IMG/VR virus record: IMGVR_UViG_3300030109_004897
Location: 1-50,594 of that record
DNA from: a virus
DNA length: 50,594 bases
Strand: one strand, 5' to 3'
Shown here: in pieces, positions 1 to 50,594 of the stretch
How positions within the stretch are numbered: position 1 is the stretch's first letter
How the letters are laid out: every line of letters starts with the position of its first letter
Program-made: the position numbers and the translations under genes
The notes under the pieces: generated by a model
Told to the model about the DNA's origin: nothing
Database searches by the model: none
What the model saw: the letters and a program-made list of their open reading frames with translations, nothing else

Positions 1-1444
1 CAGAACTAGTGCCTATGAAAGTACTTCCTATCATTTTTGTTGACGGTCCAGCGGTAAGAGTACTATAACTCCCTCCATTACCTATAAAAGTACCTCCTTC
101 TACTAAAGCTCCTTTTATGTATAAACAAGTGCTTATAGTGTTTTCAAAAGTCACCCCTTTTAAATATAAATTGCTACTAGTCGCTGGGTTAGCATCTAAA
201 GTAACATTACTTGTTACTCCGTTAGTACCTCCGCTTCTCTTAAAATATCCGTTATAGATTGTTACCGTTGCACTACTAGGCAAAGTAACCATATTAACAT
301 TAGTTGAGCCTGAGTTTTCATATTTATAGCCGTTCATATTAATGTTAACACCATCAATTAATGTTAATGTAGTGGTTGAGCTTACCGTTACATTTGTAAA
401 CATCTCAACAGTATCACCACTACTAGCGGCATTTAAAGCTGTTTGAAAATCAGAATAATATGTATAAGCACCTGAACTGTCTGGAATACCAAATTTACCA
501 GAACTAGAGCCACCAGCCAAAGCATCAATAGCTTGTTTAACTCTTTGGGGAGTCCATCTTTTAATGTCTGTTAGAGTTCCTGCTTCCGCTTCTGCTTGAG
601 TTACTTCTGCAACTTGATTATTATAAGCTGTTTCAATTTCAGAATCAGTAGGGTTAACCTCTGCTCCATTCTCAACATTTATAATAGTCCTTACTTGACC
701 TGCTGTTAAATCTTCTGGGTTTCCAGACCCAGCACTAACTTTACCTTTGATTGTTTGAGAAGCAACGTCTGCAAGCTTGGCGTTTGTTACAGCATCGTCT
801 GCTATTGTTAAAGCTGTTGCTCCCGTAACATCTCCTGTGTGGGTAGCATTAGTTACCTTAGCATTGTTTGCTGTAATGTCTGTCTCCATTTGGTCCAAGT
901 CTACAGCTTGAGTAACACTTATATGACCTAGTTTAGTAGATTGAGCAGCACTTAAATGTATTGCACTATCTGCTATATGAGTGTCTATTTGAGCATGAGT
1001 ATTTGTTCCTACGTCTGTTAGACCCGTGTGGCTAATACTATTGGTGACATAAGACATAGAACCATTAACATCTATCGTGGCTATACCACCTAATGTTTTT
1101 GCTTTTCCAACTGAATCACTTTGTCCAACTATTATTTTTCCAGTAGACATAGCTGGTAAACCTGAAGCTCCTTGCGATATTAACTCATCGGGTGTGTAAC
1201 CTTGAAGAGTGTCAGAGTCTAACCCAGAGCCTGCACCATCAACAGTTTTTAAATCTGATAGAAGATCTTGGTTGGACCTAGATACTAATTCCCACTTTTC
1301 AGTGTCATAGTTGTAAGACTTAAGCCTATCATAAAAACCTCCCGTTAAACTTTTATCCAACCAAAAAACATCTCTATTAGTTGGTTCTTCCGTTCCTCTT
1401 GCTATTGCTATAGCATCTATTAGTTCAATTTTTTGATTTGGCAT
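1..1444 (-). CDS. Tail fibre protein, 3' end cut by the window edge
   Basis: The frame is open from the ATG at 1444 to the left edge, about 481 codons, so the C-terminus is missing. The N-terminus begins MPNQKIELIDAI. In the middle lies a segment like GTNTHAQIDTHIADSAIH, a motif seen in many phage tail fibres, followed by Ala/Thr-rich repeats such as THTGDVTGATALTIADDAVT. From about residue 320 the sequence is Ser/Thr/Gly/Asn-rich with short beta-strand periodicity (GYKYENSGSTNVNMVTLP), consistent with a beta-helix receptor-binding domain. It is the last visible gene of the leftward late arm and follows other fibre genes. The fibre assignment is from composition and motif, not from a full match. 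Confidence 0.75.
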   Translation of the reverse strand, partial: MPNQKIELIDAIAIARGTEEPTNRDVFWLDKSLTGGFYDRLKSYNYDTEKWELVSRSNQDLLSDLKTVDGAGSGLDSDTLQGYTPDELISQGASGLPAMSTGKIIVGQSDSVGKAKTLGGIATIDVNGSMSYVTNSISHTGLTDVGTNTHAQIDTHIADSAIHLSAAQSTKLGHISVTQAVDLDQMETDITANNAKVTNATHTGDVTGATALTIADDAVTNAKLADVASQTIKGKVSAGSGNPEDLTAGQVRTIINVENGAEVNPTDSEIETAYNNQVAEVTQAEAEAGTLTDIKRWTPQRVKQAIDALAGGSSSGKFGIPDSSGAYTYYSDFQTALNAASSGDTVEMFTNVTVSSTTTLTLIDGVNINMNGYKYENSGSTNVNMVTLPSSATVTIYNGYFKRSGGTNGVTSNVTLDANPATSSNLYLKGVTFENTISTCLYIKGALVEGGTFIGNGGSYSTLTAGPSTKMIGSTFIGTSS

Positions 1445-1453
1445 TTTATAAAT

Positions 1454-2125
1454 TTAATTTAAAAGTAAACTAAAAAAGTCACCCCCACTTGTATCTACTG
1501 AACTTGATAATCCTTTTATCTCTGTTCTATCTAATGACACACTTCCACTGGAGGAAGTTGACCTTAGACTTATTGTGCCTGCACTGTGTCCTGCGTCAGC
1601 ACTAATTGCACCCGTTGCCACCTGTCTATTAGTGTTGTGAGTTACAAAAGTTCTATTAGTTCCTTGTGGTATTTGCTGAGTAAGTATAGCGTTAATACTA
1701 CATGATGTGATCATAATTAATGAATCATCCTCAACTGTTAAAGTTTTAGTGTTAGGGCTTGTTGAAGCTCCACTTCTAGAACTAGCACCTACTCCTCCAC
1801 AATCCGTAAAGCTTCTTATATGAATACTAATAGGATTCCATTGAGAACCGCTAAAACTAACAACTATATTGTTGTTTCCGGTTGGTGGGTTTTCTAAATA
1901 AAAAAAAGCCATCCTTTGAGCTAAACCGCTTCTGTTAATTTGATACAACTCAGTCATAGCTTGCCCTCCGTAAGTACACCCTGAGTAAGTTCTACTGTTG
2001 CTCATGGTAAATTGAGCAATAATTAAACCATTACTACCGGTGTTGTGGGTGTGAGCCTGAGTCTTAGAGCTAGCTCCTGGAGTAGGATTTGCACTCGTGG
2101 TATTTCCTTTAGTTGGTACTGCCAT
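1454..2125 (-). CDS. Beta-rich virion protein, probable fibre or appendage
   Basis: This is a 223-aa Ser/Thr/Asn-rich protein without charged helices. The central part (about residues 45-115) has the pattern YGGQAMTELYQ, then FFYLENPPTGNNNIVVSFSG, then IHIRSFTDCGG. A small beta-sandwich module of this type recurs in phage structural proteins. Its start overlaps the stop of the upstream 93-aa gene (TAATG), so the two are probably translationally coupled. The gene sits between two fibre-type genes, which supports a distal tail role. The exact function is not recognised. Confidence 0.6.
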   Translation of the reverse strand: MAVPTKGNTTSANPTPGASSKTQAHTHNTGSNGLIIAQFTMSNSRTYSGCTYGGQAMTELYQINRSGLAQRMAFFYLENPPTGNNNIVVSFSGSQWNPISIHIRSFTDCGGVGASSRSGASTSPNTKTLTVEDDSLIMITSCSINAILTQQIPQGTNRTFVTHNTNRQVATGAISADAGHSAGTISLRSTSSSGSVSLDRTEIKGLSSSVDTSGGDFFSLLLN

Positions 2126-2406
2126 TATAATTGACTTATATCAGTAATTTCAGTTAAACTTGATTCTTCAACAATTTCTACTTGAGTTCTAGCTTCGTTA
2201 ACAGAATCAATACCGTTAAAAAAAGTACTAATTGACACCTCCCCTAACTCTAACTTGGTTCTGTTTTCTCCTAGAAATTTACCTAGTGTAGAATCATAAT
2301 CTTCGTTAATTTGATTAATAATATTAACATCTTGAGTGTGTCCTACATCAGTGTACTTTAAGTTATCAGTACCCTCTAATTCTATTTTACTAATAATTGT
2401 AATCAT
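2125..2406 (-). CDS. Small hypothetical protein of the tail-fibre operon
   Basis: A 93-aa acidic protein beginning MITIISKIELEGTDN. It has no recognised motif, no signal peptide and no membrane segment. Several short segments read like alternating beta strands (EARTQVEIVEES). It lies two bases downstream of the preceding gene and shares TAATG with the next one, so it is part of a tightly packed fibre operon. It may be an adaptor or chaperone for the neighbouring fibre, but this is only positional. Confidence 0.55.
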   Translation of the reverse strand: MITIISKIELEGTDNLKYTDVGHTQDVNIINQINEDYDSTLGKFLGENRTKLELGEVSISTFFNGIDSVNEARTQVEIVEESSLTEITDISQL

Positions 2407-2408
2407 AA

Positions 2409-3101
2409 TTAAGCTTCTGTTTTAACTGCTATAGCATCCCACTTAGTATCTGTAGAGTTATATATAAACCCTAAATAAGTTATCTTACTTGCTACTGTTG
2501 TGGTTGGCAAAGTTGTTCCTATCGCCCTAAAAATGGCGTTAAATGTAATACCTCTTGCACTTCCGTCATCTTTAATTCTAACAATTAGCTTTTGACCCTC
2601 AACAGGTGAACCCGTTGGAGCTGCTATTACTAGTGCTTCTGCTTGAGCTGTTAACACCGCAAACTCTGTTGTGTCTGAATCTACAGTCAAAGTAGCTGAC
2701 GAAGCAGTAGATGTACTTATAGGATTAACAATCGCTTTCCTTTTGATGCTTTTTTTGTTTCCGCTATCAGCACTATCCTCAATAATAAACTCATCGGCAT
2801 TTGCAACTGTTGTTTTTTCTGTTATTGCTGTGATCTCATTAGCAGCGTTAACATGAACAGCATTTGCATCACTAGTAGCCGGTAAATTTCCAATAGTAAT
2901 TTTCTTCTTATTATTACTGTCAGCAGCATCCTCTATTAATAGAATATCGCTAGAGGTTGGAGTTCCTTTTGCGGATACACCATCTATCTCACCTGCTACA
3001 TTAACGTGTACTGCATCTGAGTCAGTGCTTCCACCGCCACCGCCACCACCAGCGTCAGACTCTCTTAGTTTTCCTAATACGTAATCATACTTAATTGCCA
3101 T
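2409..3101 (-). CDS. Tail fibre or appendage protein with a poly-Gly hinge
   Basis: A 230-aa protein. Residues 1-16 form a short head (MAIKYDYVLGKLRESDA), followed by seven glycines that look like a flexible linker. Two imperfect repeats then follow, DAVHVNVAGEIDGVS...LLIEDAADSNNKKKITIGN and NAVHVNAANEITAIT...FIIEDSADSGNKKSIKRK. The remainder is a beta-rich C-terminal part. The linker plus LLIED/FIIED repeats are typical of phage fibre proteins joined to the virion by a short N-terminal peptide. It lies in the fibre operon, 7-12 bases from each neighbour. The attachment partner is unknown. Confidence 0.65.
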   Translation of the reverse strand: MAIKYDYVLGKLRESDAGGGGGGGSTDSDAVHVNVAGEIDGVSAKGTPTSSDILLIEDAADSNNKKKITIGNLPATSDANAVHVNAANEITAITEKTTVANADEFIIEDSADSGNKKSIKRKAIVNPISTSTASSATLTVDSDTTEFAVLTAQAEALVIAAPTGSPVEGQKLIVRIKDDGSARGITFNAIFRAIGTTLPTTTVASKITYLGFIYNSTDTKWDAIAVKTEA

Positions 3102-3113
3102 AATCTATTTTTT

Positions 3114-3770
3114 TTAAGAGTAACTTAAAGATGTTCTATTGTCCCAAACATTGTCAAAAAGCTTATTGCCGTCTGCATAAGTTATTGTAGTAACAGTACC
3201 TGCAACAACAGTCTTTTTAATCCTCCATTTAGCATCAGCATTAGCAGTACCTAAATCAGCGTATCCTATATAACTTGTTCCTGACGGGTTATTTGTATCT
3301 ACTCTTAATGCTTCTGGCTCATTGTTTATTGTAACAACAGCAGGAATTATTCTTAAGTCAGCTACTAACTTTACTGTTAAAGATGTTCTTATAGTACCTC
3401 CTGTTACTCCTGGGTCTGTTAATGCTACTTCAGTGTTCTCTACGACTTTTATATTAATCGTGTGACCTACAACAACTGCTGACTCTATATTAGCGTTAGA
3501 AGCAATAGCTGTAGCAAAAGCAGCAATAGTAGTTGCCGTATCCGTTGAGAAAGAAGTTGAAATAGTACTAGACCCCACTTTGACCGTTAAACCATTGGAG
3601 TAAGTGTCTAAGTCTATATTATTAGGAGTAGCATTTCCCTCTTGTCTTAGAATTAATTGATACACTTGCTGACCGAACCTATAACCCGAATCTACAATTA
3701 CGTTATTAATATCTCTCATTCCACTCGCATCATCTGATTTAGGAGCTTGATATTGTTTACTTTGAATCAT
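3114..3770 (-). CDS. Virion structural protein with the recurring beta domain
   Basis: A 218-aa protein. Residues about 54-125 (NGLTVKVGSSTISTSFSTDT, then AAFATAIASNANIESAVVVG) carry a shorter version of a domain that also occurs in the proteins at 19772-21631 and 32574-33287. The C-terminal third (KWRIKKTVVAGTVTTITYAD) is beta-rich. It follows the very large ejection-type gene and precedes the fibre genes, so it may be a tail-tip or fibre-adaptor protein. No enzyme motif is seen. Confidence 0.6.
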   Translation of the reverse strand: MIQSKQYQAPKSDDASGMRDINNVIVDSGYRFGQQVYQLILRQEGNATPNNIDLDTYSNGLTVKVGSSTISTSFSTDTATTIAAFATAIASNANIESAVVVGHTINIKVVENTEVALTDPGVTGGTIRTSLTVKLVADLRIIPAVVTINNEPEALRVDTNNPSGTSYIGYADLGTANADAKWRIKKTVVAGTVTTITYADGNKLFDNVWDNRTSLSYS

Positions 3771-3819
3771 CTTAATTATTTTTTATAAATATAGTTAATT
3801 TTTATTTTTGAGTTTTTGG

Positions 3820-6800
3820 CTATCTATTTCTTCTGTCAAGCCTTTTTTCTCTGTTTTTTATTCTTCTTTCTCTCTGTTCTTCTCTTTTTTCTAATCTAGT
3901 TTTTTCTTTCTTTGGTGTTTCAATTCCTAAAGAATAATCACTATAACCTAAATACTGCATAATTTTCTCCCAATCTAAATTACCTTTACCTATTCTTTCT
4001 AAATTATCAATAGTTAGTTTTTTAGCATTTTTAACTGGAAGACCTGTTCTCACCTCTGCTGCTGGAATAATAATATCTTCCATAAGTTCATTCATCGGTA
4101 AATCTCCTTCCGCTATCGCTTTAGCTGTAGCCTTAACTAACTTATACACACCGTCTAAAGCAGGTATAGATTGAGAGTTGAAATCTTTACCTTGAAGTTG
4201 ATCAAAGACTGTATTAATCAAATCTCCATAAAGAGGAATACCTGAGAGATTTCCAACGACAATAGATCTCTTATAATCATCAGCGTCTTCCTCGTCGGAC
4301 ATAAGACCTTTACTAGCAAGAGTAAATAAAGAAGGAAGTATTACTTGAAACATAGCCATATTTTTAATGTCTTGAGATGTTCCCCGTCCTCTCATTATGT
4401 TTCTGACAGGAGAGGTAAAACCTTTTCTAAAATATTGAGCAGGAGATGTTTTAAACATTGAAAACAATTTCCAAATCTTTGATCCTCTCTGCCAATCAGA
4501 AAGTTCAGAAGTAGAAGAAGATTGCTGAGTAGCTTCAGTAGCGTTTTCAAAATCAAACATAGCTTTTTCTGTAGCTTCTGCCCTTGACATTCCCTGCTTC
4601 ATATATTTTTTCTTCATAGAAGTGTAATATGGAGTACCGCCAAGAACAATAGCTCCTATATCACCGTATTTGGTCATAAACATTAATTTATTTCTAAATG
4701 TTCTGCCACCTGAAGTAAGCTTGTTAAAGTCTTCTTTAAAATTTAAAGCAGTATCTCTATCAAAACCTGTTCTTTTAAGCCTGTCTCTAACGTAGTCAGA
4801 TTTATATATATCAATTAAGTCGTTTACACCTTCTTTAGTTGTTAACATCATACTAGCCTGCTTTACATAATCAAGAGAGTTAACCCCTTCGGCAACAGAG
4901 TAAGCAGGAGCAGAGGTCATCTGTTTTATCCAAATACTAGGATTTAAACCTAAAGCGGCTGTAGTATACCTCTTTCTTAGCTTATCTATAAACTCCATTG
5001 TAGCCTCTGTAGATCTTGGTTGACCTGCTAAATCTTTTATAAACCTGTCTATAATCTCATTAGTAGTTTTCCCAAACTTTTGTTTAATAACATTTTTAAC
5101 ACCAGGATCTCCAAAAGTTCTATTTAAAAATTTTATAGCATCTGTATGGGTTATAAAATGTTCCATTGAATCAATATAACCTAACATAGTTCCATCCATT
5201 CCTAAAGTAAAGTCTAAAGGTTTAGTGTTGGCTTTTCTTTCTTTTAAAGAACCATTAAGAGTTGAAGCTATATTTCTAGTTGGATTTAACATGTTAATGT
5301 CTTCATCAGGAACACCTCGTCTTTTTATAGGAGAATAGTTTTCATTAAAAGGTAAATTAAAATCATACTGTTTTCTATATTCATTATTAATTTTATTGTA
5401 ATAGTTTGGATAAAAATCATTATGAACCCAATCAGCATACTCTTGTAACTTAGAGTCTTCAGCTACTAATTTATTAGCTGTATCTATTAAAGCTTTGTTA
5501 GCTGGGTTTTTTTTCATTTTATTAAATGTGGCAGCTAAAGTAGGGTCTTTCTGGACATTATATATATACATAGCCTGGTCTTTAGTTATACTTAAATAAC
5601 CCTTAAACCCTCCTAATGATATTCTATTACCATTAGAATCTTTTACATATATTTTATTCTGTAGTTCTTTGTTTATTTTTTTAAGGTTTTTACCAAAAAC
5701 ATCTTTCTTTTTAGATTCAACAGCATTAAAAGCGTTTTGAGAATTTCTCATCTTTTGAGATCTAGCTTTTTGAACAGGAGTAAGAAATTTTTCCTTTAAA
5801 AAATCTTTAGCTTTTTGATTACCACCAACTTGTTTACCTGACAAATTGTTTATATGGTTTAACAATCCAGCCCAGCTTTCCATTTTAGCAGCACCTGTAG
5901 AAAATAAATCTATAATTTTAGTAAAAGAAGATATTACTTCTTGAATAGGTGTCTTTTTTACGTTTTCATAAGCATTAGGATCAACCTCTACGTCTTTACC
6001 CAAAATAGCAGTTTTTAAATCTGAAACACCCTCCTTGTATTTCTTAGCCCTTGCTTCTTTTTTTAATTTTAACCACTGCCGACCTTTTGACTTATATTCT
6101 TTAATTGTCTTCTTTAATTCATTTAAAGATTCTATTGACTTACTATCTAAATCAGCAAAATCCAAAGTCATAAGAGTTTCTTGGTCTTCTATCGATATAT
6201 CCTTAAAATCTTTAACCCCTTTTAAAATAGAGTCTATCTTTTCAGAAACCTCTTCTTTGGTAAGGTTTACTGCGTTTCTTATTTTTCCAAAAAACTTATC
6301 AAGCTCAATAGCTATTGTACCCTGAGCATATTTACCTCCTTTTTTTCTAAAAGACTTAATATCTATTTCTTTTCTTATTTCATCTATAACCTTAGCCTTA
6401 GCCTCTTGTTCTTTTTTGAACTTAGTATCCTTAATTATTTTAGAAATATACTCTGCTGCACTTTTTAAAGAAGCAGGAGAACTTACACTTGCTAACTTGT
6501 TTGCAATAGTAGCGTTTAAAGCAGGAGATGCCTGTCTTAATATTTTCTTATTTGCAGATATAAAATCTTTAAATCTTTTTTGTATTTTCCTTACATCCCT
6601 ATCTGTTTTTGGCTTCTTGGTGTCTAAAGACTCCTCTATTAAAGCCTCTAACTCTAGGTTTAATTCATCCTCTAAAGTGTCTTCTCTTTTCTGTTGCTCT
6701 CCTTTAGCCTCTTCCTCTACTTTTGAAACAATATCATCTAAGGTAGAATTATCAATAAAGTTTTGGTCTTCTTTTCTAAGAACCTTGTATTCTTTACTTT

Positions 6801-9800
6801 TTTTAACATCCTTCTTAGCTTTACTAATAGCCTGCTCTAAAGAAATACCAACTTTAAGACCTTTTTTTACAGCAGCCAACAATAACCTGGCAGCAGGAGT
6901 TATTAAGAAAGGATCAGACAGAGATAAGTTTTTCAACTTATTATCCAAAGCGTTTACTTTTTCTAAAGCCTTTTCCAAAGAAGTCTTATCCATTTTAGAG
7001 GTCATTTCTTCTTTTGTAAAAGAACCCTCTAAATCTTTTTCAACTTCTTTTTCAGAAACCTCTTCTTTAGTTTCAACAGGTTCGGTTTTTGTAACCTCTG
7101 TTTTGGATTTTATTGGCTCTACTTTTTTCTTTGGTTTTGCTTTAGGCTTCTCAACAGCCACTTCGATACCTTCTTCTTCGATGACTTCTTCGTAAGCAAC
7201 TTCTATATCACTTAAAGGATTTCGACCTATCATCTTTTCCTGAAGCTGAATACCCATGTCCAGACCTACTTCAGGATTATTTATAATCATTTCTCCTGAA
7301 GGAGTGTTTATTCTTACACCTGAAACATTTCCATTATCATCTTTTAAAATATTATCAGTGGTAATATCCTGAGTTAATATATCAGCAGCCTTACCAAGAG
7401 ACCTACGAGTTCCTTTTTCAGTTATAAACACTTGGTCTCCCTGAACATCAAGAACTCCCTTAGAACCGCCTATTTCTGCTTCTGAGCCTGAGACTTGGTC
7501 CCTGAAGGCTTTTTCATTAACTTTTCCTGCATTTTTTCTAAAACGAGTAAGTAGTCTTGTTTTGGAAGTTGTTTTTTTAACTGTTTTAGTTTTGTTGTCA
7601 TAATTTTCTATTTTTTCAATTACATCATACAGCTCTGATTCTTTAACAGAACCCTCTACTACGTTTTCTGAATCTATTAAATCATATATCTTGTTAGTGT
7701 ACTCTTCAGCCTGTGATTCATTTATAGATTCATTGTTTTTTACTTTAGAAAGTAAATCATTATTATCTAAAGCCTTAGATACTTCTTCGGCAGATCTTGC
7801 TTCTATGTATTCTCTAACCTCTTTGTTTTCTTCTTTAGCTAATTCTTTTATTTCTTCCGTAAATGTGTCACCCTCCTCTTGTGCTTCTTCCTTATATTCA
7901 GCCTCTAACTTTCTTTTATTGCTTCGTAATAATATTTCTTTTCTTTTATTACTATTTTCTTCCATTTTAGCATCTAACTCTGAAATAATCTCAGGGTCAG
8001 ACTCTTGTATTTTTTGCCTAGATAAACCTTTAAACTCCTCCTCTAAAGCATCTACTTCTTTTCTTTCTTCTTCCGTAAATGTGTCACCTTCTTCAACAAC
8101 ATCTTCTTCAGTAGTTTCTGTAGCCTTTGCTTCTTTCTTTAAATCTGATACGTCTAGATCATTCTCTTTAGCGTATACCTCTAGTTCCTCTTCAGACATG
8201 TCATCTAGTCTTTGAGGCTCTGACTCCACTTCTTCGGTTTTCATTAAGGCTGTTATCTGCTCTATCTCTTTTCGCTGTTCCTCTGTTAGATTATCTAAAT
8301 CAACATCTTCACCCGTTAAGCTTTTAACAATAGACTTTAATCCTTCTTTAGATGTTTCAGTAGTAACCTCTGGGTTCTGAGCTGCCTCATAAGCCTCTAT
8401 AGATTGTGCTAAAGAACCCTTAGGGTCTCCTTCAGCTTTCTTCTTAGCAGCCTCTACAAAACCTGTAGGGAAGGTCATAAATCCAACAGACCCTAGAGTA
8501 AGTAAAAACTTTTCTACACCTTCTGCTCCTTCTCCAAAAACATTTTTATATTGCTCCTCTGTGAAGAATCCGTTCTTAACACCTTCAGAAACAAAATCAC
8601 CAACATACTCCTCTGTAACACCACCAACCGTTCTTGATGTAACCTCTTTTGCAAATCTACCTGCGTAATTATCTAAGTACTTTAAAAACTTACCATACTT
8701 AGACTTGGAAATACTGCCTATTAAACGGTCAAAAAGTTGTGCTGAACCAGACTCTGCAACACCCATGAAGAAATCTGTTCTGTCATCAGCAAGTTCAAAA
8801 GCTAAACCTTCTGTTAGGTTTTTTGATGTTTTGTCTAAAAACTGAACAAGCTTACGGTTTTTTCTTAAATATTTAAATCTAGCTAAATATCTAGGCATAT
8901 TTAAAAGCTTACTAGCACCACCTATAACATTTCTAGTTGCTAGAATCTCTAAACCTATAACCCCTGAAACCCCTAAAGTCTCTCCTAGTTTTTCTGAAAA
9001 ATTCTTTTCCCCTGCTTCTATTTGCTCTTCGGTCAGTTTCATTCCTTCTTCTTGAAGGGTTTTAACTGCGTTTTGCCTAAAATCAGAATCAGATTTGTAG
9101 TCTACCCCCGTTATTTCTTCAAAGAAAGTTTCGCCAAAAGATGTAGCAATATTACCAAACTTATCTAAAATCTTACCCGTTATTGGTAAATAAAAATCAC
9201 TATCCTCTGCACTAAAAACAGTACCCCAACCTCTTTCTACAGCAGCAGGGTCTTCATTGAGTAATAACAACCTTGATAGTGCTGTGATGTTTCTGTCAGC
9301 TTCATCATATATTTCCCTGTAAGACATTAACTTCTCCCAATTTTCTTTACTTATATAATCTCTAGGGTCTGTGTCAGGCATGAATTTATTCCAACCGCCT
9401 AAATAACTAGAAATGGCATATTCAGCATCTTTTTTATACTGTTCTTTTATCCCTGGGACTTCTTGAAAATCAGGGTTTGAATCAAATTCCGCATCAGCAA
9501 GCTTTTGAGTAATAGCATCTCTCTTGGCTATCTCTAAAGAAAGTCTATCATAGAGCTTAACGTAATCTGACTTATACTCTTTTTCAAAGCCTATTTCTCT
9601 TTGTTCTACATCTTCCTTAAGGTCTTTGTTTACATCACCGTTTTCATCTATAAAAGCCTTGTCTGAGTTTTCTCTTAATTCTGATATTTTTTTATCAGAA
9701 ACCTTAACTAATTCCTGTAACTTTTCTAACTCTGCTTTTTTACTAGGGTCTCTTTTTATCTTGCTTATTTTTAACAAAGCATTTGACCTATTTTTTATCG

Positions 9801-10560
9801 CACCTTTGTATTGGTTTATTTCGTCTTCATCATACCCTAGACTAGAAATACCAATCCTACCAGTTTCATCTTGTATCTCTAAATCTGATATTCTCTTAGC
9901 ATCCTCTTCTGTCTTTCCAGCCGAAACTTCTTCTGACTGAATAGCATTTTTTCTGGTTTCTTGATAAGATTTTGCAAGATTTGTTATTTCTTCGTTTCTA
10001 GTTGAATATAAAACCAACTCTATGTCTGAAGTGTATAAATTAGGGTTTTGATCTTTTATTGTTTCTGAAAACTCATCAGGTAGTGCATCTAAAGAACTAA
10101 AATTGTTTTCTTTTAGAAAAGTATAAACCTCCTCTTGACCCTCCTTTTTCTCTGGGTCTTCTAATCTTCCCTGGTCTTCTAAAGATTTAAAAGTTTCTTC
10201 GTCAACAGTGAAAACATCATCCCTAATTGCTGACTTCTCTTGCTCACCCCTCCAATCTTGAGATTCCAAAGAACCATCTTCCGATACAGATTCCGTATCT
10301 TCTTGAACCATCTCTTGAGGTTCTTCTTGAACCACTTCTTGAACTTCTTCTTGAGGCTCTTCTTGGACTTTTTTTTTAACACCTACTAAGCCTTCAAAAT
10401 CTTCGTAAGAAACATTTTGAGACTCAAAACCCATTTCTGAATAAGTGGCAGAACGAAGCTCTTCCGATGTTAACAGTAAATTTTGAAAATCATCTTTAGA
10501 AACACCCTGAGACTCCATTTCTGTTTCAGAATACATGGCGTTTAATAATTCTTCATCCAT
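3820..10560 (-). CDS. Giant internal virion or ejection protein (2246 aa)
   Basis: This is the largest gene in the window. Residues 1-57 contain a tandem repeat (LLNAMYSETEMESQGVSKDDF, then LRSATYSEMGFESQNVSYEDF). Residues about 60-1250 are very rich in Glu/Lys/Asp, with low-complexity and coiled-coil stretches. The final third is more globular, with TTAALGLNPSIWIKQMTSA, a sequence like those of large phage polyvalent or ejected proteins, and a hydrophobic segment AMFQVILPSLFTLASKG. The C-terminus is a basic tail rich in KREERR. Phages with podovirus tails pack such proteins in the capsid and eject them with DNA. The role is inferred from size, composition and position after the muzzle-like gene. 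Confidence 0.7.
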   Translation of the reverse strand: MDEELLNAMYSETEMESQGVSKDDFQNLLLTSEELRSATYSEMGFESQNVSYEDFEGLVGVKKKVQEEPQEEVQEVVQEEPQEMVQEDTESVSEDGSLESQDWRGEQEKSAIRDDVFTVDEETFKSLEDQGRLEDPEKKEGQEEVYTFLKENNFSSLDALPDEFSETIKDQNPNLYTSDIELVLYSTRNEEITNLAKSYQETRKNAIQSEEVSAGKTEEDAKRISDLEIQDETGRIGISSLGYDEDEINQYKGAIKNRSNALLKISKIKRDPSKKAELEKLQELVKVSDKKISELRENSDKAFIDENGDVNKDLKEDVEQREIGFEKEYKSDYVKLYDRLSLEIAKRDAITQKLADAEFDSNPDFQEVPGIKEQYKKDAEYAISSYLGGWNKFMPDTDPRDYISKENWEKLMSYREIYDEADRNITALSRLLLLNEDPAAVERGWGTVFSAEDSDFYLPITGKILDKFGNIATSFGETFFEEITGVDYKSDSDFRQNAVKTLQEEGMKLTEEQIEAGEKNFSEKLGETLGVSGVIGLEILATRNVIGGASKLLNMPRYLARFKYLRKNRKLVQFLDKTSKNLTEGLAFELADDRTDFFMGVAESGSAQLFDRLIGSISKSKYGKFLKYLDNYAGRFAKEVTSRTVGGVTEEYVGDFVSEGVKNGFFTEEQYKNVFGEGAEGVEKFLLTLGSVGFMTFPTGFVEAAKKKAEGDPKGSLAQSIEAYEAAQNPEVTTETSKEGLKSIVKSLTGEDVDLDNLTEEQRKEIEQITALMKTEEVESEPQRLDDMSEEELEVYAKENDLDVSDLKKEAKATETTEEDVVEEGDTFTEEERKEVDALEEEFKGLSRQKIQESDPEIISELDAKMEENSNKRKEILLRSNKRKLEAEYKEEAQEEGDTFTEEIKELAKEENKEVREYIEARSAEEVSKALDNNDLLSKVKNNESINESQAEEYTNKIYDLIDSENVVEGSVKESELYDVIEKIENYDNKTKTVKKTTSKTRLLTRFRKNAGKVNEKAFRDQVSGSEAEIGGSKGVLDVQGDQVFITEKGTRRSLGKAADILTQDITTDNILKDDNGNVSGVRINTPSGEMIINNPEVGLDMGIQLQEKMIGRNPLSDIEVAYEEVIEEEGIEVAVEKPKAKPKKKVEPIKSKTEVTKTEPVETKEEVSEKEVEKDLEGSFTKEEMTSKMDKTSLEKALEKVNALDNKLKNLSLSDPFLITPAARLLLAAVKKGLKVGISLEQAISKAKKDVKKSKEYKVLRKEDQNFIDNSTLDDIVSKVEEEAKGEQQKREDTLEDELNLELEALIEESLDTKKPKTDRDVRKIQKRFKDFISANKKILRQASPALNATIANKLASVSSPASLKSAAEYISKIIKDTKFKKEQEAKAKVIDEIRKEIDIKSFRKKGGKYAQGTIAIELDKFFGKIRNAVNLTKEEVSEKIDSILKGVKDFKDISIEDQETLMTLDFADLDSKSIESLNELKKTIKEYKSKGRQWLKLKKEARAKKYKEGVSDLKTAILGKDVEVDPNAYENVKKTPIQEVISSFTKIIDLFSTGAAKMESWAGLLNHINNLSGKQVGGNQKAKDFLKEKFLTPVQKARSQKMRNSQNAFNAVESKKKDVFGKNLKKINKELQNKIYVKDSNGNRISLGGFKGYLSITKDQAMYIYNVQKDPTLAATFNKMKKNPANKALIDTANKLVAEDSKLQEYADWVHNDFYPNYYNKINNEYRKQYDFNLPFNENYSPIKRRGVPDEDINMLNPTRNIASTLNGSLKERKANTKPLDFTLGMDGTMLGYIDSMEHFITHTDAIKFLNRTFGDPGVKNVIKQKFGKTTNEIIDRFIKDLAGQPRSTEATMEFIDKLRKRYTTAALGLNPSIWIKQMTSAPAYSVAEGVNSLDYVKQASMMLTTKEGVNDLIDIYKSDYVRDRLKRTGFDRDTALNFKEDFNKLTSGGRTFRNKLMFMTKYGDIGAIVLGGTPYYTSMKKKYMKQGMSRAEATEKAMFDFENATEATQQSSSTSELSDWQRGSKIWKLFSMFKTSPAQYFRKGFTSPVRNIMRGRGTSQDIKNMAMFQVILPSLFTLASKGLMSDEEDADDYKRSIVVGNLSGIPLYGDLINTVFDQLQGKDFNSQSIPALDGVYKLVKATAKAIAEGDLPMNELMEDIIIPAAEVRTGLPVKNAKKLTIDNLERIGKGNLDWEKIMQYLGYSDYSLGIETPKKEKTRLEKREEQRERRIKNREKRLDRRNR

Positions 10561-10573
10561 CTTTTAATGTTTT

Positions 10574-12115
10574 TTATTTATTTTTTTTCTTTGCTTCAGC
10601 CGCTAATTTAGCAGCTATTTCAGCGGCTGATGATGCTGTTTTAATTTTATTACTAGATGGTAGCTCTTCTCCCGTCCAATCTTTATAAGCAGCACTAAAA
10701 CCTTTTCGTGCTAAATAATTTTTGGTTTTTTCATAATACTCATCAAAAGCAGCTTTAGCAGCTTTAGAAGTGTACTGCTGTTTTACAACAGGATAAACTT
10801 TATAAAAAGGCTCTAAAACTTGGTCTCCATATTGATTTTGAAGAACAGCATAATATCTTTTTTCTTCTCCTTTTGCAGCTTTATTTTTAAACACATCTGT
10901 ATTTATAGAAGCTCCATCTATAGGCATACCGCCTATATCAACACCCGTAGCTGATTTATAATTTTCAGGAAAAGTGTTTACCATAAAAGCTTCATTAATA
11001 GTCCAATTTCCTTCGTAGCCTCTTTTTACATCTTCTAAGCGAAAATGCTTACCAGAAGCCACTTCTCCTCCTATAGTTGTTGGTTTCTTTTCACCTTTTT
11101 TATATATTTCTTTTTTAAACACACCATCTAAAGGAATCGCATCTGTAGAAGGTGAGCTTTTATAGCTTATCCCTGCTTCAAAAGGTAATTCATTAAAAAC
11201 TTGTACGTCTCCAAGATTATAAGCTAATGAGCCTTCTGGAACATCTTCTCCAAAAAGCCCCTCCTCTTCTATTCCATAAGCAGTGTTCATACTTCTTGTT
11301 TTACCAGTAGTGCTAAAATTAAAAACAGGGACATCTCCTGATCCTCCTGAAGTGTAAGATGATGGTTCATTAAAAGCTGTTCGTTTTTTACCCAACATAG
11401 CTATTTCTTGATCTATTATTTCTTGGGTTTGTTCATCTGTCCAATACTTTCTAGCCTCTTCGCCATAAAACTTAATAGCATTATCTCTTTGTTTTAAAAC
11501 GATTTCCTCTACTGCCTTTGGAGATTGAGCTAATGTATTAACCCTTATTCCGTCTTTTGTAGTATAAAGAGATTCAGGTTTATAACCTATTTTGTAAACC
11601 TCACCTGATATATCCTTCAAAGTATCCGAAGCATCATATTTTTCATTTAATATCAACCCTGAAGTATCAAAATTTCCAGCTTGGGCTTGACTAACAAAAT
11701 CAAAAACCTTCTGTCTAGAATCGTCTGTATAGTTAGAACCTGGCTTGTTTACCAACTTCAACATCTCGTTAGCATACTTTTGAGCATCTTTTGAAGAGGT
11801 AACATATTGAGCCATTTCATTCTGCATTTGCTTAAGCTTAAGTGTGGCATCAAAATCACCTTTAATTATTGCTCTAGCATTGTCTCTATAAAACTTCTGC
11901 AAATCGTTAACCATTGGCTTGAAAGTACCAACATCCCTAGACCATAACTGACTAACATCCGAAGCCTTAGCCATAGCATCAGTAACCTCTTTATCTTTCT
12001 TTTTTGCCTCAGTTAGTCTTTCCTTAAAATAAGGATTATAAGTGTTCCCAAAAACCTGGGCTGCACCTCTTCCTTGTCCTGTAGATAAACCTGTAGGGTT
12101 GTTTTTCTTTGCCAT
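10574..12115 (-). CDS. Internal virion or cargo-type protein
   Basis: A 513-aa soluble, mostly helical protein starting MAKKNNPTGLSTGQGRGAAQ and ending in an Ala/Lys-rich helix (AAEIAAKLAAEAKKKNK). The N-terminal 150 residues are Lys/Asp-rich with possible coiled coil, and the centre is Gly/Ser-rich (SSYTSGGSGDVPVFNFS). It lies 13 bases from the 2246-aa gene in the block that encodes internal proteins in related podoviruses, so a packaged role is likely. No catalytic motif is recognised. Confidence 0.6.
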   Translation of the reverse strand: MAKKNNPTGLSTGQGRGAAQVFGNTYNPYFKERLTEAKKKDKEVTDAMAKASDVSQLWSRDVGTFKPMVNDLQKFYRDNARAIIKGDFDATLKLKQMQNEMAQYVTSSKDAQKYANEMLKLVNKPGSNYTDDSRQKVFDFVSQAQAGNFDTSGLILNEKYDASDTLKDISGEVYKIGYKPESLYTTKDGIRVNTLAQSPKAVEEIVLKQRDNAIKFYGEEARKYWTDEQTQEIIDQEIAMLGKKRTAFNEPSSYTSGGSGDVPVFNFSTTGKTRSMNTAYGIEEEGLFGEDVPEGSLAYNLGDVQVFNELPFEAGISYKSSPSTDAIPLDGVFKKEIYKKGEKKPTTIGGEVASGKHFRLEDVKRGYEGNWTINEAFMVNTFPENYKSATGVDIGGMPIDGASINTDVFKNKAAKGEEKRYYAVLQNQYGDQVLEPFYKVYPVVKQQYTSKAAKAAFDEYYEKTKNYLARKGFSAAYKDWTGEELPSSNKIKTASSAAEIAAKLAAEAKKKNK

Positions 12116-12120
12116 TATAG

Positions 12121-12321
12121 TTATCTTCTTTTTATAGACATACGCCTTCTTAACTCGTTGTATCTTTTATGATCCTCTGGAGTAAATTTTTTAGTTTTAT
12201 CATCACCTCCCATTTCTGGTGAACTTTCAGCCTGCGGAGGAGAAAAAGGTGTAGACCTTACCTCATCCATAGCTTTTGCCCTTCTATACGAATTATATAT
12301 TCCTAAGTTATCTGAAATCAT
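12121..12321 (-). CDS. Small hypothetical protein in the internal-protein block
   Basis: A 66-aa protein: the first half is neutral (MISDNLGIYNSYRRAKAMDE), the middle is Pro/Ser/Glu-rich, and the C-terminus is basic and helical (YNELRRRMSIKRR). It sits 5 bases from each neighbouring gene, so it is surely in the same transcript. It could be a small packaged or assembly protein. Nothing more can be said. Confidence 0.5.
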   Translation of the reverse strand: MISDNLGIYNSYRRAKAMDEVRSTPFSPPQAESSPEMGGDDKTKKFTPEDHKRYNELRRRMSIKRR

Positions 12322-12326
12322 TTTAT

Positions 12327-13091
12327 TTAAAAATTAGGACTCATGTATATCGTTTTTGATGCGCTATTAGCACTATTAGGATAACTTTGAGCAAATCCAT
12401 CTCCTAAACCTGCATTATAAATATTATTCCCGTAATTTCTTTGAAAAGCTGTTTGAGTAGGAGGAACAACTGGTTGGGTTAGAACAGTATTTGTTGGTGG
12501 GGTAGTAGTTGTAGTTGTATCACCCGAACCACCTATACTATCCATGTACTGATTAAACATAACAGCGTCTAACCCCATTTGAGAACCTGCCTGAACACCA
12601 CCCATAATGTTTTGCATTCCAGCTCCTGTCATTCCTTCTGCTGCCGCCATAGTTTGATCGTAAGGTTGAGCTTGGTTATAATCAAAAGCTTTATCTCTGA
12701 ATCCTGCAACAACACCCCTGGTGTTCTGTAAAGCCTGCTCATTTGCCTGCCTTTGTTGAGCATCCATTGACAACATATTTCTATAAGCATCCAACGCTGT
12801 TTGCTGAACACCTGCCAACCCTGCCAACCCTGCTTTTCTATCTCCCATAGCATCCAAAGAAGCTTGCTGAGACCTCATCACGTTGTCAAGATATTGCTGC
12901 TTTTGTTCGGCAGGCATACCTCTTAAAGCTTGAATTTGAGCATCTGTTAAACTATCTAAAATCTCTTGAGGGATTTCATAAGTTGGTCTATCCATAGAGT
13001 TTCTCAACTGATTACCTCTTACAGCTTGGTAGATACCTGTTCCTGCTTGGATTGCTGCTGGTGCTAATGCTAGTGCTAATGGTATTGCCAT
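12327..13091 (-). CDS. Internal virion protein with hydrophobic N-terminus
   Basis: A 254-aa protein. Residues 1-22 (MAIPLALALAPAAIQAGTG) form a hydrophobic helix, then follows an Ala/Gln/Met-rich helical stretch to about residue 165, a Thr/Pro-rich linker (TTTTTTPPTNT, about residues 193-203) and a Tyr/Asn-rich tail. Small podovirus ejection proteins of the T7 gp14 type have a similar plan: an amphipathic, membrane-associating N-terminus and a Gln-rich body. It lies between the muzzle-like gene and the larger internal proteins. Orthology to gp14 is not shown; only the architecture agrees. Confidence 0.6.
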   Translation of the reverse strand: MAIPLALALAPAAIQAGTGIYQAVRGNQLRNSMDRPTYEIPQEILDSLTDAQIQALRGMPAEQKQQYLDNVMRSQQASLDAMGDRKAGLAGLAGVQQTALDAYRNMLSMDAQQRQANEQALQNTRGVVAGFRDKAFDYNQAQPYDQTMAAAEGMTGAGMQNIMGGVQAGSQMGLDAVMFNQYMDSIGGSGDTTTTTTPPTNTVLTQPVVPPTQTAFQRNYGNNIYNAGLGDGFAQSYPNSANSASKTIYMSPNF

Positions 13092-13125
13092 ATCTTTTTC
13101 TTTTTACTAATTTATGAAATATATA

Positions 13126-16100
13126 TTATCTATTACTTCGCTCCGAAAGTGAGTAGTTCATGCTAACAGCAAACAACCTTTCTTCATTAGTTGAATCGTT
13201 AATTAACTTAAACAATATACTCACATCTCTCATAGAGTCTCCTTCTATTAATGGGTTTTCTACATTAGGTGTGTTCTCGTCTTTCCATATAGGTGCGTAA
13301 TGGATGTTTTCTTTACTATAAAGTGTGTGACCCTGACCATAAGCTACAGAGAAATCGTCTTTAGTTAAATTACTTCTCTGACCTCCCTGAGTAAATATAT
13401 CCCTAACCTGCCACACAGAATCAGACTCCTCGCTTAACGCTTGGAATACTTTTACATTACTTGGGTTTTGATTAAATACCGCCCAAACCTCGCTACCTCT
13501 TTCTTCTCCGTAAAAGCTGTTTCTTTTTGCTCCAGGAGTGTTGTGTAAATATGCTTGACCATTTCTAAAGCTTAAGAAATCAATACCTATCCTAACCATA
13601 CACTCAGGAGCGTAAGAGTAGAAAGATGTCCAATGACCAGTCTTCTCAGAAAAAGCCAATGTTTCAGCAGGTATTGTTAAAAGCTTTTGTCTGTCAAGAG
13701 ATATATCTCCTGCAACACTGTTTATAACAAAAGTTCCATTAGATAAATCCCTTACAACCTCAAACTCTGTAGGAACACCTTGAGGGTTTGCTGTATATAA
13801 GATGTCAAAGGTAAATGTGAGACCATCCCTAGTTTCTGTAATCTGATCTGCTTGTGAGGAAACTAAAGCAAGTTCATCAGGTGTAAAACCTTCAGGTCTG
13901 CTAACACTTCCAAAAGCAACAATGTATTCATCAAAGTTTTCATCAAACACACCCCAAACTTCAGGCAACAAATTAAAAGCTGAATAGAAATTACTCTTAC
14001 TTTCAAAGTATGCGTGCATCTTTTTATCCGACAAAGGAGTAATACCATCATTAGACAACCTTAATACCTTACCGTTTCTAACATCAAACCAATATCTTCT
14101 ACCCTCGTTTTCTACAAAACTTTCAGGATTTAAAGTACCATAATCACCTCGGTAATATATAATCTTAGACAAAACCTTTGCCGAAGAAGCGACAGTACCT
14201 TGGTCAAATTGGTCAAAAATAACATTCTCCTCTACTAATATCTTCCCTGTTTTAGTTTCTTGATAACAGTCTAAACGCTTATCTTGAGAAAATAACTTTT
14301 GGATAGAACCATACTTTCTGTCATAGGTTTCAAAAGCAGTGTCAAAGAAGCTGTTTAAGCCGTTTATATTTGTTTCTGGTATAAATCTATCAGAATAATA
14401 AATAGATGTTATCCTGTTTACTCTGTGGGCGTTTGCGTCAACAATGTTAGGTCTTCCTATATCTGATACTTTAGACTGAAAAAAATCAGAAACCAACTGA
14501 CTATCAATACTTGTTCGGTAAAAACCGCTAGTTTCTGTAGATATACTTCTTGACCTATAATAAGTATCGCCACCTATTAAAAATCCTTTAGCTCCGTCTG
14601 ATAAGTTAAATGGGTCTTGGTCTTTAGTGCGTCCTTGGTGATAACTAATTGTGTCACCACTTACAGGGTCAACAGCTTTTAAAATATCATAACATTCTCC
14701 TATTTCATAATATATATATTGGTCTACATCAAGCTTTGGAGTGTATATCTCAAAAAAAGCACCGCTAGACAAATCTTTGTCTTGAGCATCATTTTTAACT
14801 TTTAATATGCCGGCTTCAAAAGATAGAATCTTTAAGTCTATATAATCTTCATAGTAATTATTACTGGAGTCTTTAATAAGACGCATTCTATCTCCTGTGG
14901 TAAAATCATAAACTAAAACAGAATCTGGATTACTTGTCTTGTACTCATCGGTTAAATTAGTAATATCAAACTCTATTATTGGAGCGTCATTAAAGTTATT
15001 ATTAAGACCCCCTGAATAAGAAACATCTGAAGTAAACCATTGAATGTATTTGTTTAATTCTGTGTTTAAAGTCCTAACAATTTGATAATGAGTAGCCCAG
15101 CTAGGAGGCTCACTTGTAATCTCCCATTCTACAGAAGGAGCTGTTTTTACATTATTACTATAAAAAGGAAGGCTTAAGTCTTTCGCAAAATTTGTAGTTC
15201 CGCTTCTGTTTGCCCTGTCGTAATAAACTAAACCAAAACTGTAAGTACCCCCGTTTTTTAATCTAGATTTATTAGGGTCTAAAGCAGCATTAAAAGCTAT
15301 ATCAAACAAACGACTATTTTCGTTTTGAAAACCATTAACCCCTATAAAAATAGGTATAAAATTTTCACCCAGAGACTCTGGTGAGTAGCTTCCAAAAACA
15401 TCGTTTTTTAACATTGGTATAAAGCCTAGCTTTCTATCTACAAGACTAGGTGAGCCAAAGAAGTTAGCAGAGGGAGCGTAAAGAATAAGACTAGCTATTC
15501 CATTAGATTGTGTTTTTTGAACATCCCCCTGCTCACAAACTACGTCAACACCTTCTTGAGGATTGCCAAACTTGTCTAGTATTCTGATTTCAAAATTAGT
15601 TCTATATTTAGATGTTAAGTCTTGATTTTTATTTGGGATTATCCAAAACCTTGTCGTTCCTATTGATGTATTAAATGGAGCTAAAGAAGGCAAAGGCGAA
15701 CCCGTAGCAGGTCCTAACAAATCATAAGCATCGTTATTTATCTCTTGTCTCTGTAAGCCTGATTGTATAGATGTTATGGTAGAAGATCTGTTTGGCGAAT
15801 TAAAGAAAAAACCATTATGGTCAGTAAGGTTTGAAAATCTTCCATCTCTAGAACTATATTGAACCTCACAAAGCTCTATTCTTTTTTGCCCTAATGCTCC
15901 TGAAATACTGTTAGGGATATACGTTGAAAAAGGATCTAAGGTGACAAAATCACATACATAACCTGCATTATTTATGGGTGTATTCTGAGCAAACACAGCA
16001 GTTCCTGATAAATCAGCAACAACTATCTCTATATTATCTAAAACCTCTCCGTTCTTAACTACAACCTTGTACTCTTTATCATAATACATTTGAACGTCAG

Positions 16101-17667
16101 AAGTTGTTCTGCCCTCTCCTATTCTATTTAAAAATGTTGATGTTTTTTGATATTTTCTATCTGGGTCTAGTAAATCCTCTTGAGTAGTCCAGTTGGAAGC
16201 AACCCTCATTAAATAAGTACCGTCTGGGACATCGTTCATTTCCCAAGTTGAGTAAACCCTTGTTTCTGGATAAAGCGTGTTACCCCCTCCTTGACCTTCT
16301 ATAGCACCCTTAATCATCTTACGGTGCTTATTAGTCTGATAAAGATAAACATTATTATTATCCTGAAGCCTTGAAGCAGAGTCGTTTTGACTACCTCCCT
16401 CTGATACCTGTCTAGATATACAATAGTAATCTGTTCCTGCTAAGTATATTACAAAACCACCCAAGGGTATTTGCTGTTTAAGACCAGAAATCATAGAAGC
16501 AGGCTCTATAGCGTTGCTTTTGTCAAAACCTCCAAAAGCGTAGGTAGAAGGGTCGTTAGATGTAGAGCATGTTATGGGTTGATACCGATTAAAGTTATCT
16601 TCGTTATTTGAGTTTGAAATTCTTAAAAACCCCTTTATAGTATTTGTGTTAGTTGAAAATTCTTCTTCATAATCAACTTTTAAATCTAACTCTACAGCTA
16701 CATTATCATATCCTTCTGTTATATTACCATAGGAAATCCTATTGCCTTCAATATACTCTTGTGCTTGTGCTAACTGAGGTAGAGAATCAAAAAGCTTATT
16801 AGATTTAGGCAATGAAATACTGTTGTAGTTTTTTTCGTTTCTAAACTCATATAAATAATCACCGTTTGAATCTGTGTCGTATTTAGAAATATCTTTATCT
16901 TCAGCCTGTAAAAAGTCACCCGTATTACCAAACCTAAAAGCTACTATAACTCTTTTTACAAGCTCACCACCTTTAGGAATGATAACCTTTATAACATTAT
17001 TGTCTTTTGGTATAGCTTGGGTAGATATTGGGGAGTAAGCACTTTCTTCTTGGTCATCATAAACATAAGCCGCTTTAAATTGAACTATCTTGTTTATTAA
17101 ATGATTAACGAGTTGATTTTGGTCTAATTCAAACTTAAACGTTGGGGGCTTTAAAGGAGGATACTTAATAGCGTCTACTACCTCCTCTTTTATTGGCTCT
17201 GCGTAAAAACCTGCCTTTGCTTTTTGTATGTTTATTTTACGGGGAGGGTTAAATCCATCAGTAAAGTAAAGCAAGTTATTGTTTTCATCAAACTCTATAA
17301 CATTGTGACCCGTTATTAATTCTTCTGATTGAAAGTTTAAAACACTTGCAATCATAACTTTAACTATCTTACCCTCTACATGGTTATATTCAAAAATACC
17401 ATGATTACCTTCTGAGTTGTACAAAAAGTAATAACTTAAATCTCTTAGTTTGTCCCAGCATGAGCCTATGACCTTATTAGTGCCTGATGGTAGTTCTGTA
17501 TTTGGTATAAATGTGTTACCTTGAATATTTTCAGCAGAATAAACACCGCTATCAGTAGAAGAACCTATTCTTACATTAACATTTTTTCTAGAAAAACCAG
17601 GCTCTATTAATCTCTCTTCGGTATCCAAATCCATACCGTATAAAAACTGTCTTTTCTCGTAACCCAT
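13126..17667 (-). CDS. Very large tail (muzzle-like) protein
   Basis: A 1513-aa protein beginning MGYEKRQFLYGMDLDTEERL. It is rich in Tyr, Asn, Asp and Ser with strand-loop periodicity throughout and no long helices. Early segments such as LLYFTDGFNPPRKINI look like blades of a beta-propeller. It directly follows three ring-like proteins and precedes the internal proteins, the place occupied in crAss-like phages by the muzzle protein that closes the tail tube. The sequence itself shows no enzyme motif. Assignment rests on size, composition and gene order. Confidence 0.65.
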   Translation of the reverse strand: MGYEKRQFLYGMDLDTEERLIEPGFSRKNVNVRIGSSTDSGVYSAENIQGNTFIPNTELPSGTNKVIGSCWDKLRDLSYYFLYNSEGNHGIFEYNHVEGKIVKVMIASVLNFQSEELITGHNVIEFDENNNLLYFTDGFNPPRKINIQKAKAGFYAEPIKEEVVDAIKYPPLKPPTFKFELDQNQLVNHLINKIVQFKAAYVYDDQEESAYSPISTQAIPKDNNVIKVIIPKGGELVKRVIVAFRFGNTGDFLQAEDKDISKYDTDSNGDYLYEFRNEKNYNSISLPKSNKLFDSLPQLAQAQEYIEGNRISYGNITEGYDNVAVELDLKVDYEEEFSTNTNTIKGFLRISNSNNEDNFNRYQPITCSTSNDPSTYAFGGFDKSNAIEPASMISGLKQQIPLGGFVIYLAGTDYYCISRQVSEGGSQNDSASRLQDNNNVYLYQTNKHRKMIKGAIEGQGGGNTLYPETRVYSTWEMNDVPDGTYLMRVASNWTTQEDLLDPDRKYQKTSTFLNRIGEGRTTSDVQMYYDKEYKVVVKNGEVLDNIEIVVADLSGTAVFAQNTPINNAGYVCDFVTLDPFSTYIPNSISGALGQKRIELCEVQYSSRDGRFSNLTDHNGFFFNSPNRSSTITSIQSGLQRQEINNDAYDLLGPATGSPLPSLAPFNTSIGTTRFWIIPNKNQDLTSKYRTNFEIRILDKFGNPQEGVDVVCEQGDVQKTQSNGIASLILYAPSANFFGSPSLVDRKLGFIPMLKNDVFGSYSPESLGENFIPIFIGVNGFQNENSRLFDIAFNAALDPNKSRLKNGGTYSFGLVYYDRANRSGTTNFAKDLSLPFYSNNVKTAPSVEWEITSEPPSWATHYQIVRTLNTELNKYIQWFTSDVSYSGGLNNNFNDAPIIEFDITNLTDEYKTSNPDSVLVYDFTTGDRMRLIKDSSNNYYEDYIDLKILSFEAGILKVKNDAQDKDLSSGAFFEIYTPKLDVDQYIYYEIGECYDILKAVDPVSGDTISYHQGRTKDQDPFNLSDGAKGFLIGGDTYYRSRSISTETSGFYRTSIDSQLVSDFFQSKVSDIGRPNIVDANAHRVNRITSIYYSDRFIPETNINGLNSFFDTAFETYDRKYGSIQKLFSQDKRLDCYQETKTGKILVEENVIFDQFDQGTVASSAKVLSKIIYYRGDYGTLNPESFVENEGRRYWFDVRNGKVLRLSNDGITPLSDKKMHAYFESKSNFYSAFNLLPEVWGVFDENFDEYIVAFGSVSRPEGFTPDELALVSSQADQITETRDGLTFTFDILYTANPQGVPTEFEVVRDLSNGTFVINSVAGDISLDRQKLLTIPAETLAFSEKTGHWTSFYSYAPECMVRIGIDFLSFRNGQAYLHNTPGAKRNSFYGEERGSEVWAVFNQNPSNVKVFQALSEESDSVWQVRDIFTQGGQRSNLTKDDFSVAYGQGHTLYSKENIHYAPIWKDENTPNVENPLIEGDSMRDVSILFKLINDSTNEERLFAVSMNYSLSERSNR

Positions 17668-17670
17668 TTT

Positions 17671-18432
17671 TTAAAATTTAGGTGATGCTTTATTACCCTT
17701 TCTAAATGCCTGTAAAAGATCTTGAACACTCTTGGAAGATATTCTTGACCTTAAAAGCTTCTTGTTGCCGCCATAAAGCTGTCTTTTTCTTTCAGAAACA
17801 CCAGCTCCAATGTTAGCGTTATTTTCAGTAAGTTTCCAATCTAACCAAGACTTCACAGTTTCTACAGCAAAAGGATGAACCATAAACTCTCCGTTTGTTT
17901 TGTTAGGGTCTGCTAAATACTCTAAAGTGATGGTAGAGCCACCCCTGTATTTATCTAGCTGTATTTGCTGATAATTCTTATCTATTTTAAAGCAACCATT
18001 TGAGTTACCTCCTCCTCCTACACCATAATATCTACCAACGTTTTCACCATTTGTATAATGAACCGAAGAATATTCAACGTTGCCAATATTATAACTACTA
18101 GAAGAAGAATTATCATCTGTGCTTTTTTTTATTGCAATTCTTTTTCCACAATCATCTAAAGTTCTATTTAAAGCTATAGCATCGTTAACACCAATCTCTC
18201 TAAAATATCCCTTAGAATCAGTAAAGCCTATACGGATATAATTTAAATAGTCATCGGGAAGGTCTACGGTGTCTATTTCGGAAACAGCAAGCTCCTTTAT
18301 TACTGGCACTCCAGTAACATCATAATGAAGCTCTCTTAAGCAAGCTATCCCTAATTGAAGTGCCTGAACAAACCTATGCTCTGTTCTTCCTGTTTCTATT
18401 AAAAACTCTCTAACTACTTTTTCTAATTCCAT
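17671..18432 (-). CDS. Tail ring or adaptor protein
   Basis: A 253-aa protein. The N-terminal helix (LEKVVREFLIETGRTEHRFVQALQ) is followed by a typical adaptor signature, VDLPDDYLNYIRIGF, in which a conserved LP-D-Y-x-x-x-x-x-(I/V)G pattern is seen in gp11-like tail tubular and crAss ring proteins. A Gly/Asn-rich loop lies at about residues 125-145, and the C-terminus is basic (RKRQLYGGNKKLLRSRISS). It overlaps the next upstream stop by one base. The neighbours on both sides are also tail genes, so a place in the portal-proximal tail is likely. Confidence 0.65.
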   Translation of the reverse strand: MELEKVVREFLIETGRTEHRFVQALQLGIACLRELHYDVTGVPVIKELAVSEIDTVDLPDDYLNYIRIGFTDSKGYFREIGVNDAIALNRTLDDCGKRIAIKKSTDDNSSSSSYNIGNVEYSSVHYTNGENVGRYYGVGGGGNSNGCFKIDKNYQQIQLDKYRGGSTITLEYLADPNKTNGEFMVHPFAVETVKSWLDWKLTENNANIGAGVSERKRQLYGGNKKLLRSRISSKSVQDLLQAFRKGNKASPKF

Positions 18433-19061
18433 TAGTCTTTGCTGTTATCGTTTATATCATCTTTAGGCATCTGTCTTTGCTGTCTGTAAAGCTCTACTGT
18501 AAACCCCACCAAAGCCTGCTGCATATCTAAAGGAATATCAACTTCAGGATCTATCTCTTCTGATTGGATACCACCTGCTAACTTTATTAAAACATTGTCA
18601 ACACAATCAGAAGGTTTTAAATTAATAAAATACATCTTTGTGTTTTCAATAAAATAACCTCTTCTGCCTCCTAAGTTTCCAACTAACAAACCCCTTGACA
18701 ATCCTAAGAAATTTGGGTTTGCAGGAACAAAAGAATCTATCTCTGAAGCAACATTTGAAACATGGACTATACCCATTCCTAACGGAAGACCAACATAAGT
18801 AGAAGGTATTTTAACATACTTCATTCCCCTTATCTTATCTTCTTTTACTTCTTCTATAAATGTGTAAACAAAACCACCATCTAGCCAGCTAACACCCTCT
18901 GCTTTGTTCTGATAAAAGCTTTGTTTTACCATCTGACCAAAAGCTTGGTCCACATAAATCATTAACTCGTCTTTTCTAACTTCAGAGTCTGGAGTAGGAG
19001 TACCACCCTCTATAATTCTTTGAGCTTGTTCTGCTATTATTTCTCTAGTATCTCTTGTCAT
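18432..19061 (-). CDS. Tail ring or adaptor protein
   Basis: A 209-aa protein with an N-terminal helical part (REIIAEQAQRIIEGG) and a central beta domain that includes VKIPSTYVGLPLGMGIVHVS and LSRGLLVGNLGGRRGYFIEN. The C-terminus has an amphipathic helix (DMQQALVGFTVELYRQQRQM). The fold pattern (helix pair, beta barrel, helix) and the location between two similar-sized genes fit the set of ring proteins that connect portal and tail in crAss-like virions. No direct family signature is recognised. Confidence 0.6.
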   Translation of the reverse strand: MTRDTREIIAEQAQRIIEGGTPTPDSEVRKDELMIYVDQAFGQMVKQSFYQNKAEGVSWLDGGFVYTFIEEVKEDKIRGMKYVKIPSTYVGLPLGMGIVHVSNVASEIDSFVPANPNFLGLSRGLLVGNLGGRRGYFIENTKMYFINLKPSDCVDNVLIKLAGGIQSEEIDPEVDIPLDMQQALVGFTVELYRQQRQMPKDDINDNSKD

Positions 19062-19073
19062 TTTTTAAATGTG

Positions 19074-19772
19074 TTATACTCCCTGTTGTTTCATTTGTTC
19101 AGCATACTGAATCAACTGAGGCTCTCTCAAGTTAATCCCTAAGTATGAGGCACACATCATTATTATTTCATTTACAACCTCATCAGGAGCTTCTAAGTCA
19201 ACAGAGTTCGGAGCATCGTAAACAGGTCTACCATTTACTACCGTAAAAGCCCAATAAGGACTTACAGGCTGTCTTAAATAAGTAAAATCTACTACACCTA
19301 TGTTTTTTGGATATATCTGAATGTGGTCTTTATAAAAAGCAGCTATAACATATTTTTTAGCCTTTATCCTTTTTGCGTAAATACTAGAACCTAAAAAGGA
19401 AGAAATCTCGTTGTCGTTGACAATATCAATCTGACTAGGCACAACAACTGTTTCTCCATTTTCTTCAAATTTATAATTATATACCAAACTTGATAAATGC
19501 AAATAGTCTGTTGGTAAATAAAGTTTACCATCACTACCAATAGTAGAAACATCATTTCTAACTAATAAAAACTTTAAATCATCTGTTACCTTTTGATTCT
19601 TTTGCCAACCCGTTTTATTCTGATTGTTGTCTTTTAAGTTGTTATAACGCTTCATGGTCCACTCATAAAACGCTCTTTCAATAGAAAGATTAAACTCTTT
19701 AGGAGTAATGTTTCCAGACTGATCCTTATCGGCTAAATATTTTAAAAAATCGTATGCCTTATTTATATCCAT
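19074..19772 (-). CDS. Tail ring or adaptor protein
   Basis: A 232-aa protein starting MDINKAYDFLKYLADKDQSG, with an EF-hand-like stretch (DKDQSGNITPKEF, residues about 16-28) that could bind calcium or merely resemble it. Later come LYLPTDYLHLSSLVYNY, again an LP-x-DY pattern typical of adaptors, and FTYLRQPVSPYWAF. It ends in a short helix (LIQYAEQMKQQGV). Its start overlaps the stop of the upstream gene by one base. It is the first of three consecutive proteins that I read as ring components. Confidence 0.6.
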   Translation of the reverse strand: MDINKAYDFLKYLADKDQSGNITPKEFNLSIERAFYEWTMKRYNNLKDNNQNKTGWQKNQKVTDDLKFLLVRNDVSTIGSDGKLYLPTDYLHLSSLVYNYKFEENGETVVVPSQIDIVNDNEISSFLGSSIYAKRIKAKKYVIAAFYKDHIQIYPKNIGVVDFTYLRQPVSPYWAFTVVNGRPVYDAPNSVDLEAPDEVVNEIIMMCASYLGINLREPQLIQYAEQMKQQGV

Positions 19773-21631
19773 TAAGCACTGTATTTAACAAGCCTAACAC
19801 TTCTAATAGATATATCACTAGCTGATGAAGTATTAGAGTTTACTTTTAAATCATAATTGTTAGACGTAAAGTCTAAAGAAGAAATAGAATTGTAAGCTAT
19901 CTCTGGGTTGTTACCGTTTAAATTAAGAACACCGTCAGTACTAAGACTTGTGTTTGAAATATTAAACAAGGTTACTTTTGCTTTAAACAAAACATTATTA
20001 GGTGATGTTAAAACAGTATTTGCTAAAATAGTGGTTGCTCCAAATAAGACAGAAACACCCTTAGCATTAGCGTTGTTGTTAAAATATCCACTAACCTCTA
20101 AATCTAAACTTTCTCCTGGTAAAAAAGTGCCAGAGGCTATAGTGTAAGTATAGGCTGTCTCTAATCCAGTAGTAGAGCTAAATATCGTTAACTTAGTATC
20201 TAAGGTCTCAGCATAGTTGTTCTCAATCCAAGATCTAGTTCCTGATGTAGTTGACGATAAAAGATAGCCGTTAAAAGCTGGGTTTCCTAAAGAAGACTCC
20301 TTGGTTGCTAAATCTGTTGTGTCTACTAAGTCTAATCCAGTAGTATCTCTATAAGAGACAACGGACCAAGAAGTAGAAGATGATATATATTTAGCTTCAA
20401 CAGTAACTTTTTCTCCGGCTATTTGAGAATCAGTTAAAGATACTCCAAATATAGTTATATTGTTGCCACTTGGAGTAAACGTTCCTTTGTAGTCAACTAT
20501 AAATGTGTCACCATCTATAGGAGTTCCACCTAAATTATAACTCCAAGAACCTGTTAGTGTACCTGTTCCTGTAAGGACTATGTTGCCCTTGTCAACACCT
20601 GGCTGAACAGTAACAGAGCCTCCACCCACAGTCAAAACTGTTGCTTGAACCCCTTGAACAGGAGTGGATATACTAGCAGACCTTAAAGAAGAAACTGATA
20701 AATCTGATCCGGGACTTCTAGATATTTCATACCATTTATTATCAGAAACACTATACTGTAAACTTATAGAGTGGTCTTTTGTCGCTGTTGCAAAATCAGC
20801 ATTATTAGCCAACTCTATATTACCCCCTTCTTTTACTGTTGTAACTTTAGCAGACTCCTTTCCTCTTAGTATAACAACATCACCATCATTAAAAATACCA
20901 GCATCTATAGTGGTTAAATCGTCGGCAGCTATAGCCCCCTCCGTTTGAACATTAACAACAGTTTTAGCTCCATCTCTATCTATTGATATATTTCCCGATG
21001 ATATTTGTACCTCTTTTATGGAAAAAGGAGAACTTGAAGACTTTCTTAAAACGCCAGATGTAATATCTGTAGCACCTACCAAAGTGTCATAAACCGCAGA
21101 AACAGAAGAGTTTAGATACATTCTGTATCCAATCTGATCATCAACCAAACCAGTTGAGTAAGACCCTCCATCTAAGTTAGACGCTGTTATAGCTGCTGTT
21201 CCTGTTGTTGAAAAAGCAGCTACAGTTCCGTTTAAAGAACTTCCCTCAGCAGGGTCTAAATAAACAACAACTGCACTTCCTGATGAAACAGCAGTATAGT
21301 TAGGAGAACTAACCTTTGCGTTTATTGCTATTGCTAAATTAGTAGCTAATTCAGTTGTGGTTGCTCCTGTGACAGGACTTGCTGTATCAAAAACCGAAAC
21401 ACCGTTATAAGATAAGTTGGTTATATTACCTCCTGCGGCAGAAACATTTACCGAAGAAACAGCAGAAACATTAGAGCTTAAAGGAGATGAAACAAGCATC
21501 TTTCTTTCAGCAGCATCTCTACCGTCTTTGTCGTTAACATATTGAAATGTAGTTATGTTGCCACTAGCGTCAGCAAGATATATTAAACCCGACCCTGACC
21601 CTAACTTAGATAATTCTGTTTTTATTGACAT
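19772..21631 (-). CDS. Fibre-like virion protein with recurring beta domain
   Basis: A 619-aa protein, Ser/Thr/Gly/Val-rich and beta-stranded throughout. Residues about 55-155 (NLSYNGVSVFDTASPVTGAT, then ELATNLAIAINAKVSSPNYT) match a domain shared with the proteins at 3114 and 32574. The middle repeats strand-turn units, and the C-terminus (DISIRSVRLVKYS) resembles a jelly-roll edge. It overlaps its upstream partner by one base. It may be a head or collar fibre; position between the capsid and ring genes is the only guide. Confidence 0.6.
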   Translation of the reverse strand: MSIKTELSKLGSGSGLIYLADASGNITTFQYVNDKDGRDAAERKMLVSSPLSSNVSAVSSVNVSAAGGNITNLSYNGVSVFDTASPVTGATTTELATNLAIAINAKVSSPNYTAVSSGSAVVVYLDPAEGSSLNGTVAAFSTTGTAAITASNLDGGSYSTGLVDDQIGYRMYLNSSVSAVYDTLVGATDITSGVLRKSSSSPFSIKEVQISSGNISIDRDGAKTVVNVQTEGAIAADDLTTIDAGIFNDGDVVILRGKESAKVTTVKEGGNIELANNADFATATKDHSISLQYSVSDNKWYEISRSPGSDLSVSSLRSASISTPVQGVQATVLTVGGGSVTVQPGVDKGNIVLTGTGTLTGSWSYNLGGTPIDGDTFIVDYKGTFTPSGNNITIFGVSLTDSQIAGEKVTVEAKYISSSTSWSVVSYRDTTGLDLVDTTDLATKESSLGNPAFNGYLLSSTTSGTRSWIENNYAETLDTKLTIFSSTTGLETAYTYTIASGTFLPGESLDLEVSGYFNNNANAKGVSVLFGATTILANTVLTSPNNVLFKAKVTLFNISNTSLSTDGVLNLNGNNPEIAYNSISSLDFTSNNYDLKVNSNTSSASDISIRSVRLVKYSA

Positions 21632-23451
21632 TATTCAAAAATTTGTACGTTAAAATAAATTTTAGTATAGCCGTAACCTGCTTTTAGTAAGTCATTTCCT
21701 GGGATAAAACCATCATAAGTAGAAGATGTTGAGTATAAACCAAACTTAATAGAGTTGTTACTTTGATTAAATATACTAGGCTTGACATAAAGAAAGCTAT
21801 TTACAATAGCATCATTAGTACTTATTGTGCCACCCATAACATTAGACTCTACGTAATGAACAGAAATAAACACCTTATAGGTGTTGTTTGCCACATTTTG
21901 AAAGTCAGAAATAGACATTTTGAAAGTGTTACTATTACTGCCTATAGAGTCAAAAGAAACGGTAGGTGATTTAAAATTAGGAGAGCTATCACCCTCTATG
22001 GAAATATCCGAAGCAGACACAGTGATATTTCTGTTAGCCGACCCACCAGTCTGAACAGGAGCTTCAAGATTAAACTTAAAAGATAAAGTTTCTTTAGGTA
22101 TTATTACAGGATTCGACAACGATACAGTATAAGCTGTATTAGTCCCTGTTGTGTTTGGTGAAACACTTATACCTGTTCCTCCCACAACACTTGATGTTGC
22201 TGTTGCATTAGCTATGTCATCTATAATAGACTGAGCAAGCGTGAGAGTGTATGTTGTTGTGCTACCACTAACATTAGTAGCTACATTAACACCATTTCCT
22301 CCTGAAGCAACAACCGCAGTAGCACCTCCTGTTCCTGTAATTGGAATAGGATCTCCTGAAACACAACCACAATCATCATTAGTCTGAGCAACTTCCTTTA
22401 TTTGTTCTGTTAGTTTTGTAATAGCAGATGAGTCTCCACACTCATAAGCCGTTCTTAAAGATGCTAAATGAGAGGTTATTATAGTGTATCTTTCTAAAGC
22501 TAAATCTGCTAAAGTCTTGTTTACACCTTTATACTTCATGTACTCTTCAAAAACAGAGTTTATAGAACAAAAAACATCGCAAAGGTTATCATCACAGTTT
22601 ACGTTTATTGAGTCCGAAGAAGAGAATGAATCCGAAACAGAAAAACCACCTCCAAAATCATATAAAACATGAGCCTCAAAAGAGAAAGATTGTAGCTGAC
22701 TGTAAAAAGAATTAGTAGTTAAAATAGGGCTATAACCAACTAAAGGAGCTATACCTGGAACTGAAGTAAAATATAATGTAGTCCTTCTTTGAACTATTGT
22801 TCCATCTCCTGTATTGTTTGATACACCAGCAACAGAAACAACTGTTTTGTCGTTTACTTTGTCATAATTTACACCTGTTATAGTGTATTGACCATCATTA
22901 CCCGTTGAACTTATTACATCAAACTTATTACCAACAGTGAAAAAGCCAACCTTCTCTCCAGAAACACTAAAAGTATTTACTGAGGAGCTTGCCGCTGATA
23001 TTGCAAACCTGTCGTTTGGTGTGACAGCATTAACCAAATAATTAGTAGTGTCAGCACCCTTTAGTTCAGGTGATAAACAATCCGCTGTTAGCTGATTAGT
23101 TGCTTTCGGTTTTGTGTATGAGTAAGTAAAAGTCTTTATCTTAGAAACAGTTACACCGCCTGCTGTAGCCCTGTACTCAAAAGTATAAAGACCAACCTCT
23201 GGTGTTCCTCCTGATAACAAGGGTACATTTATTGAGGTTGTGTTAACCCTTGAGGTTGAACCTGTTATATCTGCTGAACCTGATAAATTATCGTAAACAA
23301 CTCCACTTGGAGCTGTAATTTTAATCCTACCTGTTACATCAGATAAAGCTATACTTTGAGAAGTATAGTCTGCTATATCTGTGAATTTAAAGACTTTTGG
23401 GACACTACCCAATAAAAACGATACATTAAAATCTGTTGTTGTTAAAGCCAT
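21631..23451 (-). CDS. Fibre-like virion protein with Ig-like and Cys-rich parts
   Basis: A 606-aa protein. Residues 1-110 look like an Ig-like domain (TGRIKITAPSGVVYDN, ending TFEYRATAGGVTVSK). At about residues 285-370 is a helical segment bracketed by cysteines (NCDDNLCDVFC before it, NDDCGCVSGDPI after it) that could form a disulphide- or metal-stabilised stalk. The C-terminal 200 residues are beta-rich and include TATSSVVGGTGISVSPN. A strong terminator separates it from the gene upstream, so it starts a new transcription segment. The role is probably a capsid or neck fibre. Confidence 0.6.
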   Translation of the reverse strand: MALTTTDFNVSFLLGSVPKVFKFTDIADYTSQSIALSDVTGRIKITAPSGVVYDNLSGSADITGSTSRVNTTSINVPLLSGGTPEVGLYTFEYRATAGGVTVSKIKTFTYSYTKPKATNQLTADCLSPELKGADTTNYLVNAVTPNDRFAISAASSSVNTFSVSGEKVGFFTVGNKFDVISSTGNDGQYTITGVNYDKVNDKTVVSVAGVSNNTGDGTIVQRRTTLYFTSVPGIAPLVGYSPILTTNSFYSQLQSFSFEAHVLYDFGGGFSVSDSFSSSDSINVNCDDNLCDVFCSINSVFEEYMKYKGVNKTLADLALERYTIITSHLASLRTAYECGDSSAITKLTEQIKEVAQTNDDCGCVSGDPIPITGTGGATAVVASGGNGVNVATNVSGSTTTYTLTLAQSIIDDIANATATSSVVGGTGISVSPNTTGTNTAYTVSLSNPVIIPKETLSFKFNLEAPVQTGGSANRNITVSASDISIEGDSSPNFKSPTVSFDSIGSNSNTFKMSISDFQNVANNTYKVFISVHYVESNVMGGTISTNDAIVNSFLYVKPSIFNQSNNSIKFGLYSTSSTYDGFIPGNDLLKAGYGYTKIYFNVQIFE

Positions 23452-23487
23452 CTTTTTATAATAACATTATTGATTAGTAAATATACA

Positions 23488-23523
23488 TAAAAAAAAAGAG
23501 AGGCTTTTTTGACCTCTCTTTTG
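23488..23523 (-). terminator. Intrinsic terminator
   Basis: AAAAGAGAGG (23494-23503) pairs perfectly with CCTCTCTTTT (23513-23522) around a 9-nt loop, and read leftward it is followed by a run of T. It sits between the stop of the gene at 23544 and the start of the gene ending at 23451. Confidence 0.85.
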
Positions 23524-23543
23524 CTATTAACATATAAAAAATA

Positions 23544-24662
23544 CTATTTTTTGGAAGAGTCCTCTTTTTCCTCTTCAGAAAGTTTTTGGTTTTCACACTC
23601 AACAACCATTTTCTCTATACGCTTGTAAACTTCAGGGTGAAACTCTAAATACTGAGTAGCTCCCTTTATTCCTGTACCCCTTTCTCCTAGCATACCAATA
23701 TTGTTAGCTGAAATACTACCAAAAGCATTCTTACAAACTTTGAATCTTAAGGCTTTCTTTATCATCTTATACTCCTTAGTCCCTTCAAACTTCTCCTTAG
23801 CTGGCTTCTTGTTATTCTCTACAGCATCCTTAATTGACTTATAAGCCTCTTTTATTTCTGTTCTTGTTGTAGCTAAGTCTACAAAGAAATCTAAAGGATC
23901 TGCATAAGAAGGTACGTCAAGTATTCTTGTTTTACCACCTATGTTATTATAGAAAGACCTACCTGCTTTGTCATAAGAAATAATATTATCCCTTAATGCC
24001 AATGACAACACCTCTTTAAATCTTCTTGTTTCTGACTCTAACTCTTTCTCAAATCTGTAGGGGTCATAGTTTATCATGTCAAAGAATATGCTTCTTGCGC
24101 TTTTTATACTAGCAATAATTGTGTCATTATTAGTATTGTCAAAAGCTACATTTAAAGTAAGAGACAAACCTTCAATCTCTTCAGCAGACAAATCATTTAC
24201 AATTTGAGATAAAGACAAAATCTTTTCTTGCCTCTGTAATTTTACATTTGTCTTGTACTGACTAGAGTTAGATCTAAAGATAGCTGACTTATTAGGTGCA
24301 GCAGTTCCCTCTTCGTGATTAGCAATATTGTGATTAGTATACTCTAAGTACTTTTGCTTAGTAACCTCCATTGGATGAGAAATTAAATTACCGTCATTAA
24401 ACAGCAAAACCCCTCTTCTTTTTTCGGCAGTTTCTGATTGCTCATCTACAAATATAGATGTCTCACCCACTGAGTATCTAATTCTTCTTAATCCTGATTG
24501 CTTATTTCCAAGATCATCTTCCCACTCCATATAAACTTCATCCTCTGCTGGGATTTGATAAAAAGGAGGGTATTTTCCATTTTTAGATTTAACTAGCGTA
24601 TATACGACATTACGCATTCCTGGAGTTACAGCCTGTTTTGGCTGTTTTGTTAATTGTGCCAT
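23544..24662 (-). CDS. Auxiliary virion or assembly protein, unknown
   Basis: A 372-aa soluble protein. The N-terminal part has YPPFYQIPAEDEVYMEWEDD. The middle is helical (SLSQIVNDLSAEEIEGLSLT). The C-terminus ends in a Glu/Lys-rich tail (EEEKEDSSKK), often seen in assembly factors. It has a leader of the form TAAAACTAAAATTAAAATG, like several other genes here. The gene lies just after the capsid gene and before a terminator, which suggests a role in capsid or neck assembly. I do not recognise a family. Confidence 0.5.
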   Translation of the reverse strand: MAQLTKQPKQAVTPGMRNVVYTLVKSKNGKYPPFYQIPAEDEVYMEWEDDLGNKQSGLRRIRYSVGETSIFVDEQSETAEKRRGVLLFNDGNLISHPMEVTKQKYLEYTNHNIANHEEGTAAPNKSAIFRSNSSQYKTNVKLQRQEKILSLSQIVNDLSAEEIEGLSLTLNVAFDNTNNDTIIASIKSARSIFFDMINYDPYRFEKELESETRRFKEVLSLALRDNIISYDKAGRSFYNNIGGKTRILDVPSYADPLDFFVDLATTRTEIKEAYKSIKDAVENNKKPAKEKFEGTKEYKMIKKALRFKVCKNAFGSISANNIGMLGERGTGIKGATQYLEFHPEVYKRIEKMVVECENQKLSEEEKEDSSKK

Positions 24663-24699
24663 TTTAATTTTAGTTTTAATTAATTTAAAGTCCTAAGAC

Positions 24700-24957
24700 T
24701 TACTTCATTGATTTTTTACCTCTACACTTCCACTTTTTTCTTGATAAGTCATTTGCACAGGGCGGTTTTTTGCATTTTTTAATCTTAGCAGACCTAGCAC
24801 AGTAAGCGTCTCCCTTTGCAGTTCCTGGGCGGATTCTATCTCCACCGCTTTTAGCTTTTCCTGCCTGACCATAAGAAACTTTTCTCGTTCTCCCCGTCTT
24901 ACTGTCTTTTACAACTTTTACAAATCTTTTACCTTTTGCTGGTTTTTTGGTAGCCAT
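24700..24957 (-). CDS. Small basic Cys-rich protein next to the capsid gene
   Basis: An 85-aa, very Lys/Arg-rich protein. The first half is a basic tail (ATKKPAKGKRFVKVVKDSK). The C-terminal half has four cysteines in a compact motif: AYCARSAKI, KCKKPPC, ANDLSRKKWKCRGK. Related short proteins with YCARS and N-LSRK-W-C occur in many phages. It probably binds DNA or metal and may be packaged. It is flanked by terminator T2 upstream (after the capsid gene), so it can be expressed by read-through or from its own promoter. Confidence 0.6.
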   Translation of the reverse strand: MATKKPAKGKRFVKVVKDSKTGRTRKVSYGQAGKAKSGGDRIRPGTAKGDAYCARSAKIKKCKKPPCANDLSRKKWKCRGKKSMK

Positions 24958-24982
24958 ATCAATTAAGCTTAGTGTTAATATT

Positions 24983-25016
24983 AAAAGAGGGATGAATAAA
25001 CACCCCTCTTTTTTTT
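24983..25016 (-). terminator. Intrinsic terminator after the major capsid gene
   Basis: AAAAGAGGG (24983-24991) pairs with CCCTCTTTT (25004-25012) with a 12-nt loop. Read leftward, the stem ends in TTTT then AATATT, a modest T-tract. It lies between the capsid stop and the next gene, where a partial terminator would keep capsid transcripts abundant. Confidence 0.65.
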
Positions 25017-25029
25017 AATTCTTGTAGAA

Positions 25030-26451
25030 TTATCCTTGCTTGATGTAAGCGAACTTGTTCAAACAGAAAGACTCTAGACCTACATTGTCCTTGTAGAATA
25101 CGCTATAAGTATCCTTACCAGTGATTTTGTAGTTATCAATAATCTCCGATCTTTGATTTCTTTCTCCTGTAGCAGGATTAACCAAGTAACGAAGTCTTAA
25201 GTGATTAGTCTTCTCTCCTGTTCCAGCATCTCTAGTCTGATCCATTGGGATAACAAGACCTTCGTTTGTGAAACCAAAACCATCAGCACCTAAAGTCTGA
25301 AGGTCATTGAAAGAATCAAACTTCTTCTTAGAGAAGATGTAGTCATCAATCTTGAACTTGTCAAACTGGAAGTTTACGCTTGCCTCTTCAGAGAAAGTGT
25401 AGTTACCATAAGTAATAGCACCTGCAGTCTTGTAAGAAGCTAGAGTGTTGTCAATCGCAATAGATAAGTCAATTCCTGGAGCTAATAGATTGCTCTTAGA
25501 ACCTTTTTGCTTATCCAAAACCTTAACTAAAGACTCAGCATCTTGCTTGTCCCAACCTGTAGCTTGAGAGTAAGCAGAAGTGTTTCCTTTTGATAGGATA
25601 CCTGGTATAAGACCCTCTGTTAGAGAAATTGGTCCAGAGTTAGCGTCAGAACTAGCGACCCAAGCATTAGCTACAGTATCGTTGTTAAGCTTCTCACCCA
25701 AAAGTAAAGTCAATTCCTTTTGAGACATGAAGTTTTTATACTCATCAGCCTCTCCTTTTAGGTAGTACATCTTACCTGCCTTACCGTCTTTACCTACAAA
25801 GTCAACCCAAGATAACATGTCTCTTTCTGTTGAAGTAACTTCATAAGTTCCTTTTACAGTCTGAATTTGGTTAATCTCTTTTTTAACTTTAGTCTGTCTA
25901 GCTCCTGGCTGCATAGAACCCTCTCCGTAAGCGTTACCGTAGATAACGATTTCTTGAGCTGAACCTATAGCTGGAACACTGTCGCCAGAATCCAAAGGCG
26001 AAGCTTTGAAAGTTGTTGCAGTAACCTCGTCTATAATAGCCTTAATGTATCTGTCAGCAGAAACAATTCCTGATGCAGGTTTAATTAAGATTAATTCACC
26101 TCTTCTTGGAATAGTAATAGAAGAAGTAGTACTTCCATCATAAGGAGAAGCAAATTCTGGAACATCATATTTAGATGATGCAGCCATTGTGAAAGTTGCT
26201 TGCGCTCCTGCTCCTGCTCCTGCTGAAGTAGCGTAAAGCTTAGGGTAAATTCTTTCTTCCTCGTAGTGAGTATACTCCAAAGCAGAAACACCTTTTTCTG
26301 CTCCAATCATTGATAACATTCCTGTTAACATTTGATTACCAAAAGTTTGAGTTAATTCTGACTCAATCTCTGGCTTGTGTAAATCCATTGTAGTTACAAA
26401 GTTATAATCTCCAACTCTGTTAAAACTACCTCCTTGATATGGTAATGCCAT
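25030..26451 (-). CDS. Major capsid protein
   Basis: A 473-aa protein encoded between scaffold and terminator. It starts MALPYQGGSFNRVGDYNFVT and has the helix, beta-hinge and domain balance expected of a HK97-fold capsid protein: a long N-terminal helix near residues 25-50, an acidic patch (ALEYTHYEEERIYPK) and Gly/Ala-rich strand turns (TSAGAGAGAQATFTM). Its length is close to that of crAss-like capsid proteins. The region is less AT-rich in codon choice than its neighbours, as expected for a highly expressed gene. The call rests mainly on position after portal and scaffold and on overall resemblance. Confidence 0.8.
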   Translation of the reverse strand: MALPYQGGSFNRVGDYNFVTTMDLHKPEIESELTQTFGNQMLTGMLSMIGAEKGVSALEYTHYEEERIYPKLYATSAGAGAGAQATFTMAASSKYDVPEFASPYDGSTTSSITIPRRGELILIKPASGIVSADRYIKAIIDEVTATTFKASPLDSGDSVPAIGSAQEIVIYGNAYGEGSMQPGARQTKVKKEINQIQTVKGTYEVTSTERDMLSWVDFVGKDGKAGKMYYLKGEADEYKNFMSQKELTLLLGEKLNNDTVANAWVASSDANSGPISLTEGLIPGILSKGNTSAYSQATGWDKQDAESLVKVLDKQKGSKSNLLAPGIDLSIAIDNTLASYKTAGAITYGNYTFSEEASVNFQFDKFKIDDYIFSKKKFDSFNDLQTLGADGFGFTNEGLVIPMDQTRDAGTGEKTNHLRLRYLVNPATGERNQRSEIIDNYKITGKDTYSVFYKDNVGLESFCLNKFAYIKQG

Positions 26452-26469
26452 TTTTTTTAGTTTTTAAAA

Positions 26470-27552
26470 TTATCTAATTCCTTGACCTTTTAAGAAACCG
26501 TCAATTATCTGATCCTGAACACTAGCATTAGAAGATGGCGCTTGTGATTTCTTAGATTTATCAACTACGTTGTTAATCTCCTTCACAGCGTTTATCTCGC
26601 CTTTGTTAATGTTAGCCTCAACTGCCGACTTCAATATTTGATCGAAAAAAAGTTCCTTGGCGATAGTCTCCTTCATATTATTATAATCTACACCGTTAGC
26701 ACTAACGAAGTTGGTATAATACTCATTGATTCCATTCATCCTTTCCTGAACCTTTTGCTTCATCTCATCATTCAACTCAAACGTAAATTCATTATCCTCT
26801 CCGAGTTTAAGACTTACTGAGTTAAATTCTTTTAATGATTCTGAAACAGAAGACTCATAACGATTCTTCAATTCTTCAAATTCTTTTTGTTGCTTCTCTA
26901 TTAGTTCTTTGTCATCTGTAGGTTTTTTCAAGTCTGGCAAAGAATATTTCTCATCATTCTTTACAGAATTTAAGAAATCTTTACTTTCCTTTTGTAGCCT
27001 ATCATAACGTGCTAAAGCTGCTTTATGTTCGATTTTCTCATCGTCATCCATTAAGTCAACATCTGCATCATTAAGTTTGTCATACTCCCTTAACTTCGCA
27101 TTTATCTCTGCTGTGGATAAACCGTCTTTCATTTCTAACATTTTAGATAATGCTTGACGACCATCTAATGAATCAACATTTAGCGTCTTAATATCTGCAA
27201 TCTCTTTAATCTTTTCCCAAGAAAATCCAGACTCTAACACCTTTTCTAGTCTATCTATACTATCAGACTCGTACTTGTCTTCAAATTTTGAAGCACTTGC
27301 CTTTTCTTCCAAAGAACTTAACTTAGCTTCCAAATCTTCTAAAGAACCGTATTTTTCTTTAAAAGAGTCCTCAAAGCTAATCTCTTTAACCTCTGCCTCG
27401 GCTTCCTCCTTAGCTTCCGGTTGAGGGGTTTCCTCTGTATCTTTAACCTCCTGTTGAGGTTCAACTTCTTGTTTTGGTTGGTCTTCTCTTGACGCATCTC
27501 CAGAACCAACAACCTCAAGCCCTTGGGCTTTTAATAAATCTTCAAAACTCAT
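26470..27552 (-). CDS. Scaffold protein
   Basis: A 360-aa protein with an acidic Glu/Gln/Pro-rich N-terminus (QEVEPQQEVKDTEETPQPEA), long coiled-coil stretches (EKQQKEFEELKNRYES), an acidic central part and a C-terminal basic or amphipathic tail (VDKSKKSQAPSSNASVQD). This composition, and the position directly between portal and major capsid genes, is typical of phage scaffolds that guide procapsid assembly and leave before packaging. It has the leader TAAAATTAAAATG with A-rich context. Confidence 0.75.
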   Translation of the reverse strand: MSFEDLLKAQGLEVVGSGDASREDQPKQEVEPQQEVKDTEETPQPEAKEEAEAEVKEISFEDSFKEKYGSLEDLEAKLSSLEEKASASKFEDKYESDSIDRLEKVLESGFSWEKIKEIADIKTLNVDSLDGRQALSKMLEMKDGLSTAEINAKLREYDKLNDADVDLMDDDEKIEHKAALARYDRLQKESKDFLNSVKNDEKYSLPDLKKPTDDKELIEKQQKEFEELKNRYESSVSESLKEFNSVSLKLGEDNEFTFELNDEMKQKVQERMNGINEYYTNFVSANGVDYNNMKETIAKELFFDQILKSAVEANINKGEINAVKEINNVVDKSKKSQAPSSNASVQDQIIDGFLKGQGIR

Positions 27553-27595
27553 TTTAATTTTAATTTACGATTTAACTAATATATAATAAAAATTT

Positions 27596-29980
27596 TTAAT
27601 CTAATTTTCTGCTATCTCCCACCCCTCTAAATACTTGAGGCTCTCTAACCGAATTACCTATGGAAGTGTCATCTATATTATTTTTTTTAGCAGCATCTAT
27701 CTGCTTTAGTTTTTCATCATTATTAATCATAGCAACCTCTGCGTCTGCCATACCTTTTGTTCTGGCTTTCATCTGCTCTAATTGCATCTTTAACTGATAT
27801 TCCATTTGAAGCTTTTCCATGTCCATCTGATGCTCCATTTGTTTTAGTTGCATCTCAGACTGAGCGGCAGATTGCTGTGACTGCATCTGTGCTTGAGCAT
27901 TCTGTTGTGAGGCGTTTGCCGCTATAGCCATATCTGACTCTTGCTTTTCTTTTCTTCTTTTCTTTAATAAATGTGTCGCCTTCTTGATGTTAACCTTAGC
28001 AACGTCCTTAACTTCCATAGCGTCTTCCAACTCTATTGATTGAGCAGTTATCGCTTTCTCTATTAAGATATTCAACTCTTGCATATCCTCAGCGGTTGGA
28101 AGTATTTCAATCTCAATACCCAACTCTGCTAAAGTTAAAGATTTGACAATATTAACGACATCAACAACCTCTTTGCCCAAGGCAAGCTCATAACCCCTTA
28201 ACCCATCAGCAACAGCTTTGTTTTGAACCATCATAGATATATTGTCAGCCAAAGACTTAAAACTATAGATATAAGCGTCATTCAAAGACCTAGTAACATT
28301 ACGACTCATGTTAACAGCCATTTTTTGAACACCAACTAAAGCCTTAGAAGAAGGAGTAGAACCATCCCTAGCTTCATTCAACCCCGTAATTGTCCTTATC
28401 ATATTTAAGTTGTGATTCCAAACCTCAACGAAATACAAAGCACTTGGACTAAGACCATTAGCAAGTTCTTGAATAGGCTTCTGATTAATCATTCCACCAA
28501 ACTCCGAGTCCTCGCTTCTGTAATATAAATTACCCGTCTGATCAAAGATCTCTACAATATCAGTCGGGTCTAGGAAATCCTCTCCTCTGCCTTTTAACAC
28601 ATCCTCCAAAGAAGAAGAATCAACAGCCAAACCTGCCGGTCTAGCCTTAATCATCTGCTGCTGAAGCTTTAAATAAGCTAAAGTCATCTGATTATCAAAA
28701 GGCAACATCTGCTCTACCATAGACTTATTCTCCATGTCATACATACCTGGAGCAATAATGCTATATCTACTCTTAACCTCAGAACAGTAAGCACCACTCT
28801 TCTTAGGTCTATTCATGTTTTCTTGAAGACCATACTTATAGATATAATCAGAACCTATAACATACAACCCCTCATAAAAAACTTCTACCTTCTTTCTGGT
28901 TACCTCTCTTTTTTTCTTACTATATTTTTTAGGCTCGTAACCCGTTTTCTTTTTATTTAAGAAAAAATTTCCTTTGCTAATATATTTTTGCTCGTAAGTT
29001 AATTCATGGTTTGTTGACCTAATCTCAAAATCTAAAACCTCAATGTAAAAATCATCAACCTGACCCCTACCGTAATAAGGTGACTGATAATACCTACCAT
29101 TCTCTTGAGTTAATCCATCGTTTGCTATATCTTTTTTACCTACCCTTTTGGCAATATCATAATACTGCTCATCAGTCATCTCATCCCCAACCAAAGCAAC
29201 AAAATCATGAAAACTCATTTTTAATATCTCACCCGTATAAGGAGTATCCCTAAAGTAAGGGTCTTTTGAATACGGCAAAACTAAATTAGCAGGATCTACA
29301 TACCTTACCTTAATGTCATTATTGTCATCAAAATAAGTTCTAGTAGCACATATCTTTATAACTACTAAATCCCTAATTAACCTTTCTTTTACCTCTTTGT
29401 CAAAATTGTTAGCTCGTAAAACAAAAGATACACAAACCTCCATAGCTATCTCAACAGCCTGCTTTAAAGTTGTCTCTATTAAAACATCTGCCTCCTCCAA
29501 ATCTTTTGGAACAGGAATGGACTTGTCAACCAAAGAGAAACCAGTCTCAGCTTCCATCTTTTGAGAAAACTCAGCCATAAGCATATTGGCGTATATCTTA
29601 TTCTTTTCCTCTTCAAACTTTTCCATTGAAGATTCATCCATAGCAACAGCATTAACCTTAAACTCTTGGTTAATCATTTCACCAACTACTAGCTGTACAA
29701 ACTTAGGAATAACAGAAATAGATTGCCAATCTAAATTTAAGTAAGAAGTATCTCCATTTAAGTCCAATAAATCCTTAAACTTATCAACACTAGACAAACC
29801 TTCAGCCGCTTTTCTGTTTTCTACAAATTTTGCGATTTTATTATAAACCGACCAATCAGTACCCCTATGTTTTCCGTATATCGCTTTCGCACAACCTAAT
29901 CCGTATTTTTTAGTTGATTTCTCCTCTTTAGATAAGGTGGGATTCGGAAAATTAGGAAGCTTAGTATTTGATTTTGTCAT
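27596..29980 (-). CDS. Portal protein
   Basis: A 794-aa protein. Recognisable portal-type segments are WQSISVIPKFVQLVVGEM (about residues 84-101), VRYVDPANLVLPYSKDPYF, TPYTGEILKM, and the clip- and stem-like helical part SPSALYFVEVWNHNLNMIRT. The C-terminal 130 residues form a Gln/Met-rich coiled coil (MQLKQMEHQMDMEKLQMEYQ), a barrel-type extension often seen in crAss-like portals. It lies directly downstream of the large terminase gene and upstream of the scaffold. Twelve copies would form the DNA entry vertex. Confidence 0.8.
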   Translation of the reverse strand: MTKSNTKLPNFPNPTLSKEEKSTKKYGLGCAKAIYGKHRGTDWSVYNKIAKFVENRKAAEGLSSVDKFKDLLDLNGDTSYLNLDWQSISVIPKFVQLVVGEMINQEFKVNAVAMDESSMEKFEEEKNKIYANMLMAEFSQKMEAETGFSLVDKSIPVPKDLEEADVLIETTLKQAVEIAMEVCVSFVLRANNFDKEVKERLIRDLVVIKICATRTYFDDNNDIKVRYVDPANLVLPYSKDPYFRDTPYTGEILKMSFHDFVALVGDEMTDEQYYDIAKRVGKKDIANDGLTQENGRYYQSPYYGRGQVDDFYIEVLDFEIRSTNHELTYEQKYISKGNFFLNKKKTGYEPKKYSKKKREVTRKKVEVFYEGLYVIGSDYIYKYGLQENMNRPKKSGAYCSEVKSRYSIIAPGMYDMENKSMVEQMLPFDNQMTLAYLKLQQQMIKARPAGLAVDSSSLEDVLKGRGEDFLDPTDIVEIFDQTGNLYYRSEDSEFGGMINQKPIQELANGLSPSALYFVEVWNHNLNMIRTITGLNEARDGSTPSSKALVGVQKMAVNMSRNVTRSLNDAYIYSFKSLADNISMMVQNKAVADGLRGYELALGKEVVDVVNIVKSLTLAELGIEIEILPTAEDMQELNILIEKAITAQSIELEDAMEVKDVAKVNIKKATHLLKKRRKEKQESDMAIAANASQQNAQAQMQSQQSAAQSEMQLKQMEHQMDMEKLQMEYQLKMQLEQMKARTKGMADAEVAMINNDEKLKQIDAAKKNNIDDTSIGNSVREPQVFRGVGDSRKLD

Positions 29981-30030
29981 TCTCTTACTAAAAAATAGTT
30001 ATACTAACAAATGTAAGCAATTATTTTAAC

Positions 30031-32118
30031 TCACTTGAAACCACTACGCCTATTATATGTTTTGATAAATCTACCCACAGAACGAGTACTTTTTTTAGTC
30101 TTTTTCCTTACATACCTTTCCTTGCCAAACAGACACAAAGCGGCAGCAACAAACTCATCATAATCTGTCCACTTCTGAGGGTTGAACTTTATCCAACACT
30201 TTAATAAATCATTGAAAAATACCTTTCCGTAAAAGTCGTTCTCAAAGTCATAACCAGTATTAGCATACACAAAACTCTCAGTAACCTCTATAGCCCTCTG
30301 CCTAACAGCCTCCGAGTTCATGGGTATCCCCTTCTCCTTCTGACGCTTCCTGCTATAATCAGTATGAGTAAAGTCAGGTCTGTCCATTAAGTAACCACCA
30401 TAACCATTGTTCTCAAACCAATTTATTAAACCAATCTTATTGTTCTCACACAACAACTCACAACCATAAAAAATACACTGCCTAGCTATATCCTCATAAA
30501 ACATATCAGGAGTGGCAGGACGATTAACATACTCACAAACAAAAGTATCACTATGCTCCTGGTCAAAAGGGTCTAACTTCCTATACACATAACTAGCTCC
30601 ATTAGACTTCTTGTTGTCAGTAGTAAACTTATGGTCAAAAGGGTCACACCCTGCTACAAACTTATCAAAGTTACGAGGCTTTAAACCCCTAGAAGTTTGT
30701 ATCGTCTTATTCCTGTCGTCTACAACAGGCATCCATAACACCTTCCACCTTCCATGAACCGAAGGCTGCCAACCTACCTCTAAATTATGTCTGTCTATCC
30801 ATACGAAGTTTCCTTGTATGACCTTATTATTAAGTGTGCCATTATAAGATATTTGGTCATTCAACTTAATAATATCAAAAGGACTCAACTTCCCCTCTTC
30901 AATAAAAGCCTCATCAATAGTCAAAGGATACTTCCTCTTCTCACCTGCTAACTTGTTTCCCGACAACCCCTTTCTCCTGCGATTAATATAAGTAAGACTA
31001 CCTATCTCTATCTTCTTTCCATCAATACCAACAACAGGTCGCTTAGGGTCTTCAACAACACTATACCCATAATTATCTATAAAACCCTCCAAACCATGAG
31101 TGGCAGGCTTAAACCATCTCAATAATCCAGAAACAGTAAACTCCCTACCCTGAACCTCAGACTCCAAAATATTAGAGTCATCCCACATATCCTTAGCAGC
31201 AGCTCCACCCTTATCCTCCATCTCCTCGGCAGTAGTAGTATGCAAACTCTTTCCCACAATATTCTTCCCCTGGACCAAACACTCCTTGACAACCTGCCAA
31301 CGCTCGTTAACATCCACCTCAGTAGTTTTTCCATACTCATCATCATAGTAATACTTCAACTTATTACCATCATAAGCATTCTCAACAGAAGGCTTGTAAT
31401 CAATCATAGAGTTTAAAACCTCCTTGTAAATCTTCTTACCACCCTTAGTACTCCTCTTGGCTGGTTCTTCAAACTTTAACGCTGAACTTGGATTAGTGTC
31501 ACCCGAATCTTCAGGCTTTAAATAATCAGGCAACTTCTGCCAACTCTTGACCATCTTTTTGAAGATCATACTGGCATCCTTATTCGTCTTACTCTGAATA
31601 CCTCCATTGGCATCATAACTTAACGTAATACGATTGTAAATAATAGAAGTAGCCTTACCAGTTTTACCATCCCTACGATTAGTAACCTGCATCCACCCCA
31701 AACAAGAATCCAGCATCTGACAATGACGCTCAACATAAAAAAACACAGAATCGCTATCCTTCCAATAAGGAACAATACCATCAATCCTCCAAAACGATAA
31801 ATAAAAAAAATGATCACCCGTTAAATACTCAATGTTTCCATGATTGTAAAACCAATAGCCATTTATCCTGTGGTAAGTAACCTGCTTTAAATAATCAATC
31901 TGATTATCCATGTCAAGCATGTCAAAATCCCGTTGAGATAAAATCCAATCAGGAATCATCCACCTTTGGTCTTTTATTTTTTTATCCCAGTTAGCAATCT
32001 TATAATATGCAGGAGGACCAGGAAGATTAACAGTAAACTCAATATTCCCATTTAAGGTTATCTCTCTAACTCTTTTAAAAATATTTGGGCGCATTGCCCT
32101 TGTAGACAATTTACCCAT
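30031..32118 (-). CDS. terL: Terminase large subunit (packaging ATPase and nuclease)
   Basis: A 695-aa protein. An ATP-binding loop candidate is NRRDGKTGKATS (about residues 147-158), and a Walker-B-like stretch is KYYYDDEYGKT (about residues 264-274). The nuclease half contains FVAGCDPFDHKF, a metal-binding Asp in a GxDP context, followed by ENNKIGLINWFENN and GYLMDRPDF. The basic C-terminus ends YVRKKTKKSTRSVGRFIK. It overlaps the small upstream gene by 8 bases and precedes portal, the usual order. It would cut concatemers and pump DNA into procapsids. Confidence 0.85.
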   Translation of the reverse strand: MGKLSTRAMRPNIFKRVREITLNGNIEFTVNLPGPPAYYKIANWDKKIKDQRWMIPDWILSQRDFDMLDMDNQIDYLKQVTYHRINGYWFYNHGNIEYLTGDHFFYLSFWRIDGIVPYWKDSDSVFFYVERHCQMLDSCLGWMQVTNRRDGKTGKATSIIYNRITLSYDANGGIQSKTNKDASMIFKKMVKSWQKLPDYLKPEDSGDTNPSSALKFEEPAKRSTKGGKKIYKEVLNSMIDYKPSVENAYDGNKLKYYYDDEYGKTTEVDVNERWQVVKECLVQGKNIVGKSLHTTTAEEMEDKGGAAAKDMWDDSNILESEVQGREFTVSGLLRWFKPATHGLEGFIDNYGYSVVEDPKRPVVGIDGKKIEIGSLTYINRRRKGLSGNKLAGEKRKYPLTIDEAFIEEGKLSPFDIIKLNDQISYNGTLNNKVIQGNFVWIDRHNLEVGWQPSVHGRWKVLWMPVVDDRNKTIQTSRGLKPRNFDKFVAGCDPFDHKFTTDNKKSNGASYVYRKLDPFDQEHSDTFVCEYVNRPATPDMFYEDIARQCIFYGCELLCENNKIGLINWFENNGYGGYLMDRPDFTHTDYSRKRQKEKGIPMNSEAVRQRAIEVTESFVYANTGYDFENDFYGKVFFNDLLKCWIKFNPQKWTDYDEFVAAALCLFGKERYVRKKTKKSTRSVGRFIKTYNRRSGFK

Positions 32119-32470
32119 TTCGCAAATCTCTCATTACCTGCTCATACGCTGAAGCAGCCTTTTGTTTCCCTTGTTCTTCCGGAATCTCCCCTATCTCTCC
32201 ATACATCTTATCCAACAACGTCTGTAGATAATCAAGCTTCTCCGAAAATTTTAAACCCCTTTCCAACGCTTTATCCTCCTTGTCAGAAAGCTCATCCGCT
32301 GAATCCGACACACGATAATTAGTCAACAACTTATTATTCTGCGTAATAAAGTTTTTTAAAGCTAAAAAAGATTTAACCTTAGTAGTGTTCGCCTCAAACT
32401 CCTCAAGCTTTAACTGAAGACCACGAACATACTTACGGACCTTTACGTCCTTAATATCTTCTAATTTCAT
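32111..32470 (-). CDS. Possible small terminase or packaging accessory protein
   Basis: A 119-aa, almost entirely helical and charged protein (MKLEDIKDVKVRKYVRGLQL, GLKFSEKLDYLQTLLDKMYG). It overlaps the 5' end of the terminase large-subunit gene by 8 bases, so the two are coupled. Small terminase subunits are often such short helical proteins upstream of the large subunit. No helix-turn-helix is clear, so the assignment is only positional. The leader is a TAAAATTAAAATTAAAATG-type A-rich element. Confidence 0.45.
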   Translation of the reverse strand: MKLEDIKDVKVRKYVRGLQLKLEEFEANTTKVKSFLALKNFITQNNKLLTNYRVSDSADELSDKEDKALERGLKFSEKLDYLQTLLDKMYGEIGEIPEEQGKQKAASAYEQVMRDLRNG

Positions 32471-32503
32471 TTTAATTTTAATTTTAACTTAACCCCAATA
32501 TAA

Positions 32504-32533
32504 TAAAAAACCCTAACTATAAAAGCTAGGGCT
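32504..32533 (-). terminator. Intrinsic terminator
   Basis: Read leftward, CCCTAGC and GTTAGGG form a stem (32511-32531, one mismatch) with a 7-nt A/T loop, followed by TTTTTT. It separates the gene ending at 32574 from the terminase operon starting at 32470. Confidence 0.7.
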
Positions 32534-32573
32534 ATAAAACAATTAAACATAAATCAATACAACATGGAAAATA

Positions 32574-33287
32574 TTATAATGCGTCTATTAAAGTCTTAAC
32601 TTGTGAAAAAGACTGAGTACAAAGAACCTCCTCAACTTTTTGAAAAGTATTACCAGCTTCATTGTAGTAAATTAAACTTCCGCCACCTGGCTGCTGATTT
32701 ACAGACCTGATTCTTAAAACATTCAACGCCTTAGTAGCACCATTCTCTAGAGTAACATTAATGCTAAAGCTAGTCAACGCTGCGTCTATAAGACTCTTCT
32801 GATTAGTACCTCCAGACAAATTCACATCCGTCTTAGCCAATGTACCAGTAACAGTAGTGGCAACAACAAAAGTATTCGGAGTATCAGCCTCAGCCTTATC
32901 AGCAGAGATAGTTACAACCGCACCTGCAGCACTGGCTGAATAATTAGGAACAGTAACAAATGAATTTATCGCTGTAACCAAGTTAGAAGCAAGCTCATTC
33001 AATGAAGCTCCCGACACAGCCGTAGCAGTATCAAAAATACTGAAAGCTGCTCCTCCTGAAGCATTAACAGTCAAATCTGTGATAGTTCCAGAACCTGAGT
33101 TCAAAGTAACACTACCCGTAGCTGCCGTATTTTGTGTTTTTATAATCTGAGGATCTTGACCATAAACATCAATCTCCACATCAACGTCACCCTCAAAAGA
33201 GTTTACCGCCTTTACCTTGTCCGATAAAACAGTAGTAGTATTACCACTCTTATCAACAATATTTAACGTACTTAATGTAATTGCCAT
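32574..33287 (-). CDS. Virion accessory protein with recurring beta domain
   Basis: A 237-aa protein. Residues about 59-159 (SGTITDLTVNASGGAAFSIF, then ELASNLVTAINSFVTVPNYS, ending LSGGTN) are the best copy of a domain shared with the proteins at 19772 and 3114. The rest is beta-rich (NVTLENGATKALNVLRIRS). It lies upstream of the terminase genes between terminators, so it has its own transcription unit. It could be a capsid decoration or fibre protein. Confidence 0.55.
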   Translation of the reverse strand: MAITLSTLNIVDKSGNTTTVLSDKVKAVNSFEGDVDVEIDVYGQDPQIIKTQNTAATGSVTLNSGSGTITDLTVNASGGAAFSIFDTATAVSGASLNELASNLVTAINSFVTVPNYSASAAGAVVTISADKAEADTPNTFVVATTVTGTLAKTDVNLSGGTNQKSLIDAALTSFSINVTLENGATKALNVLRIRSVNQQPGGGSLIYYNEAGNTFQKVEEVLCTQSFSQVKTLIDAL

Positions 33288-33316
33288 TATTTCTTATTTT
33301 TAAATTTATACTTATA

Positions 33317-33601
33317 CTAAACTAATAAATGCTCTGGAACTCCCCTCTTAACCTCTAAACTAGCATTCTCATAATAAGCATGCTTGAACTCCTCTCCAGT
33401 AGAAGCCTTCAAAAAAACTACCCAACGACTCTGACCATTAAAATGATACGCTGTGTCATCATGCAATATCCTAGAACACTCAAACCTCTGCCCAGCAACC
33501 CGATAACTCTTACCAATCTGCCAAACAAATCCAGGAGTATCACCCAACGTCTTATTCAAAACTATCAACTGATAAACATTGTCAATAACATCCCTGTCCA
33601 T
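33317..33601 (-). CDS. Small hypothetical phage protein
   Basis: A 94-aa protein beginning MDRDVIDNVYQLIVLNKTL. I chose the ATG at 33601; a TTG six codons upstream is also in frame. It has a Trp/Gly-Lys-rich stretch, FVWQIGKSYRVAGQRFECS, and a beta-rich remainder. No family is recognised. Upstream at 33633-33640 is a TAAATGTG element with a near-palindromic flank that may control it. Confidence 0.5.
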   Translation of the reverse strand: MDRDVIDNVYQLIVLNKTLGDTPGFVWQIGKSYRVAGQRFECSRILHDDTAYHFNGQSRWVVFLKASTGEEFKHAYYENASLEVKRGVPEHLLV

Positions 33602-33651
33602 ATTGTAAATATATAACAATTATTTTTTACCATAAATGTGACACAATAAAC

Positions 33652-33690
33652 AAAAAAAAGGGGTGTTAAACAAACAAAAAAACACCCCCT
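33652..33690 (-). terminator. Intrinsic terminator
   Basis: GGGGTGTT (33660-33667) pairs with AACACCCC (33681-33688) over a 13-nt loop, and read leftward it is followed by a run of T. It ends the transcript of the nuclease-like gene (stop at 33734). Confidence 0.85.
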
Positions 33691-33733
33691 CTTAATTAGT
33701 CAATATGAAAACCCCTAGACCAATATAAACATT

Positions 33734-34336
33734 TTATTTTAAGTAATCCCCAATAACAGACAAACCAACATTCCTAGGTGAACGCTTTATATCAGTAACC
33801 AAATACTCACCAGGATAAAAATTCATCCCAAACATAGTCGGTATCTTAAACATATTAACATAAACCCCCTGAGTAGCAAACAACCAATTAATCTTCAACT
33901 GAGCATAACTCGTCATATTATTCTGATTGTGAACAGGCTTTATCTCTACATGACTCACCAACCTACTACCCAAATGATACAAAGGCTTATTATTACTCGT
34001 CAACCTCTCCTTATCCACATAATCATAATAAAAAACACCCTCAGCCTTCTGTGTCCACTCAACCTTGAAATCAGGAGTATAAACAGTAGGCTTTATCAAC
34101 CTCTCACACTTATGATTAACCTTCGTCTTTAAACGCTCCTCATACAACTTCTCATAACCACCATACAACTCAAACGTAGTATACTCATACCAAACATTAT
34201 CAACATACCCAGCATCACACAATTCACTCAACCAACACAAATAAAACAACTCCTCATCAGAACGCAAACAATCCAAATCTATCTCTGGGAAATTACCATT
34301 AACCCACTTTGCCACACTCGGCACAATTTTTCTCAT
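33734..34336 (-). CDS. PD-(D/E)XK nuclease-like protein
   Basis: About 200 aa, beginning MRKIVPSVAKWVNGNFPEID. I use the ATG at 34336, although a GTG at 34342 is possible. The segment VYTPDFKVEW is followed about 45 residues later by HVEIKPVHNQNNMTSYAQLK, giving a P-D-F ... E-I-K spacing typical of the PD-(D/E)XK fold as in small phage endonucleases of the DUF1064 type. Metal ligands would be the Asp of PDF and the Glu of EIK. A role in Holliday-junction or packaging-related cleavage is possible. It overlaps the upstream gene by about 40 bases. Confidence 0.6.
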   Translation of the reverse strand: MRKIVPSVAKWVNGNFPEIDLDCLRSDEELFYLCWLSELCDAGYVDNVWYEYTTFELYGGYEKLYEERLKTKVNHKCERLIKPTVYTPDFKVEWTQKAEGVFYYDYVDKERLTSNNKPLYHLGSRLVSHVEIKPVHNQNNMTSYAQLKINWLFATQGVYVNMFKIPTMFGMNFYPGEYLVTDIKRSPRNVGLSVIGDYLK

Positions 34337-34493
34337 AAACACTATAACATTTTCTGCATAACATCAAACCCCTATCATAAGCATACTCCTTCAACCTATC
34401 CAAATAAGGTCTCCCAACCCTCTCAACACTATTCAAAACATAACAACGATGACTCTCCAAAAACTTACCCTCATCAAATATAATACCCACCAT
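34299..34493 (-). CDS. Small zinc-ribbon-like protein
   Basis: A 64-aa protein. The N-terminal part has EGKFLESHRCYVLNS, and the C-terminal end carries CRKC, then CAEC (CRKCYSVYEKNCAECGKVG), two Cys pairs spaced like a zinc ribbon. It overlaps the start of the nuclease-like gene by 38 bases, suggesting translational coupling. It may be a DNA- or RNA-binding accessory to that gene; the functional link is only from overlap. Confidence 0.5.
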   Translation of the reverse strand: MVGIIFDEGKFLESHRCYVLNSVERVGRPYLDRLKEYAYDRGLMLCRKCYSVYEKNCAECGKVG

Positions 34494-34570
34494 AAAAAAA
34501 ATAAAAAAAAGGTAACGCCATCCACGATACCTAAACTAACTAACCAATATTTTGTTACACAAAATCACAA

Positions 34571-34768
34571 CTAAACCTCCAAACCCCGAAACTCTATCTC
34601 AGACCATAAATAATCCAAAACAGGATTCTCAGGACGATACCTAATCTGATTCTCATAAATCTTTAACAAATGATTGTCATGCAAATCCTCCAAATGAAAA
34701 TGAGACCCCTTACGAGTTACCCAAACTATCCTCTTTCCATCACCATCCAAATGCCTTATATCCGACAT
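34571..34768 (-). CDS. Small hypothetical protein
   Basis: A 65-aa protein beginning MSDIRHLDGDGKRIVWVTRK, with a His-rich stretch (GSHFHLEDLHDNHLLKIYEN). It has beta-like strands at the start and an aromatic end (VLDYLWSEIEFRGLEV). It is close to the regulator gene upstream (23 bases) and is presumably in its transcript. No known family. Confidence 0.4.
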   Translation of the reverse strand: MSDIRHLDGDGKRIVWVTRKGSHFHLEDLHDNHLLKIYENQIRYRPENPVLDYLWSEIEFRGLEV

Positions 34769-34791
34769 AATAAAAAACTAAAAAAAATAAA

Positions 34792-35112
34792 CTAACTCTT
34801 CTTCCTGTCCGAACTTACATGCTTATACTCTATACGCTTGCCCCTCTTAGTATGACTGAATATATCAGCAACAACAACATCCAAATTATAACCAATAACA
34901 TTAAAAGCCTGAACCAACTCATATATCTTAAAACTAGATATACAAACCTCCTTAGCATAATAAGTCCTGTAACTTAAACCCATGTGATGAGCAACATACT
35001 TCCGACTAATACCCCTCAACTTCCTTAAACTCACAAACTTATCCAACCAAACAATATACAAAGGATCATACTTTAACCTCCTCTCATCATGCTTCAAATA
35101 TACATACCCCAT
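34792..35112 (-). CDS. XRE-like helix-turn-helix regulator
   Basis: A 106-aa protein. Residues about 25-85 fit a Cro/CI-type HTH: FVSLRKLRGISRKYVAHHMG corresponds to helices 1-2 plus turn, LSYRTYYAKEVCISS to the recognition helix region, and KIYELVQAFNVIGYNLDVVV to the following helices. The C-terminus is basic (TKRGKRIEYKHVSSDRKKS). It is the first gene of the leftward arm at the divergent junction, and a palindrome lies about 140 bases upstream (35248-35267), so it may control the switch between arms. The operator binding is inference. Confidence 0.55.
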   Translation of the reverse strand: MGYVYLKHDERRLKYDPLYIVWLDKFVSLRKLRGISRKYVAHHMGLSYRTYYAKEVCISSFKIYELVQAFNVIGYNLDVVVADIFSHTKRGKRIEYKHVSSDRKKS

Positions 35113-35247
35113 TTTACATAACTTTTATCGCCTAAACCCGAGTGGAGACCATCCACTTTACATAACCAAGACGTAATTCAATATGCAATATATAAATACC
35201 CAAACAAATAAACAAATCCTCCTTAAATAAAAAACCGCACTTATGCA

Positions 35248-35267
35248 AACCATAATGCATTACGGTT
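35248..35267. promoter_or_regulatory. Palindromic operator candidate
   Basis: AACCATAATGCATTACGGTT is a 20-base inverted repeat with a single mismatched pair and the core TAATGCATTA. It lies upstream of the XRE-like regulator gene, where a Cro/CI-type dimer would be expected to bind. Confidence 0.4.
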
Positions 35268-35393
35268 AAGTAAATAAACATCTATATAAGCCCCTAGAAG
35301 CAATAAAACAAGGTGAGTGAGGCTAAGGGTCTAAAATAAAGGTAGGTCTTCTTAGAAGTTCTCTGTGGTTGTGTGGGTGGGGTTATAGCGGTG

Positions 35394-35450
35394 TGCGACG
35401 GGGTGTAGCGATCCTGTGGGAGTCGCAAAACTTTTGGGGGGTGGGGTCGT
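35394..35450. promoter_or_regulatory. G-rich island with a stem (possible G-quadruplex)
   Basis: TGCGAC (35394-35399) pairs with GTCGCA (35422-35427) around a G-rich loop. Several G-runs occur in a short span: GGG and GGGG near 35375, GGGG near 35400, GGG near 35418, then GGGGGG and GGGG near 35436-35446. Such runs on one strand are unusual in this AT-rich sequence and could form a quadruplex or a structured RNA. Confidence 0.4.
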
Positions 35451-35747
35451 TTTTGGTTTTGTTTCGTTTCGCTTTACTGTTTTTGTTTTGGTCCTGTATT
35501 GCTTAACTGTTTATTAATCAGTTGTTTACATGTACTCAATCGAACGTGTAAGAAAACTTTGTTTTTGTTTCTGTTTGGGGAAAAGTTCAAAACGTAGATA
35601 GTTTTAAAAAGTTTTGTATCTGTTTAAAAGCTTTGTTTAATCCTATCCAATATTATTTTTTTAGTCCATCACTTTAAAAGATCTTTCCTTTTATCCTTTT
35701 CTTTTGTCTCTATCTTATATAGTATTATTACTATTGTTTCTTTTTAC

Positions 35748-35763
35748 TAAATGTGTCACCTTG
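35748..35763 (+). promoter_or_regulatory. TAAATGTGTCACCTTG element, rightward
   Basis: TAAATGTG differs by one base from the Bacteroidota -7 consensus TAnnTTTG and is followed by TCACCTTGAAACCC. It is one of a family of similar elements in this window. It points to the first rightward gene about 230 bases downstream. No -33 element at the standard distance is clear, so it may be a phage-specific promoter or a protein-binding site. Confidence 0.45.
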
Positions 35764-35987
35764 AAACCCTTTTTTTTAAATTTAATTAGTTTTTACCTGG
35801 GTTTTTTAATACTATTAATAAAATGTATTTAGTTGATAATCAACTACTTACAAGATAATTGAAAAAAAAGTTTAATTTTTATTTGATTTATCCATTTATA
35901 TAAACGTACTTTGTTAAAACGGTAAAGCTTTGCACCGTATCAAGTAAGGCAAAATTTAATAAAGACCCTTAATAGGGCATCAAAAAA

Positions 35988-36341
35988 ATGAAAGTTTCAA
36001 TAGAATTAAACAACACTAATAAAGGTGAATTAACAGCGCAAACAGTTGCAATAATTAATGTTGCGGATAATTGCAAGGTGTCAACAGTAGTTAATAAAGT
36101 AACAAAAAAGCTTTGCGCTGTTTGTGATTTAAAGGTCACGGGAAAATTTGCCCTAATTAAAACGAGTGCTAAAATTAATATTTTAATTGATGGTAAAAAT
36201 ATTTTAACTGATGACATCAAAACCCTTTTTAATTTACATTCAAAAGTTTACGGATTAAGCTTTAACCGTAAAAAGCCCGAAAACTTTAAAACTGATTTAA
36301 TCAATATTTTAGAACAGTTCAAAGTATTTATGGAGTCTTAA
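35988..36341 (+). CDS. Hypothetical early protein
   Basis: A 117-aa Lys/Asn/Thr-rich protein beginning MKVSIELNNTNKGELTAQTV. It has CKVS and CAVCDLK, giving three cysteines, and is probably a mixed alpha/beta protein. It is the first gene of the rightward arm and the next gene start is about 800 bases away. The 3' side has two consecutive hairpins (36351-36398). I recognise no family. Confidence 0.5.
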   Translation: MKVSIELNNTNKGELTAQTVAIINVADNCKVSTVVNKVTKKLCAVCDLKVTGKFALIKTSAKINILIDGKNILTDDIKTLFNLHSKVYGLSFNRKKPENFKTDLINILEQFKVFMES

Positions 36342-36631
36342 AAATTCGAAACTAGGGCTTTTAGCTCTAGTCTACGGTTAAGAGTGTTTAAAGCCGTACT
36401 GATGAGAAAAAAACACAAGTTCCTTGTTTCTTTTGTTAAAATGTAAAGTTTAAAACTTGTTTTATCTTTTGTTTTTTGGCTACAGTATCAACATAGTAAA
36501 AGCGATACCTTAAAAAGTGCTAACTAACAAAAAACAAAATTTAAAACGGGCTTAAAACATATATTAAATAAAACATTTTACGGGCTTTTTATAGTGTTAA
36601 CAATAACCAATTTTAATACGTGTTTAAAAAG

Positions 36632-36766
36632 TGATCCTTTGAAATAAAATTTCACAAACAAAAGTGTTTAGATGCATACTTTAAAAATGGGCAGTTTGTG
36701 ACCGTTACTAAATACGGGGTTGAAAATTCCTATCAAAATTTTAGACTTAGATTAAAACAGCTCTAA
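36632..36766 (+). pseudogene. Gene-like fragment without a start codon
   Basis: In the frame that ends at TAA 36764-36766, the last 32 codons (from 36671) read DAYFKNGQFVTVTKYGVENS, then YQNFRLRLKQL, a protein-like pattern with aromatic and charged alternation. The frame is closed by TGA upstream at about 36630, and no ATG, GTG or TTG lies in frame between. It may be the remnant of a decayed gene, or a gene with an unusual start. Confidence 0.25.
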
Positions 36767-36949
36767 GAGAAAAAAATTAAATATTCAAACTATATTGTGT
36801 AAAAAGCTATAAAAGTGAATATTACCTTTATGGTGTCAGTTAACCATAGTTTTAAAAAACAGTTTAGAAAAAAACTAAAAGTATAGACAAATAAATTATT
36901 ATGTTATATGCTGTATTCTTATATGGTATACTTGTAAGGTGGCATATAT

Positions 36950-36965
36950 TAAATGTGTCACCTTA
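36950..36965 (+). promoter_or_regulatory. TAAATGTGTCACCTTA element
   Basis: Same core as the element at 35748 (TAAATGTGTCACCTT). A TTG lies 15 bases upstream. It precedes the tRNA-like fold by about 80 bases and could drive its transcription. Confidence 0.4.
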
Positions 36966-37046
36966 CCTATATATAGTTAGCAATCAACTGAAAATTGCAA
37001 TCGTATTGTTTAACAGCTTGCAAGCGATGATAAACAAAAAAGCTAA

Positions 37047-37103
37047 AACCCTCAGACAAATTTTATATGGTGTCTCCTGTAAAGTTCGAACCTTTAGAGG
37101 GTT
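37047..37103 (+). ncRNA. tRNA-like fold (57 nt, D-arm missing)
   Basis: The 3' part is a textbook T-arm: TAAAG-TTCGAAC-CTTTA (37080-37096) with the conserved G53, TTC, R57, A58 and C61 positions. It is followed directly by GAGGGTT (37097-37103), which pairs perfectly over 7 bp with AACCCTC (37047-37053) as an acceptor stem. The 26 nt between holds one hairpin, AGACA...TGTCT, with a 12-nt loop, so a D-arm plus anticodon arm of normal size cannot fit. It may be a reduced tRNA, a tRNA-like regulatory RNA, or an attachment-site remnant of a tRNA gene. No CCA is encoded. Confidence 0.45.
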
Positions 37104-37149
37104 TCTATATTAAATGTGCAATGTCGCACAAACTAAAACCCCAAACAAA

Positions 37150-37374
37150 ATGAAAAACTTTGAAGTATATAAAGATCTTAGAAACAATCCAATTTACAAA
37201 GTAAACGATACATTCTATATAGAAAACGACGACAGAACATCTTGGTCTTTTGGAGATTTAGAACCTGCGCCGAAATTTTTACAATCTTGGTATAAAAAAT
37301 GGATACAAGAAAACAGAACAGATTTAATAATAAAAACAAACTTTAATGATTTTACTATTGTCAGTACAAAATAA
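37150..37374 (+). CDS. Small hypothetical early protein
   Basis: A 74-aa protein starting MKNFEVYKDLRNNPIYKVND at an ATG after the A-rich stretch CCAAACAAAATG. I reject an ATG at 37114 inside the TAAATGTG element. The protein is aromatic and charged (WSFGDLEPAPKFLQSWYKKW). The function is unknown. It opens the run of small genes that continues to 40967. Confidence 0.5.
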   Translation: MKNFEVYKDLRNNPIYKVNDTFYIENDDRTSWSFGDLEPAPKFLQSWYKKWIQENRTDLIIKTNFNDFTIVSTK

Positions 37375-37444
37375 AATAACTATATTAGTAAAAGGTAAAT
37401 TGTTCAGCCTATAAAGTGAACCTATAATATAAAATTCTATTACA

Positions 37445-37750
37445 ATGGAAACAACGTACAACAACGGTCAAACTATATTAGTTGACGACAGAACAGAACA
37501 ACAATTCGAAACACACAAAATCCTGATCACTGCCACCGATAAATTTATGTCTGGATGGGGTAAAGGAAAAGGTGGTTCAAAATGTGCATGGGCTTGTAAA
37601 AACTACGCTGATGCAGATAAAGTTTTGGAATGGGTAGAGTCTAGAAGTGAAATGAAATACGTAAACATAAACTATACGGGTAAGTGGCGACCTAAAAATG
37701 CTAGTCATGTACATATATACGTGGTTAATGATGATCATCCTGCATTATAA
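37445..37750 (+). CDS. Hypothetical phage protein with an MSGWG motif
   Basis: A 101-aa protein. The central part FMSGWGKGKGGSKCAWACKN followed by VLEWVESRSEMKYVNINY resembles a widespread hypothetical family of phages and mobile elements with an MSGWG motif near the middle and a W-x-x-x-R-x-M motif after it. The function of that family is not known to me. It is the last gene before the first 36-bp leader copy. Confidence 0.55.
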   Translation: METTYNNGQTILVDDRTEQQFETHKILITATDKFMSGWGKGKGGSKCAWACKNYADADKVLEWVESRSEMKYVNINYTGKWRPKNASHVHIYVVNDDHPAL

Positions 37751-37782
37751 TAAATGTGTAACCTTAAAAACAAACAATCATG
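37747..37782 (+). repeat. 36-bp leader repeat, copy 1
   Basis: A 36-base block from ATAATAAATGTGTAACC through CTTAAAAACAAACAATC to the ATG of the next gene. It is identical to copies 2 and 3 and differs by one base from copy 4. It contains TAAATGTG, close to the Bacteroidota -7 box, and places the ATG 30 bases after its start. It combines a promoter-like core with an A-rich ribosome-loading leader. Confidence 0.85.
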
Positions 37783-38493
37783 AAAACAATAGAACAAGTA
37801 TTACAAGAACTCTTCACAGAAAACACAGGAAAACACTTTTTAGATAGTGGTGGAACTGATGGAAGAGCATGGCAAAGAAATCAAGAACGTGACTTTGAGT
37901 CAGAACCTGAAGCCACTATAGAATATTGGGACGATAAATTCCAATACGCAACCGTAAACACTTACCATTACTTCAAAAAAGTATTAGAATATGACGAAGT
38001 GTGTGAATCTGTAAACGAATACCTACGTGAAAACAATATACATTGGGCAGGAGAAGTAGAAGAAAACGATTTAGAGGACCATATAGCGACTTTTTCAGAG
38101 TATTATGAAGTAGAGTTCAAAGGTGAACAATGGAACACTTACAACGAAGAAAACAACACAGACCACGTATTCCAAGGTCAACGGGTTACTATAGACGGTG
38201 AACCATACGTATTATTACAGCTTCATCTAGGTGCTGATGTCAGAGGTGGATACTCAGATGTACAACTATTCAAGCTAGAAGGCTTTTTGACTGGTTTTGT
38301 AGAACACACACTATATAATAACAAACGTGAAAACCTATCCATAGATATTAAATACGCTAATGAAATTAGTTTATACAATCATGAAGACGGTTCATACGAA
38401 TATGTTGACAATGATTGGCTAGAAGAGAATGTAAAACCTAATGAAGGATGGGAAGTTGAATTAATGATAATGGAAGATCCTTGTATTTACTAA
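37780..38493 (+). CDS. Phage hypothetical protein (DSGG...WQRN family)
   Basis: A 237-aa acidic protein. HFLDSGGTDGRAWQRNQERD (residues about 19-38) and LLQLHLGADVRGGYSDVQLF (about residues 146-165) match signatures of a common phage protein family of unknown function (DSGG-x-x-GR-x-W-x-RN and GxDxRGGY). It is expressed from leader copy 1 and lies two bases from leader copy 2. Confidence 0.6.
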   Translation: MKTIEQVLQELFTENTGKHFLDSGGTDGRAWQRNQERDFESEPEATIEYWDDKFQYATVNTYHYFKKVLEYDEVCESVNEYLRENNIHWAGEVEENDLEDHIATFSEYYEVEFKGEQWNTYNEENNTDHVFQGQRVTIDGEPYVLLQLHLGADVRGGYSDVQLFKLEGFLTGFVEHTLYNNKRENLSIDIKYANEISLYNHEDGSYEYVDNDWLEENVKPNEGWEVELMIMEDPCIY

Positions 38494-38528
38494 TAATAAA
38501 TGTGTAACCTTAAAAACAAACAATCATG
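38493..38528 (+). repeat. 36-bp leader repeat, copy 2
   Basis: Identical to copy 1, starting inside the stop region of the preceding gene and ending with the ATG at 38526. Confidence 0.85.
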
Positions 38529-38786
38529 AAAGTTACAGAAGAATTTTTTGAAGCAAGTATCCAAGGATACGAAGGAATTGAAAAAGCTAAAAAGTACGCT
38601 AAAAGCCTTGATTGGACTGAAGTAGACTACAACGAACAAACAATTTCAAATATCCAATATGAAGACACGGTGAACGGTATAGATATATACTACTGTTTTG
38701 GAACTGACGAATATCTATTCGTTGCTTCTCTTATGGGACTCACTTGCCGTAATGGTAAAAATTGGAATGAATGTAATTGTTGCTAA
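38526..38786 (+). CDS. Small hypothetical protein with Cys-rich tail
   Basis: An 86-aa protein beginning MKVTEEFFEASIQGYEGIEK. The C-terminus (MGLTCRNGKNWNECNCC) has four cysteines that could bind a metal ion, although three of the four lie in the last five residues. Its ATG lies in leader copy 2. No family is recognised. Confidence 0.5.
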   Translation: MKVTEEFFEASIQGYEGIEKAKKYAKSLDWTEVDYNEQTISNIQYEDTVNGIDIYYCFGTDEYLFVASLMGLTCRNGKNWNECNCC

Positions 38787-38821
38787 TAATAAATGTGTAA
38801 CCTTAAAAACAAACAATCATG
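38786..38821 (+). repeat. 36-bp leader repeat, copy 3
   Basis: Identical to copies 1 and 2, ending with the ATG at 38819. Confidence 0.85.
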
Positions 38822-39271
38822 ATACATTCACCAAAAAAATCAGAAAAGTATTTTGAACAAATACAAAAAGAAATAGAAGGATTTACAGACAGTTCATGGG
38901 CTAATGATGCCTGTGACTCTATTCACAACGAGAAATATGATCTATCAGTCTATTTCCCTAACTCAGATAAAGATGACTTCGAGAACGAAGAATGGTCTTT
39001 CTTTGTGGTAGACATAGATTCAGGGTTGAAACAAAAAAGAACTAGCCTATACTCTATTGAATCCGTTATCAGATTCATTAAAGAATATCAAAAAAAAGAG
39101 TTTAAAGTGTCTTGGTCTCCTCCTACATACAATGCAGAAACAAGAGAAGAAGGTATAGAACATTTCACATTTAGTAATGGATACGAACAAGAGGAAATAA
39201 ATGAAATACACGAACTAGATATTTCAGATAGAGCAACATTAAACGATATAATTATTATTAGAACCAAATAA
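38819..39271 (+). CDS. Small hypothetical early protein
   Basis: A 150-aa acidic protein beginning MIHSPKKSEKYFEQIQKEIE. It contains WSFFVVDIDSGLKQKRTSLY and a mixed alpha/beta pattern. No motif is recognised. Its ATG lies in leader copy 3 and the next gene starts 11 bases after its stop with only the 3' part of the leader. Confidence 0.5.
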   Translation: MIHSPKKSEKYFEQIQKEIEGFTDSSWANDACDSIHNEKYDLSVYFPNSDKDDFENEEWSFFVVDIDSGLKQKRTSLYSIESVIRFIKEYQKKEFKVSWSPPTYNAETREEGIEHFTFSNGYEQEEINEIHELDISDRATLNDIIIIRTK

Positions 39272-39282
39272 AACAAACAATC

Positions 39283-39822
39283 ATGAAAACAGTAATTTTA
39301 AAATTTGACGAACAGGATGTTGCAAGTGACAACATCTTCACAATAATTTCTAAAACTCATTCAGAAATTGAACAGAAAAAAGCAAATGCTAACAAGATCA
39401 ATAAAACTATTCTTAACCAGTTTGAAGACATACTAAGAGAAACAATCAGTAAAATATATTCTAAAATAACAGAAGCCGATATTGAAGGATGTGACTTTGA
39501 TTGGATAGATAATAACAGACACAGGATTCCATTTCCTGAATTTACACAAGGCAAGAACCACGTTAAAGTTAGCTTTGAAATGTACAAAACAATAAAAGCT
39601 GAAGGCGTAGGAGAATTTGAACAATGTCAAAAAATAGATGTATCTATTGTATCAAGAAAAATTAACGAAGGGTTATACGAAACCCTAGCCCCTGAGTATT
39701 ATTTTAATATATTTTCAATCGGATGTTTAGGTAATTTAGGCAATAACGGATATGACCTGGCTTCTGAACTAGAACAATCAATATGTGATAGGATAAAGGC
39801 TCTTATATATTATAGAGCCTAA
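39283..39822 (+). CDS. Hypothetical early protein
   Basis: A 179-aa protein beginning MKTVILKFDEQDVASDNIFT. It has coiled-coil or helical parts (SEIEQKKANANKINKTILNQ) and the stretch DFDWIDNNRHRIPFPEF-like acidic/aromatic core. It is preceded by AAAACAAACAATCATG, only the last 16 bases of the leader repeat, so it is probably co-transcribed with the gene before it. Confidence 0.5.
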   Translation: MKTVILKFDEQDVASDNIFTIISKTHSEIEQKKANANKINKTILNQFEDILRETISKIYSKITEADIEGCDFDWIDNNRHRIPFPEFTQGKNHVKVSFEMYKTIKAEGVGEFEQCQKIDVSIVSRKINEGLYETLAPEYYFNIFSIGCLGNLGNNGYDLASELEQSICDRIKALIYYRA

Positions 39823-39857
39823 TAATAAATGTGTAACCTTAAAAACAAACAGTCATG
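39822..39857 (+). repeat. 36-bp leader repeat, copy 4
   Basis: Same block as copies 1-3 with one A to G change (CAGTCATG), ending with the ATG at 39855. Confidence 0.85.
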
Positions 39858-40094
39858 GAAAACTTAGAAGAAAAAGCAATCGAAAAAATAACTTTTGAAA
39901 TGGTAAACAACATTCAAAGGGGTGAAACAATAAAAATAAACGAACATTTTGAATTGTATTGCTACACAGAAGGATACACAATAGGAGAAGAAGAAGATTA
40001 CGAAGAGCCTAAGCATATTATATTGTCTAAAAATGATGAAGAGTTATACTGTGTTATGACAGATGAAAGTAATGTTGTTTTTTGTGAACTATAA
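39855..40094 (+). CDS. Small hypothetical early protein
   Basis: A 79-aa acidic protein beginning MENLEEKAIEKITFEMVNNI, with EEEDYEEPKHIILSKNDEEL near the C-terminus. No motif is recognised. Its ATG lies in leader copy 4. It is followed by a shorter element, ATAATAAATGTGTGACACTC (40091-40110), that leads into the next gene. Confidence 0.45.
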   Translation: MENLEEKAIEKITFEMVNNIQRGETIKINEHFELYCYTEGYTIGEEEDYEEPKHIILSKNDEELYCVMTDESNVVFCEL

Positions 40095-40116
40095 TAAATG
40101 TGTGACACTCAATATG
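40091..40116 (+). promoter_or_regulatory. Variant TAAATGTGTGACA leader
   Basis: ATAATAAATGTGTGACACTC followed by AATATG. The first 12 bases are the same as in the 36-bp repeat; the rest differs. It precedes the gene at 40114. Confidence 0.6.
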
Positions 40117-40272
40117 AAAACCTTTGTTATTAAATTTATAGACAGCTCATTCAAAAGGAAATGGGAAGTAATTAAAACAAAAAAACAACAATCTTATTAC
40201 GACATTAAAACACTACTAGAAATAGAAGGACACGATGTCAGAAGAGTACTAAATTGGAAAGCTTATGACTAA
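40114..40272 (+). CDS. Small basic hypothetical protein
   Basis: A 52-aa protein beginning MKTFVIKFIDSSFKRKWEVI, rich in Lys. I chose the ATG at 40114, which follows the variant leader, over an upstream in-frame ATG at 40063 that lies inside the previous gene. It has a helical C-terminal half (KTLLEIEGHDVRRVLNWKAY). It overlaps the following membrane peptide gene by 8 bases. The function is unknown. Confidence 0.45.
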   Translation: MKTFVIKFIDSSFKRKWEVIKTKKQQSYYDIKTLLEIEGHDVRRVLNWKAYD

Positions 40273-40408
40273 CAACATTCTAATAGCAATATGGCTAACA
40301 TCAACAATCTCTGCTCCATTCTTATTTAATATATGGATGTTCCTCGGAGCTTGCACAATTAGTTACATATCAAGCTACAAATTATACAAACGATTATACC
40401 TAAAATAA
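40265..40408 (+). CDS. Small membrane protein (47 aa)
   Basis: ATG at 40265 to TAA at 40406-40408. The sequence has two hydrophobic stretches, NILIAIWLTSTISAPFLFN and WMFLGACTISYISSY, then a basic tail (KLYKRLYLK). It overlaps the previous gene and precedes the gene at 40414 by 5 bases. Short phage membrane proteins of this kind are often involved in lysis or superinfection control, but no specific assignment is possible. Confidence 0.4.
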   Translation: MTNNILIAIWLTSTISAPFLFNIWMFLGACTISYISSYKLYKRLYLK

Positions 40409-40413
40409 ATATC

Positions 40414-40902
40414 ATGGAAAACTTATTTCAAGAGTTCAAACAAGGACTCACAATTAAAAAAAATTCACAACAACACCTGGACCAACAAAAAGACATCGAC
40501 AAAATGATGAACGTAGGTGTGTTGATAAATGATAAAGGGATACAAATTAACCCATTAATCAGAAGATCTAAAACCTATACAACAGCAAAAATGACCATCA
40601 AGAAAATAATTAAAACATGGCTAGGAAATTTAAGCCATCAAAGAAAACAACAAGCAAACTTCAGAGAAGAAATGGTTCACTTCTTCAAACAAAACCCTAT
40701 CGGTTTTATTAATGAAGGATACGCTGTGATGCCAGAAGGTACTCCTAAAGAATACTTAAGAGGTAAAGGTATAGCATACGTATTCAACGGAGAAGTAATA
40801 ACAATACACGCAGGATATATACCCCCAATCAACATACCAACAGAATGCGAAAGATTTAATTACGAAAGTGACTTAGGAATTATTCAAATCAAAGAATCAT
40901 GA
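40414..40902 (+). CDS. Hypothetical early protein
   Basis: A 162-aa basic protein beginning MENLFQEFKQGLTIKKNSQQ. It has the helical stretch SKTYTTAKMTIKKIIKTWLG and the C-terminal part GKGIAYVFNGEVITIHAGYI. No known motif is recognised. The stop overlaps the ATG of the next peptide (ATGA). Confidence 0.5.
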   Translation: MENLFQEFKQGLTIKKNSQQHLDQQKDIDKMMNVGVLINDKGIQINPLIRRSKTYTTAKMTIKKIIKTWLGNLSHQRKQQANFREEMVHFFKQNPIGFINEGYAVMPEGTPKEYLRGKGIAYVFNGEVITIHAGYIPPINIPTECERFNYESDLGIIQIKES

Positions 40903-40967
40903 TTTACTTTATAGTATTCTTAATATTAAAATTCTTAATCGCTTGTTTAGCATTAAGATCTAGGTAA
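40899..40967 (+). CDS. Tiny hydrophobic peptide (22 aa)
   Basis: ATG at 40899 overlapping the previous stop (ATGA), TAA at 40965-40967. The product is MIYFIVFLILKFLIACLALR plus SR, a single membrane-spanning helix with one Lys. The stop codon overlaps the start of the attC-like site. It may be the last phage gene before the cassette, or a coincidental frame. Confidence 0.3.
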   Translation: MIYFIVFLILKFLIACLALRSR

Positions 40968-41020
40968 CGCTTGTATATGAGGCGTGAGGTACGAATGACT
41001 GCATATACGTTGTTATATGC
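40962..41020 (+). repeat. attC-like site 1
   Basis: GGTAACG...CGTTGTTATATGC. The arms GTATATG and CATATAC form a stem, and the end GTTATATGC matches a GTTRRRY core site. The loop holds GCGTGAGGTACGAATGACTG. The terminal GTTATATGC is the reverse complement of GCATATAAC, which lies at the other end of the next gene (41328-41336), as in integron cassettes. Confidence 0.6.
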
Positions 41021-41391
41021 TTTTTGTTAAATAGTAAAATTTAATTAAGATGAATATATTATTTTGTTACAGCATTTATTTGGTTACTACAGATGTTGAT
41101 TTAGATAGGGGTGATAATTCGCATAATACTGGCTACCATATTGATTTTTTTGCTGATGGTGTTGAATGGGAAGGGGAGATAATAAAAGATTCTAATGAAT
41201 ATTATGTTGAATGGTTCAATGGTGGAAAATCCCCTAAAAACTATGAGTCTATTAATAAATTAGTTAATGATAATTTCGCAACTATACGAAGAGATGCTCC
41301 CATAAAAGACGTAATGTGAATTTAATTGCATATAACATAATTGTAATTGAGCTTGTGCGACTGGCGAGGTACGAGCTTGCAATTACAATTT
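41012..41391 (+). mobile_element. Gene cassette with one ORF between two attC-like sites
   Basis: The segment begins GTTATATGC and ends with GCATATAAC followed by the attC-like stem 41337-41391, so both ends pair over 9 bases as in an excised circular cassette. It holds one ORF (41050-41319) starting 38 bases after the core site. Phage genes flank it. No integron integrase is seen in the window. Confidence 0.55.
41050..41319 (+). CDS. Cassette-borne hypothetical protein
   Basis: An 89-aa acidic protein: MNILFCYSIYLVTTDVDLDR at the start, then DFFADGVEWEGEIIKDSNEY. It is probably a small alpha/beta protein. It has no known motif. Its codon use and intergenic layout (ATG close to a GTTRRRY core, stop just before an attC-like site) are those of an integron cassette rather than of the surrounding phage genes. 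Confidence 0.5.
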   Translation: MNILFCYSIYLVTTDVDLDRGDNSHNTGYHIDFFADGVEWEGEIIKDSNEYYVEWFNGGKSPKNYESINKLVNDNFATIRRDAPIKDVM

Positions 41392-41398
41392 GTTAATA
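41328..41398 (+). repeat. attC-like site 2
   Basis: GCATATAAC then a stem of TTGTAATTG with CAATTACAA, a loop containing GCGACTGGCGAGGTACGAGC and the end TTTGTTAATA. The loop matches that of site 5 (GCGACTGCCGAGGAACGAGG) closely, so they share ancestry. Confidence 0.6.
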
Positions 41399-41438
41399 AG
41401 TATTTTTTCGTATATTGAAAAAAATTAAATTTATTGAG

Positions 41439-41522
41439 ATGAAATACGGAAGCGGTAATAAAAAATTAGTAAAAAAAATTACAACAAAAAAGAAAGCAAC
41501 AGGTAAGAAAAAAAACAAATAA
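41439..41522 (+). CDS. Tiny Lys-rich peptide
   Basis: A 27-aa peptide MKYGSGNKKLVKKITTKKKA followed by TGKKKNK. It is very basic and likely DNA- or RNA-binding. It directly precedes the two larger basic proteins and ends 10 bases before the next ATG. Being short and Lys-rich, it could be coincidental, but its position in a run of basic proteins supports it. Confidence 0.35.
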   Translation: MKYGSGNKKLVKKITTKKKATGKKKNK

Positions 41523-41532
41523 ATACTATTAG

Positions 41533-41721
41533 ATGAAAGCCAAGAAAAGCACAGTAAACAAAGCTGGTAACTATACAAAACCAACAATGAGGAAAAAGCT
41601 TTTTAATCAAATAAAAGCAGGATCTAAAGGAGGTAACGCTGGAGAGTGGTCTGCAAGAAAAGCCCAAATGCTTGCTAAGAAATATAAGGCAGCAGGAGGA
41701 GGTTATAAATCTAAAAAGTAA
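41533..41721 (+). CDS. Small basic phage protein (GNAGEWSARKAQMLAKKYKAAGG family)
   Basis: A 62-aa Lys-rich protein. The C-terminal half, GGNAGEWSARKAQMLAKKYK followed by AAGGGYKSKK, is a recurrent signature of small proteins in phages and large viruses. The Gly-rich motif plus basic helix suggests DNA binding and possible packaging with the genome. It is followed 4 bases later by a related basic gene. The cellular role is unknown. Confidence 0.65.
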   Translation: MKAKKSTVNKAGNYTKPTMRKKLFNQIKAGSKGGNAGEWSARKAQMLAKKYKAAGGGYKSKK

Positions 41722-41725
41722 TTAA

Positions 41726-41968
41726 ATGGCTAAAGCTAAATCTCAGAAAAGTTTAGACAAATGGACTAAACAAAAATGGACAACAGCTTCAGGAAAAAAA
41801 TCTTCTGAAACAGGAGAAGTTTACGCTCCTAAAAAAACAATCACAAAGCTTAAATCTACTGCCGCAGGTAGAAAAAAACTAGCAGCGGCAAACAGAAAAA
41901 AAAGATTAGCAACCAAACAAGGCAAGCAACACGCTAAACATGGTTTGCACAAAGGGAAAAAAAGATAG
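41726..41968 (+). CDS. Small basic phage protein (DUF5872-like)
   Basis: An 80-aa Lys-rich protein: SLDKWTKQKWTTASGKKSSE, then GEVYAPKKTITKLKSTAAGR. The patterns W-x-K-Q-x-W, GE-V-Y-x-P-x-K-x-I and a terminal HAKHGLHKGKKR are typical of the DUF5872 type that occurs in many virus genomes. It is likely to be a DNA-binding virion or early protein. It lies in the same cluster as its neighbour and may work with it. Confidence 0.65.
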   Translation: MAKAKSQKSLDKWTKQKWTTASGKKSSETGEVYAPKKTITKLKSTAAGRKKLAAANRKKRLATKQGKQHAKHGLHKGKKR

Positions 41969-41997
41969 CCCTTTAAAAACCCTATATTAAAATTAAA

Positions 41998-42867
41998 ATG
42001 ACATATACTAATAAAGAGCTAAATGAAATAGTTCTACTAATACAGTGTGGTGAAACACTAGAAGACGCAAAAAACATTATAAGACTAAAGTATAAACTTA
42101 CAAACCAAGGAAAAAAAATAACCGAACTGGCTGAAAAAGTTAAAGAATACTTTGAAGTGGAAACACTTATATCACCATCAAGAAGCTCAGAAGATATTGG
42201 TCCAATGGCTGTGTTTACATACCTAATACACGAGATTCTTGGTGACTACAAAGCAAAAAATGTACACGAAACATTCTCAATAATAACAAAAAAGTCTAGA
42301 TGTACATTCTATCACTACACTAAAATGTATGAAGATGGTCAACACTTAGTTGATAGAAGAATATCTAAAAAAAATTACGTAGCAAATCACTTCCTAATAC
42401 TAAAAGGTAAACTTCTTAATGAAGACGTGTCAAATGATCTTCTAATAGTAAAAGAAAAAGCAAAAAGAAATTCTTTGGCTAGAAAAAGATTTGAACAAAA
42501 TAAAAAAGACATCATATACGACATACAAAATAACATAATGTCATACAACGAGCTTAATAAAAAATATTTTATGCTCAATGATCACAGAAATGTTAAAAAG
42601 TTTTTTGCACTAGAAGAGAAAAAATATACTAAATTTATAAGAAATGGCTACCGTACTAGACTTTCTAAAATTATAGAAAAATATAAAAAAAGTTTTAATA
42701 GTAAAATACAAAAAGGATGTACCTTTGAAGAAATTAATGACTACTTTGACATATATCCATATTGTAAACTTTTAAGAAGAGTAGCCTACAAACACGAAAG
42801 AATAATATTCGATATTATAATAAAAAATGAGAACAACAGAAAAAAGAAAATCCAGACCAATCAATGA
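41998..42867 (+). CDS. DNA-binding protein with a DnaA-C-like HTH
   Basis: A 289-aa basic protein. The middle part, VFTYLIHEILGDYKAKNVHE (about residues 72-91) followed by TFYHYTKMYEDGQHLVD, resembles the C-terminal DNA-binding domain of DnaA, in which a helix, a turn and a DHST-type motif bind DnaA boxes; here the DHST motif is replaced by CTFYHY. The rest is Lys/Asn-rich with long helices. It may act in replication initiation or regulation. It has the leader ATTAAAATTAAAATG. Confidence 0.4.
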   Translation: MTYTNKELNEIVLLIQCGETLEDAKNIIRLKYKLTNQGKKITELAEKVKEYFEVETLISPSRSSEDIGPMAVFTYLIHEILGDYKAKNVHETFSIITKKSRCTFYHYTKMYEDGQHLVDRRISKKNYVANHFLILKGKLLNEDVSNDLLIVKEKAKRNSLARKRFEQNKKDIIYDIQNNIMSYNELNKKYFMLNDHRNVKKFFALEEKKYTKFIRNGYRTRLSKIIEKYKKSFNSKIQKGCTFEEINDYFDIYPYCKLLRRVAYKHERIIFDIIIKNENNRKKKIQTNQ

Positions 42868-42952
42868 AAATCACATCTTGAATCTGGATTTAATGTTTTA
42901 CTTTAAAAAACCAATCAAAAATAAAAACATAAAGCTAACGAAGCTTCTCTAG
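42827..42952 (+). CDS. Possible small basic protein overlapping the previous gene
   Basis: ATG at 42827 to TAG at 42950-42952. The product is 41 aa, MRTTEKRKSRPINENHILNL at the start and KKPIKNKNIKLTKLL at the end. It begins within the 3' end of the 289-aa gene in another frame. It could be a real coupled peptide, or an artefact of the AT-rich sequence. Confidence 0.25.
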   Translation: MRTTEKRKSRPINENHILNLDLMFYFKKPIKNKNIKLTKLL

Positions 42953-43181
42953 ATTTAAAAACCAAACTGAGTTTAGTTAAAAAAACTATAATACTAATAA
43001 CAATAATAATACTAATAATAATACTACTAATAATAATACTAATACTATCAAATATAACAAATATATATCACTCACACAAATAACCCTAGTTCCTGGGTTA
43101 GCAAAAGCCATCCTTAACAAGAAAAAAGTTAAAGATTTTGAGTTCTACTGCTATTTAAAAACACTAGAATACAGCGGATGT
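42953..43181 (+). other. AT-rich region with an AAT/ACT trinucleotide tract
   Basis: No separate gene is supported here. About 42990-43055 is a near-perfect tract of AAT and ACT triplets. The frame of the following winged-helix gene stays open through it from 42981, and from about 43078 it reads as credible protein (LVPGLAKAILNKKKVKDFEF). The tract could be a DNA-unwinding element next to replication-type genes. Confidence 0.45.
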
Positions 43182-43973
43182 GTGAAAGATTATGAAATGG
43201 TTGTCCTTGAAATGGATACCCAACTCTCTGTTAAAACTATCAACAGAAGACTACAAGCTCTTCAAAGCTTAGGATGGATAGACATAAAAGGTCCAAACAT
43301 CTACCTTAGATCACTGAAAAAAATATGCAAGTCAGTAGACTGCAGATATAACGATAATAAACCTAAAAAGAAAAAACATCAATCAAGTAAAATATATACG
43401 ATAAAAGAATTACTTAGAGCTGAATCTCTAAGAGAACACATCTCTGCTCAAGAAACAAAAGCATTAAGAAAAGCAAGCAAGAAGTCAACGAAGTACCTTA
43501 AAAGCTTTGGGATAAAAGGTCTCAAAGCTTGGTTACTCAATTCTCCAGAAGAATTACAAGAGCATTCGCAGTTTTTTAGAAGCTTAGAGGTAACTGCCTC
43601 CAGAGAGAAATGTGCAGAAATTTGGGGTTGCTCCCTTATTGACGCTTCAAGGTCATTAAACGCTCTGGCTCGTAATAGAGTTATCTCTGATAGGAAAAGG
43701 GCAGGAATGATATATAAAGGCGACGAGCAGAGAGCTGCTGCTTTGAGAAGAGTATACGACGACCCCACTATCTTTCACAAAAAAGGGAAGATATATAAGA
43801 AGTTAAATAATCTAATTACTTTTTTAAAGGTTGATGTAGAAAAACATCAATACGTTCCAGATTCAAAGTTCTACCAAGGAGGTGATGACTACGATTCGAG
43901 GTTTCTCTTTAAATTAGATATGATGTATACTTCTTATCTATCTAAGTTTAGTTTGGGGATTAAGTGTTCGTAG
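43182..43973 (+). CDS. Winged-helix protein, true start unclear
   Basis: 263 aa from a GTG at 43182, but the frame is open back to 42981 and codes for plausible protein from about 43078 with no ATG, GTG or TTG before 43182. The sequence has SVKTINRRLQALQSLGWIDI, a winged-helix DNA-recognition type, followed by basic linker KPKKKKHQSSK and a second HTH-like part (SREKCAEIWGCSLIDASRSL). It is probably a replication initiator or regulator. The start problem may reflect an unusual start codon or a frameshift. Confidence 0.55.
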   Translation: MKDYEMVVLEMDTQLSVKTINRRLQALQSLGWIDIKGPNIYLRSLKKICKSVDCRYNDNKPKKKKHQSSKIYTIKELLRAESLREHISAQETKALRKASKKSTKYLKSFGIKGLKAWLLNSPEELQEHSQFFRSLEVTASREKCAEIWGCSLIDASRSLNALARNRVISDRKRAGMIYKGDEQRAAALRRVYDDPTIFHKKGKIYKKLNNLITFLKVDVEKHQYVPDSKFYQGGDDYDSRFLFKLDMMYTSYLSKFSLGIKCS

Positions 43974-44113
43974 TATCACTTCGTTCTAGACTTGTACCAT
44001 TTTTGTCCAATCCAATAATAGATGAATTAATCTAACTACTACTCCTATACCCTGTTCAAAAAAAAACATACTTTAAGTGTGTTTTGTCATTACAAATAAT
44101 TAAATTAGTCATT

Positions 44114-44779
44114 ATGAAAACCCAAGCAATTATTTACATTAGAGTATCTACAAACAAACAAGATAACTCATTAGAGATGCAGAAGGATAAATGTGTCCTG
44201 TTCTGCAAAGAAAAAGATTATGAGGTAGTTGATATAATTATTGACGAAGACATCTCAGGAGGTTCTAAAATATTCAAAAGACCGGGAGGTTCTGTCCTTA
44301 AGGAAAGAATCGACAACAAAGAGATAAACCACGTTGTATCATGGAAGCTTGATCGTATATCTAGAAAGGTAATAGACGGTCTTACTTTTATTGACACACT
44401 TAATAAAGAAGGAATAGGAATGTCAATCCTGGACTTAAATGGTGAATCAATAGATACCAATACAGCAACAGGAAAGTTCTTCATATCATTAATGCTATCT
44501 CTTAACGAAATGGAAAGAGGTATTATCTCTGAGAGAACGTCTACAATTCTTCAAAACAAAAAAAAGAACTTAGAGGTATACAGCAGGAAAGCACCTTTTG
44601 GATTTAAAAAAAGAGGTAAAAAGCTTATCCCTGTGGAAAAGGATTTAGATAAGGTCAGAAAGGTTATTATGTTGCATCAGACACGCTCTAAGAGAAAATT
44701 ATCTCTGGACCTAGTGATAGGATACAATGTTGTAAGCAGAATTATTAGAGATAAGGATTTTTATAAAGACCATATATGA
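44114..44779 (+). CDS. Small serine recombinase (resolvase/invertase type)
   Basis: A 221-aa protein. The N-terminus AIIYIRVSTNKQDNSLEMQK carries the catalytic Ser in YIRVS, with the conserved Arg two residues before. Later WKLDRISRKVIDGLTFIDTL contains the conserved D-R-x-x-R, and EMERGIISERT carries the ER pair. The C-terminal ~50 residues (SLDLVIGYNVVSRIIRDKDF) are a short HTH, as in resolvases and invertases. The chemistry is strand exchange at a dimer site. The start at 44114 follows TAAATTAGTCATT; an upstream TTG start is less likely. Confidence 0.8.
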   Translation: MKTQAIIYIRVSTNKQDNSLEMQKDKCVLFCKEKDYEVVDIIIDEDISGGSKIFKRPGGSVLKERIDNKEINHVVSWKLDRISRKVIDGLTFIDTLNKEGIGMSILDLNGESIDTNTATGKFFISLMLSLNEMERGIISERTSTILQNKKKNLEVYSRKAPFGFKKRGKKLIPVEKDLDKVRKVIMLHQTRSKRKLSLDLVIGYNVVSRIIRDKDFYKDHI

Positions 44780-44922
44780 AATTACAAGTAAGTTTGTTCC
44801 CTGGTAACTGCATAATATGTAACCGTAAAATAACCACTATTTTTACGGTTTGCTCCGTAAGGTGTCAAAAAAAACTAAACGAAAGAGATAAAAAAGTAAT
44901 AACAAAAATTAAATTAAAATGA
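44776..44922 (+). CDS. Tiny zinc-finger-like protein
   Basis: A 48-aa protein overlapping the recombinase stop (ATGA). It has two Cys pairs, CIIC and CSVRC, in the pattern C-x2-C ... C-x3-C (NCIICNRKITTIFTVCSVRC, then QKKLNERDKK), which matches small treble-clef zinc fingers. It overlaps the next gene by 4 bases at ATGA. A perfect 10-bp hairpin lies inside its coding sequence (44821-44850). Confidence 0.5.
   Translation: MKLQVSLFPGNCIICNRKITTIFTVCSVRCQKKLNERDKKVITKIKLK
44821..44850 (+). promoter_or_regulatory. Perfect hairpin inside a small gene
   Basis: AACCGTAAAA (44821-44830) is the exact reverse complement of TTTTACGGTT (44841-44850), around a 10-base loop. It is not followed by a T-run, so it is not a simple terminator. 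It may be an operator, a recombinase site or an mRNA structure. Confidence 0.45.
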
Positions 44923-45176
44923 CGGATATAGATTTATCATTCAAAGGAATAGAGTACACATTTACAGATGTGGAAATAGAAGAAAGCTGCCCTGGAGATT
45001 ATGACACCCCTCCATACGAAGGTGGCGTTATAGGATACCATAAGGTTTTAACACGTTTAAAGCCATTACATCCTGCTAATGATGTTACTGATATGTTTGA
45101 ATCACTAACGGATAGCGACGATGTTTTAGAAATGTTAAACGAAAGAGTACAAGATATGTACGACGAAGAACGTTAA
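44919..45176 (+). CDS. Small hypothetical protein
   Basis: An 85-aa acidic protein (MTDIDLSFKGIEYTFTDVEI) with DYDTPPYEGGVIGYHKVLTR in the middle and a helical acidic end. The function is unknown. It overlaps the zinc-finger gene by 4 bases, so it is coupled to it. It is preceded by an A-rich leader AATTAAATTAAAATG. Confidence 0.45.
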   Translation: MTDIDLSFKGIEYTFTDVEIEESCPGDYDTPPYEGGVIGYHKVLTRLKPLHPANDVTDMFESLTDSDDVLEMLNERVQDMYDEER

Positions 45177-45196
45177 ATAATAATTTTATATAACAC

Positions 45197-45400
45197 ATGA
45201 ATTTTTACAGAAAAAAACCTGAAGTAATTCAAGCATTACAGTACAACGGAAAAAACGCTCAAGAAATTTTAGACTTTGTTGGAACAAAACAAGACACCTT
45301 TATGTTTCCTTTTAAGACAGATTTTGTTGTAAAGCATACAGACGGTAAATTTGATATATACACTAAAGAAGTTTTTGATTATTTTTTTGAGAAGCTATGA
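45197..45400 (+). CDS. Phage hypothetical protein (MxFRKKP-type)
   Basis: A 67-aa protein: MNFYRKKPEVIQALQYNGKN at the start, then FVVKHTDGKFDIYTKEVFDY, FFEKL. A closely similar pattern (RKKP-x-V-I-x-A-x-Q-Y/W near the N-terminus and a short Asp-Phe end) is common in phage genomes, with unknown function. It overlaps the GroES-like gene at ATGA (45397-45400). Confidence 0.6.
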   Translation: MNFYRKKPEVIQALQYNGKNAQEILDFVGTKQDTFMFPFKTDFVVKHTDGKFDIYTKEVFDYFFEKL

Positions 45401-46044
45401 TATATGTAAAAGATTTTATGCTTGTTGATATAGATTTGAAACAGCATTTGAGAAAAACTATAAAGCTAGGAGAAGAAGAGGTAGAGCTTTACATGGATAC
45501 AATATTCTCCAGAATGGAAGAAGACGGCACAGCTCCTTTAGATCCCTCTTTGATACCTCACAAAGGAACGGTAATAGGAAAGCCAAGAGGGCTTAGTAGT
45601 ATAGTAAAAAAAGATGATATTACTTTGGATGAAATAGATGAAGGTGATGTTGTTTACTTTCATCATCATGTAGTTAATTTTGAGAGAAGAACAGAAGACG
45701 GTAAGTTTTTCTTTCGGTTCTTTAGAGATATGATTGCTAAGTATGCTACTAGCTCATATTGTAAAATCGTAGACGGAGAGATAATCCCAATACACAAGTG
45801 GTCCATTTGTAAGAAGTATAAAAACATATTTCAATCCACAACCTTAATAATTCCAGACTACCTTAAGAATAAAAAAACAGAAGATTTATTAGAGGTGGTT
45901 GCTCCTTCAAGGTTTATTGCTGATGAAGTTAGTAAAGGAGATGTGATTGTTGTTAAACCTCTGGGTGCTGTTGATCTTAAGATAGAAGGTGAAGATTATG
46001 TGGTTATCCATGAAGATGATATTTTTGGTGTTCAGACTTCTTAA
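45397..46044 (+). CDS. GroES-like co-chaperonin protein
   Basis: A 215-aa protein. Residues about 54-95 (PHKGTVIGKPRGLSS ... EIDEGDVVYFHHHVVN) and about 147-215 (STTLIIPDYLKNKKTEDLLE, then VSKGDVIVVKPLGAVDLKIE, GEDYVVIHEDDIFGV) each resemble parts of the GroES beta-barrel: the mobile loop, the GxxV-x-V strand and the terminal E-G-E-x-Y-x-x-I-x-x-x-DI. Normal GroES is about 97 aa, so this protein may hold two related modules. It could work with host GroEL in folding capsid proteins, as T4 gp31 does. Confidence 0.55.
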   Translation: MIYVKDFMLVDIDLKQHLRKTIKLGEEEVELYMDTIFSRMEEDGTAPLDPSLIPHKGTVIGKPRGLSSIVKKDDITLDEIDEGDVVYFHHHVVNFERRTEDGKFFFRFFRDMIAKYATSSYCKIVDGEIIPIHKWSICKKYKNIFQSTTLIIPDYLKNKKTEDLLEVVAPSRFIADEVSKGDVIVVKPLGAVDLKIEGEDYVVIHEDDIFGVQTS

Positions 46045-46059
46045 TTAGTAAATTAAATT

Positions 46060-46677
46060 ATGAAAATATTATTAGCCTGCGAAGAAAGCCAGGCAGTAAC
46101 AAAAGAATTTAGAAAGTTAGGACACGAAGCATTCTCATGTGATATACTACCCTGTAGTGGTGGTCATCCAGAATGGCATCTACAACAAGATGTAACAGAA
46201 CTATTAAAACAAAAATGGGATATGATAATTGCGTTCCCTCCATGCACTTTCTTAACAGTAACAGGGAATAGATGGTTTAACATTGAAAGATACGGTGAGA
46301 AAGCAATAAAAAGACACGCTGACCGGAAAGAAGCTATCAAGTTTTTTATGTTGTTTGCTAATGCTAAATGTGATAGGATAGCCATTGAAAATCCTGTAGG
46401 TATAATAAGTAGCGAATGGAGAAAGCCTGATCAAATAATAAACCCTTATCAATTTGGGGATGCGTTTGAAAAAAAGACCTGCTTATGGTTAAAAGGATTG
46501 CCAGAATTAAAGCCAACAAATATTGTTGAACCACCAAAAAGAACAGAGTTTAAAAGTGGTAAAACTATGCCTGCATGGTACGCTGAAGCATGGAGGTTGC
46601 CAAAAGACGAGAGAGCTAAATTAAGGAGCAAGACATTCCCAGGAATTGCAAAAGCTATGGCAGAGCAATGGACTTAG
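46060..46677 (+). CDS. DNA cytosine C5 methyltransferase-like protein
   Basis: A 205-aa protein. The N-terminus MKILLACEESQAVTKEFRKL is a Rossmann-like SAM site, SCDILPCSGG the acidic strand-2 region, FPPCTFLTVTG the PPC catalytic loop with cysteine at about residue 68, and IENPVGI the ENP motif. The target-recognition domain is reduced, so this is the small phage type of C5 methyltransferase. It would protect phage DNA from restriction. The ATG follows TTAGTAAATTAAATT. Confidence 0.75.
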   Translation: MKILLACEESQAVTKEFRKLGHEAFSCDILPCSGGHPEWHLQQDVTELLKQKWDMIIAFPPCTFLTVTGNRWFNIERYGEKAIKRHADRKEAIKFFMLFANAKCDRIAIENPVGIISSEWRKPDQIINPYQFGDAFEKKTCLWLKGLPELKPTNIVEPPKRTEFKSGKTMPAWYAEAWRLPKDERAKLRSKTFPGIAKAMAEQWT

Positions 46678-46706
46678 TATTAATGTTAAAAATAAATACT
46701 GTAACG

Positions 46707-46904
46707 ATGGAAGAAAAAATAGTTGAAATATTATTTAAGACAATTTTAACTAATACCGAAATAGAACAATGCACTAAAGAGTTATTGAAATTATTTGATG
46801 TTAGTTATTCTGTTTTTGACCACGAAACTATTCAAAGAATTAGAAATAGTTCTTCTGATGCGGAAGTTCGTAGAATGATTAAAACTAAAATTCAAAAATT
46901 GTAA
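46707..46904 (+). CDS. Cassette-borne hypothetical protein (MEEKIV family, copy A)
   Basis: A 65-aa acidic-to-neutral protein: MEEKIVEILFKTILTNTEIE at the start and VFDHETIQRIRNSSSDAEVR near the end. The first 30 residues are nearly identical to those of the gene at 47887. It is helical and no function is recognised. I chose the ATG at 46707, as in the copy at 47887. The stop TAA lies in the attC-like site. Confidence 0.5.
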   Translation: MEEKIVEILFKTILTNTEIEQCTKELLKLFDVSYSVFDHETIQRIRNSSSDAEVRRMIKTKIQKL

Positions 46905-46963
46905 CTAACGCATTGTGTATGGTGCGTATGCCGATAGGCTATGCAATATACACTTTGTTAGGC
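46902..46963 (+). repeat. attC-like site 3
   Basis: TAACTAACG then stems GTGTAT with ATACAC and TGCGTATGCC with GGCTATGCA (bulge), ending TTTGTTAGGC. The final GTTAGGC is a good GTTRRRY core site. Confidence 0.6.
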
Positions 46964-46976
46964 TTAGTTAATTTAT

Positions 46977-47852
46977 ATGATGATCAAATCAAATAAAAAT
47001 ATATTTTGTTCTGTATCTGCTGGTTATAGTAGTGTTATGATGGCTATTAAGTTACGTGATTGGTTTCCTGATCATAATATTATTAATGTGATGGCAAATA
47101 CAAGCAAAGAACGTAAAGAAAGTTTACATTTTATGAATGAATGTGATAAGCATTTTAAATTGAACTTGGTTTGGTTAGAGGCTGAATTTCACGAAAAAGG
47201 AACTGGTGTAACTCCTAACATAGTTACTTACGAAAATCTTAAACGTAATGGGGAAATATTTGAACAAGGGATTAAGAAGTTAGGAATACCAAGCAAAATA
47301 AATAAATGGTGTAATAGGGATATGAAGCTTGAAATACTTACAAAGTATGCTAAAAGTGTTTTTGGTAAAGATAATTATTCTGTTGCAGTTGGTTTACGAA
47401 TTGATGAAATGGATAGGGTTAGGAAAGATTATAAATCTAACAATGTTTTTTATCCTTTAATTGATCGTAAGATAAGCCAAAAAGAAAGAAATAAGTTTTG
47501 GAAAGACCAACCTGTTAAAATTAGTATTGAAGCATATAAAGGTAATTGTGATTTATGTTTTGCTAAATCTAATAGAAAACTAATTACTATAATTAAAGAA
47601 GAGACTAATTTAATTGACTGGTGGGACAGAATGATTAAGGAATACGGACAAATAAAAATAGATAGTAAGCCAAGTTATAACGATTTGTTAGAAGCTAATA
47701 ACGGAATGACTTTTTATAGAGGTTATAACACTATTGAAGATTTAGTAAAGATGTCACAACAACCTTTCACAAAAGCAACAGATGAATATATTTATAAAAA
47801 CGATTTGTTTGATTTAGAAGATGAATGTGGAAGTGGATGTAGTGTCTTTTAA
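46977..47852 (+). CDS. PAPS reductase/PP-loop ATPase-family protein
   Basis: A 291-aa protein. Residues 12-19 (VSAGYSSV) are a variant PP-loop (normally SGGxDS) for ATP binding, and HIIN-type VMANTSKERKESLHFM follows. CNRDMKLEIL and NCDLCFAKSNRKL carry cysteines that could bind a metal cluster or act in catalysis, and the C-terminus ends ECGSGCSVF. The family includes PAPS reductases and DndC-like and other PP-loop enzymes; the phage role (nucleotide or tRNA/DNA modification, sulphur transfer) is open. It is the body of one cassette. Confidence 0.6.
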   Translation: MMIKSNKNIFCSVSAGYSSVMMAIKLRDWFPDHNIINVMANTSKERKESLHFMNECDKHFKLNLVWLEAEFHEKGTGVTPNIVTYENLKRNGEIFEQGIKKLGIPSKINKWCNRDMKLEILTKYAKSVFGKDNYSVAVGLRIDEMDRVRKDYKSNNVFYPLIDRKISQKERNKFWKDQPVKISIEAYKGNCDLCFAKSNRKLITIIKEETNLIDWWDRMIKEYGQIKIDSKPSYNDLLEANNGMTFYRGYNTIEDLVKMSQQPFTKATDEYIYKNDLFDLEDECGSGCSVF

Positions 47853-47870
47853 TTAAGCCTAATGTTAAAA
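47853..47870 (+). repeat. Degenerate cassette junction
   Basis: TAAGCCTAAT (47854-47863), the expected end of the preceding cassette, is followed directly by GTTAAAAAATAAATACTG, the start of the next one, with no stem between. The attC hairpin appears to be missing here, so the two cassettes would be fused or the site is decayed. Confidence 0.4.
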
Positions 47871-47886
47871 AATAAATACTGTAACG

Positions 47887-48138
47887 ATGGAAGAAAAAAT
47901 AGTTGAAATATTATTTAAGACAATTTTAACTAATACCGAAATAGACCAATGTACTAAGGAGTTATTGGATTTATTTAGTGTTAACAAACGTGCTTTTAAT
48001 ATAACGTACTTAGCTAATGATGAAATAATTAAAGGTTTAACTGTATTAGCAGATAACGAAGAAGAAGCTATGCACAAAGCATTATTATTAAGAGATTCAA
48101 AAGATATTTATAGTGCTATTGAAGTTAATGTTTGTTAA
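47887..48138 (+). CDS. Cassette-borne hypothetical protein (MEEKIV family, copy B)
   Basis: An 83-aa protein: the first ~30 residues MEEKIVEILFKTILTNTEID equal copy A, then the sequence diverges to SVNKRAFNITYLANDEIIKG and LTVLADNEEEAMHKALLLRD. The C-terminal half resembles short DUF-like pieces that pair with other proteins, but no function is clear. The ~125-base match to copy A extends upstream over about 25 bases. The stop TAA lies in attC-like site 4. Confidence 0.5.
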   Translation: MEEKIVEILFKTILTNTEIDQCTKELLDLFSVNKRAFNITYLANDEIIKGLTVLADNEEEAMHKALLLRDSKDIYSAIEVNVC

Positions 48139-48225
48139 CGGTTAGTATAAGATTATTGCGCTAACCACTAACTTAAATAATAGCACTAACATAACATAGC
48201 GCATTAATTTTATACATTGTTATGC
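48134..48225 (+). repeat. attC-like site 4
   Basis: Arms GTATAAGATTATTGCGC and GCGCATTAATTTTATAC pair over 15 of 17 bases with a longer loop between. The end CATTGTTATGC carries the GTTATGC core site. Confidence 0.6.
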
Positions 48226-48244
48226 ACTTTTAATTGATTTAAAA

Positions 48245-48490
48245 ATGGAAAATATTAGAGAAAAAGTTTACAACTTTAAGACAAAGAACAAAGAAGGTTT
48301 TGTTCAAAGTGAAATAGATACTTTATTAAAATACTACCCAAACATTAATATAGACAAGTTTAACAGCGCATTAAGGGGGATTACTTGCATGATAATAAAT
48401 GACGAAACAGTAATATACCATTGTGACATTGATAAGGCTTTGCGCTGTGGGGTTGAAAATAGAAACATTCGTAGTTGGGAATGGGACTAA
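48245..48490 (+). CDS. Cassette-borne hypothetical protein
   Basis: An 81-aa protein: MENIREKVYNFKTKNKEGFV, then EIDTLLKYYPNINIDKFNSA and TCMIINDETVIYHCDIDKAL. It is a mixed alpha/beta, Asn-rich protein of unknown function. It starts 26 bases after the core of site 4, and its stop lies 4 bases before GCGCATAAC of site 5. Confidence 0.5.
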   Translation: MENIREKVYNFKTKNKEGFVQSEIDTLLKYYPNINIDKFNSALRGITCMIINDETVIYHCDIDKALRCGVENRNIRSWEWD

Positions 48491-48494
48491 TTGC

Positions 48495-48563
48495 GCATAA
48501 CGCCCTTGTAAACGAGCTTGAGCGACTGCCGAGGAACGAGGTTGCGTTTATAACTTGTTAATT
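48495..48563 (+). repeat. attC-like site 5
   Basis: GCATAACGCCC, then the stem GTAAACG with CGTTTATA, the loop GCGACTGCCGAGGAACGAGG and the end CTTGTTAATT. The loop is very close to that of site 2. Confidence 0.6.
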
Positions 48564-48578
48564 TTTATTAAACAAAAC

Positions 48579-48926
48579 ATGAGAACACTAATATTAGATA
48601 AAGAAGGAAATGCGGTTATCACAACCAATGATAAGTTTGACAAAATAACTATTATGGTAGGTGAATATTACATCAAAGGATTACACATTCCTTCTAAGCA
48701 GTTCTCTATCGAAACAATAGACTCCATTAAAGCAGTCAGGGACTATCTCAATAGCGTAATAAACAAAGGAGAAAAGGTCGCACAATTAGAAAAAGAACAC
48801 AAAGAACTAAGCGAGAAATACCTACAAAAAAAAGACGAACAGGTTTACCAAAAGATAAAACAGATTAAATCTGAATTTATTAAATTGAGAGGTAAAACTG
48901 CTAGTAATGGAAAAATACACATATAA
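48579..48926 (+). CDS. Hypothetical coiled-coil protein
   Basis: A 115-aa protein: MRTLILDKEGNAVITTNDKF and an N-terminal beta part, then a long helix (EKVAQLEKEHKELSEKYLQK) and a basic C-terminus. I chose the ATG at 48579, after site 5, rather than an earlier in-frame ATG. It may be a tail or packaging accessory; the function is unknown. It overlaps the next small gene by 20 bases. Confidence 0.5.
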   Translation: MRTLILDKEGNAVITTNDKFDKITIMVGEYYIKGLHIPSKQFSIETIDSIKAVRDYLNSVINKGEKVAQLEKEHKELSEKYLQKKDEQVYQKIKQIKSEFIKLRGKTASNGKIHI

Positions 48927-49059
48927 GATTGGAAGGTCTTTAGCAATAGAAGAAGGGTACGAAGAAGGGGAGCTAACATGGAGTCAAATGATGCCCATAA
49001 GTATCATGCTAGACATACTGCTTTTAGATTTTATGGAAGAACTTTCACAAAATAATTAA
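48907..49059 (+). CDS. Small acidic hypothetical protein
   Basis: A 50-aa protein MEKYTYKIGRSLAIEEGYEE, then GELTWSQMMPISIMLDILLL, D-F-M-E-E. ATG at 48907, TAA at 49057-49059. The C-terminal helix is amphipathic with acidic ends. It overlaps the gene before. No function is recognised. Confidence 0.4.
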   Translation: MEKYTYKIGRSLAIEEGYEEGELTWSQMMPISIMLDILLLDFMEELSQNN

Positions 49060-49062
49060 AAT

Positions 49063-49070
49063 TACTTTTG
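49063..49070 (+). promoter_or_regulatory. TAnnTTTG-type promoter element
   Basis: TACTTTTG is an exact match to the Bacteroidota -7 consensus TAnnTTTG. It is followed by TCATTACAAA, a sequence also found upstream of the recombinase (44081-44095 region, TTTTGTCATTACAAA). A -33 element is not obvious. It precedes the gene at 49118. Confidence 0.45.
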
Positions 49071-49117
49071 TCATTACAAAGTAATAGTCTAAATTAGCAA
49101 TTCAACATATAAATTAA

Positions 49118-49231
49118 ATGAAAAACAAACCAAACATATTGATAATGATGTTGTTAATATTTAACACAATCATGTACTATATAGAATCAGCTCAACTATA
49201 TCTTGTAAAACTATTTAAAAATGAATCCTGA
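49118..49231 (+). CDS. Small membrane protein (37 aa)
   Basis: ATG at 49118 to TGA at 49229-49231. The product MKNKPNILIMMLLIFNTIMY followed by YIESAQLYLVKLFKNES has one hydrophobic segment near the N-terminus. It overlaps the next gene by 11 bases, so they are probably coupled. It may be a small lysis or regulatory membrane protein. Confidence 0.4.
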   Translation: MKNKPNILIMMLLIFNTIMYYIESAQLYLVKLFKNES

Positions 49232-49481
49232 AGAAGAAGCTGCTGCATTAATAAAAGACATTTACAAACTGCTTTCTAATAACAGTAAAAATGATTTTAT
49301 GAATAAAGCTATTAAAATGTCAATTCTTTTTGCAGATAAAATTTTAGATCAGTACGAAAATAAGTTTACAAGAATTACAAAAACAGAAACAGTTGCACGA
49401 TTAGTATTAACGAACCAATGGAACTTAGTAAAAACGGAGTTAAATAAAAAATTAAAAGACTACACCTATGAAGAAGTATGA
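49221..49481 (+). CDS. Small helical hypothetical protein
   Basis: An 86-aa protein: MNPEEEAAALIKDIYKLLSN, then MSILFADKILDQYENKFTRI. It is helical and charged, of a type common in phages, with no known function. It overlaps the membrane peptide before it and the gene after it, forming a compact cluster. Confidence 0.5.
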   Translation: MNPEEEAAALIKDIYKLLSNNSKNDFMNKAIKMSILFADKILDQYENKFTRITKTETVARLVLTNQWNLVKTELNKKLKDYTYEEV

Positions 49482-49635
49482 CTTCAAGTATAAGCCAATA
49501 CAAAAAACAGGTGAAAAAGAAATAATATCTGTTATAGGTGCAAAGAAGATAGACCTATACTATTTTTATCCAAAAACCAACGAGAAAGAGTTTATAAAAA
49601 CAGTAAAAGTAAAGAACCCTTTTAAAAAAGATTAA
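49468..49635 (+). CDS. Small basic hypothetical protein
   Basis: A 55-aa protein starting MKKYDFKYKPIQKTGEKEII, basic at the end (KTVKVKNPFKKD). ATG at 49468 overlaps the previous gene by 14 bases, TAA at 49633-49635. The function is unknown. It is the last phage-type small gene before the nitrogen module. Confidence 0.4.
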   Translation: MKKYDFKYKPIQKTGEKEIISVIGAKKIDLYYFYPKTNEKEFIKTVKVKNPFKKD

Positions 49636-49644
49636 GCCTTTTCT

Positions 49645-49652
49645 TATATTCG
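49645..49652 (+). promoter_or_regulatory. Bacteroidota-type -7 element before glnK
   Basis: TATATTCG in TTATATTCGCATTTT differs by one base from TAnnTTTG and is 33 bases from the ATG of glnK at 49685. No standard -33 box is obvious upstream. It would make glnK-amt a separate transcription unit. Confidence 0.4.
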
Positions 49653-49684
49653 CATTTTTAATTTTTAACCAATAAATAATCGCT

Positions 49685-50023
49685 ATGAAAAAAGTGGATG
49701 CCATCATTAGAAAATCTCAATTTGATGATGTGAAATCAGCTCTATTGGCAGTTAAGGTAACTTTCTTTAGTTACTGGGATTGTACAGGAGTTGGTAATGA
49801 GAAACTCGGTATAAGCTACCGAGGTGTAGAGTACAGTACTTCTGATATTCAAAGAAGATACTTAAGCATTGTTGTGTCAGATGAATTTCTTGACAGAACA
49901 ATAAAAGCCATATTGGAATCTGGTAAAACAGGTAAAATAGGAGATGGCAAAATCTTCGTTAGTAATATCGAAGAGGCTTATAGAATCCGTACAAGTGAAC
50001 GTGGAAATCAAACTTTAAATTAA
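49685..50023 (+). CDS. glnK: P-II nitrogen regulatory protein
   Basis: A 112-aa protein, the normal P-II length. The T-loop region GISYRGVEYSTSDIQRRYLS has two tyrosines in YRGVEY; the second (about residue 50) is at the site modified by uridylylation in E. coli GlnK. The B-loop TGKIGDGKIFV and the C-terminal RIRTSERG match the family closely. Position 39 is Glu in place of the Gln that E. coli uses with 2-oxoglutarate; my recollection is that Bacteroidota P-II proteins share this. It binds ATP/ADP and 2-oxoglutarate and docks on the Amt channel. It is followed at once by amt (5-base gap). Confidence 0.9.
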   Translation: MKKVDAIIRKSQFDDVKSALLAVKVTFFSYWDCTGVGNEKLGISYRGVEYSTSDIQRRYLSIVVSDEFLDRTIKAILESGKTGKIGDGKIFVSNIEEAYRIRTSERGNQTLN

Positions 50024-50028
50024 TTATT

Positions 50029-50594
50029 ATGGAAAGTTTATTTACTGCAAATAACGTGTGGATGATGGTCTGCACAGGATTGGTTTTTTTTATGCACCTT
50101 GGTTTCTCTTTCTTAGAGATAGGGCTAACCAGAAGCAAGAACACAATTAATATACTATTCAAGAACATTTTTATTATATGTATGGGCTTATTAGTGTATT
50201 ACATTGGTGGTTTCAACCTTATGTATCCAGGTTTTGAAGAGGGTGATTTAGGTATCCTTAAATTCGCTGGATTTGGAATTGATGCACCTGTAAACGGTAT
50301 GACTGCTGATTATGCTTCAGGAGGTTATACTTGGTGGACAGATTTTCTATTTCAAGGAATGTTCGCAGCGACAGCAGCAACTATTGTTTCTGGAGCAGTG
50401 GCAGAGCGTATCAAGCTAACAAGCTTCATGCTATTCAGTTTAATCTATGTAGGGCTTGTATACCCTATAGTAGGTAGCTGGAAGTGGGGAGGAGGTTTCT
50501 TAGATAACTTAGGTTTCTATGATTTCGCTGGTTCTACATTAGTACATTCAGTAGGAGGCTGGGCTGCATTGGTTGCTGTTTGGTTATTAGGTGC
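50029..50594 (+). CDS. amt: Ammonium transporter, 3' end cut by the window edge
   Basis: At least 188 residues, N-terminal half of an Amt protein; the rest is beyond the window. MMVCTGLVFFMHLGFSFLEI begins TM1, LTRSKNTINILFKNIFIICM is the following conserved part, FLFQGMFAATAATIVSGAVA, ERIK contains the Phe gate equivalent and the conserved AERI, SWKWGGGFLDNLGFYDFAGS carries the W-GGG and the Asp of DFAG, and LVHSVGGWAAL carries the twin-His site His. The variant FLEIGLTRSKN places it in the subfamily without the N-terminal GG-L-x-R-GK-N type. It lies in a glnK-amt pair; the transporter would be gated by P-II. Confidence 0.9.
   Translation, partial: MESLFTANNVWMMVCTGLVFFMHLGFSFLEIGLTRSKNTINILFKNIFIICMGLLVYYIGGFNLMYPGFEEGDLGILKFAGFGIDAPVNGMTADYASGGYTWWTDFLFQGMFAATAATIVSGAVAERIKLTSFMLFSLIYVGLVYPIVGSWKWGGGFLDNLGFYDFAGSTLVHSVGGWAALVAVWLLG

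Follow-up and report, generated by a model that had tools for sequence, protein, structure and literature searches.

The closest known kind of element to the repeat described here is the Start-Associated Sequence (SAS) of Cluster K mycobacteriophages. SAS and ESAS are short repeats, found in many copies per genome immediately before the starts of unrelated small genes, in nearly one orientation, and kept across subclusters while the genes change; about half of the SAS display inverted repeats with a variable spacer. Their consensus, GGGATAGGAGCCC, is able to pair with the 16S rRNA, and their function is unproven (PMC3203893). L5-type stoperators are asymmetric sites of ~13 bp, located in short intergenic spaces and in one orientation, bound by a phage repressor that blocks elongation (PMC9283540). 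Early genes of phage P23-45 are preceded by a conserved AT-rich motif, the promoter of the virion RNA polymerase (PMC10770324). The promoters of Flavobacterium johnsoniae carry a -7 box, TAHHTTTG, and AT-rich tracts at -18 and -28, a -33 element not being evident; in this organism, which is devoid of Shine-Dalgarno sequences, translation initiation is raised by A at -3, -6, -12 and -13 (PMC6847099). The known leaders have a median length of 24 nt (PMC9723704).

The window, i.e. the whole stretch of DNA analysed, is a 50,594-base virus record; the phage probably has a Bacteroidota host. According to the portal, terminase and muzzle proteins, the nearest phages are the Flavobacterium elemo phages and the Cellulophaga phages phi38:1 and phi18:3. 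The structural genes are leftward and a cluster of small genes at 37-41 kb is rightward; the latter are called early from their position and from their strand, opposite to that of the structural genes. Searches of the window for tRNA, tmRNA and Rfam families gave no reliable match. A 36-bp block, ATAATAAATGTGTAACCTTAAAAACAAACAATCATG, stands at four joints of this cluster (Table 1), in copies that differ by at most one base and that precede genes without any common family. These are the only full copies in the whole record, all on the + strand, and the backwards control contains none. Furthermore, the two halves of the block, with up to three mismatches, are found 11 and 6 times versus means of 1.4 and 1.1 in 100 dinucleotide shuffles, the observed counts exceeding those of every shuffle. 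The four copies, the single-base change in the last one, the truncated form before 39283 and the variant before 40114 had all been reported in the initial annotation and were all located. Related records were found by DNA patterns: G002, G005, G006, G003 and G001 (short, with a single early joint) belong to the same clade, G004 is near-identical, and G010 is more distant, its large late protein being ~28% identical.

Table 1. Genes, block copies and related sites in the window
Feature	Position	Strand	Remarks
TAAATGTG sites in late genes, antisense	7860, 8076, 13812, 17508, 18857, 20500, 27968		
TAAATGTGTCACC in divergent non-coding region	35748..35760	+	upstream of rightward genes
Hairpin GTAAGGTG..CACCTTAC	36934..36966	+	module A TAAATGTGTCACC (36950-36962) in loop and 3' arm
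TAAATGTGC, then TGTGC-N6-GCACA hairpin or near-palindrome (type III leader)	37111..37130	+	upstream of first small gene
Small gene	37445..37750	+	101 aa, phrog_5423, no assigned function
Copy 1	37747..37782	+	from stop of 37445-37750 to ATG of 37780
Gene 3' of copy 1	37780..38493	+	237 aa, phrog_11344, no assigned function
Copy 2	38493..38528	+	between 37780-38493 and 38526-38786
Gene 3' of copy 2	38526..38786	+	86 aa, phrog_33881, no assigned function
Copy 3	38786..38821	+	between 38526-38786 and 38819-39271
Gene 3' of copy 3	38819..39271	+	150 aa, family search without match
Module B alone, AAAACAAACAATC	39270..39282	+	before gene 39283, without module A
Gene with module B only	39283..39822	+	179 aa, family search without match
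Copy 4	39822..39857	+	CAGTC for CAATC (A to G near end); between 39283-39822 and 39855-40094
Gene 3' of copy 4	39855..40094	+	79 aa, family search without match
Module A variant TAATAAATGTGTGACA	40092..40113	+	variant core 40092-40107; overlaps stop of 39855-40094; next ATG at 40114

The block is made of two modules that also occur apart. At 28 joints from six genomes, the TAAATG of module A, TAAATGTGTRACCTT, starts only at -2, +1 or +4 relative to the end of the stop codon that lies upstream; module A therefore carries or abuts this codon, a link even stricter than the overlap with the preceding stop that had first been noticed. Besides these, a match at +13 corresponds to a TAATTGTG that occurs by chance. 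A logo of 38 sites extends the module to TWATAM-TAAATGTGYRACnTT; as these sites were picked by TAAATGTG, the invariance of the latter in the logo is partly circular, whereas the flanks are free of that choice. Additional TAAATGTG sites, beyond those initially listed, are present at 35748, 36950 and 37111. At joints, module A is found in one orientation only. In the whole genome, 20 TAAATGTG sites are on the + strand and 2 on the - strand; TAAATGTGTnACC, with at most one mismatch, has 15 matches on + and none on - in the window, and the same + bias is observed in G002, G005 and G006. The hairpin that includes the 36950 site is conserved and shows compensatory changes in relatives at 4 of its 16 pairs. 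The position of the 35748 site is kept as TAATTGTG in G005 and G006, where the ATG is lost and TAnnTGTG is kept, and apparently also in G010.

Module B, AAAAACAAACAATC and its kin, is always flush with an ATG. It carries A at -3, -6, -12 and -13 in all four blocks, and the two block copies that were folded have no stable fold; the blocks thus display both the A positions and the little structure of the A-rich translation start regions of Bacteroidota. It is also used without module A, before the gene at 39283 and, as AACAATCAATC, before several early genes of G002. Its interpretation as a translation leader of the Bacteroidota type, which would replace the Shine-Dalgarno sequence and enhance translation, is well supported by these sequence features. 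The gene at 39283 and many early genes of relatives carry the A-rich leader only, so that the whole block is not, as had been proposed, reset in front of every gene. In the early region of G010 (L163), at least six of the early genes are headed by another repeated leader, AAATCCTAGAAATAGGTGTAAAATT-ATG.

TAAATGTGY is kept at early joints, in the orientation of the early genes, in six related records; lack of conservation in related phages had been named beforehand as evidence that would speak against a regulatory block. In five near relatives and a distant one, most joints between early genes carry module A, the genes on either side being different. In G010, the core is TAAATGTGC and its TAA is, at most joints, the upstream stop codon itself. 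Three types of joints can be distinguished. In type I, module A is followed by module B, the ATG being 29 nt on. In type II, it is followed by a long hairpin, TGTGTRACCTTGAG..CTCAAGGTTACACA, with an ATCCTC loop that could pair with a downstream GAGGAT (a putative pairing, spotted by eye), and the ATG is 73-74 nt on. In type III, it is followed by TGTGC-N6-GCACA, with the ATG ~40 nt on. The hairpins of types II and III show hardly any compensatory changes. The genes of 101, 237, 86 and 179 aa are also found in G002, with other genes interposed and the block retained after each; the block is therefore a seam of gene-content change. Outside these records, TAAATGTGTnAC is absent from the cultured phages phi14:2, elemoF, phi38:1 and phi18:3, a scan of bacterial genomes with a 20-mer gave a single isolated match, in Mucilaginibacter, and the motif is absent from contigs encoding distant relatives of the 201-aa early protein. 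A broad scan with TAATAAATGTGTNACC returned mostly unrelated contigs.

The core is also found, on the same strand and therefore antisense to the genes, inside late genes, 8 times versus 1.0 expected from synonymous codon shuffles, and TAAATGTG ranks 2nd among all 8-mers in the window and 12th to 30th in three relatives. Several of these sites encode GDTF peptides and two correspond to a repeat within one protein; the excess may therefore be a peptide effect. Antisense matches of the GDTF type are also found in many other viral contigs. As GDTF peptides explain part of it, the excess was not accepted as proof of a genome-wide polar signal.

The reading that we favour, at a probability just short of even, is that the block is a composite gene-junction element, i.e. 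a promoter-like core and a translation leader, reused as a gene-swapping boundary. Module A would provide the core, in the form of a variant flavobacterial -7 box, giving each small early gene or gene pair its own transcription start ~13-18 nt before the ATG, and module B would provide the translation start region. Being present at many joints, the block would also be a homologous seam allowing gene exchange, presumably by recombination, between related phages. A promoter plus a translation leader, as first put forward in the initial annotation, is the most economical reading; its translation half stands (A positions, contact with the ATG, use alone), and its promoter half is plausible and only moderately supported by the sequence. 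Indeed, TAAATGTG fits TAHHTTTG at 7 of 8 bases and keeps five of the six near-invariant bases of this box, T-7 being replaced by G, so that the sigma-A box is not matched in full. Like flavobacterial sigma-A promoters (PMC6847099, PMC9723704), the joints display a short A-rich leader and may have AT-rich upstream tracts, but they also carry a conserved downstream extension, YRACnTT, and their start is a predicted one. An AT-rich/trough/AT-rich spacing sets the joints weakly apart from gene ends taken as controls (p 0.016-0.035 by permutation for the sites that have coding sequence upstream, the windows having been chosen after seeing the profile). The predicted leaders, ~16-18 nt, are within the normal range of known values, and the 35748 copy of the core, which lies in the non-coding region preceding the first rightward genes, also counts in favour of a promoter. 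Two genes of G010 have their start 13 nt downstream of the core; if the latter is a promoter, their mRNAs would therefore be nearly leaderless. Against a promoter, a spacing of 4-5 nt would put the start at a pyrimidine in the copies of the window, many joint forms are RNA hairpins that a promoter does not need, and the sites inside late genes would point antisense. No TTG (-33) is found at a fixed distance from the core. If the core is a -7 box, changing TAAATGTG into TAAATTTG would be expected to raise RNA.

Other transcription signals were considered at the same place. Canonical host promoters, TTG-N18..22-TAnnTTTG, have matches mostly inside genes and none at the block, and were rejected as its promoter. 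An intrinsic terminator was rejected as well, since the blocks of the window lack a stable hairpin followed by a U run and type II hairpins are mostly devoid of a U run. The joints share with the P23-45 virion RNA polymerase promoters (PMC10770324) a conserved AT-rich motif before early phage genes; however, the clade of the window differs in that no conserved DxDxD signature of a phage RNA polymerase was found in the large proteins of these records, which may be incomplete, the search having recovered the DFDID of phi14:2 as a positive control.

Module A might alternatively act in the RNA, its stop codon followed by AUG-UGY forming a termination-reinitiation site that includes a tiny leader ORF, for a gene-to-gene hand-over of translation or for tuning by hairpins. 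Such a relay, which we consider unlikely, would account for the AUG found 0-6 nt after the upstream stop at 28 joints, for the mini-ORF MCNLKNKQS* of copies 1-3, which ends with a TGA overlapping the following ATG (ATGA), and which stays short in type II (MC[ND]LE*), and for the several joint forms that are hairpins, one of them with compensatory changes. However, the frame is broken in relatives, by an extra A that fuses the mini-ORF to the gene (G005:54308), by ACG (G006:37004) and by ATGTGA (G003:13638), and the mini-ORF of copy 4 extends beyond the gene start; a conserved peptide is therefore improbable. Moreover, the first position of codon 3 is the most variable, unlike what peptide selection would give, the core is also present in non-coding DNA without an adjacent gene, and F. 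johnsoniae avoids AUG near starts (PMC6847099). It is doubtful to a still greater degree that TAAATGTGY would be a multi-purpose joint signal of this phage clade only. Such a signal would combine a stop codon, the beginning of the following expression unit and a seam for recombination, and its RNA form would be recognised as a stop-start relay, together with exchangeable hairpin modules (none; a long hairpin with a possible pseudoknot; a short TGTGC hairpin); if this is true, gene cassettes could plug in without a new promoter.

A site for a DNA-binding protein of the phage or of the host, acting as an operator or as a stoperator-like silencer through single sites or inverted pairs, seems rather improbable too. 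Like the described L5 stoperators (PMC9283540), module A is an asymmetric site of ~13 bp, located in one orientation at gene boundaries with short intergenic spaces; types II and III contain inverted pairs, TGTGCAACGTTGCACA is a perfect palindrome in G010, the same-strand excess extends to late genes, and a Crp-like HTH protein is encoded by the phage at 43182-43973. Nevertheless, its sequence differs from that of stoperators, no repressor or lysogeny gene was identified among the scanned proteins, the half-site spacing ranges from 0 to ~27 nt, the copies in late genes may come from the common GDTF peptide, and the orientation at the start of the late operon does not follow gene direction. Lastly, the block could be a recombination seam without any regulatory role beyond translation, module A being the hitch-hiking 3' end of the upstream gene. 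The differing genes found in each relative between conserved flanking genes, with the block retained, fit this reading, but a hitch-hiker would neither retain an invariant 8-bp core in the clade of the window and in the distant G010 alike nor persist in non-coding DNA at 35748, and we regard it as very unlikely.

Taken as a composite junction element, the block shares with SAS and ESAS (PMC3203893) its short length, its many copies just upstream of the starts of unrelated small genes, its nearly single orientation, its inverted repeats with a variable spacer (here in types II and III and in the hairpin 36934-36966) and its maintenance while genes change. It is not a member of this family by sequence, GGGATAGGAGCCC being unrelated to it; furthermore, SAS and ESAS are not tied to the upstream stop codon, unlike the block, whose ATG-adjacent part is A-rich, as expected in Bacteroidota. 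Little is known about the control signals of Bacteroidota phages, and a joint signal that is short, dense and found throughout a clade makes promoter use and translation start testable. The block would illustrate how a phage keeps swapping small early genes, each with a working start, and would be a ready part for Flavobacterium genetics.

Several other features of the window deserve mention. At 33633-33760, a terminator-like hairpin for the leftward genes is followed by TAAATGTG on the + strand and by a conserved stretch that precedes the initial ATG of the late operon. Just upstream of a module A, a tRNA-like element (37047-37103; acceptor AACCCTC/GAGGGTT, T-arm TAAAG-TTCGAAC-CTTTA, no D-arm seen), for which ARAGORN and Rfam gave nothing, shows compensatory changes at 7 of the 12 pairs of its two stems in six genomes. 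In the leader of the 101-aa gene (37385-37446), a small GTTCA/TGAAC hairpin shows compensatory changes at 3 of its 5 pairs among relatives. The DNA at 41539-41818, which spans ORFs 41533-41721 (phrog_17747) and 41726-41968, is 67-76% identical to that of pelagiphages and HMO-2011-type phages of alphaproteobacteria, and the gene at 46977-47852, whose product resembles PAPS reductase (phrog_424), is possibly an auxiliary metabolic gene. Integron attC-like hairpins (40903-41049 and 41320-41430) lie on both sides of a small ORF (41050-41319); at this place, G001 and G002 harbour other genes between hairpins whose ends are GCCTAAC and GTTAGGC, and the region 40903-41430 resembles integron-type gene cassettes, here carried by a phage.
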